From Dastarcus helophoroides (taxonomy: Eukaryota; Arthropoda; Insecta; Coleoptera; Bothrideridae): a stretch of 64,000 nt of DNA. Numbering within the stretch: position 1 is the stretch's first letter; every line of letters begins with the position of its first letter. The notes under the pieces are model-generated. The model ran no database searches. It had not been told where the DNA came from and saw only the letters and a program-made list of their open reading frames with translations. The stretch lies in contig CM053331.1 in the NCBI GenBank assembly GCA_028583605.1, positions 33,494,318 to 33,558,317 of the forward strand, written 5' to 3'. This document shows, piece after piece, positions 1-64,000 of this stretch. The position numbers were made by a program, and so were the translations under genes.

Positions 1-336
1 TTTTGGTTAATCGACGTTTTGGTTAATCGACGTTCCGCTTAATCGACGTTCCGGTTAATCGACGTTTCGGTTAATCGACGTTTCGGTTAATCGACGTTTC
101 TGTCAATCGACGTTCCGGTTAATCGACGTTCCGGTTAATCGACGTTCCGGTTAATCGACGTTCCGGTTAATCGACGTTCCGGTTAATCTACGTTCCGGTG
201 AATCGACGTTCCGGTTAATCGACATTTCGGTTAATCGACGTTTCTGTTAATCAACGTTCCGGTTAATCGACGTTCCGGTTAATCGACGTTCCGGTTAATC
301 GACGTTCCGGTTAATCGACGTTCCGGTTAATCGACG
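1..336. repeat. 16-bp tandem satellite, 21 in-phase copies
   Basis: The window opens inside an array of a 16-bp unit with consensus TTCCGGTTAATCGACG. Read from base 1, exactly 21 units fit with no insertion or deletion, and the array stops at base 336. Variation is by substitution only: TTTTGG, TTTCGG and TTTCTG variants at the start of the unit, plus a few scattered single changes. The array is cut by the window edge, so its full length is unknown. The unit is less AT-rich than its surroundings and has no open reading frame of note. It is a minisatellite; its role, if any, cannot be read from the sequence. Confidence 0.95.
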
Positions 337-584
337 TTTCGATTTATAAACTTCAAAATATTGAACAGTAGATGAATGAAGGTTGACATTTTAAAAAAGC
401 GATTTTTTAAGAAAAAAGTAAAATGTTGGAAAAGGCGGAAATTTGAAAAAAGTCGAAATTTTTTAAGTGAATATTTTGTGAAAAAACGTGAAATTTAAAG
501 AGTTTCTGTTATATATTTTTTGAAATGAAAATCTCTTTAGGCACGTTGACCGATTTTGGATAGGGGGATAAATTTGTGATTGCA

Positions 585-832
585 CGTGACCATCACGCGT
601 CAACATCACGCCACCAACATGCCCTAATGTTAAAAGTATATTCTACTGTTAATATTAGAGCATATTAAAGTGTATTTCATTATCAGTCGATATTAGATTC
701 GTTTCCACACGATACAAGCATCCACCAACCACAAAAAAAGGTTGGTAACAGAATTTTTTTTAAAATATTTCCAATATTGACCGACTTGTTTACCAGTCTG
801 AGTTCGAATTGCAACACTACATATTTCCTAGT
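585..832 (+). repeat. Diverged dispersed repeat, copy 1 (interrupted)
   Basis: This segment shares an ordered series of short blocks with 2178-2345: a GTCA(A)C..ACCAACATG block, an ACTTGTYTACYA block followed by GAGTTCGAA or GGGTTCGAA, and a downstream TTTTCACTTCTGTCGRCAGT block at about 1069-1088. In this copy the last block is separated from the rest by the foldback insertion at 843-1062. In copy 2 it follows directly. The two copies are clearly related but much diverged. The family is not recognised. Confidence 0.5.
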
Positions 833-842
833 TTTAAGTTTT

Positions 843-1062
843 GAAATTGAAATGCAGAACTTGTCCTCTGAAACCAAGAAAGATTAAAAAACACAACAAA
901 GGTTGCTCTACCGCGTTTCGACAGCCAAGCTGTCATCTTCAGAGAGAAAACGCGTTAGAGCAACCTTTGTTGTGTTTTTTAATCTTTCTTGGTTTCAGGG
1001 GACAAGTTCTGTATTTCAATTTTTGAAGATAACCAAGGAGCAGTCCGTTTTACCAAAAAAGA
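843..1062. mobile_element. Foldback (hairpin) element, locus 1, with 10-bp target duplication
   Basis: A 220-bp insertion lies between two copies of TTTAAGTTTT (833-842 and 1063-1072), which look like a target-site duplication. Inside, 844-918 and 948-1022 form a near-perfect 75-bp inverted repeat around a 29-base loop. The right side extends past the inverted repeat with a tail containing GATAACCAAGGAGCAGTCCG, which has no counterpart on the left, so the element looks truncated at one end. On the minus strand the loop region contains a small hairpin, GACAGC-TTG-GCTGTC, followed by GAAACGCG. The related repeat at 2178-2345 supplies an approximate empty site. No protein is encoded. Related copies lie at 29087-29284, 29898-30106, 30379-30487, 30749-30857 and 45834-45955. 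The superfamily is not recognised. Confidence 0.8.
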
Positions 1063-1072
1063 TTTAAGTTTT

Positions 1073-2177
1073 CACTTCTGTCGACAGTCTCCAGGACTAC
1101 TTATTTTTTTGTTGTTGCTAGAATTGCAAGTTTTGTTGAAACACGAACTGATAGATGAAAATTATGAAGAAATCAGTTTCTAAGTAACCAAATAACACCA
1201 AATTTAGATTCGCACGAGAGTATATTCTATCTGGTTGACAGTACATCTCTTTATTTGACTTACTTGAATAGGAGTATTCATGTAGCTAATTTGCGTTTGA
1301 TATTAACTCAACTTGACCTAAATATTACTTGTCTGCGGTGCCCTAGAATGTCATTATGACATAAGATCTGGCTGATTCGTTGATTATCCCATAAATCTAT
1401 TAACTCCACAGAAATGTAGCCTTCAATTCGAATACTCGACATCATTAATTCAAAATTTGTTATCAGACAGCTAATTAAAATGGTAATAATTGGCATTTCC
1501 GAGTCTGCAAGCTTGTTTATTATATTACATAAAACTACATAAAAAGTTCAACGTTTCCTTGAATCTGCGGTATTTTTGGAAGAGTTTAAAAGAAAATAAA
1601 TCTCAGAGCCGGTTAAAGTTTATTTCTATGCCGATAAATACCATAAATCTTATCGAAACCAAATGCAAATTTAAATTCGCCACCACAAACGTCCTATTAC
1701 ACCACAGTTTCCCGTTCAAAGCGTTCGGATTTTTTTTCAACAACTTCGAAATCTTATATAATTTGACGCAACTTTTTATGATGAATAATAGACCCAAATA
1801 TTTTTCTTTTCATGCCGATTATCAAATTCCTAGTGAATTTATAACAGCAAAAGCGACTGATACAGAGCAGATGCTAAACAGCCGCGTTTAAGAATGTAAT
1901 CTTAAGTCGATTCCAATAAAAATAAACTCGTAACGATATTTATAAAAATCGATCAGTTCTAGAACTATGAGAAAAGTGAAACGCCGCAGTAACAATTTAC
2001 GTTATTTTTGGCATTTTTGTTACTTTTGCTGTAGCAATAGCGATCTTGATTTTCGCAACTCCGATTTATTTTTAGAAATTTCGAGTTTTTCTTCGCAAAT
2101 TCTAGCTTTTCTAGAAATGTCGACCGTTTTCTCCAAATTTCAGCGCGCTTTTGTATAGAGGGTAAACTTATAGTTTA
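1073..2177. other. Unique-looking region, no recognised gene
   Basis: This region holds moderately AT-rich, non-repetitive sequence. The longest open frame is 1490-1891 on the plus strand (133 codons). It has no recognisable domain, signal or repeat, and its phenylalanine- and asparagine-rich composition is what AT-rich noncoding DNA would give. I do not call it a gene. Confidence 0.4.
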
Positions 2178-2345
2178 GCGTTACCGTCACGTGTTACCAA
2201 CATGCTCTACTGTGTTGTACTATAGTGTTCTCTTCCTGCTTGGAACCGGATACCTACTTTTGGAGGTCAGAAACTTGTCTACTAATGTGGGTTCGAACTA
2301 GCCTAACTAGACACATAATTTTCAGTTTTCACTTCTGTCGGCAGT
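2178..2345 (+). repeat. Diverged dispersed repeat, copy 2 (uninterrupted)
   Basis: This is the second copy of the repeat described at 585-832, including the GGGTTCGAA block and the terminal TTTTCACTTCTGTCGGCAGT block. It lacks the foldback insertion, so it approximates the pre-insertion state of locus 1. No coding potential is recognised. Confidence 0.5.
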
Positions 2346-3765
2346 GTTCTAATTTTTTTAAATCGCTTTTAACAATGCTACCGCCTTCGTACAAGACCGT
2401 AAAAAAATAGGGCTCCAACGACAGAATCTCATTAAAAAAATGACAGCAATATAACCTCTTTATTGGGGTAGTTTTAGGGCGTCCGCGTTTCGTCTCGGTT
2501 AATGGCAGTTTTCATCACAGAAGTATTAAATTTTTTTCTATCTCGTAAATCGGGCACGGGTGGGCTGGCATCGTTCCAGGACAAAGTTGTCGAGCGAAAG
2601 GTCGAATTTTGGCCTAACTGCCGCTTATCTAGCAATTCTACCCCTTAGACCACCCACTAAACACAACTTGTGGCTTTTAACCTTTCCGACTTAATTTAAT
2701 AATGGAGTCGGTATGTGTCGTCACGATTGATTTCCAGAACACTGCTACCAAATTTGTCTCATATTAGGGCTATATTTCAATGATGGTATACAAAGATAAA
2801 AAAAACCCAATATCCTAGGGTAGCGGAGATTTCGTCGAATGAAACATTCTAATCTCAATATTCCGGGGGGGCTTAGAGAGTTTCCAATTACGTATTGTAG
2901 CAGGATTACTGGAGCGAAAATTTCAATTACCGTTATGGAATTTTGTGAATTGTTCGCTTAATTGGGAAATTTGCCAATTACCCTCTACCCGGGGCACCGC
3001 GTGGGTTGTTTGCTTTTGTGAAAAAACTTCAGACTTAGCTGAAATTAGTCCTGATCTATGGGATGGATCTCGAAATTTGAGCCACAGAAAACAGGAAAGC
3101 AGTTTTATACGCGAAAGGATTTTAAAATTATCTATATAACTCTGAGGAATCAAGTTTCGATTTTGACTCGGCCTAAACTTTAAGGGATTCGTAGAAAAAA
3201 TTGAGAATTTGAGAAAACTCGAATTTTCGATGGTTTCAAAATTTCGATTTCAATGTTAATATTTTAGAAAAAAGTTTAAACTGCAGAGAAAAACCGAACT
3301 TGGGGGACAAAATTCGTGATTTGTAATAAAAGTATTCTCAAATTTTCGAATTTAAAATATAAACACGAAATTTTTGAGAAAACACTGCAAGCGATGAGGA
3401 GAAGCAGGCGAAGAGCAAAGTGGTGCCTAAAGCGAACACTCCATATTTGAATGTTTAAAACGCTCCAAATAATAAAAAAATTAAAATTATTTAAAGCTAA
3501 CTGAAATTAGAAACGAAATTTCGAGAAATGGGAAGATATTTCGAATTAAATTTGGAAATTTCAAGAAAAAAAATCCAAACTTTGGAATTGGGGTCAAAAT
3601 TTTGAAAAATCAAGCCGAAATATATAGAAAAAAGTCTATGTTTCGAGTTTTGGGTCAAATTTTTAGATAATAAAAGCTAAAATTGTAGGTTTATCCTTAA
3701 AATTTTGGTAAAAACCTCAACATTTCGATAAACAATTTATTGTAATAAAATATGTCAGTTTAACC
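2346..3765. other. Unique DNA grading into AT-rich DNA
   Basis: 2346-3170 is non-repetitive with mixed composition. Its overlapping short open frames on both strands (2923-3153 minus and 2945-3139 plus) are shadows of each other and carry no recognisable motif. From about 3171 the sequence becomes AT-rich, with recurring AAATTTCGA-like words. No gene, tRNA or transposon is identified. Confidence 0.4.
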
Positions 3766-3971
3766 ACAAATGTTTTATGCAAGAAGAATGCAACCTAGAC
3801 TACAAATTCATGCAGCCCTCCAGGCGTGTATAGTGAATCATAGGTAGCTGAACTACCAACAGTTGAAACACTGCCACCTAGCGAAGCGGTTGCTCTCTAG
3901 GAGAGTTCCCAGAAGACAAGGATTCTATAATGCACAGACCAATAGGTTTGAACATTTATTAGATTCGAAGT

Positions 3972-4028
3972 TTGGAAACCAAATACCGGTTTCGATCTTG
4001 TTAGATCTCGTCAGTTTGGTATATCCAA
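3972..4028 (-). ncRNA. Hammerhead ribozyme, type I (locus 1, copy 1)
   Basis: Read on the minus strand, the 57 nt contain in order: outer stem I strand TTGGA (4028-4024), internal loop TAT, inner stem I strand ACCAAA, catalytic CTGACGA (4014-4008), stem II GATCT with loop AACA and AGATC, catalytic GAAA, stem III ACC/GGT with no loop, the cleavage triplet GTA, then TTTGGT, one T and TCCAA, which close stem I. Every conserved core base of the hammerhead family is present, and stems I and II pair perfectly. Stem III (ACCGGT) is self-complementary and cannot form a hairpin alone, so activity probably needs two molecules pairing through it. Known hammerheads with very short stem III act as dimers; applying that here is inference. 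Self-cleavage has not been shown. Confidence 0.9.
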
Positions 4029-4348
4029 CTCGAATGCTAATAAATGTTCCGACAAGTAAGTACTAAAACATTCACAGGCGTCGAGCGAGTGACTTTTTAG
4101 TACTACCACCTATTGGTCCATAGAGAAACTATGGCCATCGCCAACAATGTCGTATGCAAGAAGAATGCAACCTAGACTACAAATTCATGCAGCCCTCCAG
4201 GCGTGTATAGTGAATCATAGGTAGCTGAACTACCAACAGTTGAAACACTGCCACCTAGCGAAGCGGTTGCTCTCTAGGAGAGTTCCCAGAAGACAAGGAT
4301 TCTATAATGCACAGACCAATAGGTTTGAACATTTATTAGATTCGAAGT

Positions 4349-4405
4349 TTGGAAACCAAATACCGGTTTCGATCTTGTTAGATCTCGTCAGTTTGGTATA
4401 TCCAA
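4349..4405 (-). ncRNA. Hammerhead ribozyme, type I (locus 1, copy 2)
   Basis: This copy lies exactly 377 bp downstream of the first and has the same core (CTGACGA, GATCT/AGATC, GAAA, ACCGGTA) and the same stem I strands. Cleavage at this copy and copy 1 would release a 377-nt minus-strand RNA. The two copies form a tandem dimer, the arrangement expected for rolling-circle-like or tandem-transcript processing. Confidence 0.9.
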
Positions 4406-4600
4406 CTCGAATGCTAATAAATGTTTCGACAAGTAAGTACTAAAACATTCACAGGCGTAGAGCGAGTGACTTTTTAGTACTACCACCTATTGGTGACTTT
4501 TTAGTACTACCACCTATTGGTGGTAGTACTAAAAAGTCACTCGCTCTACGCCTGTGAATGTTTTAGTACTTACTTGTCGGAACATTTATTAGCATTCGAG

Positions 4601-4657
4601 TTGGATATACCAAACTGACGAGATCTAACAAGATCGAAACCGGTATTTGGTTTCCAA
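4601..4657 (+). ncRNA. Hammerhead ribozyme, type I (locus 1, copy 3, inverted)
   Basis: This copy is in the right arm of the palindrome. On the plus strand: TTGGA 4601-4605, ACCAAA 4609-4614, CTGACGA 4615-4621, stem II 4622-4626 and 4631-4635 around loop 4627-4630, GAAA 4636-4639, stem III 4639-4641 with 4642-4644, A4645 at the cleavage position, TTTGGT 4646-4651 and TCCAA 4653-4657. The predicted cut is between 4645 and 4646. It faces copy 2 head to head, so a transcript through the whole element would pair with itself. Confidence 0.9.
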
Positions 4658-4977
4658 ACTTCGAATCTAATAAATGTTCAAACCTATTGGTCTGTGCATT
4701 ATAGAATCCTTGTCTTCTGGGAACTCTCCTAGAGAGCAGCCGCTTCGCTAGGTGGCAGTGTTTCAACTGTTGGTAGTTCAGCTACCTATGATTCACTATA
4801 CACGCCTGGAGGGCTGCATGAATTTGTAGTCTAGGTTGCATTCTTCTTGCATACGACATTGTTGGCGATGGCCATAGTTTCTCTATGGACCAATAGGTGG
4901 TAGTACTAAAAAGTCACTCGCTCGACGCCTGTGAATGTTTTAGTACTTACTTGTCGGAACATTTATTAGCATTCGAG

Positions 4978-5034
4978 TTGGATATACCAAACTGACGAGA
5001 TCTAACAAGATCGAAACCGGTATTTGGTTTCCAA
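4978..5034 (+). ncRNA. Hammerhead ribozyme, type I (locus 1, copy 4, inverted)
   Basis: This is identical in core to copy 3 and exactly 377 bp downstream, with CTGACGA at 4992-4998. The predicted cut lies between 5022 and 5023, so plus-strand cleavage at copies 3 and 4 would release RNA 4646-5022, again 377 nt. Confidence 0.9.
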
Positions 5035-5094
5035 ACTTCGAATCTAATAAATGTTCAAACCTATTGGTCTGTGCATTATAGGACAAATGTTTTA

Positions 5095-5859
5095 CTTTAA
5101 CTTAAAACTGTGATATTTAATTCAAGTTTTCTATTTTGCTATTTTGTTTATTAATTTTATTTAACATTTCTACGACCCAGTTTGGAAATATTTAAATTTT
5201 TATTTATGTTTGTTGACAATATTCTAAAACAGTTTTGTTCTCGAAATTTCGACATTTCTACCCGTTATTTCGTTTGAAGCTTAGCATTTCTAGAAAAACT
5301 CACAATTCTTAATGTAAAGTCGAAAATGTTGTAGAAAAAAATCGAGGTTAAACTTCAAATTTTGAAAAAAAAAAAATAATATAATTTATTATTTTTTTTT
5401 GGAAATTTCTACCGTTTTTACTCTCAAAATTTCTACTTTAATATTAAAAATTATCATAAAAAAATGTTGAATCTTTGAGTTTAAAAATGTTAAGTTTTAA
5501 TTTCGCATTTTGAGAGAAAAGTTCAAATTTCTGGAAAAACTTACAATTTATAACAATAAAACTAATATTTAAGGCAAAATTTGAATTCGGAATTTCGGAA
5601 ATAAACTCTAAACTCTAGAATTAAGGTCCAAATTTTGAAAAATCAAATCAAAATTTCTAGAAAAAGAGTAATCTGTTTCTTAATTTTATTTAACATTTCT
5701 ACGTAGAAATGTTAAATAAACATAATGTTTCCGACCAATAAGAGTCCACCATCAAGAAATAAAGTAATCTTTCCGAACTTTAAGGCGAAATTTTATAGAA
5801 GAAAAACTCAATATTTCGGAAAAAAACTCGTAATTTCTGCAATAAAAAATTTAATTTCG
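5095..5859. other. AT-rich quasi-repetitive DNA
   Basis: This stretch is dominated by degenerate words such as AAATTTCGA and TTTCTAG separated by A or T runs. It has no open frame of note and no recognised element except the perfect palindrome at 5685-5720. The 23-bp block leading into the palindrome centre (5681-5703) also occurs at 5151-5173. Confidence 0.5.
5685..5720. repeat. Perfect 36-bp palindrome
   Basis: The 18 bases TTTATTTAACATTTCTAC are followed at once by their exact reverse complement, with the axis at ACGT. It can form a DNA cruciform or a strong RNA hairpin with essentially no loop. One arm is also present as a direct copy at 5151-5173, so the palindrome probably arose by an inverted templated duplication rather than chance. 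No transposon ends are seen. Confidence 0.85.
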
Positions 5860-8800
5860 AATTTGTTGAATTCTCTGTTTATTTTTTGAGTTTAAATTCT
5901 AGAAGTTAATATTTCGAAATATTTAAACCAAAATTGGAAGTTAAATGCTTATTTAAAAAAAAAACGTCGAAATTTTTTTTGTATTTCAATTTTTCTTTGT
6001 TATATTTTACTTTCAATTTTGTATATTTCGATCTGTCGATCTGTTCGATGGTCTTTAAATTCTCGAATTAAAAATTTTTTTTAAAACAAATTTAGTATAT
6101 TTTTTGAATTTTTAACTCAAAAGTTTCACTTGCTGAAATGTTTGAATTTCTGCTTTCGATTTTCATTTTTTTTTTAAATATACTTTTACTTTTTTCTGGA
6201 AATCTTCAGTTTTTTCTCGAAATGATCACTTATTCATTGGAATTTTTAAATTCGAAATTCGCGAATTTTTGTAAAGCCCGATTTCTTTGGTAATTTCGAC
6301 ATTATTGGCGACCTTTCAACGTTTTTTTCCATATTTTCTGTCGTATTTTCTTTTTCTCGAAATGTTTGCATATTTCGATTTTTTGGTTTAAATGTTAGAA
6401 GTTAAAGTCCATATTTCGAAATATAAAAACCAAAATTGCGAGTGTAAATGCTTATTTAAAAAAAAAAGTTCAACATTTTTTGTATTTCAATTTTTCTTTG
6501 TTAAATTTTACTTTCAATTTTGATTTCTGTATTTTGAATTTGGACTTTAAATTCTCAAATTTAAACTCAATTTTTTTTAGAAAGAAATTTCGTATATTTT
6601 TAAAATTTTTAACTCAAAAGTTTCGCTTACCCAAATGTTTGAATTTATGCTTTTGATATTCACTTTTTTTAAAAATATATTCTTACTTTTTTCTGGAAAT
6701 TTTCAGTTTTTTCTCGAAATGTTCACCTTTTCACTGAAATTTTTAAATCCGAAATTCGCGAATTTTTGTAAAGCTCGATTTCTTTGGTAATTTCGACATT
6801 CTTGGCGACGTTTCTACGTTTTCCCCCCCATATTTTCTGTCGTATTTTCTTTTTCTCGTAATGTTTGCATTTCGATTTTTTGGTTTAAATGTTAGAAGTT
6901 AAAATCCATATTTCGAAATATAAAAACCAAAATTGGAGGTGTAAATGCTTATTTTTTAAAAAAGCATCAACATTTTTTTGTATTTCAACTTTTCTTTGTT
7001 AAATTTTACTTTCAATTTTGATTTCTGTATTTCGAATTTGGACTTTAAATTCTCAAATTTATATTCAATTTTCCTTAGAAACAAATTTCGTATATTTTTT
7101 AAATTTTTAACTCAAAAGTTTCACTTTCTCAAATGTTTGAATTTCTGCTTTAGATTTTCATTTTTTGTTGTTGAAAATATACTTTTACTTTTTTCTAGAA
7201 ATGTTCAGTTTTTTCTCGAAATGATTACTTATTCATTGGAATTTTTAAATTCGAAATTCGCGAATTTTTGTAAAGCCCGATTTCTTTGGTAATTTCCATA
7301 TTATTGACGACGTTTCAACGTTTTTTTTCCTCCATATTTTCGGTCCTATTTTCTTTTTCTCAAAGTATTTGAAAATTTCGATTTTTTGGTTTAAATGTTA
7401 GAAGTTAAAATCCATATTTCGAAATATAAAAACCAAAATTGGAGGTGTAAATGCTTATTTTTTAAAAAAGCATCAACATTTTTTTGTATTTCAACTTTTC
7501 TTTGTTAAATTTTACTTTCAATTTTGATTTCTGTATTTCGAATTTGGACTTTAAATTCTCAAATTTATATTCAATTTTCCTTAGAAACAAATTTCGTATA
7601 TTTTTTAAATTTTTAACTCAAAAGTTTCACTTTCTCAAATGTTTGAATTTCTGCTTTAGATTTTCATTTTTTGTTGTTGAAAATATACTTTTACTTTTTT
7701 CTAGAAATGTTCAGTTTTTCTCGAAATGATTACTTATTCATTGGAATTTTTAAATTCGAAATTCGCGAATTTTTGTAAAGCCCGATTTCTTTGGTAATTT
7801 CCATATTATTGACGACGTTTCAACGTTTTTTTTTTCCTCCATATTTTCGGTCCTATTTTCTTTTTCTCAAAGTATTTGAAAATTTCGATTTTTTGGTTTA
7901 AATGTTAGAAGTTAAAATCCATATTTCGAAATATAAAAACCAAAATTGTGAGTGTAAATGCTTATTTTTTAAAAAAACATCGACATTTTTTTGTGTTTCA
8001 GCTTTTCTTTGTTAAATTTTACTTTCAATTTTGATTTCTGTATTTTGAATGTGGACTTTAAGTGCTTGAATTTAAACTCAATTTTCTTTAGAAACAAATT
8101 TGTATATTTTTTAAATTTTTAATACAAAAGTTTCACTTTCTCAAATGTTTGAATTTCTGCTTTCGATTTTCATTTTTTGTTGTTGAAAATATACTTTTAC
8201 TTTTTTCTGGAAATGTTCAGTTCTTTCTCGAAATGATCACTTATGCATTGGAATTTTTAAATTCGAAATTCGCGAATTTTTGTAAAGCCGGATGTCTTTG
8301 GTAATTTCAACATTATTGGCGACGTTTCAACGTTTTTTTTCCCCATATTTTCTGTCGTATTTTCTTTTTTTCGAAATGTTTGGAAATTTCGATTTTTTGG
8401 TTTAAATGCTAGAAGTTAAAGTCCATATTTCGAAATGTAAAAACCAAAATTGGGAGTGTAAATGCTTATTTTTTAAAAAAACAATTTTGGAATTTGGACT
8501 TTAAATTCTCAAATTTAAACTCAATTTGCTCTAGAAACAAATTTGTATATTTTTTAAATTTTTAAATCAAAAGTTTTACTTTCTCAAATGTTTGAATTTC
8601 TGCTTTCGATTTTCATTTTTTGTTGTTGAAAATATACTTTTACTTTTTTCTGGAAATGTTCAGTTCTTTCTCGAAATGATCACTTTTTAAATTCGAAATT
8701 CGCGAATTTTATAAAGCCCGATTTCTTTGGCAATTTCGACATTATTGGCGACGTTTCTACGTTTTCCCCCAGATTTTCTGTCGTATTTTCTTTTTCTCGA

Positions 8801-9350
8801 AATGTTTGGAAATTTCGATTTTTTGGTTTAAATGTTAAAGTCCATATTTCGAAATATAAAAACCAAAATTGGAGGTGTAAATGCTTATTTTTTAAAAAAG
8901 CATCAACATTTTTTTGTATTTCAACTTTTCTTTGTTAAATTTTACTTTCAATTTTGATTTCTGTATTTCGAATTTGGACTTTAAATGCTCCAATTTAAAC
9001 TCAATTTTCTTTAGAAACAAATTTCGTACAATTTTTAAATTTTTAATTCAAAAGTTTCACTTACTCAAATGTTTGAATTTATTCTTTTGATTTTCACTTT
9101 TTTATTTAAATAAATTTTTACTTTTTTCTGGAAATTTTCATTTTTTCTCGAAATGTTCACCTTTTCATTGAAATGTTTAAATTAGAAATTCGCGAATTTT
9201 TCAAAAGCTCGATTTCTTTGAGAATTTCGACATTAATGTCGACCATTTCAATGTTTTTTCCCTTTTTTTTGTTTTGTATTTTCTTTTTCTCGAATTTTTT
9301 GGAAATTTTGATTTTTTTGCCTTTAAAATTCTGAGTTTGCATTTTTAGCA
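5860..9350. repeat. ~500-bp tandem repeat array, about 7 copies, T-rich
   Basis: A landmark TTCGCGAATTT recurs with its centre near 6260, 6758, 7259, 7764, 8271, 8701 and 9191, giving periods of about 498, 501, 505, 507, 430 and 490 bp. Other landmarks keep the same order: ATGTTAGAAGTTAAA, AACCAAAATTG and TTTGTTGTTGAAAATA. Copies near 6978 and 7484 are almost identical and give rise to two copies of one phenylalanine-rich open frame, which is a by-product. The shorter 430-bp spacing reflects an internal deletion. This is satellite-like DNA built from the AAATTTCGA word background. Confidence 0.85.
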
Positions 9351-9362
9351 CAGAAGTTTGAC

Positions 9363-9847
9363 ATGGAGTGAGAGTGAGTGAGTGAGTGAGTGAGTGAGTG
9401 AGTGAGTGAGTGAGTGAGTGAGTGAGTGAGTGAGTGAGTGAGTGAGTGAGTGAGTGAGTGAGTGAGTGAGTGAGTGAGTGAGTGAGTGAGTGAGTGAGTG
9501 AGTGAGTGAGTGAGTGAGTGAGTGAGTGAGTGAGTGAGTGAGTGAGTGAGTGAGTGAGTGAGTGAGTGAGTGAGTGAGTGAGTGAGTGAGTGAGTGAGTG
9601 AGTGAGTGAGTGAGTGAGTGAGTGAGTGAGTGAGTGAGTGAGTGAGTGAGTGAGTGAGTGAGTGAGTGAGTGAGTGAGTGAGTGAGTGAGTGAGTGAGTG
9701 AGTGAGTGAGTGAGTGAGTGAGTGAGTGAGTGAGTGAGTGAGTGAGTGAGTGAGTGAGTGAGTGAGTGAGTGAGTGAGTGAGTGAGTGAGTGAGTGAGTG
9801 AGTGAGTGAGTGAGTGAGTGAGTGAGTGAGTGAGTGAGTGAGTGAGT

Positions 9848-9891
<44 letters not shown>
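9363..9891. repeat. GAGT microsatellite followed by GA microsatellite
   Basis: An almost uninterrupted (GAGT)n tract of about 485 bp, on the order of 120 copies, is followed from about 9852 by roughly 40 bp of (GA)n. The tetranucleotide part shows no interruptions after its first few units, which suggests recent expansion, or that its assembled length is approximate. Confidence 0.97.
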
Positions 9892-9895
<4 letters not shown>

Positions 9896-10630
9896 TGAAA
9901 ATTGAAAAAAAATGAATTTATTTAAAAAGCTAGTTTTTCTACAAATTTTGACCTTTTTGAAATTTTCGATCTTCCTTTCAGAATTTTCACCATTTTGAAA
10001 ATTCCACTTTTCTTATAGGTCCTGAATTGTTTTTAAATGTCGAAGTTTGTTAGACCTCTTTTTTAGACTTTTTTGGAAATTTCTCCAAATTATTATTGAA
10101 ATTTCGACTTTTTTTAAACCTGTAACCATTTTTCAAAATTTTAACATTTTCTCATTTCTTCGAATTTTTGTAAAATCGACTTTTTGAAAAATGGCATTTT
10201 CCAGAAAATTGCTTCTTCTAGATTCTATTTTTTTAAATCGATTTTTCTTTAAAAAGTTGGATTTGTGCAAAATTTCGACTTTTTTGAAATTCAGAATTTT
10301 TTGAAATTCAGAACTTTTTGAAAATTTCAACACTTTATTATCAACATTGCGAATACTTCTCGAATTTATGACTTCTTCGAAAATTTCGAACTTTTTTTTG
10401 AATATTCACTTTTTCGGAAATATTGCTATTTTATCATCAACATTTTAATTTTTCCCACGAAATTGTGACTTTTTCCAAATATTTACAATTTTTTAAAATT
10501 TCAACATTAAAAATTTGAAACTTTTTCCACTATTTTGGCTTCTTTAATATTTAAATTTTTGTGAATTCGATTTTATGAAAAATTTGCCTTTTGCAGAAAA
10601 TTTCCATTTTTTTAAGACCATCGCGACGTT
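9892..10630. other. T-rich quasi-repetitive DNA
   Basis: The sequence consists of degenerate GAAATTTCGACTTTTT-like words on the plus strand. Minus-strand open frames here are lysine-rich translations of the same words. No gene is seen. Confidence 0.5.
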
Positions 10631-12105
10631 TATATTAAAAAATTTCTCGTGCTTTTTAAAGTAGATTTAAAATAAGCTCTCTATTGTTGATTTTACTGGG
10701 TTGGGCTTCTTTCAATGGGGTAGTTTAATGTGCTTTTGGTGCAACCAAGTTTGCGAAAGCGAAGCTTAATAATTAATGTTTCCTGTGTAAACTCCGGTCG
10801 ACTCGTGTAACGTATTGGCATCGAACAGGCATCGAAAGACTTCGCTACTAAAGATAGCAAGAACCAGATTTAAGCGCTACTTCTCAATTAAGCGATACCA
10901 TGATCCATTAAATTTACATTTACGCGTGCACTAAACAGGAATATCGATTCTTGTTTGTAATGGCACCGTATAAATAAACTATGTGTGTGACGTAAATTAA
11001 GAGACCGAATTTGTATTACATCATTTGGTACAATAGAGGGGTGGGTCGCGATTAAAATGCCTGGCAGTGATAGCTCTAAATCAAGGCGAAAAGACCGCGC
11101 TGGCGGCGAGATATTCTCGAGGAAATTTACATGGAAAACTTTTGCCTTTAATTACGGACATTGGCTTTCTTTGCGGCACTTAAGCCCAGCCGTTGTTTTT
11201 CAAGGCGAAACTTGATAATCTCCCTAATTATTCAAATCGTTTCAGATAAAAATTTAGAATGATAGCCTGAATGATATTCATTCCTATCCTAACACTATGT
11301 ATTGAAAATTATGCTGCTTTCGCTTTGAAGGTTCCGTATGTAAACAGTATTATTATCATGTCAAAAGTATATTTGAATTTCCAAGGCGCGAAATGGCTCT
11401 ATTCAAGGGTAAAATTCTCTGTTCGGGTTATTTTCTTGAGAGTAGCTAGCGAATGTGATAAGAGTGCATTCGCTATCCAACAAGCTGCCTTCCATAGTCA
11501 ATGTGTCTTCATCGTTTTCAACTGGCAGAAAGCCGACATAAACGCGAAATACGGCCGCTCTTTCATCGTATCGATTTTATGTTTGAGGGAATTTAAGGGA
11601 TTTGTTCCTGTTGCAGACATTTTCTGCTTCTGTTTTAATATTCGGCTTGTGTTTCATTAAACCCTAACCGCAAGTATGCGGCTTGAGAGTGAAAGTTACC
11701 GATATTTCAGTAAGGGCTTCATATCCAAGGGCTGTTCACGAAGTAATTTTATAATTAGGAGAGGCGACTTTTTACATATGAAATCATATTTTTAAAACGA
11801 AAACTTTAGCCCAGCAACGTTTCCCAAAATTTCGATATCCTTGTACCTTTTCCATAATTTTTCGTGACATTGAGTACTCCTTGTTAAAAAATTGCAGCCG
11901 AACCAATATGCAACTGAGGAAGTGTGTGTTAGTCTGGTGAACACATCAACGAATTTGAACAAAACATCATTCTGCATCTGTACGAACTCTTTAAAGTTGT
12001 GCTAGCTGATTAAGTTAATTTTGTTATGCTTATGCAAACAACTAATTTCTAAGTGTTGAGTCATCGAAAGCCGCCCGGTGCAGCGCGTACTCCCACCAAC
12101 GGTTA
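10631..12105. other. Unique region, no recognised gene
   Basis: Composition changes abruptly to mixed, non-repetitive sequence. The longest open frame is 11271-11660 on the plus strand (129 codons). It has several hydrophobic and cysteine-containing stretches but no domain I recognise, and no nearby splice or promoter pattern supports it. The region may be intronic or intergenic. Confidence 0.4.
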
Positions 12106-13150
12106 AAAAATAAAAACTCAAAATTTCAAAGAAAGTCGAAATTTTCTCAAAAAATCGAAAGCTTGCAAAAATTATGAAGTTTTGAAAAAGTCGAAATTTT
12201 GGGAAAAGGAGACATTTTGTAAAAAGTCCACATTGTCTAGAAATTGCAAAATTCGAAATATTGATAAATAAAAAGATAAAATTTCAAAGAAAGTCGACAC
12301 ATTTTCAAAAAATCGAGAGTTTGCAAAAAGTATGACACTTTCAAAAAGTCGAAATTTTGAAAAACATGGACATTTTGTAAAAAGTCCAAATTTGCCCAAA
12401 AATAGCAAAATTTTCAGAAAAATTCGAAATGTTGGAAAATGAAGTCAAAATCTCAAAGATATTCGAAAATTTCCCAGAAAAAATTCACAGTTTTCAAAAA
12501 TTATCAAAATTTGAAAAAATCCATATTTTGAAAAAAAATCGACATTTTGAAAAAAATTCGACATTTTGAAAAAAGTCCACATTTATGAAATTTTGAAAAA
12601 GTCGAAGTTTTGCCCAGAAATTGGAAATTTCGAAATATTGAAAAATAAAGTCAAAATTTCAAAGAAAGTCGACATTTTCCCAAAGAATCGGAGGTTTGCG
12701 AAAAGTATGAAATTTTTGAAATATTCAAAATGTTGGAAAAAGTGAACATTTTGTAAATAGTCCAAATTTGCCCAAAAATAGCAAACTTTTCAGAAAAATT
12801 CGAAATGTTGAAAAATGAAGTCAAAATCTCAAAGATATTCGAAAATTTCCCAGAAAAAATTGACAGTTTTCAAAAATTATCAAAATTTGAAAGAAGCCCA
12901 TATTTTGAAAAAAAAATTCGACATTTTGAAAAAAGCCCAAATTTATGAAATTTTGAAAACGCCGAAATTTTGCCCAGAAATTGGAAATATTCGAAATACT
13001 GAAAAATAAAGTCAAAATTTCAAAAAAAGTCGACATTTTCCCACAGAATCGAAAGTTTGCGGAAAGTATGAAATTTTGAAATATTCGAAATTCTGGAAAA
13101 GGTCAAAATTTTAAAGAAAGTCGACATTTTCCCAAAGAATCGAAAGTTTA
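12106..13150. repeat. A-rich tandem repeat, period about 376 bp
   Basis: The plus strand is purine-rich, with words such as AAAGTCGAAATTTT, the opposite polarity to 5860-10630. A landmark CTCAAAGATATTCGAAAAT occurs at 12452 and again at 12828 (376 bp apart), with matching flanks such as TTTGCCCAGAAATTGG at about 12610 and 12970. Open frames on either strand are low-complexity by-products. Confidence 0.7.
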
Positions 13151-16100
13151 ATAAGTCCATACACACAGGAGTCCATAGGAGAAGAACTGAAATAATGATG
13201 GACCACCAAATAATTTTTTAACAACAGGGTGGACCTTCAAGAGCGCTTTTGTGAATTTTGGAAAATTTTTTGTGACCAAAAAATTGAATTACTGATGATC
13301 TGCTAAATGCCCAACGTTTGAGCTCAAAATTATTTCAATCAGGATCTTCCATGAGAACGTTTGCGAACTTTAAAGAATGAGAAAACAATTGTCAGATGCA
13401 CCACCAAGTACCCAACTTATAGCACAATGTTATTTTGCTTATGATTATTGAGTCTTCAAGAAGAGAATGTTTCGTGGCAAAACAATTTAAATACTGATGA
13501 ACTATCAAATGTCAAAGTTTTAGCTCGAAATTATTTTGATCGGGATGCTCCATAAGAACATTTGCGAATTTTAGGGAATATTTTATGGGAAAATATCTGA
13601 AATTCTGATGAACTACCAAATACTCAACTTTTTAACATAAGATTATTGTTCCGACGGACCTCCAAGACCACATTTGTGAATTTTAGAGAATTTTTCCTGG
13701 CCAAACAATTGAAATACTGATGATTTATTAAATGCCCAAGGTTTTGGCCCAAAATTATTTTGATCAGGATCCTCCATAAGAACATTGGCGAATTTTAGAG
13801 AATGGGAAAACTATTGTCAGATGCACCACCAAGTACCCAACTTTTTAACACAACAAACATTATTTTGCGTATGATTCTCCAATCCTCAAGAAGAGAATCT
13901 TTCGTGGCAAAACAACTTAAATAATGATGAACTACCAAATGTCAAAGTTTTAGTTCGAAATTATTTTGATCAGGATGCTCCATGAGGACATTTGCGAATT
14001 TTAGAGAATATTTCATGGGAAAATAACTATAATACTGATGAGCTGCCAAATACTCAACTTTTTAACATAAGATTATTTTTCTGGCGGACCTCCAAGACCA
14101 CATTTGTGAATTTTAGAGAATTTTTCCTGACCAAACAACTGAAATACTGATGATTTACTAAATGCCCAAGGTTTTGGCTCAAAATTATTTTGATCAGGAT
14201 CCTCCATGAGAACATTGGCGAATTTTAGAGAATGAGAAAACTATTGTCAGATGCACCACCAAATACCCAACTTTTAGCACAATGTTATTTTGCTTATGAT
14301 TATTCAGTCTTCAAGAAGAGAATGTTTCGTGCCAAAACAATTTAAATACTGATGAACTATCAAATGTCAAAGTTTTAGCTCGAAATTATTTTGATCGGGA
14401 TGCTCCATGGAAACATTGCGAATTTTAGGGAATATTTTATGGGAAAATATCTGAAATTCTGATGAACCACCTAATACTCAACTTTTTAACATAAGATTAT
14501 GTTTCCGACGGACCTCCAAGACCACATTTGTGAATTTTAGAGAATTTTTCCTGGCCAAACAATTGAAATACTGATGATTTATTAAATGCCCAAGGTTTTG
14601 GCCCAAAATTATTTTGATCAGGATCCTCCATGAGAACATTGGCGAATTTTAGAGAATGAGAAAACTATTGTCAGATTCACCACCAAGTACCCAACTTTTT
14701 AACATAACATTATTTTGCGTGTGATTCTCCAACCTTCAAGAAGAGAATCTTTCGTGGCAAAACAACTTAAATACTGATGAACTACCAAATGTCAAAGTTT
14801 TAGTTCGAAATTATTTTGATCAGGATGCTCCATGAGAACATTTGCGAATTTTAGAGAATATTTCATGGGAAAATAACTTCAATACTGATGAACTACTAAA
14901 TACTCAACTTTTTAACATAAGATTATTTTTCCAGCGGACCTCCAAGACCACATTTGTGAATTTTAGAGAATTTTTCCTTACCAAACAATTGAAATACTGA
15001 TGATTTACTAAATGCCCAAGGTTTTGGCTCAAAATTATTTTGATTAGGATCCTCCATGAGAACATTTGCGAACTTTAGAGATCGAGAAAACAGTTGTCAG
15101 ATGCACCACCAAATACCCAACTTTTTAACATAACATTATTTTGGGTATGATTCACCAATCTTCTAGAAGATAAGGTTTCGTGGCAAAACAATTGAAATAC
15201 TGATGAACTACCAAATGTCAAAGTTTTAGCTCGAAATTATTTTGATCAGGAAGCTCCATGAGAAAATTTGCGAATTTTAGAGAATATTTCATGGGAAAAT
15301 AACTTCAATACTGATGAACTACCAAATACTCAACTTTTTAACATAAGATTATTTTTCCGACGGACCTCCAAGACCACATTTGTGAATTTTAGAGAATTTT
15401 TCCTGACCAAACAATTGAAATACTAATGATTTACTAAATGCCCAAGGTTTTGGCTGAAAATTATTTTGATCAGGATCCTCCATTGGCGAATTTTAGAGAA
15501 TGGGAAAGCTATTGCACCACCAAATACCCAACTGTTTAACATAACATTATTTTGGGTATGATTCACCAATCTTCTAGAAGATAAGATTTCGTGGCAAAAC
15601 AATTGAAATACTGATGAACTACCAAATGTCAAAGTTTTAGCTCGAAATTATTTTGATCAGGATGCTCCATGAGAACATTTGCGAATTTTAGAGAATATTT
15701 CATGGGAAAATAACTTCAATACTGATGAACTACCAAATACTCAACTTTTTAACATAAGATTATTTTTCCGACGGACCTCCAAGACCACATTTGTGAATTT
15801 TAGAGAATTTTTCCTGACCAAACAATTGAAATACTAATGATTTACTAAATGCCCAAGGTTTTGGCTCAAAATTATTTTGATTAGGATCCTCCATGAGAAC
15901 ATTTGCGAACTTTAGAGATCGAGAAAACAGTTGTCAGATGCACCACCAAATACCCAACTTTTTAACATAACATTATTTTGGGTATGATTCACCAATCTTC
16001 TAGAAGATAAGGTTTCGTGGCAAAACAATTGAAATACTGATGAACTACCAAATGTCAAAGTTTTAGCTCGAAATTATTTTGATCAGGAAGCTCCATGAGA

Positions 16101-18190
16101 AAATTTGCGAATTTTAGAGAATATTTCATGGGAAAATAACTTCAATACTGATGAACTACTAAATACTCAACTTTTTAACATAAGATTATTTTTCCGACGG
16201 ACCTCCAAGACCACATTTGTGAATTTTAGAGAATTTTTCCTGACCAAACAATTGAAATACTGATGATTTACTAAATGCCCAAGGTTTTGGCTCAAAATTA
16301 TTTTGATTAGGATCCTCCATGAGAACATTTGCGAACTTTAGAGATCGAGAAAACAGTTGTCAGATGCACCACCAAATACCCAACTTTTTAACATAACATT
16401 ATTTTCGGTATGATTCACCAATCTTCTAGAAGATAAGGTTTCGTGGCAAAACAATTGAAATACTGATGAACTACCAAATGTCAAAGTTTTAGCTCGAAAT
16501 TATTTTGATCAGGAAGCTCCATGAGAAAATTTGCGAATTTTAGAGAATATTTCATGGGAAAATAACTTCAATACTGATGAACTACCAAATACTCAACTTT
16601 TTAACATAAGATTATTGTTCCGACGGACCTCCAAGACCACATTTGTGAATTTTAGAGAATTTTTCCTGGCCAAACAATTGAAATACTGATGATTTATTAA
16701 TGCCCAAGGTTTTGCCCCAAAATTATTTTGATCAGGATCTTCCATGAGAATATTGGCAAATTTTAGAGAATGAGAAAACTATTGTCAGATGCACCACCAA
16801 ATACCCAACTTTTTAACATAACATTATTTTGGGTATGATTCTCCAATCTTCTAGAAGATAAGGTTTCGTGCCAAAACAATTTAAATACTGATGAGCTACC
16901 AAATGTCAAAGTTTTAGCTCGAAATTATTTTGATCAGGAAGCTCTATGAGAACATTTGCGAATTTTGGAGAATATTTTATGGGAAAATAACTTCAATACT
17001 GATGAACTACCAAATACTCAACTTTTTAACATAAGATTATTGTTCCGACGGACCTCCAAGACCACATTTGTGAATTTTAGAGAATTTTTCCTGGCCAAAC
17101 AATTGAAATACTGATGATTTACTAAATGCCCAAGGTTTTGGCTCAAAATTATTTTGATCAGGATCCTCCATGAGAACATTGGCGAATTTTAGAGAATGAG
17201 AAAACTATTGTCAGATGCACCGCCAAGTACCCAACTTTTTAACATAACATTATTTTGCGTATGATTCTCCAATCCTCAAGAAGAGAATCTTTCGTGGCAA
17301 AACAACTTAAATACTGATGAACTACCAAATGTCAAAGTTTTAGTTCGAAATTATTTTGATCAGGATGCTCCATGAGAACATTTGCGAATTTTAGAGAATA
17401 TTTTCATGGGAAAATAGCTTCAAGTACTGATGAACTACCAAATACTCAACTTTTTAACATAAGATTATTTTTCCGGCGGACCTCCTAACAGTATTTTGCG
17501 TATGATTCTCCAGTCTTCAAGAAGATAAAGTTTCGTGGCAAAACAACTTAAATACTGATGAACTACCAAATGTCAAAGTTTTAGTTCGAAATTATTTTGA
17601 TCAGGATGCTCCATGAGAACATTTGCGAATTTTAGAGAATATTTCATGGGAAAACAACTTCAATACTGATGAACTACCAAATACTCAACTTTTTAACATA
17701 AGATTATTTTTCCGACGGACCTCCAAGACCACATTTGTGAATTTTAGAGAATTTTTCCTGACCAAACAATTGAAATACTAATGATTTACTAAATGCCTAA
17801 GGTTTTGGCTCAAAATTATTTTGATCAGGATCCTCCATGAGAACATTGGCGAATTTTAGAGAATGGGAAAACTATTGCACCACCAAATACCCAACTTTTT
17901 AACATAACATTAATTTGGGTATGATTCTCCAATCTTCTAGAAGGTAAGGTTTCGTGGCAAAACAATTTAAATTCTGATAAACTACCAAATGTCAAAGTTT
18001 TAGCTCGAAATCATTTTGATCAGGATACTCTATGAGAAAATTTGCGAATTTTAGAGAAGATTTTATGGGAAAATAATTGCAGTACTGATGAATCATCAAA
18101 AACTCAACTTTTTAGCATCAAATTATTTTGTCTTTGATGTTCCAAAAGGTGTTTTGAATGTTAGAGAATATTTCATACCAAAACAATTGA
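13151..18190. repeat. ~425-bp higher-order satellite, block 1, about 11 copies
   Basis: The landmark GACCACATTTGTGAATTTTA starts near 13676, 14096, 14520, 14946, 15372, 15783, 16209, 16635, 17060 and 17727. Spacing is 411-426 bp except for the last step, where the array holds a shortened unit (around 17490). Each unit is built of related subunits of roughly 100-110 bp that share modules such as TACTGATGAACTACCAAAT, AACTTTTTAACATAA, CTCCATGAGAACATT and GCGAATTTTAGAGAAT. This is a higher-order repeat structure. A second block of the family lies at 48181-55950. Confidence 0.9.
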
Positions 18191-19200
18191 AATACCTCAA
18201 TTTTCCCCAATCTTCGACTTAAATTTCAAAATCCAAAATGTTCTTAATTTTTCCACTAAAATTGGAATGCAACGTGCTACTCTAAACTCTAAGACTCTAA
18301 ATTGAGTCTGAGAAACAATATGTGAGGGGGGCTCCTTGCACAGAACAGCCCTTGTGTATTGCACAATACTGCCCCCTCCTAACTGCGCCACTGAGATTAA
18401 AGTGCAACTCTGATGTGGAAAGTGGGCATCAATCTAATTACTGAGGATTGATTCAGTAGAATGCTTTTTATCCATCTCGGCATTTTCTAATTTCACAGAC
18501 AATGAATTCAACTATCTCTTTGCAGCTTGACGAATTGCAAACAAAGCAGCTTTTTAAATTTCTGTCCTGGGGTACACGACAACGTTCATTGAGGTTATCT
18601 GATATCTTTATTTGAGGATTCTATCAAAATTTACGTCTATTGTTTACATGTTTTCGATATCCAATCTGTTTGAATACAAAACAAAACTCCCCAACCCATT
18701 TATCAATCTTTTCACTTATACATGCCATCAATCAATAAAATAGCATCCACCCGAAAAGTAGTAAATACTCCCGGTCAATTAGCATTTTTGATGGATAACT
18801 AAAATCTGCATAAAAGCTCTTTATTCGATAGAGATTAATTATTGAAGCCATCAGCACAGAACCGTACGTTTTCATCACGAATGACTTCCCAGTTCAGTTA
18901 TAAATTCACAATAATTGATCGATCCCGACAACGGACGAATTCCCGGGGATTTTCGGTCGCGCGGGAAACGTTTAAATCCCGAAATGACGGAACATTTTTT
19001 ATTTCGTCACGTCACGCCTCAGCAGGCCCACTGACGAGCTTATTTTAAATTTCAGTAATATTCGGTAAGACCCAATCTAACAAAGCGGTCGCAGGAAGAG
19101 CTTTGTGGCTTTCCTGCCACCAAAGAGACACCATTTACATCGAAACGACGAAATGTCGCGAAAGAATTGGTTCGTCAAAACTGCCGCGGCTATTTATTGT
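18191..19200. other. Unique region, no recognised gene
   Basis: This is mixed-composition, mostly non-repetitive sequence between two repeat blocks. A small open frame at 18842-19048 lies in its least AT-rich part but has no recognisable motif. A possible DNA-transposon end is listed separately at 18295-18393. Confidence 0.4.
18295..18393 (-). mobile_element. Possible DNA-transposon terminus
   Basis: Read on the minus strand from 18393, the sequence begins CAGTGGCGCAGTTAGG and continues into a G-rich run. Many cut-and-paste elements begin with CAGTGGCG-like ends followed by G-rich sequence. I find no matching inverted end or target duplication nearby, so this may be a solo fragment or a chance resemblance. 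Confidence 0.3.
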
Positions 19201-22200
19201 CTTGCGTATTTTACATTTTTTGAAAATTTCGTCTTTATTAATTTTTTTTCAAAATTTCAGCTCTTGAAAATTTCGACTCCTTTTCAAGAATTCAATTCTC
19301 AAAAATTTCGACTCCTTTTCAAAATTTCAATCCTTGAAATTTCGACTCCTTTTCAAAAAATTTTCAAAAATTTTGACTATTTTGAAGTATTGAATTTTTT
19401 TAGAAAATCTCGAATTTTCAAATTTTCGATTTAGTTTTGAATATTTTAAATTTTTTTCAAAATTCTCCTTATCGAAAATGTGTACTTTTTTTTTGAAATT
19501 TGGACTCGAAATTTTCGACTTTTTTTGTAAATCTGATTTCCGAAACGCGATTGTTTTTGAGTTTAGTTATTTCAAAAATTTGAATTTTTTGAAAATATCA
19601 ACTTTTCAAAATTTGGAATTTTTAATTTCTTTAGATTTTAACTTTTGCAAGATTTCGATTTTTTCTAAAAATTTTGACTTTCTGACAATCACGACACTTT
19701 TTTCAAAAAACTGCCTTAGATTTTTTGTTGAAAATTATAACTTTTTTGAATATTATATTTCGACTTACACATTTCGATTTTTAAATTGTCCAAATTTTGA
19801 CTAGTTTTGAAAATTTCATCTTTTACAATTATGCCCTTTTTTTTCCTCAAAAATTTGCCAAATTTCGACTTTATTTCGAAATTCGATTTGTGGAAATTTT
19901 GACCTTTGTGTTAAATTGAACTTTTTTGGAAGCTTTTACTTTTTCTTTAATTTTGCTTTTATTGAAAATTTGGACTGAAATTTTGGATTTTTCAAAATTT
20001 GAACTTTTTGTCTTTTTTGTAAATTCATTTATTCTGATGTTTTTAAACATCGTCCTTTTAAAAAAACTTTTGACCTTCGCTCAAGATTTTGACCTTCTTT
20101 TGAAGTTTGGACCTTAAATTGAAGATTTCGATATTTTTTTTTCAAAATTTTGACTTCCAAGTTTTCGACTGTTTTTTTTTTTAAATTTTGCCCCTCGATC
20201 AGTAGTTTTTTTCCAAATTTCAGCTTTATTCTGGACTCGAAATTTTTGACTTTTTTGGAAATCTGATTTTCGAAACACGATTTTTTTTTGAGTTTACGTA
20301 TTTCCAAAAATTTGAATTTTTTTAAATTATCGACTTTTAAAAATTTGGAATTTTTAATTTCTTTTAATTTCAACTTTTGCAAGATTTCAACTTTTTCTAA
20401 AAATGTTGACTTTCTGACAATCATGACACTTTCAGAAAACTGACTTAGATTTTTTTGTTGAAAGTTATAACTTGTTTGAATATTATACTTCGACTTACAC
20501 ATTTCGATTTTTAAATTGTCCAAATTTTGACTAGTTTTGAAAATTTTATCTTTTACAGTTATGCCCTTTTTTTTCTCAAATGTTTGCCAAATTTCGACTT
20601 TATTTCGAAATTCGATTTGTGGAAATTTTGACCGTTGTGTTAATTTGAACTTTTTTGGAAACTTCTACTTTTTCGTTAATTTGCTTTTATTAAAAATTTG
20701 GAGTGAAATTTTGAAATTTCAACTTTTTGTCTTTTTTGTAAATTTATTTATTCTGGTATTTTTAAACGACGTCCTTTTAAAAAAAAACTATCGACCTTCT
20801 CTCAAGATTTTGACCTTCTCTTGAAGTTTGGACCTTTAATTGAAGATTTCGATTTGTTTTCAAAATTTTGACTTTTTCAACTTTTCGACTGTTTTTTTTT
20901 TTGAAATGTTGAACCTCGAAAAGTAGTTTTTTTTCCAAACTTCAGCTTTTTTTTGGACTCGAAATTTCAAAATTCGACTTGTGGAGATTTTGACCTTTGT
21001 GTTAATTTGAACTATTTTGGAAACTCGTACTTTTTCTTTAATTTTGCTTTTATTGAAAATTTGAACTGAAATTTTGGATTTTTCAATATTTCAACTTTTT
21101 GTCTTTTTTGTAAATTCATTTATCCTGATGTTTTTAAACGTCGTCCTTTTAAAAAAAAACCTTCGACCTTCGCTCAAGATTTTAACCTTCTCTTGAAGTT
21201 TGGGCCTTTAATTGAAGATTTCGATTTTTTATTCAAAATTTCGACTTTTTTTCCAAGTTTTCGACTGTTTTTTTTTAAATGTTGACCCTCGAAAAGTAGT
21301 TTTTTTCCAAACTTCAGCTTTTTTTTGGACTCGAAATTTTCGACTTTTTTGTAAATCTGATTTTCGAAACACGATTTTTTTTTTGAGTTCATGTATTTCC
21401 AAAAATTTGAATTTTTTGAAATTATCGACTTTTAAAAATTTGGAATTTATAATTTCAACTTTTGCAATATTTTTCTAAAGATTTTGACTTTCTAAAAATC
21501 ATGACATTTTTTTCAAAAAACTGACTTTTCCAAATTTCAGCTTTTCAAAATTTTTCTTTCAGTTTTTCTACTTTTTTTTTGAAAATTTCTATCTTTTATC
21601 ATGAAAATGTCGATCTTATCTTTTCTTTCTCCAAATTTTGACTTTCAGATTTTTCAAAACTACTATTTAACCTTTTTTTAAAATTTTGGTTCTTTTGAAA
21701 CTTGGAATTTTTGTATATTCGACTTTTGAAAAAATTCGCCTTTTCTTGAAAATTTTGATTTTCTTTTGAATGAATCTTACTTTTACTTAAAAAACAGTAT
21801 TTTACAAGTTCAAATTGAAAAGTCCAAAAAAGTTGAACTTAAGAAGAATTTTCGAATTTAAAATCTAAACAGAAATTTTGAGAAAAGAAAAAACAAAAAT
21901 TTCGAATTTTTTGAAAATTTTACACAAATTTCGTTCTTTTAAATTTAGTTTTTTTGTAAATTCGATTATATTTTTAATATCTTTTCAAAACTTAGACCTT
22001 TTTTTTCAAAGTTTGCAGTTTTTTTTGATAAATTCGACCTTTGTGATTTTTGGCTTTTTCTCGAAGTTTTAACTTTTTTTTTTGAAAAATTCGACTTTTC
22101 TTTAATTAATTTTGTCTTCCTGTCAGCTTCATGCTTTCTGTAAATTGAACTATTATTTGAATTAATTGAACGATTTTTTTTAAATATCGACTCTTGAAAA

Positions 22201-24540
22201 CTTTTTAGAAATTGCGACTTTTTAAAATTTTTACTTTATTTCGGAATTTGCTCTTTTTTTTTTAAATGTCCACTTTTTATTATCAAAATTTCGACTTTTT
22301 CTGAAAGTTTTAACCTTTTTCAGAATTTTTTCAGCATTTAAGAATTTCGAAAATTCCAAATTTTGACTTTTGAAAATTTTGACTTTTTTTTTAAAATTTG
22401 ATCTCGAAATTTCGGATCTTTGTAAATTCGGCTTTTTGAAAAATTCGCCTCCTGAATTTTTTTTGGTTGTTCGATCCAAATAAAAGAGATCAAACTTTTG
22501 AAAAATAATTTCAGCATTTTGAAGATACAGTAAAAAGTCGACCTTTTTAAAAAATTCAAGGATTTTGATAAAATGAAGAAAATTTTAAAAAAACGTTTAC
22601 AAAAGTTGAAATTTTAAAAAGTAATTTGAATTTCAAAAATAATCTTGAAGAGTTTTTAAGAATTTAGACTTTGTTTAAAGGTTTGTTCTTTCTTATGCAG
22701 AATTTCCGTCTTTTTGAAAATATCGACTTTTTAGAATCTAAATTTCTTGAAGTTTTGATTTTTTAGGAATTTGGACATTTTCAAAGTTTTCCTTTTTCAG
22801 AATTTGGACATTTTTAAAATTCCGGCCAAATTTCAAAATTTTGACCAAATTTCGACCAAATTTCAAAATTTAAACTTTCGAGAATTTACACCTTTTCTTC
22901 AAAATTCGACTTCTGTCGAATATTTCGACTTTTTTTTTCAAAACGTTGTCTTTCGAAATTCCGAATTTTTATAAATTCAGTTTTTTCAAAAATTAGCCTT
23001 TTTCTGAATATTTTTGACTTCTTAAATTCGGGATTGTCAAAATTTTGAACGAATTGTTTAAAACGAATTCGAGACTCGACTAAATTTCGATCTTAGATTT
23101 GGGATTTTAAAAGGAAGATTTTTCGAGTTTGAACTAAAAGGTTTCAAAAAAATTCGTATTTTAGAAGAACTTTCATGATTAAAATTGTATCAGTAATTTT
23201 AAGAAAAAACAAACAAATTTTGAGTTTTCTGAAAAAAATTTTACCCAAAAATTTTGACCTTTTCTCCAAAATTTCAGCCTTTTTTAAAATTTCCACTTTT
23301 TTTAATTAGTTTGTTTGTCAATTCTTTTATTTTGAATTTGTTCTTTTGAATACTTCGACCTATTCTTCAAAATCTCTACTTTTTTTTGAAAATTTCGACC
23401 CTTAGATTTTGACTTTCTCGTCTTGACTCTTTTTGAAAATTTCGACTAATTTTCAAAAATTTCGACTCTCTGAAATCTTCGACGTTTCTGTGAATTTGGT
23501 TTTTATTTGAAATGTCGACTCCTGAAATTTGGGTTTTTATTTAAAAATTTCGACTTTTGAAAGTTTCGACTTTTCTTTGAAATGTCGACTCCTGAAATTT
23601 GGGTTTTTATTTAAAAATTTCGACTTTTGTTTCAAAAATTTCGACTTTCTGAAAGCTTCGACTTTTCTGTAAATTTGGCTTTCATTTGAAATGTCGACTC
23701 GTAAAAAGTTGGAGTTTTTATTTAAAAATTTCAATTTTTTGAAAGTTTCGACTTTTCTTTGAAATGTCGACTCCTGAAATTTGGGTTTTTATTTAAAAAT
23801 TTCGACTTTTGTTTCAAAAATTTCGACTTTCTGAAAGCTTCGACTTTTCTGTAAATTTGGCTTTCATTTGAAATGTCGACTCGTAAAAAGTTGGAGTTTT
23901 TATTTAAAAATTTCAATTTTTTGAAAGTTTCGACTTTTCTTTGAAATTTCGACTTTCTGAAAGCTTCGACTTTTCTGTAAATTTGGCTTTCATTTGAAAT
24001 GTCGACTCGTAAAAAGTTGGAGTTTTTATTTAAAAATTTCGACTTTTTAAGTTCTCGTCCTTTTTTTTGAAAATGTCGACCTTTTATCATCGAAGTTTCG
24101 ACTTTTTTCCAAGTTTTGTCGTTTTATCATAAAATTTGATCTTTTTCATAATGTTGACCTTTTTTTTAAAATGTTGACCTTTTTTAAAAATTTTGTCTTA
24201 ACTACCTTTTTTGAGAATTGTGATGTTTTTTTTTGGAAAAGTTCGTCCTTTTTTCAAAATTTTGGCTTTGTCGAAACTTCAAATTGTTGTAAATTCGACT
24301 GTTGGAAAAATTCGCACTTTACTGAAATTTTTCGATTTTTTTGAAGAATCTGACTTTCAGTTTCCAATTTTTAAAATTTTGAACGAATTGTATAAAGCGG
24401 ATGCGAGATTTAACTAAATTTCGATTTTGAACTTGGCCATTTAAAAACAAATTTAAACAAGTTAAATCAAAATTTAGAAGATTCGGATTTTAGCAGAATT
24501 TGGAAAATTTAAACAGTATTTTTGATAAAAAGAGCAGTAA
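19200..24540. repeat. T-rich quasi-repetitive DNA with nested tandem duplications
   Basis: The plus strand is made of AAATTTCGACTTTTTT-like words. Within it, a block containing ACAATTATGCCCTTTTTT or its variant recurs at about 19831 and 20554, and CTCAAGATTTTGACCTTC recurs at about 20080, 20803 and (diverged) 21172, giving a ~723-bp tandem unit with a shorter third copy. At 23518-24040 a shorter array repeats CTCCTGAAATTTGGGTTTTT at 23519, 23589 and 23770. Open frames are phenylalanine-rich (plus) or lysine-rich (minus) by-products. Confidence 0.7.
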
Positions 24541-27500
24541 ATATTTAAGCTTATTTACAATGTCTGAGTTTTAATACAAATTTTGGAGAAAAACTTAAAC
24601 GAATTGAGCTGAAAAAAAGGTCTTCAATTTTTTTGTAGTTCACTAACATGCCCTGGACACCTATGAAGGTTAAGCCCCGGACTTTCTCCCCCCTCGGCGG
24701 GTCTGAACGTAAAGAAAAAAATTGCAAAATTGTTGTAACATAGGACATTGGGCTCTAGTTAAGATTTTTTACCAGAGTGTTTGAAATCACGAGACATACC
24801 CATATTTTACACTAACCGCAGAAATTAGGGGATTTAAAAAAATAATGATATTTAATTTCAAAAAATCCACTTTAAACTCGAAGTTCCGCGAAAGAAAAAA
24901 TTTAAATTTAAGTTTAATTTCAAAATATTTTACAAAGTTTTGAATTAAAATTTTGAAGAAAATAGAAAAAATATAAACTATGGGTAAATTAAGAATTAAA
25001 AAAAATGGAAGATATATTTTTTTAAATTGAAATTTTAAGAAAACAAGTTTTCGATTTTAAATTCGAATTTTCCAGACTGAATTTCTTAAATTAAAAAAGA
25101 TTAAAATTTTTATAGTAGTCTTGAAAATTTTCAGCTTAACTTTTACTACTTGTTGCGAAACAGGAGTGTCCTGTTAGAGGGGTTTATGGATTTATTTACT
25201 TCTCCTTTAAAAAAATCGAAATTTTTTTCAGCCCAACTTTTACTACTTGTTGCGAAACAGGAGTGTCCTGTTAGAGGGGTTTATGGATTTATTTACTTCT
25301 TTAAAAAAAAATTTTCATTTGCCGTCTGTCAAGCTTTCAGAGTACGTTGTTAAAACTATTGACGTAATGACTAAGACAACCTGTAGAATTGTAAACGTAT
25401 TTTTGTTTTGGTTTTTGTCAAACTGGTTAATTATTTTCGTACATTTTTTATTTATCTATTTACATATTTTTTAGAGTCGTCATCAGGTCTGTTGATTAAA
25501 GGAACCAAAAATGTGAAATAGGTGGAATTATTTTCATATTAGTTTCAATTATAAGGAAATAGAAATAATTATATGGCGAAATATTACCTAAAAGTTAGTT
25601 GCCTATTGGTTAGTTCCATGCTTTTTCGACAGTCTTATCTGATCAGCACTTCTTGGTTAGGTATATGATGAGCGTCTGTTGACCTATGAAGCCGTAAACA
25701 ATGTCTATTAAGAGATATTGTTGGGAATCAGGAGCACCTTACTAGGGGGAGTTTATGGGTTACGTTGGCCCTATTACAGGAGATAGAATAACATTTCTTT
25801 TTCGATGTAACATCCTTATTAATCTTTTGGAACACGTGGTTAAAATGATTGACATTATGACTGAGACACCTTGTATATAAATGCCCACAAAAACTCCTGA
25901 AGCTGAAGTTATTGATGTTTTATTTTGATAATAATTTAGGAAATTTTATTAGATATTTCGACGTTTTTTCGAAGTTTAATCCCAAAATGTCTGCTTTTAA
26001 TTTGAGATTTCGAATTTACATTTCGAAAGAGGCGGACATTTTGGCTTTAATTTAGAAATTTTGAGAAAGATGTGACTTCAAACCAGAAATTCGACGAGAC
26101 ATACAAAAAATTTGGAATTAATGTGAAAATTAAAAGAAAAAACGCAGTGAGTCTGGAAATTTCAAAAAGAATCTCCCAACTTGAAAATATGTTAACAATT
26201 TTCAGCGACCAAGTTTTTAAAAAATATTTAAATGGTTTAAATAAATGAAAATTGGGCAAACTGAATAGTTTTAATTTATTTAACCAATTAAATACTAGAT
26301 TCTGGAAAATTTGATTAATATTAATTAATTAATGATTATTTCTCATCAAAACGGATCTAAAAGATGAATTCATCTTAAGTTTAATAATTTTATTCCGATT
26401 TGTTACCAGTTGTCATGTTTGGAGAATTCTTAGAAAAAATCATAAATTATTTATGGTGCTATTGATTGCGACGAACTTATCAAAAAGTCCTCACCCGGAG
26501 GAACACCTACGGAATATCTGATGACCCCTAAATGATCAGATGACAACCGGGGAGTAATTTATAGGGCGAACTTTCGGCTTGTTTTGCCCCTGATAAATGG
26601 GCATTAGGGGAGATAGCTCCCTCGGTTACACCTGGTGACATCTGGTTCGTTTTCTCAATCAGCTTTTCCGGTCTATTACTCGGTCGAAGGCAATATTCGA
26701 AATTAACGAAATTTTATGATTTAACGAGTTCAGAAATAGAAGAAAAGTAAACTAAATAATTCATATGACGGTGTGACCGTAAATTTTACTCTTTCTTCGA
26801 AGTTGAGAATAATTCATATGTTACGAATGTGTTAAATGTACTCTTGAGGATAAAAAGCAATGAAATATCGATTTACGCTTTATTTATAGATTTATATTGC
26901 AGATTTAACCGTTAAACAATTTGAAAGCAATTCACAAATCACTGTATGACATACTTATAAACTTGGAAGTATGTTTTCCAATTTTTTTAACATACTTTAT
27001 TCTGAGCTAACTGAATTATGGTTTTAAAGTCCCCACCTTGTTTAAACAGTTCGTAATCAATCACGTGAGAAAAAAGAACGAAATCGCGTCTAATTTGTGA
27101 TATTTTAATTTTCCAACGAATTTGTACGGATATACAGAGTGTCTAAGTCATTATGTTATTAATTTTAATCACGTATTCAGAAGACCTAATAAATGCAAAA
27201 AATATTGGACCTTTTAAAAGAAAGGTAAATCAGCCCATAACGCGAAAATCTCAATCTTCGGTCAATAATAGAGATTGTGTTAAACTCGACAAATCATGAA
27301 TTTAAACAGGATTTAATCTCTGAGAAATAATGCAAAAAACATGTTGGGAACGTTGTAAAGTGTTCACCAACTTCCCCCATCGAAAAAGTTCCAAGCGCTT
27401 TCCATGTTGACGAACAATTTCCAACTTCTACCCATTTCATTACATCCCCCGGTCTACACCTTAGGCCTTTGCGACATTAGTCTTGACGATGCATTCCGGC

Positions 27501-28177
27501 AAAAAAAAACCGCCTCCCTGATTAATGACGGGGTATATATCGGGCGAACTAGGATAAAAACAGGAAATGTCGCCGTCAGAACCATTAGGGGGGTGACTAA
27601 AAACCGTCAGTCGGGTCGAGAATTGCGTTACAGGAGATCCTCAGTCGTTATATTAAGGTGTGAAAGCCGGGAAATCGAAGTCAGATACATCAAAAGCTTC
27701 GCCCCGCTCGGCACGTCAATTTCGAATCCTTTTAAGTAAGCTTTCAAGCCGGCAAAATTGAGTTCAACTGACGTCTATATTTAACACTTTAAAGTTGACG
27801 ATACGAAACAAGCTGTTGAAGCCGCAAATGCACGTTTAATACGCGATGCGATATTGGTATTGCACCCCAGAGTCATAAAACGTTTCATTTTTTTTTCTAC
27901 AACGTTTACTTCTTACGTGAAACTAAAAAAGTAAACCAAGCTTGCGATTTATTTCTGGTGGATGAGTTAGAAGAGAGTTAAGGCTTATTTTAAATCATTC
28001 ATCGTTATAATTTAACATATTTTTCAACACGTTTCACTAAATCGTATGATTTAATGAAATAAATCTATCTTTAGCTTCGTTTAATGTATATATTAGCTAA
28101 TTTTCATATTAATATGAGGAGCACTTTTATTACGGATACTAGCGTCTATAACAAATGTTTTAATTTACGTAAATAAT
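24541..28177. other. Mostly unique region, no recognised gene
   Basis: This is non-repetitive apart from the duplication at 25130-25302. The most coding-like frame is 27404-27739 on the plus strand: 111 codons in locally higher GC, with a basic second half. I see no domain, signal peptide or family resemblance, and no convincing splice context. It could be a fragment of an exon or chance. A weak third resemblance to the 25130 duplication (CAGGAGCACC followed by GTTTATGG) lies near 25735. Confidence 0.4.
25130..25302. repeat. 97-bp direct duplication with internal hairpin
   Basis: A segment starting AACTTTTACTACTTGTTGCG is repeated 97 bp downstream (25141 to 25238) with almost complete identity. 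Each copy contains AACAGGA-GTG-TCCTGTT, a perfect 7-bp stem with a 3-base loop. Short open frames (from 25150 and 25247) run through both copies and are by-products. Confidence 0.8.
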
Positions 28178-28295
28178 ACGTCGAAACTGGCGCCTTCAAG
28201 AAGCGAAACTGGTTCCCTCTAGAAGCGAAACTGGCTCCCTCTAGAAGCGAAACTGGCTCCCAGTAGAAGCGAAACTAACTCCCTATAGAAGCGAA
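28178..28295. repeat. 22-bp minisatellite, about 5 copies
   Basis: Units of GAAGCGAAACTGGCTCCCTCTA start at 28200, 28222, 28244, 28266 and (partial) 28288. A degenerate unit precedes them. Differences are confined mostly to the second half of the unit. Confidence 0.9.
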
Positions 28296-28643
28296 GTCAA
28301 AGTTTAAAATTCGTAATTCTTGACACCAAAAAAAAAACATAAACTTCCAATTTTCAGATTTATGCTTCAAACTTTCCTAATTATTGAGAAATTTCAAAAT
28401 TAAATTTAAATTTTGAACACGCTGCATCTCATAACCAGCGAAATTGGTGTAAGACGTGTTGAGCTCAATCGTAATATTTCCAGTTTAGCGTTGAACCATT
28501 TTTTCTGACTCCTCTTTGATGCATATTTTTACCCTATTAGAGGTTCTTAGTGCTCACCTGCGTGATGTGGGGAACTCGTGTGTAAAACGTCACGCTTTCA
28601 AACACCAGACCTCCCCATATTAAGTTGTGCGTTGTCCGTCACT
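28296..28643. other. Unique AT-rich region, no recognised gene
   Basis: This short non-repetitive interval lies between the minisatellite and the hAT-like fragment. No open frame, RNA gene or motif is recognised. Confidence 0.4.
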
Positions 28644-28855
28644 CAGTGTTTGGAGTTGTCTGCCACTTACTGTTTCCCAAGTGGTGAGTCGCGACCCTGT
28701 ACCGGCCCACGAAAATAAAATACCGGATCGCAGAGTTGTCTTCATAGTCGCAAATGGCCAATATTTATAAACTAAAATAGTTTAAAAAATCCTTTAGTGG
28801 GTCGCGAAGAAGTATTAGACAACCGAACCAGGGCAAAAAAGTTTTGGAAACGCTG
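28644..28855. mobile_element. Possible hAT-type non-autonomous fragment
   Basis: On the minus strand from 28855 the sequence reads CAGCGTTTCCAAAACTTTTT, which resembles hAT terminal repeats (CAGNGNTTCCCAAACT). The inner sequences GTGAGTCGCGA (about 28685) and GTGGGTCGCGA (about 28797) match the GGGTCGCGA motif common just inside such elements. A left end may be at 28644 (CAGTGTTTGG) or near 28669 (ACTGTTTCCC). I cannot find the 8-bp target duplication that would settle the limits. Confidence 0.4.
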
Positions 28856-29086
28856 AACTAGTAGATTATATACTCGACGATGGGAATGAAACACTTTTGT
28901 CCGAAACATTTTTTTTAATGTATTATTCATTGGCTTTTTCTTCGCAAGTTGCTTCTTCCACTGATGAGAAAAGGCCAATGACATTAACACAATTTCGCAA
29001 AGAAGATACAGCGAATAACTATTATCTTTAACGTGTTAAATGAATTGATTTTTTTAGGGGCAACGGACTGGTCCTTGGTTATTTTC

Positions 29087-29284
29087 AAAAATTGAAATAC
29101 ATATCTTGTTGCCTAAAGCAAAGAAAGATTAAAAAACACAACAAAGGTTGCTCTAACGCGTTTCGATTAGTTTCAGTGTCTCTGTCAAGATGATGGCTTG
29201 GCTGTCGAAACGCGTTAAAGCAACCTTTGTTGTGTTTTTTAATCTTTCTTGGTTTCAGGGGACAAGATTTGTATTTTAATTTTT
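29087..29284. mobile_element. Foldback (hairpin) element, locus 2
   Basis: Arms 29087-29166 and 29205-29284 are inverted repeats of about 80 bp with a 38-base loop, and are clearly homologous to the 843-1062 element. To the left, 29058-29086 continues with CGGACTGGTCCTTGGTTAT, the reverse complement of the tail seen on the right of locus 1. The family therefore originally carried this tail on both sides. The loop holds the same small hairpin in a G-U paired version: GATGGC-TTG-GCTGTC followed by GAAACGCG. Confidence 0.85.
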
Positions 29285-29897
29285 AAATGAACTGATTATT
29301 TTTAAATTTCTACATTTTCCAATATTTTTTTATTTTTGGACTAGTTTATTTGAAAAACTTTAACTTTTCTGAAATATTCGACTTATTTTCAATACTTTGA
29401 CTTTTCGAAAATTTTGCCCTATTTTTAAATCTGACCTTTCGAAAATATTGATTTCCTTTTCAAAAACTCACCTTTTTTAAATTTTGTTACCATTTTTTAA
29501 ATTTTGTGACCATTTAAAATGTCGAGTTTTGGAATGCTTGGATTTCTCTCAAAATTTCGATCTCAATTCAAAATGTCGACTTGTTTATCAAAACTTAAAT
29601 TTTTTAAAAAATCGATTTTTAAAAAAAATGCTCGACTTTTTTTCTTTTCCCTTGGTCCGAAATTTCGATTTTTTTTCCAAAATTTAACCATACCAAAATT
29701 TCGATCCTTGAAATTTTGACTTTTTTGATAATTTTAGATTTTCTTTAAAATTTCGTCTTCAAATATTTTGAATTTTCTTAAAATTTTAGTTTGATAATTT
29801 CGACCTTTCAAATTAGTAGCTTGTTTTGAAAATATCAATTTTTTTGGATAATGTCAAATTTTCTGAAGGTTTAATGAAGGTTTTTTTCAAAATTTGG
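29285..29897. other. T-rich quasi-repetitive DNA
   Basis: The interval is made of AAATTTCGACTTTTT-like words. Overlapping open frames at 29484-29719 in two frames are low-complexity by-products. No gene is seen. Confidence 0.5.
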
Positions 29898-30106
29898 AAT
29901 TGAAATACACATCTTGTCCCCCGAAACCAAAAAGGATTAAAAAACACAACAAAGGTTGCTCTAACGCGTTTCGATAGCCAAACTATTATCTTACTGACTA
30001 CTGAGTATTTCTGAAGATGATAGCTTGGCTATCGAACCGCGTTAGAGCAACCTTTGTTATGTTTTTAATATTTCTTGGTTTCAGGAAGAAGATTTGTACT
30101 TCAATT
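29898..30106. mobile_element. Foldback (hairpin) element, locus 3
   Basis: Left arm 29898-29992 and right arm 30014-30106 form an imperfect inverted repeat of about 94 bp with a 21-base loop. The arms here extend inward to include the small hairpin region, so both arms carry a version of it. The right arm is GATAGC-TTG-GCTATC then GAACCGCG. It continues into CAATTTTTGAAGATAACTAAG and on into the ~369-bp tandem unit. Confidence 0.85.
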
Positions 30107-31110
30107 TTTGAAGATAACTAAGATAACTTTTGGTTCCACCAAAATTTGGAAATTTTTCAATTTCGACTTCATGTCAATATTTGGACTTTTTTTGACAGGA
30201 ATTTTCCGCGAAATTTCGCCTTGTTTTAAAATTTATACTTTTTTTTGAAAACATTGACTTTTTTCGAAGATTTGACTTCGGAAATCCGCTTTCTTAAAAT
30301 TTGCTTTTCTATTTTGGATTTTTTTTAAAAAGAGTTTTCGACTTCTTAAATTTCGAATATTTTTTCACTTTTTAATCTCTGAAGATGATAGCTTGGCTAT
30401 CGAACCGCGTTAGAGCAACCTTTGTTGTGTTTTTTAATCTTTCTTGGTTTCAGGGGAGAAGATTTGTACTTCAATTTTTGAAGATAACTAAGATAACTTT
30501 TGGTTCCACCAAAATTTGGAAATTTTTCAATTTCGACTTCATGTCAATATTTGGACTTTTTTGACTGGAATTCTCCGCGAAATTTCGCCTTGTTTTAAAT
30601 TTCATCCTTTTTTTTTTTGAAAACATTGGCTTTTTTCGAAGATTTGACTTTTGAAATCCGTTTTTTTTAAATTTGCGTTTCTATTTTGGATTTTTTAAAA
30701 AGAGTTTTCGACTTCTTAAATTTTGAATACTTTTTCACTTTTTAATCTCTGAAGATGATAGCTTGGCTATCGAAACGCGTTAGAGCAACCTTTGTTGTGT
30801 TTTTTAATCTTTCTTGGTTTCAGGGGACAAGATTTGTATTTCAATTTTTGAAGATAACTAAGGACCAGTCCGTTCCACCAAAAGTTGGAATTTTTTTTTA
30901 TTTCGACTTCATGTCAATATTTTGACTGGAATTTTCCGCAAAATTTCGCCTTGTTTTAAAATTCATACTTTGTTTTTGAAAACATTGACTTTTTTTTCGA
31001 AAATTTAACTTCTGAAATCCGCTTTTTTGAAATTTGCGATTCTGTTTTGGATTTTTTTAAAAAGAGTTTTGACTTCTTAAATGTCGATTTTTTTTTGAAA
31101 ATTGCGACTT
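30011..31110. repeat. ~369-bp tandem triplication capturing a foldback arm
   Basis: CTGAAGATGATAGCTTGGCT begins at 30011, 30379 and 30749, so units are 368 and 370 bp. Each unit holds one right arm of the foldback element (about 110 bp) followed by about 260 bp of T-rich sequence. The duplication occurred after the element inserted, because only one arm was copied. The third unit decays near 31110. Confidence 0.85.
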
Positions 31111-31274
31111 TTGTTGTTGGAAGTTTCGTTTTCTGCGGAAATTTCTATTTTGTTAAAAACTTCAACCATTTTTTGAAAATATCGACTGTTTTAAAGTTAT
31201 CGATATTCTTAGTCTTATAAACTTTTTGCCAAATTAAATTTTTTTGAAAATTTCTACTTTTATATTATATTATA

Positions 31275-31731
31275 CAGGGTCTTCATTAATGTCCGAGTCC
31301 CACGTGACCGCATCGCTTCTCTCTCTTAGTGATTTTAATTTCTAAGGTTTGGTGAAGGAATATGACAGGATGATCTAGTGACTAAAAATTCTGACAGTTC
31401 ATGGGCGTTTTGTGCTTATAATTTATGCTAAATATTTACATTATATAATTATAATTTGTGTAAAATAAGGTTGTGCTTAATATTTTACGTGTTTTAGGCT
31501 TGGTTTTCTAAACATGCCTTTTACGCCAGAACAAGACGCCTTTATTTTGATGGCGCATTTCCGTAGTGGTACATGGAATTCAAATGCCCCCAAGAATGAA
31601 ACGCCACTGACAGGCAGGGAATACTGAATAGCTGGTAGTTAGGGATTTTATTATTTATTTTGTGCATAAGTGTATGTTTGGTTGCCTACAAGACCGAGTC
31701 ACGTGGGACTCGGACATTAATGAAGACCCTG
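31275..31731. mobile_element. Mariner/Tc1-like non-autonomous element with 34-bp perfect inverted ends
   Basis: The ends 31275-31308 and 31698-31731 are perfect 34-bp inverted repeats beginning CAGGGTCTTCATTAATGTCC. TA dinucleotides flank both sides (31273-31274 and 31732-31733), matching the TA target duplication of Tc1/mariner elements. The 457-bp body is far too short for a transposase, but holds a 37-codon frame at 31514 that looks like a transposase N-terminus. The insertion sits in a TATTATAT-rich stretch, so a longer target duplication cannot be excluded. Intact inverted ends suggest relatively recent activity. Confidence 0.85.
31514..31627 (+). pseudogene. Transposase N-terminal stub (37 codons)
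   Basis: The frame opens MPFTPEQDAFILMAHFRSGT. That pattern (short leader, acidic-glutamine pair, hydrophobic helix, then arginine-serine-glycine) resembles the first helix of the DNA-binding domain in mariner-like transposases of insects. It ends at a stop after 37 codons, with the DDE catalytic domain absent, so it is a deletion remnant. Its placement near the middle of an element with perfect ends supports an internally deleted origin. Family assignment is from resemblance only. Confidence 0.55.
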
Positions 31732-32126
31732 TATTATATTATTATATTATAACTTTTCAAAAATTTTAACCACCCTCCAAAAAAAAATTAATTTCAACTA
31801 TTGTTCAAATTCTATTTTGTTTAAATTTGTGGCTGAATATTTCGATGTTTAAAATCTCTCGACGGTTTTGAAATTTATGACCATTTTCGATTATTTGGGC
31901 AAAATTTTGATTTTTTAAAAACTGACATTTTTTAAAATCTCAGAATTTTTAAAAAAAACTCCACTTTCGACAATTGTCTCAAAATCCCAATTTATTTTTA
32001 ATTTTCCAGTTCAATATGTCTACTTTCTTAAAAAATGATTTTTTTTGAAAATTTCGACTTTTTTGATAATTTTGGCTTTTCTTCAAAATCAGATTTTTAG
32101 CTTGTTTTGGAAACTTTCCTCGATAT

Positions 32127-32474
32127 TGTTACGAGCTTTATCGGTTCAAATTGATTCACACGTGAATTGAAAATAAATTATTACTAAATTAAATTTGGAT
32201 CACCACAATTGAACAATTAACTTACTTATTATTGACTCCTACTAACTCACTAATTACACTGACTCTAACTGACTGACTCGAGGGAGAGCTGGCCGCTTTA
32301 TATAGTTTTGGCCTCCAGGTTCTAGAACAATCCGGCAGATAAGGCTTATCGTTTGCCGAAATTTCGGGAACACTTATTTGCCGTTTGCTTCGTTATCGCG
32401 GCCGCTTTCCCCTTATCAGATCTTTCTAGAAACTTTTCTTATGCACTAAATTCTACAATTTACATTTCGTTACA
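32127..32474. mobile_element. Solo LTR (348 bp) with 4-bp target duplication
   Basis: The segment begins TGTTACGAGC, ends TTCGTTACA (TG...CA) and is flanked by ATAT at 32123-32126 and 32475-32478. It is much richer in GC and less repetitive than the T-rich DNA around it. It contains a TATA box (TATATA at 32299-32304) behind a CCGC stretch, as expected for an LTR promoter on the plus strand. A 4-bp duplication fits Ty3/Gypsy-type insect elements. No internal coding region or second LTR is present, so this is a recombination-derived solo LTR. Confidence 0.7.
32299..32304 (+). promoter_or_regulatory. TATA box within solo LTR
   Basis: TATATA follows a GC-containing segment inside the LTR, 170 bp from its left end. 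The position fits a U3 promoter. It could start transcription into the T-rich DNA downstream; this is inference. Confidence 0.4.
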
Positions 32475-32478
32475 ATAT

Positions 32479-34980
32479 TTTTTCAAAATGTTGACTATTC
32501 CAGATTGTTTCAAAATTTCGCCATCTATTCACATTTTCAAATTTTATGGAGATTTCGGATTCTTTTCTAGATCATTTTTCAAAATTTAGCCATCTATTCA
32601 GATTTTCAAATGTTGTGGACATTTCGGCCCTTTTTTTGGAAACTTCAACCTTCTATGCAAATTTCGATTTACTTGAAAATTTCGGCTACAAAATTTTTGT
32701 TTTTTTTTTAAATTTAAACATTTTCGAAAATTTCCATTTTTCAGGGTTTTTTCGACATTATTTTTAATTACAAGGTCTTTGAAAATTTCGCGTCCAAAAT
32801 TTCGATTTTTAAATTTCACCTATTTTTCAAAATTTTGAATCTTTAAAAATTTCGATTTTTTAAACTCGTCATTTTTGAAATTTTCGATTACGATTCAGTG
32901 TTTTTTTTTTAAATTTTGGCATTTCCTAAATTCCAGAATTTTTTTTGACAATGTTGATTTTTTTTTAAGTTTGAATTTTTATTGAAAAGAACAAAATTTT
33001 TGATTTTTTAACAAAATTTTAACATTTTTGAAAATTTCTATTTTTCAGTGTTTTTTCGACATTTTTTTTTAATTACAACGTCTTTGAAATTTTTGTCTCC
33101 AAAATTTCGATTTTTTAAATTTCAACTGTTTTTCAAAATTTTGAATTTTTTTAAAAGTTTCGATTTTTTTATTCTCATCATTTTTGAAATTTTCGATTAC
33201 TTATTCAGGGTTTTTTTTCAAAATTTTGGCATTTCCTAAATTTCAGAATTTTTTTTGAAAATGTTGATTTTTTTCTTAAAAGTTTTGATTTTTATTAAAA
33301 AGAACTTTTTCAAAATTTCGATATTTTTTCAAAGTTATATATTTTTTCTAATTTTCTATTTAATATTTCGACTTTTTTTAAAATTCTATTTATTTTTAAA
33401 TTTCCAGTTCGATATTTCGACTTTTATTTTAAAATTCTTACGATCCGAAATTTCAAAATCGTAAAGTATTTCTGGGAAATTTTAGTTTTCTAATGAAAAT
33501 TTCGACTTCGCATTTTTTTAAAATTTCGCTGTTGTTTCAGATACCCGAAATTTTTGAACATTTTGACATTTTTCTTTTACTTTCGACTTTTTTGCGAAAA
33601 TCCCAAAGTATTTCAAAAATTTTAATTTTCTAATGAATGTTTCGACTTCACATTTTCGTCCATTTTTTGAAGCTCTCTTTTTCAAAATATGCCTTTGTTG
33701 CAAATTTCGACTGTTTTAAATTTCGAGTGTCCATTTTACAAAATTTGCGAATTTTTAGATAATTTGTGTTTTTTAAGTGTTCCATTTTGTAAAATGTTTT
33801 ATTTTTCAAAGTTTAAATATTTTTCAAAATTCCAGGTGTTTTAAGTTTCGACTGTTTTTAAAAAATTCTACTTTCAAAATTTCGACATTTTTCATAGGTT
33901 CGATTAACTTTTAAAAAATTTGGACTATTTTTTTGTGAATATTTTAACTTTTTGTAAATGTTGACATTTTTGAAAATTTTGACTTGTTCAAGTTTTCGAT
34001 TTTTTTAAATTTAGTTCTTAGAGTTGTATTTCGATTTTTAAAGATAACCAAGGACCAGTCCGTTCCACCAAAATTCAAAAATTACGACAATTTTGAGAAA
34101 TTTAGGCTTTTTTCAAAAGTTTTAACCATTTTTTGACAATTTTACATGCTCGGGGGCCTATTTTTTTTAAATAAAACAAGTTGAGGATTGTTGCATTTAT
34201 GAAGAAAAAAAATGTATTTTTTGTAAATAGGAACAATAAATAGCAGTAGTTTAAAAAACTTCTGAATGAAGTTTTGACATTTTTCTCGACTCCTGTTATC
34301 TTCACCGAAAAATATAAAAAATTCAACGATAAACTGAAAACTTTAATTTTTTTTTCAGTAATTTATTTCCAAAATTTTAATTTTTTCATAAATTTTGGGT
34401 TTAAAATTGATATCCAATCACTTTTATGGCATTAATTTTACGTTTTATTTCCGAAAAAACAACGAAACCTCAAAAGTTGAATATTTCAGTGTAAACTTGA
34501 AAATTGAATCCGAAATTTCTAAAATTCGGCATCAATTGCGAAATTTTTATTTTAATCTGGAATTTCTTTATATTTTTGAAATTTTGTCTTTAAAATGGAA
34601 TTTTTTTCGGAATTATTTTCGAAAAAATAACTATTTTAAGAAACAAATGTTTATGTCAATTTTTAAATTTCACGTTTTTTATTATTAACAGTTATGCTTT
34701 CACATTAAATTCCGATTTTTATTCGATTTTTCAGAATTAAGTTGAATTTTTAAATATAATGTCAAAGTTTTAAGTCCCAATTTATAGTTGAAAAAAAATC
34801 GAATCTTTAAAAAAAAACATTGGATGCTAGCGACAGAGGTGAAAAATTGATTAAAAAAATACAACATTAATGATTTGAAAGTTAAATAGTAGTGAAAACA
34901 GCCAGAATTTCTCGTCTGTATTAAAAACGAAAAGGAAATCTGGAAATGAAATTAGAAATTAAAAATTTTTTGTTGTTGAA
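32479..34980. other. T-rich quasi-repetitive DNA with ~300-bp duplication
   Basis: A block reading TTTCAGGGTTTTTTCGACAT then AATTACAAGGTCTTTGAAA near 32740 is repeated about 301 bp downstream near 33042. At 34035-34070 lies an isolated tail of the foldback family (AACCAAGGACCAGTCCGTTC). From about 34340 the words become more mixed. Open frames are low-complexity. No gene is seen before the exon at 35104. Confidence 0.6.
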
Positions 34981-35082
34981 AATACGTTCAACGGAGTTCA
35001 ATCTCGAGAGTCCCTAAGACGTATCCTCCTCCTCTCCACTTACTATCTTGTACTTGAAATCTGGAAATACATATTTGCTGAA

Positions 35083-35103
35083 ATTTGTCCTGTTTTGTTT
35101 CAG
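35083..35103 (+). other. Predicted splice acceptor in 5' UTR
   Basis: A pyrimidine-rich tract ending GTTTTGTTTCAG (AG at 35102-35103) lies 20 bases before the start codon at 35124. A possible branch-point A is at 35081 in TGCTGAAA. This predicts an upstream noncoding exon somewhere to the left, which I cannot locate. Confidence 0.6.
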
Positions 35104-35123
35104 AATCATCTGTGATATTCGAA

Positions 35124-35234
35124 ATGGGGTGTTTTGGAAGCAAGGACAAATTGTCCAAGGAAGACATGGACTTTTTAAAATCACACACAAGATATGACGA
35201 GAGCACAATAAAAGAATGGTACAAAGGATTTAAG
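35124..35234 (+). CDS. Neuronal calcium sensor family protein, first coding exon (partial gene)
   Basis: This exon encodes 37 residues starting [15 protein letters not shown] and ending IKEWYKGFK, directly followed by a consensus donor GTGAGT at 35235-35240 (phase 0). The start ATG is chosen because Gly2 with Ser6 gives a canonical N-myristoylation signal, as in this family; an upstream in-frame ATG at 35085 lies before the predicted acceptor and is rejected. The [14 protein letters not shown] segment is the conserved helix that precedes EF-hand 1 in the NCS/recoverin superfamily. NCS proteins are about 190 residues with four EF-hands, bind membranes through the myristoyl group and relay calcium signals, mainly in neurons. 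The EF-hand exons are not recognised in the remaining 29 kb, so the first intron is probably very long or the gene continues outside the window. It is more like the invertebrate NCS-2-type proteins than frequenin; that distinction is tentative. Confidence 0.85.
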
Positions 35235-36889
35235 GTGAGTTGGGGACTAATCTTCCGGAGTTATGTTCATGGGCGGACTAAGCGTACAACATGTTCCACT
35301 ATACAGGGGCCCCAACCAAAAAAGGTGGCCTCGATTTTTACTTTTCAATCATAAAGAATGTTTTGGATCTCTGTGGGGCCTCTGTGTAACGCACAGGAAC
35401 CAGAACAAGGTTAATCCATCCTTGGTCATGTTTAGTGTACACTATCAAAGGATCCTGCGAAACATTTCTCTTCTTTATGAAGGATGTTAATAAATAATGA
35501 ACATATTTCATTGGACAATAACGAACATCAGGAATAAGCTAAACTGTTCAAGTTAAATATTTGCGTTTTGTAAACAGACAGCAATAAATCAAGACACTTA
35601 AACAAAACATAATAAATTATGGCTCTGCTAATAGAGCTCGGGCCTGGAAATGCTGCTATTGGGTTTAAACAACCTTAAATCATAGTGGAGCTAATCGCCA
35701 CGAGGCTCCCCCGCTAATTATTATTCCAAACACAAACAGCCAGGAAGTTTGACTCGAACTTAATTTGTCTTTTATAACTCGCATAACGTGCAAGATTTCA
35801 TTAATGTTGTTGCGAAAGCCATTTTCAACGGAATGAATTACAAGGGGCCATTTCTTTTACGAAATTAACTAACACCCAATAAATTCGAGCCGGGAATATA
35901 GTCGGCTCACAAACTGAACGTTCTTTGAACTTTGGGAAAGCGAATTTACATCCATGGAACATTCGCTTTTAACGTAACTTATCGAGCGCACGATTTGACA
36001 ACTATTTCACCTCTGAATTAAAATACATGTTGGATCTTTTTTTCCTGCCCTTTCAGGTTCTTTTTTTTAAGTTGCGAAATCAGTAATAATTTTTGAGAAA
36101 TATGCAAAAAGAAACGATTTTTTTTTACAAAATTATTTATACTAGAGCACTGAACTAAACACTGTGGCTTATGATTAAGTCCATAGAACCTTCTATGGAC
36201 TTAAATTATAGGTTACGTAATTTATTAAACGTTACTTAAAAATATTTTCGAAAAAGTTTCTGGAATCATTCCGAGTCGAATGACACACAATTTTCGAAGG
36301 AGGCGAACTGAAAATCATAGAAAATTTCTTGACTAGACTACATTGTACTTTCCCAATTCAAAATTTATCCAAATAACCCGAAAAGAAGCTAAAGAAGGAG
36401 CCAACAATTGACTTCAAAGTACACAAAACCGACTTATATCTAATTATCGTTATGACCTCGCAGCAATGTCCAGTCAAGTTTCCATTGTTTAAGGTCGACC
36501 TCGAATCGGGGTAAATTATAAGGTACTAACTAATGCCAGCCACCGTAATATAGGGCACAGTATATAGGTATAAATTGCGTTAGAGAGCGCGAGCCGTCTG
36601 AGTTAGTAACAAATTGCGCTACGTAGTCGTAGTAAACCTCCAGAGAGTTGAAGCGAAATAAGGAGATAAGGAAATTTCGCCGGGAATGTCGCCAAGATCC
36701 AACGTCCTTTTAATCTGGGCGCTGATTACGTTAGGATCTCGTTCCTTTGGCCTTCGCACGTTAAACTTTGAATGCGTTTAAGTTTTGATGGCAATTTTGA
36801 TCCTTCGGTTTTCCAATTTTTATTCTTTTGTTACTTAAAAAAGCTGTTTACTACATTAAGAAAGGTAAATAATTTTTGAAAGACAAATA
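35235..36889. other. Intronic or intergenic unique region
   Basis: This follows the GTGAGT donor of the calcium-sensor exon and is presumably the start of its first coding intron. It is non-repetitive with mixed composition. Short frames at 35263-35490 overlap and show no motif. A GC-rich stretch at about 36540-36740 stands out but I cannot assign it. Confidence 0.5.
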
Positions 36890-38760
36890 CCTTTTTTTTC
36901 ACGTTCTTTCATTTGATGTCACATGCTACATTCAATGGCGTCCGCTACTAAGGCTTTTTTTGACACTTTTCGTTCCCGCCTGCCGGTTTGTTGCGTTACG
37001 CTCTTTTATTTGATATGTCACATGCCACACTTCAATCGTGTCCGTTAGTAAAGCCCTTTTGGCAATTTTCGTTACTGCTTTCTTGTTGTATGCGTTACGC
37101 TCTTTCATTTGATATGTCACATGCTACACTTCAATGGTGTCCGCTACTAAGGCCCTTTTGGTACTTTTCGTTGCTGCCTATTTGTTTGACGCGTTGCGCT
37201 CTTTGATTTGACATGTCACCTGCTACACTTTAATGGTGTCCGCTACTAAGGCCCTTTTGGCGCCTTTTGATACCGCCTTCTTGTTCTAAGCGTTATCACC
37301 TATCTGTTTGATGCGTTACGCTCTTTTATGTGATATGCCACATGCTACATTCAATGGTGTCCGCTACTAAGGCCCTTTTGACACTTTTCGTTACCGCCTA
37401 CCGGTTTGTTGCGTTACGCCCTTTCATTTGATATGTCACATGCTACACTTCAATCGTGTCCGTTACTAAAGCCCTTTGGCTCTTTCATTTGATATGTCAC
37501 ATGCTACACTTCAATGGTGTCCGCTACTAAGGCCCTTTTGGTACTTTTCGTTGCCGCCTATTTGTTTGACGCGTTGCGCTCTTTCATTTGATATGTCACA
37601 TGCTACACTTCAATGGTGTCCGCTACTAAGGCCCTTTTGGCAATTTTCGTTACTGCTTTCTTGTTGTACGCGTTACGCTCTTTCATTTGATATGTCACAT
37701 TCAACACTTTAATGGCATTCGCTACTAAGGCCCTTATGGTACTTTTCGTTGCCGCCTATTTGTTTGACGCGTTGCGCTCTTTCATTTGATATGTCACATG
37801 CTACACTTCAATGGTGTCCGCTACTAAGGCCCCTTTGGCGCCTTTTGATACCGCCTTCTTGTTCTACGCGTTATCACCTATCTGTTTGATGCGTTACGCT
37901 CTTTTATTTGATGTGTCACATGCTACACTTCAATGGTGTTCGCTACTAAGGCCCATTTGGGACTTTTCGCTGCCGCCTATCTAATTGACGCGTTACGCTG
38001 CACTTCAATGGTGTCCGCTACTAAAGCCCTTTTGACAATTTTCGTTACTGCTTTCGTGTTCTACGCGTTACGCTCTTTCATTTGATATGTCACATGCTAC
38101 ACTTAAATAATGTGCATTACTAAGGCCCTTTTGGCGCTTTTCGTTACCGCCTTCTTGTTCTACGCGTTACGCTCTTTCATTTGATATGTCACATGCTACA
38201 CTTCAATGGTGTTCGCTACTAAGGCCCTTTTGGCGCTTTTCGTTACCGCCTTCTTGTTCTACGCGTTAGTGCCCACCTGTTTGATGCGTTACTCTTTTTC
38301 ATTCGATATGTCATATGCTGCTCTTTAATGGTGTCCGCTACTAAAGCCCTTTTGGCACTTTTCGTTATTGCTTTTTTATTCTACGCGTTACGCTCTTTAA
38401 TTTGATATGTCACATGCTCCACTTCAATCGTGTCGCCTACTAAGGGCCTTTTGGCATTTTTCGTTACCGTCTACCTATTTGACGTATTACGCTCTTTCAT
38501 TTGATATGTCACATGCTACACTTCAATGGTGTCCGCTACTAAGGCCCTTTTGGTTATTTTCGTTGTCGTTTATCTATTTGACGCGTCACGTTCTTTCATT
38601 TGATATGTCACATGCTACACTTCAGTGGTGTTCGCTAGTAAGGCCCTTTTGGCGCTTTTCGTTACCGCCTTCTTGTTCTACGCGTTACGCTCTTTCATTT
38701 GATATGTCACATGCTACAATTAAATGGTGTTCACTATTAAAGCCCTTTTGACGCTTTTAA
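36890..38760. repeat. ~100-bp satellite array, about 17 copies
   Basis: The landmark GATATGTCACATGCTACACT recurs with periods mostly of 98-120 bp from about 37011 to 38700, together with TGTCCGCTACTAAGGCCCTT and ACGCGTTACGCTCTTTCATT in the same order. Some units carry indels or an inserted module (TTCTTGTTCTACGCGTTATC). Where a unit is near 99-102 bp a reading frame persists across units and gives repeated MSHATLQWCPLLRPFW peptides (37476-37712, 38407-38751). Frame-breaking units show that this is not maintained as protein. Composition differs sharply from the AT-rich DNA on its right. Confidence 0.9.
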
Positions 38761-41700
38761 AATGTATTGTTAAACTGATACTGGTTGAAAGCTGATACCG
38801 ATTCAAACTTACAATTTTCATTTTTTTTTCAAAATTGTTGTTTTTGAATACTCGGCATTTTTCTAACGGATTTAGATCCTGAACAAGTTCGTAATTTTTA
38901 AAAATGTCGAAGTATATACAAATACAAATAAGTCAAAAAAAAACGGTGATTTTCAAAAAAATTTGAAAATCAACAAAATGTGCGAAAGTAAATTCAAAAA
39001 TTTTAAAATTTTCGAAAAATAGAAATTTCGTAAAAATGGATTTTTGAAAAAAGTTTACATTTCTAACAAGGTCGCAGTTTTGAAAATGTTTGAACTTTTA
39101 TGAAAAGTTAAAAATTTCAATAAAAAGTCGAGATTTTCAAATAAAGTCAAAATATTTTAAAACTGCGATATTTCTAAATATTTAATTTTTCAAAAAACGA
39201 AAAGTGAAACAGAAACATGAAAAGACAAAATTTTTAAACAATTCCTTTGTAAAAAGTCGAAAAGTTTGAAAAATAGACGTCGATAAATAAAGTTGATTAT
39301 AAAAAGAAGTCCAAATTGTGAAATTTCGAAATTTTTATTAACGTTTAAAATTTTCAAATAAAAGTCGAAATTGAAAAAAAAATTGAAATTAAAAAGAACT
39401 ATAAATTTTAAAAAAGGCGGAATTTTGTAGTTAAGAATTTCAAGAAAGGTGAAATTTTGAAAAAACTTCGAGATTTAAAAAATGTCACTGTTTGAAAGAA
39501 AATCAAAATTTTCAAAAAAAACATTCAAAATTTTTTCAAATCATACTATTTCAATGGAAAAAATTGTGTTTGATAATCATGATTTAAAAAAAAATCTAAA
39601 TTTTGAGAAATAATCAAAAGTTTCAATAACGCGAAATTTTGATAAAAAAGGTCGAGATATTTTCAAAAAAGTCAAATTATTTTAAGAAAGTAAATTTTAT
39701 TTTTAATAATCAAACGAGTAAAAAATTAGAATATCGAAAAAATCGAAAGTTTTCACTGAAATTAAAATTTCCAGAAAATTAGAAAATTTTAAATGTCCAA
39801 ATTTTAAAAAAGGCAAAATTTCAAAAAGAGTAAAAATTATTTTTGTAGTTGCACTAACTTTCAAAAAATTAAAATTTTGAGTAGAAATTAAAAAAAATCA
39901 AAAATTTAAAATAATCCCTATATTTTGATAAACAATTCTAATTTAAAAAAAACGACCTTTCAAACGGTTCCAAACTTTCGAAAAAGTAGAAATTTCAACA
40001 ACTGACAAAAAATAATGTCTATTATTTTAAAAGAAGCATACATGGATTTTCAACTTAAAAAAAAAAATTAAATTTTGTAAAAAGAGTCGAAAATTAAAAA
40101 GTCGGATCGAAGTATTGATGAACAGTTAAAATTTTCAAAAAACAAAACAAATTAAGATTTTCAAAAACTCGAAATCCTGAACAAAATTTTAGTTTTGAAA
40201 AAATTCGAAGTATAGAAAAATAGTAAAAATTTCGAAAAGGCGCAATTTCGATATTTAAAAAAATCGAGTTTTGAAAAAAATTGCAAATTAAAAAAAGCAT
40301 GTTTTGCAAAAGAACTAAATCTTTTTAAAAAAATTAAAGTTTCGAGACATTAAAAATTTTTAACATACGAAATTTTGAAAAATAGGAGGATTTTGAAAAA
40401 ATATCGACATTTTCAAAAAAGTCGAAATTATAAAAATGTCAAAATTTTCATAAAAAGTTAAATATTTCAATAAAAAGTTAAGTTTTTCAAATAGTCAAAA
40501 TTTTGCAAAAAATATTCGAAAATTTAAACCAATTTCGAAATTTTTTAAGAAAAAACAAACTGTTCAAATAATTTCATATTTTATAAAAAGTCGAAAATTT
40601 TAAAACCAGGCGTCATAAAAGAAAGTCGAACATTAAAAAAGTTCAAAATTTGAAAATGTTCCAAATTTTGAAAATGTTCGAAATTTTTATTAAGAGTTAA
40701 AATTTTTAAATAAAAGTCGGGATTTTCAAAGAAAAGTTCAAATTTTGGAAAAAAAGACTAGACCTTTTAAAACGGCGGAATTTTGGAAAATGGTTAAAGG
40801 TTTCAAAAAAGAAGAAATTTTAAAAAAAATTGAGGTTTGAAAAATGTCAAGATTTGAGAAAAGAGCTCAAAATTTTCAACAAACATTCGACATTTTTGAA
40901 AGGAACTTTTTCAATTTAAAAAAAAATTAAGTTTGATGTCATGATTAAAAAAAATAATAAATTTTGAAAAAAGTCAAAAATTTCAATAAGTGGCGCAATT
41001 TTGAAGAAAGTGGAGAGATTTTTAAAAAGTCGATTTTTTGTTAAATAAAAAATTATTTAAAATAAAAGTATCAAAAGAATTAATAAAATGGGAAATAAAA
41101 AATTACGAATTTTTTCATTAAAATATAAAATTTTTAGAAAATTGGAAATTTGTTAAAATTAGACCGTTTTAATTTCTAAAGAAATCAATTTAGTTAAAAA
41201 AGATCGAAATTTTGAAAAATTCAAACCATTTAAAAAGTCGAAATTTTTTTAAAAAGGCGAAATTTTGAAAAAACACCGTGTTTTGTAAAAATCAAAATTT
41301 TAAAAAATATCAGAATATTTGTAGTTGTAATACAATTTTCGAACATTTTAGATTTTGACTTTTCCAAATTTTTGACCTTTTTTAAAATTTTCAAAAACTC
41401 CAACTTTTTAAAAAGTCGAAATTTTTAAAAAGGCGAAATTTTGAAAAAACTTTGAATTTTGTAAAAATCAAAATTTTAAAGTTTTAGCTGTAATATATTT
41501 TTTTTAAATTTAAAATTCTAGCTTTTCCAAATTTTTGACCTTTTTTAAAATTCTCATTTTCGGAAAAATCTAAATTTTGAAAAGTTGTCAAAAATTTCAA
41601 TAACTCGCGAAATTTTGGAAAATTGTTGGGATATTTTGAAAAAGTCAAATTTTTTAGAAAAGGTAAAATTTTCAAACAAAAATTATCGAAAAATATTGAA

Positions 41701-44700
41701 AATGGAAAATCAAAATTAGTCGAAATTTCTCATTAAAATATAAATTTTTTTGGGAGATTAAAAATTTTCAAAAAATAGATGGAATTTTAACTTTTAGAGT
41801 AAATTTTTAAAAAGAGTGTTATTTTGAAAAACTTAAAGATATTAAAAACTCTTAATTTTCAATTAGGCGAAATTTGAAAAAAATATCGAATTTTAAAAAA
41901 AGGTCCAAATTTTTGTAGTTTTACTAATTTTCAAGAATTTAAAATTTTGTCTTTAAAATTTTCTATTTTTGAAAATTAGTCAACTACAAAAATTCTGACC
42001 TTTTTTAAAATTTTGATATAAGAAAGAAAAACTAAATTTTGTACAATAGTCAAAAATTTCAATAACTCGTGAAATTTTTGAAAAATGTGGGGATATTTTG
42101 AGTAAAAAGTAAAAAATTTTCACAAGATGACAAATTTTCAAAAATAAACGAAATTTAGTTCTCAAAAGAATCAACATTTTTTAAAATGGCGAAATTTTGA
42201 AAAAACATCGAATTTTGTAAAAATCAAAATATTAGAAAAGGTCAAAATATTTGAAAATTAGTAAAACTACAAAAATTTCGATATAAGAAAGAAAATCTAA
42301 ATTTTGAAAAATAGTCAAAAATTTCAATAACGCGAAATTTTGAAAAAATTTTGAGATATTTTGAAAAAAGCGGAATTTTTTTATAAAGTAAAAAAATTTC
42401 ACAAGATGACAAATTTTTAAAAAATAGACGAATTTTAATTTTCAAAAAGTCAAGTATTTAAAAATATCGAACTTTATAAAAATCACAATTTTAAAAAAGA
42501 TCAAAATTTTTGTAGTTGTATTAATTTTCAAAAATTTAAAATTTTGACTTTAAAATTTTCAATTTTTGACAATTAGTTGACTACAAAATTCTAACCTTTT
42601 TTAAAATGTTGATATAAGAAACAAAATTTAAATTTTGAAAAATATTTAAAAATTTTAATAACTCACTAAATTTTTTAAAAATGTGGAGATATTTTGAAAA
42701 AAGTGGATTTTTTTAAAAGTAAAAAATTTTCTAAAGATTACAAATTTTCAAAAATAGATGAATTTTAGTTCCCAAAACAGTTAAAATTTTTCAAAATGGC
42801 GAAATTTTGAAAAAACATCGAATTTTATAAAACTTAAAATATTAAAAATGGTCAAAATTTTTAAAAATTATTAAAACTACAAAAATTTTGACATTTTTTA
42901 AAATTTTGATATAAGAAAGAAAATCTAAATTTTAAGTCGAGATATTTTGAAAAAAAGCGGAATTTATTTAAAAAGCAAAAAAAAAATCACAAGATTACAA
43001 TATTTTCAAAAATAGACGAATTTTAATTCTCAAAAAGGACAAGTTTTTTAAATAGATCGAAATTTGAAGACTCTCAACTTTTTAAAAAGGCCGAATTTTC
43101 AAAAACGGGGAATTTTGAAAAAAATATCGAATTTTATAAAAAACAAAATTTAAAAAAGGTCAAAATTTTTGTAGTTGTATTAATTTTCAAAAATTTTAAA
43201 TTTTGACTTCAAAATTTTCGGTTTTTGAAAATTAGTAAAACTACAAAAATTTTGACCTTTTTTAAAATTTTCATACAAGAATCAAAATCTAAATTTTGAA
43301 AAATAGTCAAAAATTTCAATAACTCGCGAAATTTTCGAAAAATGTCGAGATATTTTGAAAAAACGTGGAATTACTTTAAAAAGTAAAAAAATTTCAGAAG
43401 ATTTCAAAGTTTCAAAAATCGGCGAATTTTAATTCTCAAAAAAGTCAAGTTTTTTAAAAAGATCGAAATTTGGAAAAACTCAAACTTTTTAAAAAGCCCG
43501 AATTTTCAAAAAGGTGAAATTTAGAAAAAGGCGAAAATTTGAAAAAGTCGAAATTTAGAAAAAACAAAATTTAAAAAATGTCAAAATTTTTGTAGTTGTA
43601 CTAATTTTCAAAAATTTAAAATTTTGATTTTTCAAATTTTTCAAGAAAAAATCGAATAAGTTTCAACGGCTTAAAATATTGCAAAATGTCAATATTTTCA
43701 AAAACTCCAAATTTAAAAAAATCATAATTTTTAACAAAAACCATCATTTTAAAAAGTTAAAATTTAAAAAAAGAGACAAAATTTTAAAATGCGAAAACTT
43801 TGAAAAAGGTGGAAATAGGAAATGAAAATCGAATTTAAAAAGACTTCGAATTTTCGGTGGAGTCGTAATTTAAAAGGACAACATTTTCAGTAAAGCTAAA
43901 ATTTAAAAAAATGGGACGTTTAAAAAAATGAGAGCTGAAATTTTCAAAAAAATGAGTCGAAATTTTCAAAAAAATTGAGTTGAAATTAAAAAAAAAATTG
44001 AAACGGCCTAGATTTTCAAAAAAACAGGATAAAAAAAATAATATAAAAAATTTGAAAAAGGTGGAAATTTTGATTGGCGGAAATTTTGATTGGCGGAAAT
44101 TTTGAAAAAGGTGGAAATTTTGAAAAGAATTCGAATACATTTTTGAAATAAAATCGAAATGTCCAAGAAAATTCCAAATATTTAAAACGGGTTGAAATTC
44201 TGAAAAAGGTCAAAATTTTTAAAAAATCCAAAATTTCAAAAATAAAAATGTTTAACCAACAACATTCAAAAGGTTAACATTTCGAAGATTTCGAAAATTG
44301 AAATGTGAAAAAGTTGATTGAATCAAAGCGTAAATTGGAAATGAATTTCTCAAAAAAAAGTCAAAGCCAAAAAACTGAATTTTCAATAGAAGTCGCGGTT
44401 TTGAACAGAGACAAAATTTTGGATAAAGCTTGAATTTTTAAAAAAAGTCGAAGTCTTCCAAAAACGTTGACATATTTAAAAAAAGTCGAATGTTTCAAAA
44501 AAAAGTTGAGATATTCAAAAAAAGCGAAACTTTAGATAAAGTCAAATTTTCCAAAAGTCGCAACGAAGTTGAAAATAAAAAATCCAAAATTCTGAAGAAG
44601 GCAACATTGCTCGAAAAAGTCCAAATCTCAAAAATTGAATAAAAAAGTGGAAATTTAAAACATCAGATTTTTAAAAAAAATCAGAGTTCAGAAAATTCAG

Positions 44701-44930
44701 AATTTAGAAAATTTAGAAAATTCAGAATTTAGAAAATTCAGAATTCAGAAATTCAAAAAATCGAAGTTTCGAGAAAAAGTCGAAATTATTAAAAGAAAAT
44801 CAGGATTTCAAAAAAGTTTCAGTGAGCAGAAATTTTTAAAGCAGTAATTTAGAAAAAATCTGAAAATGTTTTAGAAAATTAGGAATTTCGAAAAAAAGTG
44901 GAAATTTTCATGAAAGCTTAACATTTTTAT
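38761..44930. repeat. A-rich quasi-repetitive DNA with recurring hairpin units
   Basis: The plus strand consists of AAAATTTTGAAAAAAGTCGAAA-like words, the reverse polarity of the left-hand arrays. From about 41330 a landmark TTTTTGTAGTTGTAYTAATT recurs (about 41330, 41913, 42511, 43171, 43591). At three of these places (41905-42000, 42503-42592, 43163-43256) it is followed about 60-70 bp later by its inverse, AATTAGT..ACTACAAAAATT, forming a hairpin. No gene is seen; minus-strand open frames are phenylalanine-rich by-products. Confidence 0.65.
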
Positions 44931-46870
44931 GGTTGCAGGAAAAATATAACACGTTAAATGATCCTGCATTAAAAAATACTTAACCAACTGAAGAATGATC
45001 CTACATCAGATGGGAGGCTTTGGTCTCCCCAGGTTGGATGACCTAACTTCGCCCGTGAAAATTAGAAATTTATTAAAGCAGGAGCTATACCAAAAATTTA
45101 TTTTCATGGATAAACCCTAAACGTACGAGTGTGGCACCAGAAATGTCATCAACGTCTCCCTGTTTTATTAAGGGCCGTGTCGCTGTTGCTGATGTTTTAA
45201 TTACAGAAAGGTTTGAATAAGTTACGAGTCCCACTTATTATTCCATTAAGTTAGGATGTTACAGCCAATTAATCTAATTAGTGAAAGTGCGTATGAAACA
45301 TCACCTAAAGCCCCTCTAAACCGCATTGTCTCGCGGGACTTCCCCTTTTCGACCATAATTCAATTCTGCCATCGAGAGGAACAGTTTAAGATCGACATAT
45401 AGGACGAAAATTGTGTCAGATGCAACTATATGTTCTGCTATCCTTTTCTGTTAGTCGTTGTCTGAACTGGAAAAATCCTGATTGGGGGATGAGAATTCTT
45501 CTTTTTTATTCTAGTCTAATGACGCTGGGATCTGGGAATTTTACTCTTTGACTTTCGAGAACTAAAAAAGGGACTTTTGCTTCATAATTATATTTTTAAC
45601 AACTAAAAAAAGTCTTTAAATTTTTTTAACCACTAATATGAGTTCTGGATGACGAATTTGACGATAACGATAAAGTTTAGTTAGGTAGAAATCACCAGTA
45701 ACAAACTCTAGATTTCCTCTCTTTTGTCAGCTTTTTCCTCAAGTGAAAACTTCACAAGAAGAGGAGACAAAAGAAGAGAAATTTTCCCCGGTGCAGCTCA
45801 GCTATATTATTAATTTGTTCAAACTTTGACAGAAATTGAAATATAAATCTCGTCTCCTGAAACCAAGAAAGTTTTTAAAACACAACAAAGCTAGAGAAAC
45901 CTTTGTTGCGTTTTTTAATCTTTCTTGTTTCAGGGTTTCAATTTTTGAAGACAACCAAGGACCAGTTCCACCAAAACTTTAACAGCTGCTGTCTTTGGCC
46001 TTTGGATGTTTTTGAAATCATCACTTCGCTTCCAATCTTCTTAATGCATCGGGTCTCCACAATGACTAAACTGGCACTAAAACGGGAATAATTGCCGGCG
46101 AGCTGATTGTGTTCGTTTTGGAAATCAGGTTAAAAGCTCGGATGTCTCGGATCGATCATTATTGCCCCATCATAACCTATCGTCGTTTGCCGCTTTACGA
46201 GCGTTTTATGCATCGCGAAAACAGAAACTGGGCGGGAAAAGTCTTAAAGTAAAAATGGCGGTAATAAAATGTGGCAGAACTATTTCGTATAAAGGTTAGT
46301 TTTATAAAATGAGCCCTTAACGTCCAATATGGAGCGCGTATAATGCGCGCCAAATTGGTTTAATGACAACACTGGCATTTTCTCTTCGTTGGGAAATGTC
46401 CTTTAAAATATTCACGAAATTGGCTTGTTTGGGGAAAAACGTCGTGGGCAAAGTTTTCATCAATTCGTTTTCTGCTTGTTCAAGAACTGATTAACGGATC
46501 GAATGCCACTAGAATTTCGTGTTTGGTAAATGTTTCTGAGCGATTTCGGCGTCGAAACCAACAAAGCTCACTGAACTGGATGCAATTCAATTTGGTCATC
46601 ACGTCGTAATACTTACAAATCCGCAACATTTAGTCTGATATAAAAGGGGCTATTTGTCTGGCTCCTCAAAATTTTGTTTTTTGATGAAAACTATTTTTCT
46701 TCGTAAAATTACCGATCGAATAGAAAATTCATTGATCGCACCTCTCTGTCAATATTTGTATCTAAAGCCACAACTTTTAGTTAAATGCTTCTTGTAACGT
46801 CGGACAAACGGGTCGTTCTTTTAAGGGGTGAGTTTCGAACATTAAAGGTTTCTTCAATCTGGTTTATTTT
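44931..46870. other. Unique region, no recognised gene
   Basis: This mixed-composition, non-repetitive block is interrupted by a short foldback copy at 45834-45955. Several stretches (45000-45400 and 46100-46650) have exon-like composition but no frame longer than about 60 codons. I do not recognise the EF-hand exons of the calcium-sensor gene here. Confidence 0.4.
45834..45955. mobile_element. Foldback (hairpin) element, locus 6, loop-deleted
   Basis: Left arm about 45834-45890 and right arm about 45899-45952 match the foldback family (GAAACCAAGAAAG..CACAACAAAG and its inverse), but the loop is only about 8 bases. The inner hairpin, the GAAACGCG motif and part of each arm are lost. The right side again continues into GACAACCAAGGACCAGTTCC. 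It is an internally deleted derivative. Confidence 0.75.
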
Positions 46871-48180
46871 CGTACTTTCAAATTGTTAGGAATTGTTGCC
46901 TTTTTGTGGCAAAATTCCGAGTTTTCACTTGCAATTTTTTATTTTTTCTCTCCAATTGTAGACAAACTCAAAACTTTATTTTTTTCAAGAGTTTTTATTA
47001 TTATTTTTGTTTCAAGAGTTTTTATTATCATTTTATTCAAACATTTTACTTTTTCCCTGAATTTCAGTTAAAAAATCTTTCCCATTTTGGTCAACATTTT
47101 GATTTTTTCTCAAAACGTCGATCTTAAACTTGCAATTTTGGCTTTTTTTCCCCCGAAATTTCAACTTTATACTCGAAATTAGGGAAATTTTTTCTTTCGA
47201 AATGTTATCAAATGTCGATGTTTTTCTCAAAAGTATCAATTTACGTTTTCAACATTCTTTTTTTAGAATTAGATTTTATAAATTCAAAATTTTCACTTTT
47301 TGCTAATATTTTAATGTTATTTTTCACCAACATTAATTTTGAAAATTCTATAGTTTTTTTGATATTTCTAACTTAAAGTTTTAAATGTCTCTCTGTAGTT
47401 TTTTTTGAAAATTAGCTTTTTTTTTGAAAATTTAAATTTTTCTGGGCTAAATTCCAAATGTTAACTTTTCTTTCTACAGTTTCCCTTTAAGCTCGAAGTG
47501 GTTAAAAAATGATTTTATAAATTTAAATTTTTTTTTTTTCGAAATTTTGCCTCTTTACTTAAAATTTTGTGTTAAGCTTTTTTTGAAATTTTAGAAATTT
47601 TTCAATGCTTTTTTAAATTTCGAAATGTTTGTTAATTTGTTATTCCGAGAGTACAATTTCAGTTTGGATTTTGGACTGTTTTTGATTATAAACTGAAAGC
47701 TTGATGGTTTTGATTTTTTTTTTCAAAATTTCACTATAAGGCCCGAAATTTTAATTTTCGAGATTTGAAGTTTTACACTCCACTTTTCCTAGTGTTTCAT
47801 AATTCAGTGCTTCGTCTTTTCGATATTTAACATTTTGATATTAAACTGAACATTTTTCATAAATTCCGGAAGAAGTATAACCTGTACTAAATTTTAGGTT
47901 ATTTTTCAAATTTCAATTCTTTTCACTTAATTCTAACTTTACGTCTTCAATTGTTGCCTCTTTTTTCTTTCCGGAAGTTGAATTTTTTTGAAAAATTTCT
48001 ATTTTTAATTGAATAGTTTGTCTTTTTATAATAAATTTTCAATATCAGAATTTCGGATTTAAATTTAACGTTTTTTTTTTTCTCGGGGATTTAATTTGAA
48101 ACTGTCAACTTTTATTTTATGAAAACTTCTATCAAAATATTTTGATCTAAACATTTTGAATTTAAATAATTCCTTAGGGA
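46871..48180. other. T-rich quasi-repetitive DNA
   Basis: Plus-strand words are again AAATTTCGACTTTTT-like. A small duplication, TCAAGAGTTTTTATTAT, occurs at about 46985 and 47011. Overlapping short frames (46883-47127) are low-complexity. No gene is seen. Confidence 0.5.
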
Positions 48181-48451
48181 GGATTTCATAAAAAAACAAC
48201 TGCAACACTGATGAACAAATTATCAACATTTTAGTCCAAAATTCTTTTGCTCAGGATGCTCCATGAGAACATTTGCGAATTTTAGAGATTCCATGAGAAA
48301 ACAATTGCCAGAAAATCCACCAAATACCTAATTTTTTAACATAACATTATTTTGCCTATGATTCCTCAAGAAGAGAATGTTTCGTGGCAAAACAATTGAA
48401 ATACTTCTAATGCACAGACCAATACGTGTGAACATTTATTAGATTCGAAAT

Positions 48452-48508
48452 TTGGAAACCAAATACCGGTTTCGATCTTGTTAGATTTCGTCAGTTTGGT
48501 ATATCCAA
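48452..48508 (-). ncRNA. Hammerhead ribozyme, one stem II base pair lost (locus 2, copy 1)
   Basis: On the minus strand: TTGGA, TAT, ACCAAA, CTGACGA, then AATCT-AACA-AGATC, GAAA, ACCGGTA, TTTGGT, T, TCCAA. The core and stems I and III are intact. The first base pair of stem II is lost (A opposite C instead of G-C), a change known to weaken hammerheads. It is otherwise the same 57-nt fold as locus 1. Confidence 0.8.
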
Positions 48509-48532
48509 CTCGAATGCTAACGAATGTTCGAG

Positions 48533-48589
48533 TTGGATACACCAAACTGACGAGATCTAACAAGATCGAAACCGGTATTTGGTTTCCAA
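48533..48589 (+). ncRNA. Hammerhead ribozyme, type I, intact (locus 2, copy 2)
   Basis: On the plus strand this has the complete core CTGACGA, GATCT-AACA-AGATC, GAAA, ACCGGTA and both stem I segments. The only difference from locus 1 is TAC for TAT in the stem I internal loop. Together with the copy at 48452 it gives one ribozyme on each strand of the element. Confidence 0.88.
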
Positions 48590-51500
48590 ACTTCGAATCT
48601 AATAAATGTTTACACCTATTGGTCTGTGCATTAGAATCCTTGTCTTCTGGGAAATTGTTCCTAGAGAGCAACCGCTTCGCTAGGCGGCAGTGTTTCAACT
48701 GTTGGTAGTTCAGCTACCTATAATTCACTATACACGCCTGGAGGGCTGCATGAATTTGTAGTCTAGGTTGCATTCTACTTGAATTGAAATGGTGATGAAC
48801 TACCAAATGTCTAACATTTTAGTCCAAAATTATTTTGATTGGGATGCTCCATGGGAACTTCTGCGAATTTTAGAAAAGATTTCATGGGAAAACAACTGCA
48901 CTACTGATGAGCTACCACATAACTAACGTTTTAACATAATATTATTTTGCCAATGGACCTCCAAGAGCACATTTGTAAATTTTAGAGAATTTTTCATCAA
49001 CAAACAATAGAAACACTGCTGAACTAGCAAATACCCAACGTTTAGCTCAAAATATTTGCGAATTTTAGAGTTTTCATGGGAAAACAACTGCCATATGAAC
49101 CACCAAAATACCTAACTTTCTAATATAACATTATTTTGTCTGGGATTATCCAAGAAGATAATGTTTCCTGACAAAACAATTGAAATACTGATGAACTACT
49201 GAATGTCTAACAGTTTAACCCAAAATTATTTTGATCGGGATGCTCCATGAGAACATTTTCGAATTTAAGAGAAGGTTTCATGGGGAAACAAGTGCGATAC
49301 CGATAAACCACCTAATAACCAACATTTTAAGATAATATTATTTTGCCTATGGACCACCAAGAGTACATTTGTGAAAACAACTCTAAGATGGACCACCAAA
49401 TACCCAACTTTTTAACATAACGTTTTCTTCAAGAAAAAAATGTTTCGTGACAAAACAGTTGAAATACTGATGCACTATCAAATTTTCAACATTTTAGTCC
49501 AAGATTATTTTGATCAGGATGCTCCATGAGAATATTTGCGAATTTAAGAGAAGGCTTCATGGGAAAACAAGTGTGGTACTGATGAACCACCAAATAACCA
49601 ACCTTTTAACATAATATTATTTTGCGTAGGGACCACCAAGGGTACATTTTTGAATTTTAAAAAATTTTTCGTACACCAACAATTGAAATACTAACGAACT
49701 ACTAAGCGCCCAACGTTTAACCCAAAACATTTGCAAGTTTTAGAGATTTTATGGGAAAACAACTGTAAAACGAACCATCAAATACCCAACTATTGGACAT
49801 AATATTACGTTGCTTCTGATTCCCCAAGAAGAGAATATTTCGTGGCAAAACAATTGAAATTCTGATGAACTACCAAATGCCCAATATTTTAGCTCAAAGT
49901 TATTTTGATTAGGGTGCTCCATGAGAACATTTGCGAATTTAAGAGAAGGTTTCATGGGGAAACAAGTGCAATACCGATGAACCACCAAATTCCCAACTTT
50001 TGAACATAATATTTTTTTGCCTATGCACCACCAAGAGTACATTTGTGAATATTAGAGAATTTTTCGTAAACATAAAATTGAAATGCTGATGAATTACTAA
50101 ACGTTCAACTTTTAGCTCAAAACTTGCGCGTTTTAGAGGTTTCATGGGAAAACAACTGCAAGACGAACCACCAAATACCCAACTATTTGACATAATATTA
50201 CGTTGCTTCTGATTCCCCAAGAAGACAATGTTCCGTGGCAAAACAATTGAAATACTGATGAACTACCAAATGCCCAACATTTTAGCTCAACATTATTTAG
50301 ATTAGGGTGCTCCATGAGAACATTTGCGAATTTAAGGGAAGGTTTCATGGAAAACAAGTGCAGTACTAATAAACCACCAAATAACCAACCTTTTGACATA
50401 ATATTATTTTGCCTATGGACCACCAAGAGTACATTTGTGAATTTTAGAGAATATTTCATGAATAAACAATTGAAATACTGATGCCCAACGTTTAGCCCAA
50501 AACATTTGCGAATTTTAGAGATTTCAAAACAAGTACCAGAAGATGTTTTCTCATGAAATCTTTGAAATGTTTCGTGGCAAAACACCTGAAATATGGATGA
50601 ACTACCAAATGTGCAACATTTTAGCCCAAAGATATTTTGATCAGAATTCTCCATGAGAACATTTACAAATTTTAGAGAAGATTCTATGGGGAAAAAACTG
50701 CAATACTGATGATCAACCACATAAGCAACTTTTTGACATAATATTTGTTTGCCTGTGGACCACCAAGCGTACATTTGTGAATTTTAGAGAATTTTTCGTG
50801 CACCAACAATTGAAATACTAATGATCTACTAAATGCCCAACGTTTAACTCAAAAAATTTGCGAATATTGAAGATTTCATGGGAAAACAACTCTAAGATGA
50901 ACCACCAAATACCCAACTTTTTAACATAACGTTATTTTGCCTGTGATTCTTCAAGAAGAAAATGTTTCGTGGCAAAACAGTTGAAATACTAATAAACTAC
51001 TAAATTTTCAACATTTTAGCCCAAGATTATTTTGATCAGGATGCTCCATGAGAACATTTGTGAATTTAAGAGAAGGTTTCATGGCAAAACAAGTGCAATA
51101 CTGATGAACTACCAAATAACCAACCTTTTAACATAATATTATTTTGCCTATGGACCACCAAGAGTACATTTATGAATTTTAGAGAATATTTCATGAATAA
51201 ACAATTGAAATACTGATGCCCAACGTTTAGCCCAAAACATTTGCGAATTTTAGAGGTTTCAAAACAAGTACCATAAGTTGTTTTCTCATAAAATCTTTGA
51301 AATGTTTCGAGGCAAAACACCTGAAATATGGATGAACTACCAAATGTGCAACATTTTAGCCCAAAGATATTTTGATCAGAATTCTCCATGAGAATATTTG
51401 CAAAATTTAGAGAAGATTTTATGGGGAAAAAACTGCAATACTGATGATCAACCACATAAGCAACTTTTTGACATGATATTTGTTTCCCTGTGGGCCACCA

Positions 51501-54500
51501 AGAGTACATTTGTGAATTTTAAAGAATTTTTCGTGCACCAACAATTGAAATACTAATGCACCAGCAAATTTCCAACATTTTAGCGCCAAATTATTTTTAT
51601 CAGGATCCTCCATGGGGACATATGCAGATTTTAGAGAAGATTTTATGGGAAAACAACTGCAATGCAGATGAATCCCAAAATACCCAACTTTTTAACTTAA
51701 TGCTATTTTGGTTATGAACCTCCAAGGCCACATTTGTGAATTTTAGAGAAGATTTCATGGGAAAACAATTGCAATACTGATGAACCACCAAATACTGAAT
51801 TTTTTAACATAATAACTTTTTGTCTGTTGGCCTCCAAGAGCTCTTTTGAGAATTTCTCATGACCAAACCACTACATATCTAACTTTTTAACATAACATTA
51901 TTTTGACTATGATTTTCAAAGAAGAGAATATTTCGTGGCAAAACAATCGAAATACTGATGAACCAGCAAATTTTCAACATTTTAGCGCCAAATTATTTTT
52001 ATCAGGATCCTCCATGGGACTATATCCAGATTTTAGAGAAGATTTCATGGGAAAACAACTGCAATGCAGATGAATCGCAAAATACCCAACTTAATGCTAT
52101 TTTGGTTATGAACCTCCAAGACCACATTTGTGAATTTTAGAGAAGATTTCATGGGAAAACAATTGCAATATTGAAGAACCACCAAATACTGAATTTTTTA
52201 ACATAATAACATTTTGTCTGTTGGCCTCCAAAAGCTCTTTTGAGAATTTCTCATGACCAAACCACTAAATATCTAACTTTTAAGGTTATTTTGCCTGTGA
52301 TTCTTCAAGAAGAAAATGTTTCGTGGCAAAATAGTTGAAATACTGATGAACTACCAAATTTTCAACATTTTAGCCCAAGGTTATTTTGATCAGGATGCTC
52401 CATGAGAATATTTGCGAATTTAAGACAAGGTTTAATGGGAAAACAAGTGCAGTTCTAATGAACCACCAAATAACCAACCTTTTAACATAATATTATTTTA
52501 TCTATGGACCACCAAGAGTACATTTGTGAATTTTAGAGAATATTTCGTTAATAAACAATTGAAATACAGATGCCCAACGTTTAGCCTAAAACATTTGCGA
52601 ATTTTAGAGATTTCAAAACAAGTACCAGAAATTGTTTTCTCATGAAATCTTTGAAATGTTTGTGGCAAAGCACCTGAAATATGAATGAACTACCAAATGT
52701 GCAACATTTTAGCCCAAAGATATTTTGATCAGAATTCTCCATGAGAACATTTACAAATTTTAGAAAAGATTTACGGGTAAAAAGCTGCAATACTGATGAT
52801 CAACCACATAAGCAACTTTTTGACTTAATATTTGTTTGCCTGTGGACCACCAAGAGTACATTTGTGAATTTTAGAGAATTTTTCGTGCACCAACAATTGA
52901 AATACTGATGAACTACTAAATGCCCAACGTTTAAGTCAAACATTTGCGAATATTAAAGATTTTATGGGAAAACAACTCTAAAATGACCCACCAAATACCC
53001 AACTTTTTAACATAACGTTATTTTGACCATGATTTCCCAAGAAGAGAATGTTTCATGGCAAAACAATTGAAATACTGATGAACTACCGAATGCCCAACAT
53101 TTTAGCTCAAAATTATTTTGATTAGGGTGCTCCATTAGAACATTTGCGAATTTAAGAGAAGGTTTCATGGGAAAACAAGTGCAATACTGATGAACCACCA
53201 AATAACCAACCTTTTAACATAATATTATTTTGCCTATGAACCACCAAGAGTACATTTGTGAATTTTAGATAATATTTCATGAATAAACAATTAAAATACT
53301 GATGCCCAACGTTTAGTCCAAAACATTTGCGAATTTTAGAGATTTGAAAACAAGTACTAGAAGTTGTTTTCTTATGAAATTTTCGAAATGTTTCGTGGCA
53401 AAACACCTGAAATATGGATGAACTACCAAATGTGCAACATTTTAGCCCAAAGATATTTTGATCAGAACTCTTCATGAGAACATTTACAAATTTTAGAGAA
53501 GATTTTATGGGGAAAAAACTGCAACACTGATGATCAACTGCATAAACAACTATTTGACATAATATCTGTTTGCCTGTGGACCACCAAGAATTTATTTGTG
53601 AATTTTAAACAATTTGTCGGGCACCAACAATTGAAATATTAATGAACTACTAAATGCCCAACTTTTAACTCAAAAAATTTACGAATTTTAACGATTTTAT
53701 GGGAAAACAACTCTTAAGATGAACCACCAAATACCCAACTTTTTAAGATAACGTTATTTTGTCTATGATTCTTAAAGAAGAAAATGTTTCGTGGCAAAAC
53801 AATTGAAATACTGATAAACTACTAAATTTTTAACATTTTAGCCCAAGGTTATTTTAATCAGGATGCTCCATGAGAATATTTGCGAATTTAAGGGAAGGTT
53901 TCATGGGAAAACAAGTGCAGTACTGATGAACCACCAAATAACCAACCTTTTAACATAATATTATTTTGCCTATGGACCACCAAGAGTACATTTATGAATT
54001 TTAGAGAATATTTCATGAATAAACAATTGAAATACTGATGCCCAACGTTTAGCCCAAAACATTTGCGAATTTTAGAGGTTTCAAAAGAAGTACCATAAGT
54101 TGTTTTCTCATAAAATCTTTGAAATGTTTCGTGGCAAAACAATTGAAATACTGATAAACTACTAAATTTTTAACATTTTAGCCCAAGGTTATTTTAATCA
54201 GGATGCTCCATGAGAATATTTGCGAATTTAAGGGAAGGTTTCATGGGAAAACAAGTGCAGTACTGATGAACCACCAAATAACCAACCTTTTAACATAATA
54301 TTATTTTGCGTATGGATCACCAAGAATACATTTATGGATTTTAGAGACTTTTTCGTAAACATATAATTGAAATGCTGATGAATTACTAAAGGTCCAACCT
54401 TTAGCTCAAAACATTTGCGTGTTTTAGAGATTTCATGAGACAACAACTGCAAGACGAACCACCAAATACCCATCTATTTGACATAATATTACGTTGCTTC

Positions 54501-55950
54501 TGATTTCCCAAGAAGAGAATGTTTCGTGGCAAAACAATTGAAATTCTGATGAACTACCAAATGCCCAACATTTTAGCTCAAAATTATTTTGATTAGGGTG
54601 CTCCATGAGAACATTTGCAAATTTAAGAGAAGGTTTCATGGGGAAACAAGTGCAATACTGATGAACCATCAAATAACCAACCTTTTAACATAATATTATT
54701 TTGCGTATGGACCACCAAGAGTACATTTGGAAATTTTAGAGCATTTTTCGTAAACATAAAGTTGAAATACTGATGAGTTACTAAAGGTTCAACTTTTAGC
54801 TCAAAACATTTGCGTGTTTTAAAAATTTTATAGGAAAACAACTGCAAGACGAACCACCAAATACCCAACTATTTGACATAATATTACGTTGCTTCTGATT
54901 CCCCAAGAAGAGTATGTTTCGTGGCAAAACAATTGAAATACTGATGAACTATCAAATGCCCAACATTTTAGCTCGAAATTATTTTGATTAGGGTGCTCCA
55001 TGAGAACATTTGCGAATTTAAGAAAAGGTTTCGTGGAAAAAGAAGTGCAATACTGATGAACCACCAAATAGCCAACCTTTTAACATAATATTATTTTACC
55101 TATGGACCACCAAGAGTAAATTTGTGAATTTTAGAGGATTTTTTGTCAACTTAAAGTTGAAATACTGATAAATTACTAAACGTCCAACGTTTAGCTCAAA
55201 ATATTTGCTAATTTTAGAGATTTCATGGGAAAATAGCTGCTGTATGAACCATCAAATACCTAATTTTTTAACATAACATTATTTTGCCTTGAATTATCCA
55301 AGAAGAGAATGTTTAGTGACAAAACAATTGAAATACTGATGAAGTACCAAATGCCCTACATTTTAGTTCAAAATTATTTTGATTGGGGTGCTCCATGAGA
55401 ACATTTGCGAATTTAAGAGAAGGTTTCATGGAGAAACAAGTGCAATTCTGATGAACCACCAAATAACCACTTTTTTAACATAATATTATTTTGCCAAGGG
55501 AACTCCAAGAGCACATTTGTGAATTTTAGAGAATGTTTCATTAACAAACAAGTGACATACTGATGACCTATCAAATACCCAACGTTTAGCCCAAAATATT
55601 TGCGAAGTTTAAAGATTTCATGGGAAAACAACTGCTATATAAACCACCAAATACCTAATTTTTTAACATAATATTATTTTGCCTTGAATTATCCAAGAAG
55701 AGAATGTTTAGTGGCAAAACAATTGAAATACTGATGAACTACTAAATGCCTTAACAGTTTGGCCCAAAATTATTTTAATCAGGATGCTCCATGAGAACAT
55801 TTGAGAATTTAAGAGAAGATTTTATGGGAAAGCAACTTCAAAACTGATGAACCTCCAAATACCTAACTTTTTAAAATTATTTTGTCTTTGGTAGTCCAAG
55901 AGGCATTTATCAATTTTAGAGAAATTTCGTGTCAAAACAATTGAAATATT

Positions 55951-56496
55951 TCCATTTTTAATTTTTTCTATAAACTTCGACCAAAATTCCTAATTTTGGA
56001 CATTTCAAAAAATTTTGATTTTTTTTAGTTTCTTCTCGTAATTTCGAGTTTCATCTCGAAAATTTGTTAAAAATTCAAAAATTCCGAGTACAAACCTTTA
56101 ACATTCTTTCGCCAAAATTTAACGTTGCACTCGAAACTCGTCTTTTTCAACTTTTAGATGTGGGCTTCCATTTAAAAGTTTTGACTTTTTTCGAAAAACT
56201 CTTATCAATTTTTTGATTTTCAAACTAAATTCTGAAATTATAGTCGAAATTCAAATTTATTCGTGAGATCAATTGTTTCCCATCATTTCGACTTTATTAT
56301 TTTTACTTTGCAAGTTTCTCATAAATAGATTGTTTTCTGAAAATTCTGATGATTTTCGATTATTATCAACAAATTTTACAGTTTTTCACTGTTTATCACA
56401 TTTTTTCACTTTGATTTACAATTTGGCGACCTTTTGATATTATGGCAGTGTTCTACCTGATCTCGTCCCTGATTTGGTAACTACCCGTGGAAAGTT
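55951..56496. other. T-rich quasi-repetitive DNA
   Basis: Degenerate AAATTTCGA-type words lie between the satellite block and the LINE 3' end. No open frame or element is recognised. Confidence 0.5.
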
Positions 56497-58202
56497 TTTT
56501 TTTTAAGTAGAGAAAAATACGTTAGGGATATCTGGGAAGGTACCCAGAGAGTATCGGACTTCCGCTCAAACTACGGGTACCGACAAAAAACCCCTACTTC
56601 TTCGGGCCGGGCCCTTGGCCCCCAATCCCTCCGTCGGAACAGTATAATAGTGCTGGAGCACTATTGTAAGCTGTTTTGCCTGAAACATAAGAAACAAACA
56701 AAACAAAAATTTCCGAAATGGAAGTCGTAGCTTAGAGGACCATCCTTGGTCTCCTAATACTGGTTGGGACGTTTGGATCGTAATCCACTGCCTGCCGAAC
56801 TAGTTCGTTGGGATGCTTTTCCGCTCTCACCATCGCCTTGGAATTAATTTCCCTAAGAAAATCTCTTACCAAAGGTAGTTCAGCTTCCCTATGGAGTTGA
56901 TTGTTTCTTACAAACCATGGAGCGTCCATGGCTCGTCTTAGAAAGACGTTCTGGAATACCTGCAGCTTCTTCATCTGATTATACGTCGCGTGTGACCACG
57001 CTACAGATGCTTAGGTCATCGCTGGTCTTATGATTGATTTGTATAGTAACACTTTAAGTCCAATGGACAGGTTACCATTTCTACCAATCATCGCTTGCAG
57101 CAGTCCCTGGCTTTGGACACTGCATAATCGATGTGTGCCTGGAATGTAAGTCTTTTATCAAGAATTACACCTAAATACTTTGCCTGAAGTCTCCAGTCGA
57201 CGTTTTGCCCATGAACATTTACATGTCCATATGATTGGAGTCTTCTTCGGGTGTCTTGCTTGGGTCTTGTCTGCGTTGACTTGGATTCTTCATTGACCGA
57301 AGTAATCTAGTAGACTGTTGCCTCCTAAAGTCGTCTGGTGACCAACTCTGGACTGTAAAAGTACGCCACCAAAGCTGTGTCTTTCGCATAAGTTGCCAAT
57401 AAGGTGTGGTCGATTGTTGGATTGGTTCTTGGGATGTCTTGTTGTGAACAGAGAATACAGCAGAGGTGACAAGGCAGAACCTTGAGGCACCCCATACTGT
57501 AACCTAAACTGGTTTGATAGTTCCTGTCCCACTATTGCTCTGAATGAGCGTTGGTCCAGGAACGAGCTTACCATTTGAATTATTGTTGGAGGTATTCCAA
57601 ACTGGTGCATCTTGTAGACCAGTACTTGGGGCCAAACTGTGTTAAATGCCTTGGAGATATCGAAGAAAATAGCTCCAACTACCTGAATCCGCTTCATGCG
57701 TTGAGTGATTGTTTCAACCACTCAGCAGCAGGTCTGAGGTAGAGTGCATAGTTGGACCCCAATTGTTCCTTAGGAATGATGTCGCGATCGCCGATGATAT
57801 TCTGCAGACGTTTCCTCAAAATCCTTTCCGCCATCTTACCCAAGTTGGATAAGAAGCTGATTGGCCTGTAATTTTGGGAAAATTTCCCATCCTTACCTGT
57901 CTTAGGAATGACGATAACGTTTGCAGTCTTCCATCTTGCGGGAAAATACCGGTACTTAAACATGGAATTGACCAAAGTATTTGACAGCTTGGTCCGGAAG
58001 AGATTTCAGAGCTTGGTTTGGAATTCCGTCTGGACCTGGAGACTTTTTGACGTTTAGCTTGCGCAAAAAGCTTTGGATTTCCTCCTCGTTAGTCGGTTGG
58101 ATGACGTCGTCACTTCTTCCTGAAGAACTTGAACCTCTTCTTCCACCTCCTCGACGAAGTCTAAGTGCACTTCTTCAAGTGTGGTTGAAAGTTTACATCG
58201 GA
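56497..58202 (-). pseudogene. Jockey-type LINE fragment: reverse transcriptase and C-terminus, frameshifted
   Basis: Read on the minus strand from 58202, landmarks in order are KSPGPDG (58026-58043), the YFPARWKTANVIVIPK block (about 57900-57950), NYRPISFLS, the catalytic-A region DISKAFNTVW (about 57632-57665), YGVPQGSALSPLL (GVPQGS at 57476-57493), YAKD (57379-57390) in place of the catalytic YADD, and a C-terminal APWFVRN segment (about 56903-56927) ending at a stop at 56732. At least three frame changes split these. The 3' UTR follows, ending in a 10-base A tract (plus-strand T run at about 56497-56506). The 5' part (ORF1, endonuclease) is missing, as in typical 5'-truncated LINEs. The lost catalytic Asp and the frameshifts mean it cannot work. 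Motif style places it in the Jockey group. Confidence 0.88.
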
Positions 58203-58550
58203 TTGCATACGACATTGTTGGCGATGGCCATAGTTTTCTCTATGGACTAATAGGTGGCGGTAGTCTTAGAGTCACACGCTTGATTGATTGATTGTTCGTT
58301 GATTTTTTAGTACTTACTTGTCCGAACATTTGTTAGCATTCGAGTTGGATATACCAAACTGACGAAATCTAACAAGATGGAAACTGGTCTGTGGTTTCCA
58401 AACTTCGAATCTAATAAATATTCAAACCTATTGGTCTGTCTGTGCATTAGAATCCTTGTCTTCTGGGAACTTTCGTAGAGAGCACCGCTTCGGATAGGAG
58501 GTGGCCGTGTTTCAACTGTTGGTAGTTCAAGCCACCTATGGATTCACTAT
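58203..58550 (+). mobile_element. Hammerhead-ribozyme element fragment, locus 3
   Basis: The sequence enters the 377-bp unit at TTGCATACGACATTGTTGG and continues in the plus orientation of the locus 1 right arm, through the ribozyme, past TCTGTGCATTAGAATCC, to GATTCACTAT, where homology stops. It is more diverged than the other loci and has small insertions (a GATTGATTGATT run at about 58277, a TCTG duplication at about 58437). It abuts the 5' break of the LINE fragment. No target duplication is visible. Confidence 0.8.
58345..58401 (+). ncRNA. Degenerate hammerhead ribozyme (locus 3)
   Basis: The 57-nt spacing is kept: TTGGA, TAT, ACCAAA, CTGACGA, AATCT-AACA-AGATG, GAAA, then ACTGGTC, TGTGGT, T, TCCAA. 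Stem II has lost its closing base pair, stem III has one G-U pair, stem I has one mismatch, and the cleavage triplet is GTC. The invariant CTGACGA and GAAA remain. It is probably weakly active or inactive. Confidence 0.65.
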
Positions 58551-58574
58551 TAGGGATGGCAGAAAAAGTAAATA

Positions 58575-58651
58575 TATCGATATATCATATCGAACAATAT
58601 ATCGAGCAGTATATATCGATAGTAGAATTTATCGAAATAAATATATCGATA
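58575..58651. promoter_or_regulatory. Cluster of three TATCGATA octamers
   Basis: TATCGATA occurs at 58575-58582, 58614-58621 and 58644-58651, among further ATCGA words. TATCGATA is the DRE site bound by DREF in Drosophila promoters. ATCGAT-rich tracts also occur just inside some insect DNA transposons that start TAGGGATGG, and such a word is present here at 58551. Either reading is possible; no gene follows. Confidence 0.4.
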
Positions 58652-58699
58652 AATGCAATTTTTCGATGTATTCGATAGAAGATATTCTGTTATAAAAAG

Positions 58700-59960
58700 A
58701 AAAATTAAAAAATAAGGTATATTTTCTTATATTTATGACTCAATGGCATTTTGTATCATTGAAGTCTAAATATTTAAAAATCCGATAAGGATTTCAAAAT
58801 GGCTTAATTTTGGAGTTTAAAATAAGCATTTTAAAAAGGTTTAACATTTTAAGTAAGTTTGTAGTTCAGATGCAATAAATTCATAAAATTTTTAGAAAAA
58901 GTTTAAGTTTTGTAATTTTATATGTAAATTAGACAAAAACCTCAATATTTCCGAGTTAAATTAGAGGGTTTGAATTTTTTTAATACATCAAAATTTTTAA
59001 TTTTAGAAGTTTCAAGCTCAAAAACTCCTTACGAATTTTGAAAAACATGCAAATTTTGAAAAAGACCCTAAAATCTACAAAAATTAAATTCAAGTTTTAG
59101 TTTAAATTTTGGTTTACACCCGAAATTCGGAGAAAATTATTAAAAAACAAGATTGGTGCTTTTTTCATAATTTCTGTTAATAAATTTAGATTTTTTTCGC
59201 ATATTTTCTCAGAAAATTTTTATACTCCTCAACATTTTGGCTTGTTCTTTATTAAATTTAAACTTTAACACCTTACCAAGATGTCACACTATTTTATGCT
59301 TTGCGTGGTGGCGTTTTCTAATTATGAAAAAATCTATTTTTTAAATTTCGCTTTTGTCTGAAAAAATTGATTTTCATAATAACCTTTTTTTTTAATTTAT
59401 TTTTATTTTTTATTGTATTATTTTATTTTTTTTTATTTGAAAATTTCGTTTTTTTTACTAAATTCCTGTTGCAAAAATTTTCTTCTTTTTCTGGACCTTT
59501 CCACTTTTTTGAATATTTTGACTCTTTGAAAATTTAAACGGACTGCAAATCTCAACCTTTTTCAAAATTTTTACCATTTTTGAAAATTCTCGAGCTTTTT
59601 AAAAATGTTTACAATTTTTTAAAGAATTTTGCCTTTCTAAAGATTTCGAATTAAAAAAAAAACTTTACTAGATTTTTGGTTGAAGATTTTGTTTTTTTTT
59701 TAAAAGTTCGACATTTATAATTTCCACGTTTTCAAAATTACACTTTTTTTTCAAAATTTCCATTTTTTTTTCTCAAAATGTTGGCTCTTTTTCAAAATTT
59801 TACTTGTTCTAAGAATTTCTATATTTATTTTAAAATTTCGACTTTTTCGCAAAATTTTAACGTAATTTGAAAATTTTCTCGTTTTTCAAATTTTCGTCTT
59901 TTTTGAACATTTTATTTATTTTGAAAATTTCGATTCAAGATTTTGATTTTTTTTCGAAAA
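58700..59960. other. AT-rich quasi-repetitive DNA
   Basis: The sequence shifts from mixed AT-rich DNA (58700-59350) to T-rich AAATTTCGACTTTTT-like words (59350-59960). No gene or defined element is recognised. Confidence 0.5.
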
Positions 59961-62740
59961 GTACTGTGATGAGCGACCAGCCGTTTGTGACCATAACCAG
60001 TGATTGTATATAGTTTTTCAAAATTGTAGAATTTTGCTCATCTTTAAAAAATTTTCGAAGAATAATTTACTTTCGATTTTCGGATCCAATTTGTCTACGT
60101 TGTCTTTAAAATTATTTTATTCCAATAAATTGTAACCCCAGCTCGTAGACTCGACAGGGAAGTGTTATCAAATTCAAACAACAATTGACCTCAACGTTTT
60201 ATTTCAATTGGTCAAAAATAAATCAACAAAATTTCAAGTTTGTGATTTTCAAGTGTTCTTAAACATAATACAACAAAATAAAAGTGAACCTGTTTGTTTC
60301 AACTTGTTTAAATTTGCTGGACACAGATCTGAGAGAAATATTTCTTTAGAAAATGAAGAGAATTCATTAAGCACAAGTAATCTGACATTCTTTGTCTAAC
60401 TCTTTCGCTCGTATATGGTGCGTCGGTTATAAATTTCCCAAAGTTTATTTTAACCCTAATAATCGCAATGCTTTCCCCAGCTGAGCCATTTAGTTTGTAC
60501 TCAAAGGTTTTCAAACCAAATGTAGCTAACTTTGTACCTGATTATCGGTGGGTGTTCGCTGGTTAGTTTGTACACAGAGGTTCTCAAACTATTTTCAGGT
60601 GTCTGTTTTATTCCCCAATTCTTTTGTGTTTTTGTCGCTTCTTAATTCAAGCATACTTCACATAGCATACAGTTTCCTGTTAAAGCTTTGAGCTAACAAT
60701 ATCCAAAGGATAATGCTACGAGAAAATGGAGCTCAAGCTTGGAAATGAAGTTGTGATTTATCGTAATAAATCAAATTTATAAATGTTGATTCAATCTTAC
60801 AGATCTCTCGTTCTCTCACTCTTTCTTTCTTTTCTTTGTTAACTTGTTCCTTTGTTTGTTTTTCTGTTTTTTTCTCATACCAAACTCAATCACTCGAACT
60901 CAAACCAGTGTCATAAAATAGACTAGAAATATTGTTTAAATTTCATAAAAACTTTCTGAGCCGAATTTCCCTTCCAACACTACATCTACTTCTACGGCTA
61001 CTGTTCTAAAGAAAGGACGCTTTTGGCTTAGAAAGTGGCTAAGCTTGACTTAGCACAAAACATTGAGATTAAAGTTAGAAACTGGCAAGAAGTTTTCATT
61101 TCTTTCATCAAAACATTTCCCTAACGAGAGCTGATGATGATACTGCTCGTTCACCTACGTCAGTACTCCTAATTTGTCAACAGATCTATAAGGCTCTCTT
61201 TGGGCCAGGTTGTCTTGTCCTATATTTTTGGGATTCAAGCAACCTACGAAGGAGAATCTGCGAATCAAGTAGCACTAGGTGAATACACCAAAACAAGAAC
61301 TAGGTAAGAGCTCATTGTGGCTTATGCTTCTAGGATGTTAAGGTGTACAATGCCCACGTTTCTAGTACTTGCAGAACATCATCAGTAAAACCCAAATATA
61401 TGTGTCTGCTGCCAGTTACCGCACCTTTGTGGTGATGGGTATAAATTATTTTGGAACCTCTGGAAACTCAGCTTCCAACAGCAGAACACTAACATCGACC
61501 TTAAGGAAATGAAAATGTTTGTATGAAGCGAATGCGCTTTATTTCCTTTTCGTTTTCTTGTCTTTGTATTTTATTTTGTTTTATTTTTGTTTCCCTTTTT
61601 GAAACTGAGATTGGTAGTTGCACCAATCAGCGGTAGGTTCTTGGCCCTATAATAATTTTCTAACGACTTTCTCATTCATTCAGTTTGTTGTGGAAGTTTT
61701 ACATTCCTTTCTCTTACGCCCCCAACCCCATATTGATCAAAATTAGGAACAAGTATTTTCTCAAATTTTAGGAAAAGTTAATTAAATCATATAAGAGCGA
61801 AAAACCATCAAATAAAATCATCGGACAATTTAAAATTTACTTGCCTATTTATCCCGTAGCAAACATCACACAAATGGCACAAGAACTTCACGTTGAACAG
61901 AAATTGTTTTTTTTATTTTTGTTTGTGTTCATTCACGTTAATTAGCACAAACAGAAGTAATTTCTTCTTTTTTTAAAACTCCCGTATTTCGTACTCGTTT
62001 GCATAACTAGTTTCATCGAAGTTCCGTGTTTGACTATAATTTTTAAACTAATTTCCTCGAAGTTTAGTTCTTGACTATTTTAAAGTTGGTCTTTCGTGTC
62101 TTATCTTTTTATTCCCCTACCCTTAACTTCTGGGCACCGAACGACATCCTCTGCATCTCGCTAGAGGGCATGAGGATGCAGAATTTCTACTAATTTAAAT
62201 ATTTCTAATCCAAATTACCCCTTAAATAAATTTTGAAACGGATTCCTAAAGTGAAAACCAAACTGCAAACCCATTTTGAATGATGTCGTCCCTTTATCTT
62301 GCAAGTTTTACTTCGATAATTGAAATTTAAATAACTTACAATTGTACGTGTTTATAAGGGCGTTTTTTGAACGTCAAATTCCTCTAGTCTACCACCACAT
62401 GGTCTTGCCGAGATATTTGCTACGGTCTCCGTTATCGGCACTTACCCTTATTTATTACTCTACTTTTCAGCGGTCCTTCAAAACTAACATGTTATTTTAC
62501 TCAGTTTAGGTATCTGTGCTTGAAACAAAACAGGCCTAACAAATAACCCTTATCTAATTTGTGAACGCTAAGAAATCTGTTTCTCACGCAAAACGTTATG
62601 TTACAAAGAGTTTTTTTTTTATAACACAATATTTGTAGATTTGATATTTCCAAGAAAATATTGAATAAAATTCAAATAAATAAAACAAACGAGGAAATAG
62701 AACAGTTTAGTAGAACTCGACTCACCACAGTACTTTATTT
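59961..62740. other. Unique region, no recognised gene
   Basis: This is mixed-composition, non-repetitive DNA. Short frames at 60208-60399 (plus) and 60308-60514 (minus) have no motif. CAGAGGTTCTCAAACT at 60575-60590 resembles a hAT terminal repeat, with a weaker similar word (TCAAAGGTTTTCAAACC) near 60500 in the same direction. No exon, RNA gene or promoter can be supported. Confidence 0.4.
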
Positions 62741-64000
62741 TTGAAATTCTAAATTTTGTGTTTTCTCTTAAAATTTCGACTTTTTTGTATCTTTGAAAAA
62801 CCATTTGACATTTTTGTGATGAAAATTTTCAAAACGTGGGCTTCCCTAAAATAATTCATATTTTCTCGAAGTGACAACTTCCTGACATTATTTTTTCTCT
62901 TTTCTGAATAATTCGATTTTTTTGAAAATACGGTTTTTTTTTAATTTTGGCATTCTAAACACTTTGACCTTTTAAAAATTTCGACATTTTAAAATTTCCA
63001 CTATTTTTTAATTTTAGATTTTCTGTAAAAATTTGAATTTCAAATTTTTGCCTTTTTTTTCGAAATTTTGACCTTTTTATAAATATCGATTTATTCAAAA
63101 AATTCAACGTTTTAAAATTTTGATTGTTTTCAAGTTCTTTTTTTTATCAACATTTCGAGCTTTTTTCTCAAAGTTTTTACTTCAATTTTTTATTTTGTCT
63201 CGAAATTTTGACTTTTTTTGTAATAATTTAAAAAATCTGCATTTTAAAATTTTCATTTTTTTTCTTCAGATTTTAATTCTTATCAAAATGTTGTTTTTTT
63301 CAAAATTTTAAGGTTTTTGAAAGTTTGGATTGAGAATTTTGACTTTTTGTACATTTTGGTATTTTCGAAATTTACTCTTTGCATATTTTGACTTAGAAAA
63401 AGTCTACTTTATTAAATTTCGACCTTTCTGTATATTATTAATATTTCTTGGAATTTCGCTTTTAACACGTTTTTTATATTTCACCTTTTTCTGAAAATTT
63501 TGACTTCTTCAAAAATTCTAGCATTTCAAAATAAAATATCCACTTTTTCAACATTTCTACTATTTCAAAATTCTGACTTATTTTTAAAATTTCGATTTTG
63601 TTTTCGAAATTTCACCTTTTTTCAAAGTATAATTTTGATTAAGAAGCCCCACTTATTTTGAAATTTTGACGTTCTTCATAAGGAATAAATTTTTTGAAAA
63701 TTTCGATTCAAAATTTTGATTTTTTTCGAAAAGAACTTTATTTTCGAAATTCCAGGTGTTTTCTAAATTTTGTGTTTTCTCTTAAAATTTCGACTTTTTT
63801 GTATCTTTGAAAAACCATTTGACATTTTTGTGATGAAAATTTTCAAAACGTGGACTTTCCTAAAATAATTCATATTTTCTCGAAGTGACGACTTTCTGGC
63901 ATATTTTTTCTCTTTTCTGAAAAATTAGATTTTTCTGGAAAATACGATTTTTTTTTAATTTTGACATTCTAACACTTTGACCTTTTGAAAATTTCGACAT
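62741..64000. repeat. T-rich DNA with ~1014-bp tandem duplication
   Basis: A block from AAATTTTGTGTTTTCTCTTA at 62751 recurs at 63765, 1014 bp downstream, and the match continues (TTTGACATTTTTGTGATGAA, AAAACGTGG, TCTCGAAGTGAC) to the window edge. The remainder is AAATTTCGACTTTTT-like words. Confidence 0.75.

Follow-up and report, generated by a model that had tools for sequence, protein, structure and literature searches.

Three loci with a 377-bp repeat unit

A non-coding unit of 377 bp with a predicted hammerhead ribozyme was found by BLAST at three loci in the window, which here refers to the whole 64-kb stretch of DNA that was analysed. Locus 1 (3778-5082) and locus 2 (48406-48781) each consist of an antisense left arm and a sense right arm placed head-to-head, and locus 3 (58203-58550, plus strand) is a single sense copy of 348 nt with 86% identity. 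One full unit, bounded by two predicted cleavage sites, covers positions 4646-5022 on the plus strand. Positions on the unit are numbered u1-u377 starting at the predicted cleavage site, with u1 at 4646, and the outer and inner ends of the arms were placed on the unit by exact words.

The left arm of locus 1 (3778-4494, minus strand) is 717 nt long, or 1.9 units, and runs from u206, at a position referred to as site A, back to u244. The right arm (4519-5082, plus strand) is 564 nt long, or 1.5 units, and runs from u251 to a second position, site B, with u59 at 5081 and a last base at 5082 that deviates from the unit. Direct repeats of 300 nt and 193 nt both occur at a spacing of 377 bp, confirming the distance that an initial annotation of this DNA had read from the hammerhead cores in each of the two orientations. 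The inverted arms are 99% complementary over 571 nt, with mismatches at 4 of 570 positions, two of which fall within the palindrome at the junction.

At locus 2, the left arm (48406-48529, minus strand) is 124 nt long and runs from site B back to u312, while the right arm (48527-48781, plus strand) is 255 nt long and runs from u327 to site A (u204). The end at site B was placed at u60 assuming a 2-nt TA deletion, which is also present in the other arm of this locus and in locus 3. Mismatches between these arms were seen at 5 of 107 aligned bases. Locus 3 extends from u202 via the cleavage site to u154. Tandem units were seen at locus 1, and the arms of loci 2 and 3 are each shorter than one unit. 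An nhmmer search of the window with the three loci masked yielded no further copies of the unit with an E-value better than 3.8.

The GC content of the unit is 0.424, compared to 0.257 in the nearby flanks. When folded as a circle, the unit has a predicted energy of -131.1 kcal/mol (z -7.1 versus 100 shuffles), and the reverse strand one of -109.3 kcal/mol. The three ORFs of the element that were submitted to Pfam (72, 102 and 115 amino acids) had no match there, in support of the earlier view that no ORF in the unit looks protein-coding. Since the unit contains no ORF for a reverse transcriptase or a GIY-YIG domain, the 377-bp element would at most be mobilised in trans.

Predicted hammerhead ribozyme copies

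The seven hammerhead copies at three loci that had been proposed, six of them exact or with one lesion, were all recovered. Five are intact, namely the four at locus 1 and one of the two at locus 2. The copies at locus 1 are located at 3961-4032 and, 377 bp from the first, at 4338-4409 on the minus strand, and at 4597-4668 and 4974-5045 on the plus strand, where cleavage is predicted at 4645/4646 and 5022/5023, respectively. Locus 2 contains a copy with a single lesion, by which the stem II end GATCT has become AATCT (48441-48512, minus strand), and a copy with an intact core (48529-48600, plus strand). As judged from its sequence, the copy at locus 3 (58341-58414, plus strand) is degenerate, with several changes that affect stem I and stem II and with GUC in place of GUA. 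The 57-nt core reads TTGGA-TAT-ACCAAA-CTGACGA-GATCT-AACA-AGATC-GAA-ACCGGT-A-TTTGGT-T-TCCAA, and CUGACGA, stem II, GAAA, and UA together with stem I are present in 5 of the 7 copies.

We searched the window with a strict descriptor that specified 5 bp of stem I, CUGANGA, 4 bp of stem II, GAAA and UH. It matched the five intact copies exclusively, and yielded a single match over 100 dinucleotide-shuffled windows. The best of the Rfam hammerhead models, Hammerhead_HH9 (RF02275), matched six of the seven copies. Every copy at locus 1 scored 34.4 bits (E = 1.6e-6), and the copies at locus 2 scored 36.8 bits (E = 8.1e-8) for the one with the intact core and 26.1 bits (E = 2.2e-4) for the one with the stem II lesion, all of which are under the gathering score of 52. 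The covariance check suggested in the initial annotation thus gave strong E-values and failed in part on the scores. A search of the window at the gathering cut-off gave no Rfam matches, and the copy at locus 3 had no match up to an E-value of 1. Taken together, the repeats, the E-values for Hammerhead_HH9 and the descriptor support the proposed retrozyme-like hammerhead unit. Searches for the hammerhead in collections of viral contigs and genome contigs gave no matches.

In the Rfam searches by E-value, several models of miRNAs outscored the hammerhead, with at most 58.2 bits at locus 1 and 62.6 bits at locus 2. All of these matches were under the gathering scores and located on long palindromes, and we dismissed them as chance matches to long hairpins.

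The ribozyme at 4974-5045 is carried on an extended stem I hairpin (4957-5063, plus strand), in which GAACATTTATTAG is predicted to pair with CTAATAAATGTTC. The predicted energy of this 107-nt hairpin is -39.8 kcal/mol (z -8.5), and none of 200 shuffled sequences reached so low. Helix III consists of the palindrome ACCGGU alone, which in the predicted fold is too short for good self-closure, and for this reason the predicted hammerhead likely acts as a dimer. Two copies paired via helix III were estimated to -33.7 kcal/mol, compared to -24.4 kcal/mol for two monomers in the active fold whose helix III is open. Without constraints, the single copy folded into an inactive pairing (-15.9 kcal/mol, with the active monomer at -12.2 kcal/mol). 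The dimer, likewise unconstrained, folded at -34.2 kcal/mol, with the core paired in this structure too. These folding energies take no account of tertiary contacts.

Target-site duplications and an empty site

Locus 1 is flanked by an exact duplication of 12 bp, ACAAATGTTTTA, located at 3766-3777 on the left and at 5083-5094 on the right. Allowing one base of play per side, an 11-mer match at random boundary pairs was obtained in 87 of 200000 trials. The corresponding sequences at locus 2 are AATTGAAATACT at 48394-48405 and AATTGAAATGGT at 48782-48793, which are identical at 10 of 12 positions. No clear target duplication was seen by eye at locus 3.

The flanks of locus 2 consist of satellite sequence, which allowed the insertion to be examined further. 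When the flanks were joined with one copy of the duplication kept, the resulting sequence gave gap-free alignments to six satellite monomers, of 326 nt for five of them and of 325 nt for the other, while additional monomers required gaps. The best of these monomers, at 52939-53264, was 85% identical. As read from these alignments, the joined flanks restore an uninterrupted satellite monomer and represent the empty site, which supports the 12-bp duplication at locus 2 in spite of the two differences between its copies. For locus 1, a search of the window revealed no empty site.

The satellite monomers in the flanks of locus 2 belong to a family that forms two large arrays at 13231-17864 and 49430-55874, with a sub-unit of 112 bp and higher-order units of 394-426 bp.

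Outer ends of the arms

The outer ends of the two inverted loci fall at the same two positions on the unit. Locus 1 ends at u206 on the left and u59 on the right, and locus 2 at u60 on the left and u204 on the right. Judging from these end positions, each of the two sites, A (u204-206) and B (u59-60), served as the left end at one locus and as the right end at the other, and the corresponding ends of the two loci differ by 1-2 nt. When four ends were placed at random in simulations, they agreed to within 6 nt in 2314 of 1000000 trials; this limit of 6 nt was chosen once the ends were known. The sample is small, and the shared ends of the two inverted loci could also come from shared descent. 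Locus 3 has one end beside site A (u202) and one that differs from site B (u154).

The distance from A to B along the unit is about 145 nt. In the predicted circular fold, u49-53 is paired with u203-207, and by this model the two sites would represent the two strands of one helix region and be placed close together.

The target site at 3764-3777 of locus 1 is similar to u207-220, just downstream of site A. The similarity is strong enough for repeat finders to stretch the left arm to 3764-3769, and may reflect annealing of the primer to the RNA.

The RNA template

The predicted cleavage site is crossed by each of the five arms and is the end of none, and hence the cleaved linear monomer was not the template. 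To examine the variation among units, we compared unit to unit at locus 1, using 340 positions of the left arm and 193 of the right arm. A single unit-to-unit difference was common to both arms: position u279 is T in the inner units and G in the outer units, in register in the two arms. Since this variant is shared in register and every copy spans the cleavage site, an uncleaved tandem RNA of at least two non-identical units is the more likely template, as far as the sequences suggest, rather than a circle of 377 nt. The pattern at u279 might also have arisen through gene conversion between the two arms, or through one arm having served as template for the other.

Alternatively, LINE or Penelope-like machinery might have made the copies by reverse transcription of a circular RNA of 377 nt, in line with the published model for the retrozyme life cycle, in which circles are proposed as templates (PMC7229834). 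Arms that cross the cleavage site and do not end there are equally expected from a circle, and the compact circular fold of the unit (-131.1 kcal/mol, z -7.1) is consistent with such a molecule. A monomer circle should, however, yield identical units, whereas u279 differs between the inner and outer units in both arms. Furthermore, the two cDNA stops are separated on the unit by 7 nt at locus 1 and by 15 nt at locus 2, which is more suggestive of a shared 5' end of the RNA, or of a hairpin, than of free rolling. In view of u279, we rank the circle below the uncleaved multimer, and consider it an unlikely template for these insertions. The initial annotation had proposed that cleavage would free a 377-nt RNA which could be ligated to a circle; as the mobile form, this circle finds no support at the loci studied here, since the in-register variant suggests that the template held at least two units.

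Inner junctions

The two arms overlap by 3 nt at each inner junction, with GGT at 4519-4521 in locus 1 and TTC at 48527-48529 in locus 2, and both junctions are short palindromes. The junction of locus 1 (4493-4521) is a repeat of 4466-4494 at an offset of 27 bp that ends in the GGT overlap, and forms a palindrome with a TATT loop.

Such palindromes with 3-nt overlaps would also be expected if a nascent cDNA had snapped back at a self-complementary stretch of 3 nt and served as its own template, giving a head-to-head pair. Self-priming is among the explanations put forward for inverted Penelope copies (PMC3846280), and it would account for the shared u279 variant at locus 1. We set this explanation aside because of the arm lengths at locus 2, where the sense arm, at 255 nt, has about twice the length of the antisense arm (124 nt) and is collinear with the unit beyond it, which is hard to obtain from one self-copied strand. 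The differences at 5 of 107 bases between these arms also speak against it, although some may be later mutations, and we consider self-copying to be unlikely. Even less credible, and in our view very improbable, is a foldback or MITE-like DNA transposon that carries a hammerhead-like hairpin by chance: it would explain the long inverted repeats, short length, lack of a recognisable ORF and flanking duplications, but not that locus 3 lacks inverted arms and consists of one sense copy, that arm lengths and inner ends vary between loci, that tandem 377-bp units occur inside an arm, or that the duplications of 12 bp exceed the usual length for DNA transposons. The preferred reading of the head-to-head pairs is that of two cDNAs probably copied from an uncleaved multimer.

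Comparison with known elements

Metazoan non-LTR retrozymes are described in PMC7229834 as elements of 170-400 nt with type I hammerheads and long target duplications. Five features were compared, namely a hammerhead core, tandem units of about 150-450 bp, a GC content below 50%, no coding ORF and duplications longer than 4 bp, and all five were found in the 377-bp family. In accordance with that description, the hammerhead is of type I, the tandem units are a few hundred bp in size and have a GC content below 50%, there is no recognisable ORF, the duplications exceed 4 bp (12 bp at loci 1 and 2) and the RNA is predicted to be highly self-paired. In contrast to these elements, loci 1 and 2 of the three are inverted pairs arranged head-to-head, with outer ends in common, the template looks like an uncleaved multimer rather than a circle, and helix III is limited to ACCGGU, whereas longer helices are given as typical of invertebrate hammerheads in PMC7229834. 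The word "inverted" is absent from the main text of that paper.

The head-to-head arrangement has counterparts in Penelope-like elements. Head-to-head inverted copies of Penelope in Adineta vaga are reported with palindromic junctions and with duplications of 8, 9 and 10 bp, some copies being without duplications (PMC3846280). The Poseidon protein of Anolis cuts and extends both strands and uses two fixed internal start sites, which bound a tail of 30-40 bp; it prefers AT-rich DNA, and ribozyme cleavage is dispensable in vitro (PMC11167929). The loci studied here resemble the elements described in these two papers in the head-to-head copies, palindromic junctions and target duplications, as well as in AT-rich targets, a minimal hammerhead and the fixed internal start sites on both strands that the end positions of the two inverted loci suggest. 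They differ in that the unit is only 377 bp and lacks an ORF for reverse transcriptase or GIY-YIG, in the 12-bp size of the duplications, and in the spacing between sites A and B, which is about 145 nt as compared to 30-40 bp in Anolis Poseidon.

The hammerhead repeats of newt and axolotl, as presented in PMC7229834, have units of about 330-350 nt and a short helix III and cleave best as dimers. The unit size and the short helix III are similar here, and a preference for dimers is predicted. The axolotl numbers are of another order, with 126,247 motifs stated in the same source as compared to three dispersed insertions in one window. Plant LTR retrozymes are likewise non-autonomous units with hammerheads, from which the 377-bp units differ since the plant elements have type III hammerheads, LTRs and 4-bp duplications according to PMC7761336 and PMC7229834.

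No description of head-to-head retrozyme insertions was found among the titles and abstract openings of the literature searched. The element itself fits known retrozymes, and what is new is the arrangement, with antisense-sense pairs, 12-bp duplications and shared outer ends. The hammerhead and the 377-bp unit of the initial annotation still stand, while the 12-bp duplications, shared ends, microhomology at the junctions and very short helix III had been overlooked.

Proposed mode of insertion

We consider it likely that the 377-bp family is a non-autonomous metazoan retrozyme with a predicted type I hammerhead, and that it was probably inserted by a Penelope-like reverse transcriptase. The tandem units would be transcribed and an AT-rich target cut on both strands, about 12 nt apart. 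Each 3' end of the target would prime DNA synthesis on the RNA at site A or B, and the two cDNAs would meet and join via 3 nt, producing the antisense-sense arrangement. Multimeric RNA would be processed into monomers of 377 nt, and perhaps circles, by the ribozyme, for which two copies are probably required to form helix III. The RNA that was copied at these loci was probably uncleaved. Against this explanation, the Rfam scores are under the gathering score at the six matched copies and locus 3 is unmatched, the unconstrained ribozyme folds are predicted to be inactive, and locus 3 is without a clear duplication and has one different end, at u154. In addition, the ORFs tested gave no GIY-YIG match, the spacing of sites A and B departs from that of the Anolis start sites, and the inverted loci number just two.

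This is of interest for two questions, namely the identity of the enzyme that mobilises animal retrozymes and the role of circles as templates. Cervera and de la Pena (2020) proposed circRNA templates and named Penelope-like elements as a strong candidate for mobilisation, and with regard to the enzyme the text of that paper goes no further than this candidate (PMC7229834). The loci tie a retrozyme to the insertion style of Penelope and argue against a monomer circle as template. More tentatively, they might be footprints of how animal retrozymes move in general, with a Penelope-type enzyme that makes cuts in the two target strands at a distance of 12 nt, initiates DNA synthesis on the folded retrozyme RNA at two fixed sites close to each other, and copies uncleaved multimers head-to-head. 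The circle would then be a by-product and not an intermediate in transposition, a generalisation that we put forward as a possibility with less than even confidence.

Other features of the window

We tested 12 distinct ORFs out of 75 that remained after filtering of the 278 ORFs of at least 55 amino acids in the window, and found no Pfam match to GIY-YIG among them. The sole reverse transcriptase among the ORFs tested was a LINE-like RVT_1 remnant. This broken remnant (56735-58174, minus strand) adjoins locus 3 and matched RVT_1 at 57290-57721 (E = 6.8e-13) and, under the curated cut-off, at 57697-58005 (E = 5.3e-4). A protein search with its sequence gave one match, to an unnamed protein of 115 amino acids with 44% identity. 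A scan for words typical of GIY-YIG and of calcium sensors yielded one GIY-like word next to stop codons and nothing usable.

The segment at 35127-35237 (plus strand) is likely the first exon of a neuronal calcium sensor protein; it had no match in Pfam, and its only match in the PDB was NCS-1 (E = 5.3e-4). This exon points to an animal as the likely source of the DNA, for which the LINE-like remnant is not diagnostic; a Caenorhabditis-type nematode, at first considered on account of the repeats, was dropped. Two simple tandem arrays were also observed. One is located at 5-338 and contains about 21 copies of the 16-bp sequence GGTTAATCGACGTTCC, and the other is a (GAGT)n array at 9372-9890 with about 130 copies and 99% matches.
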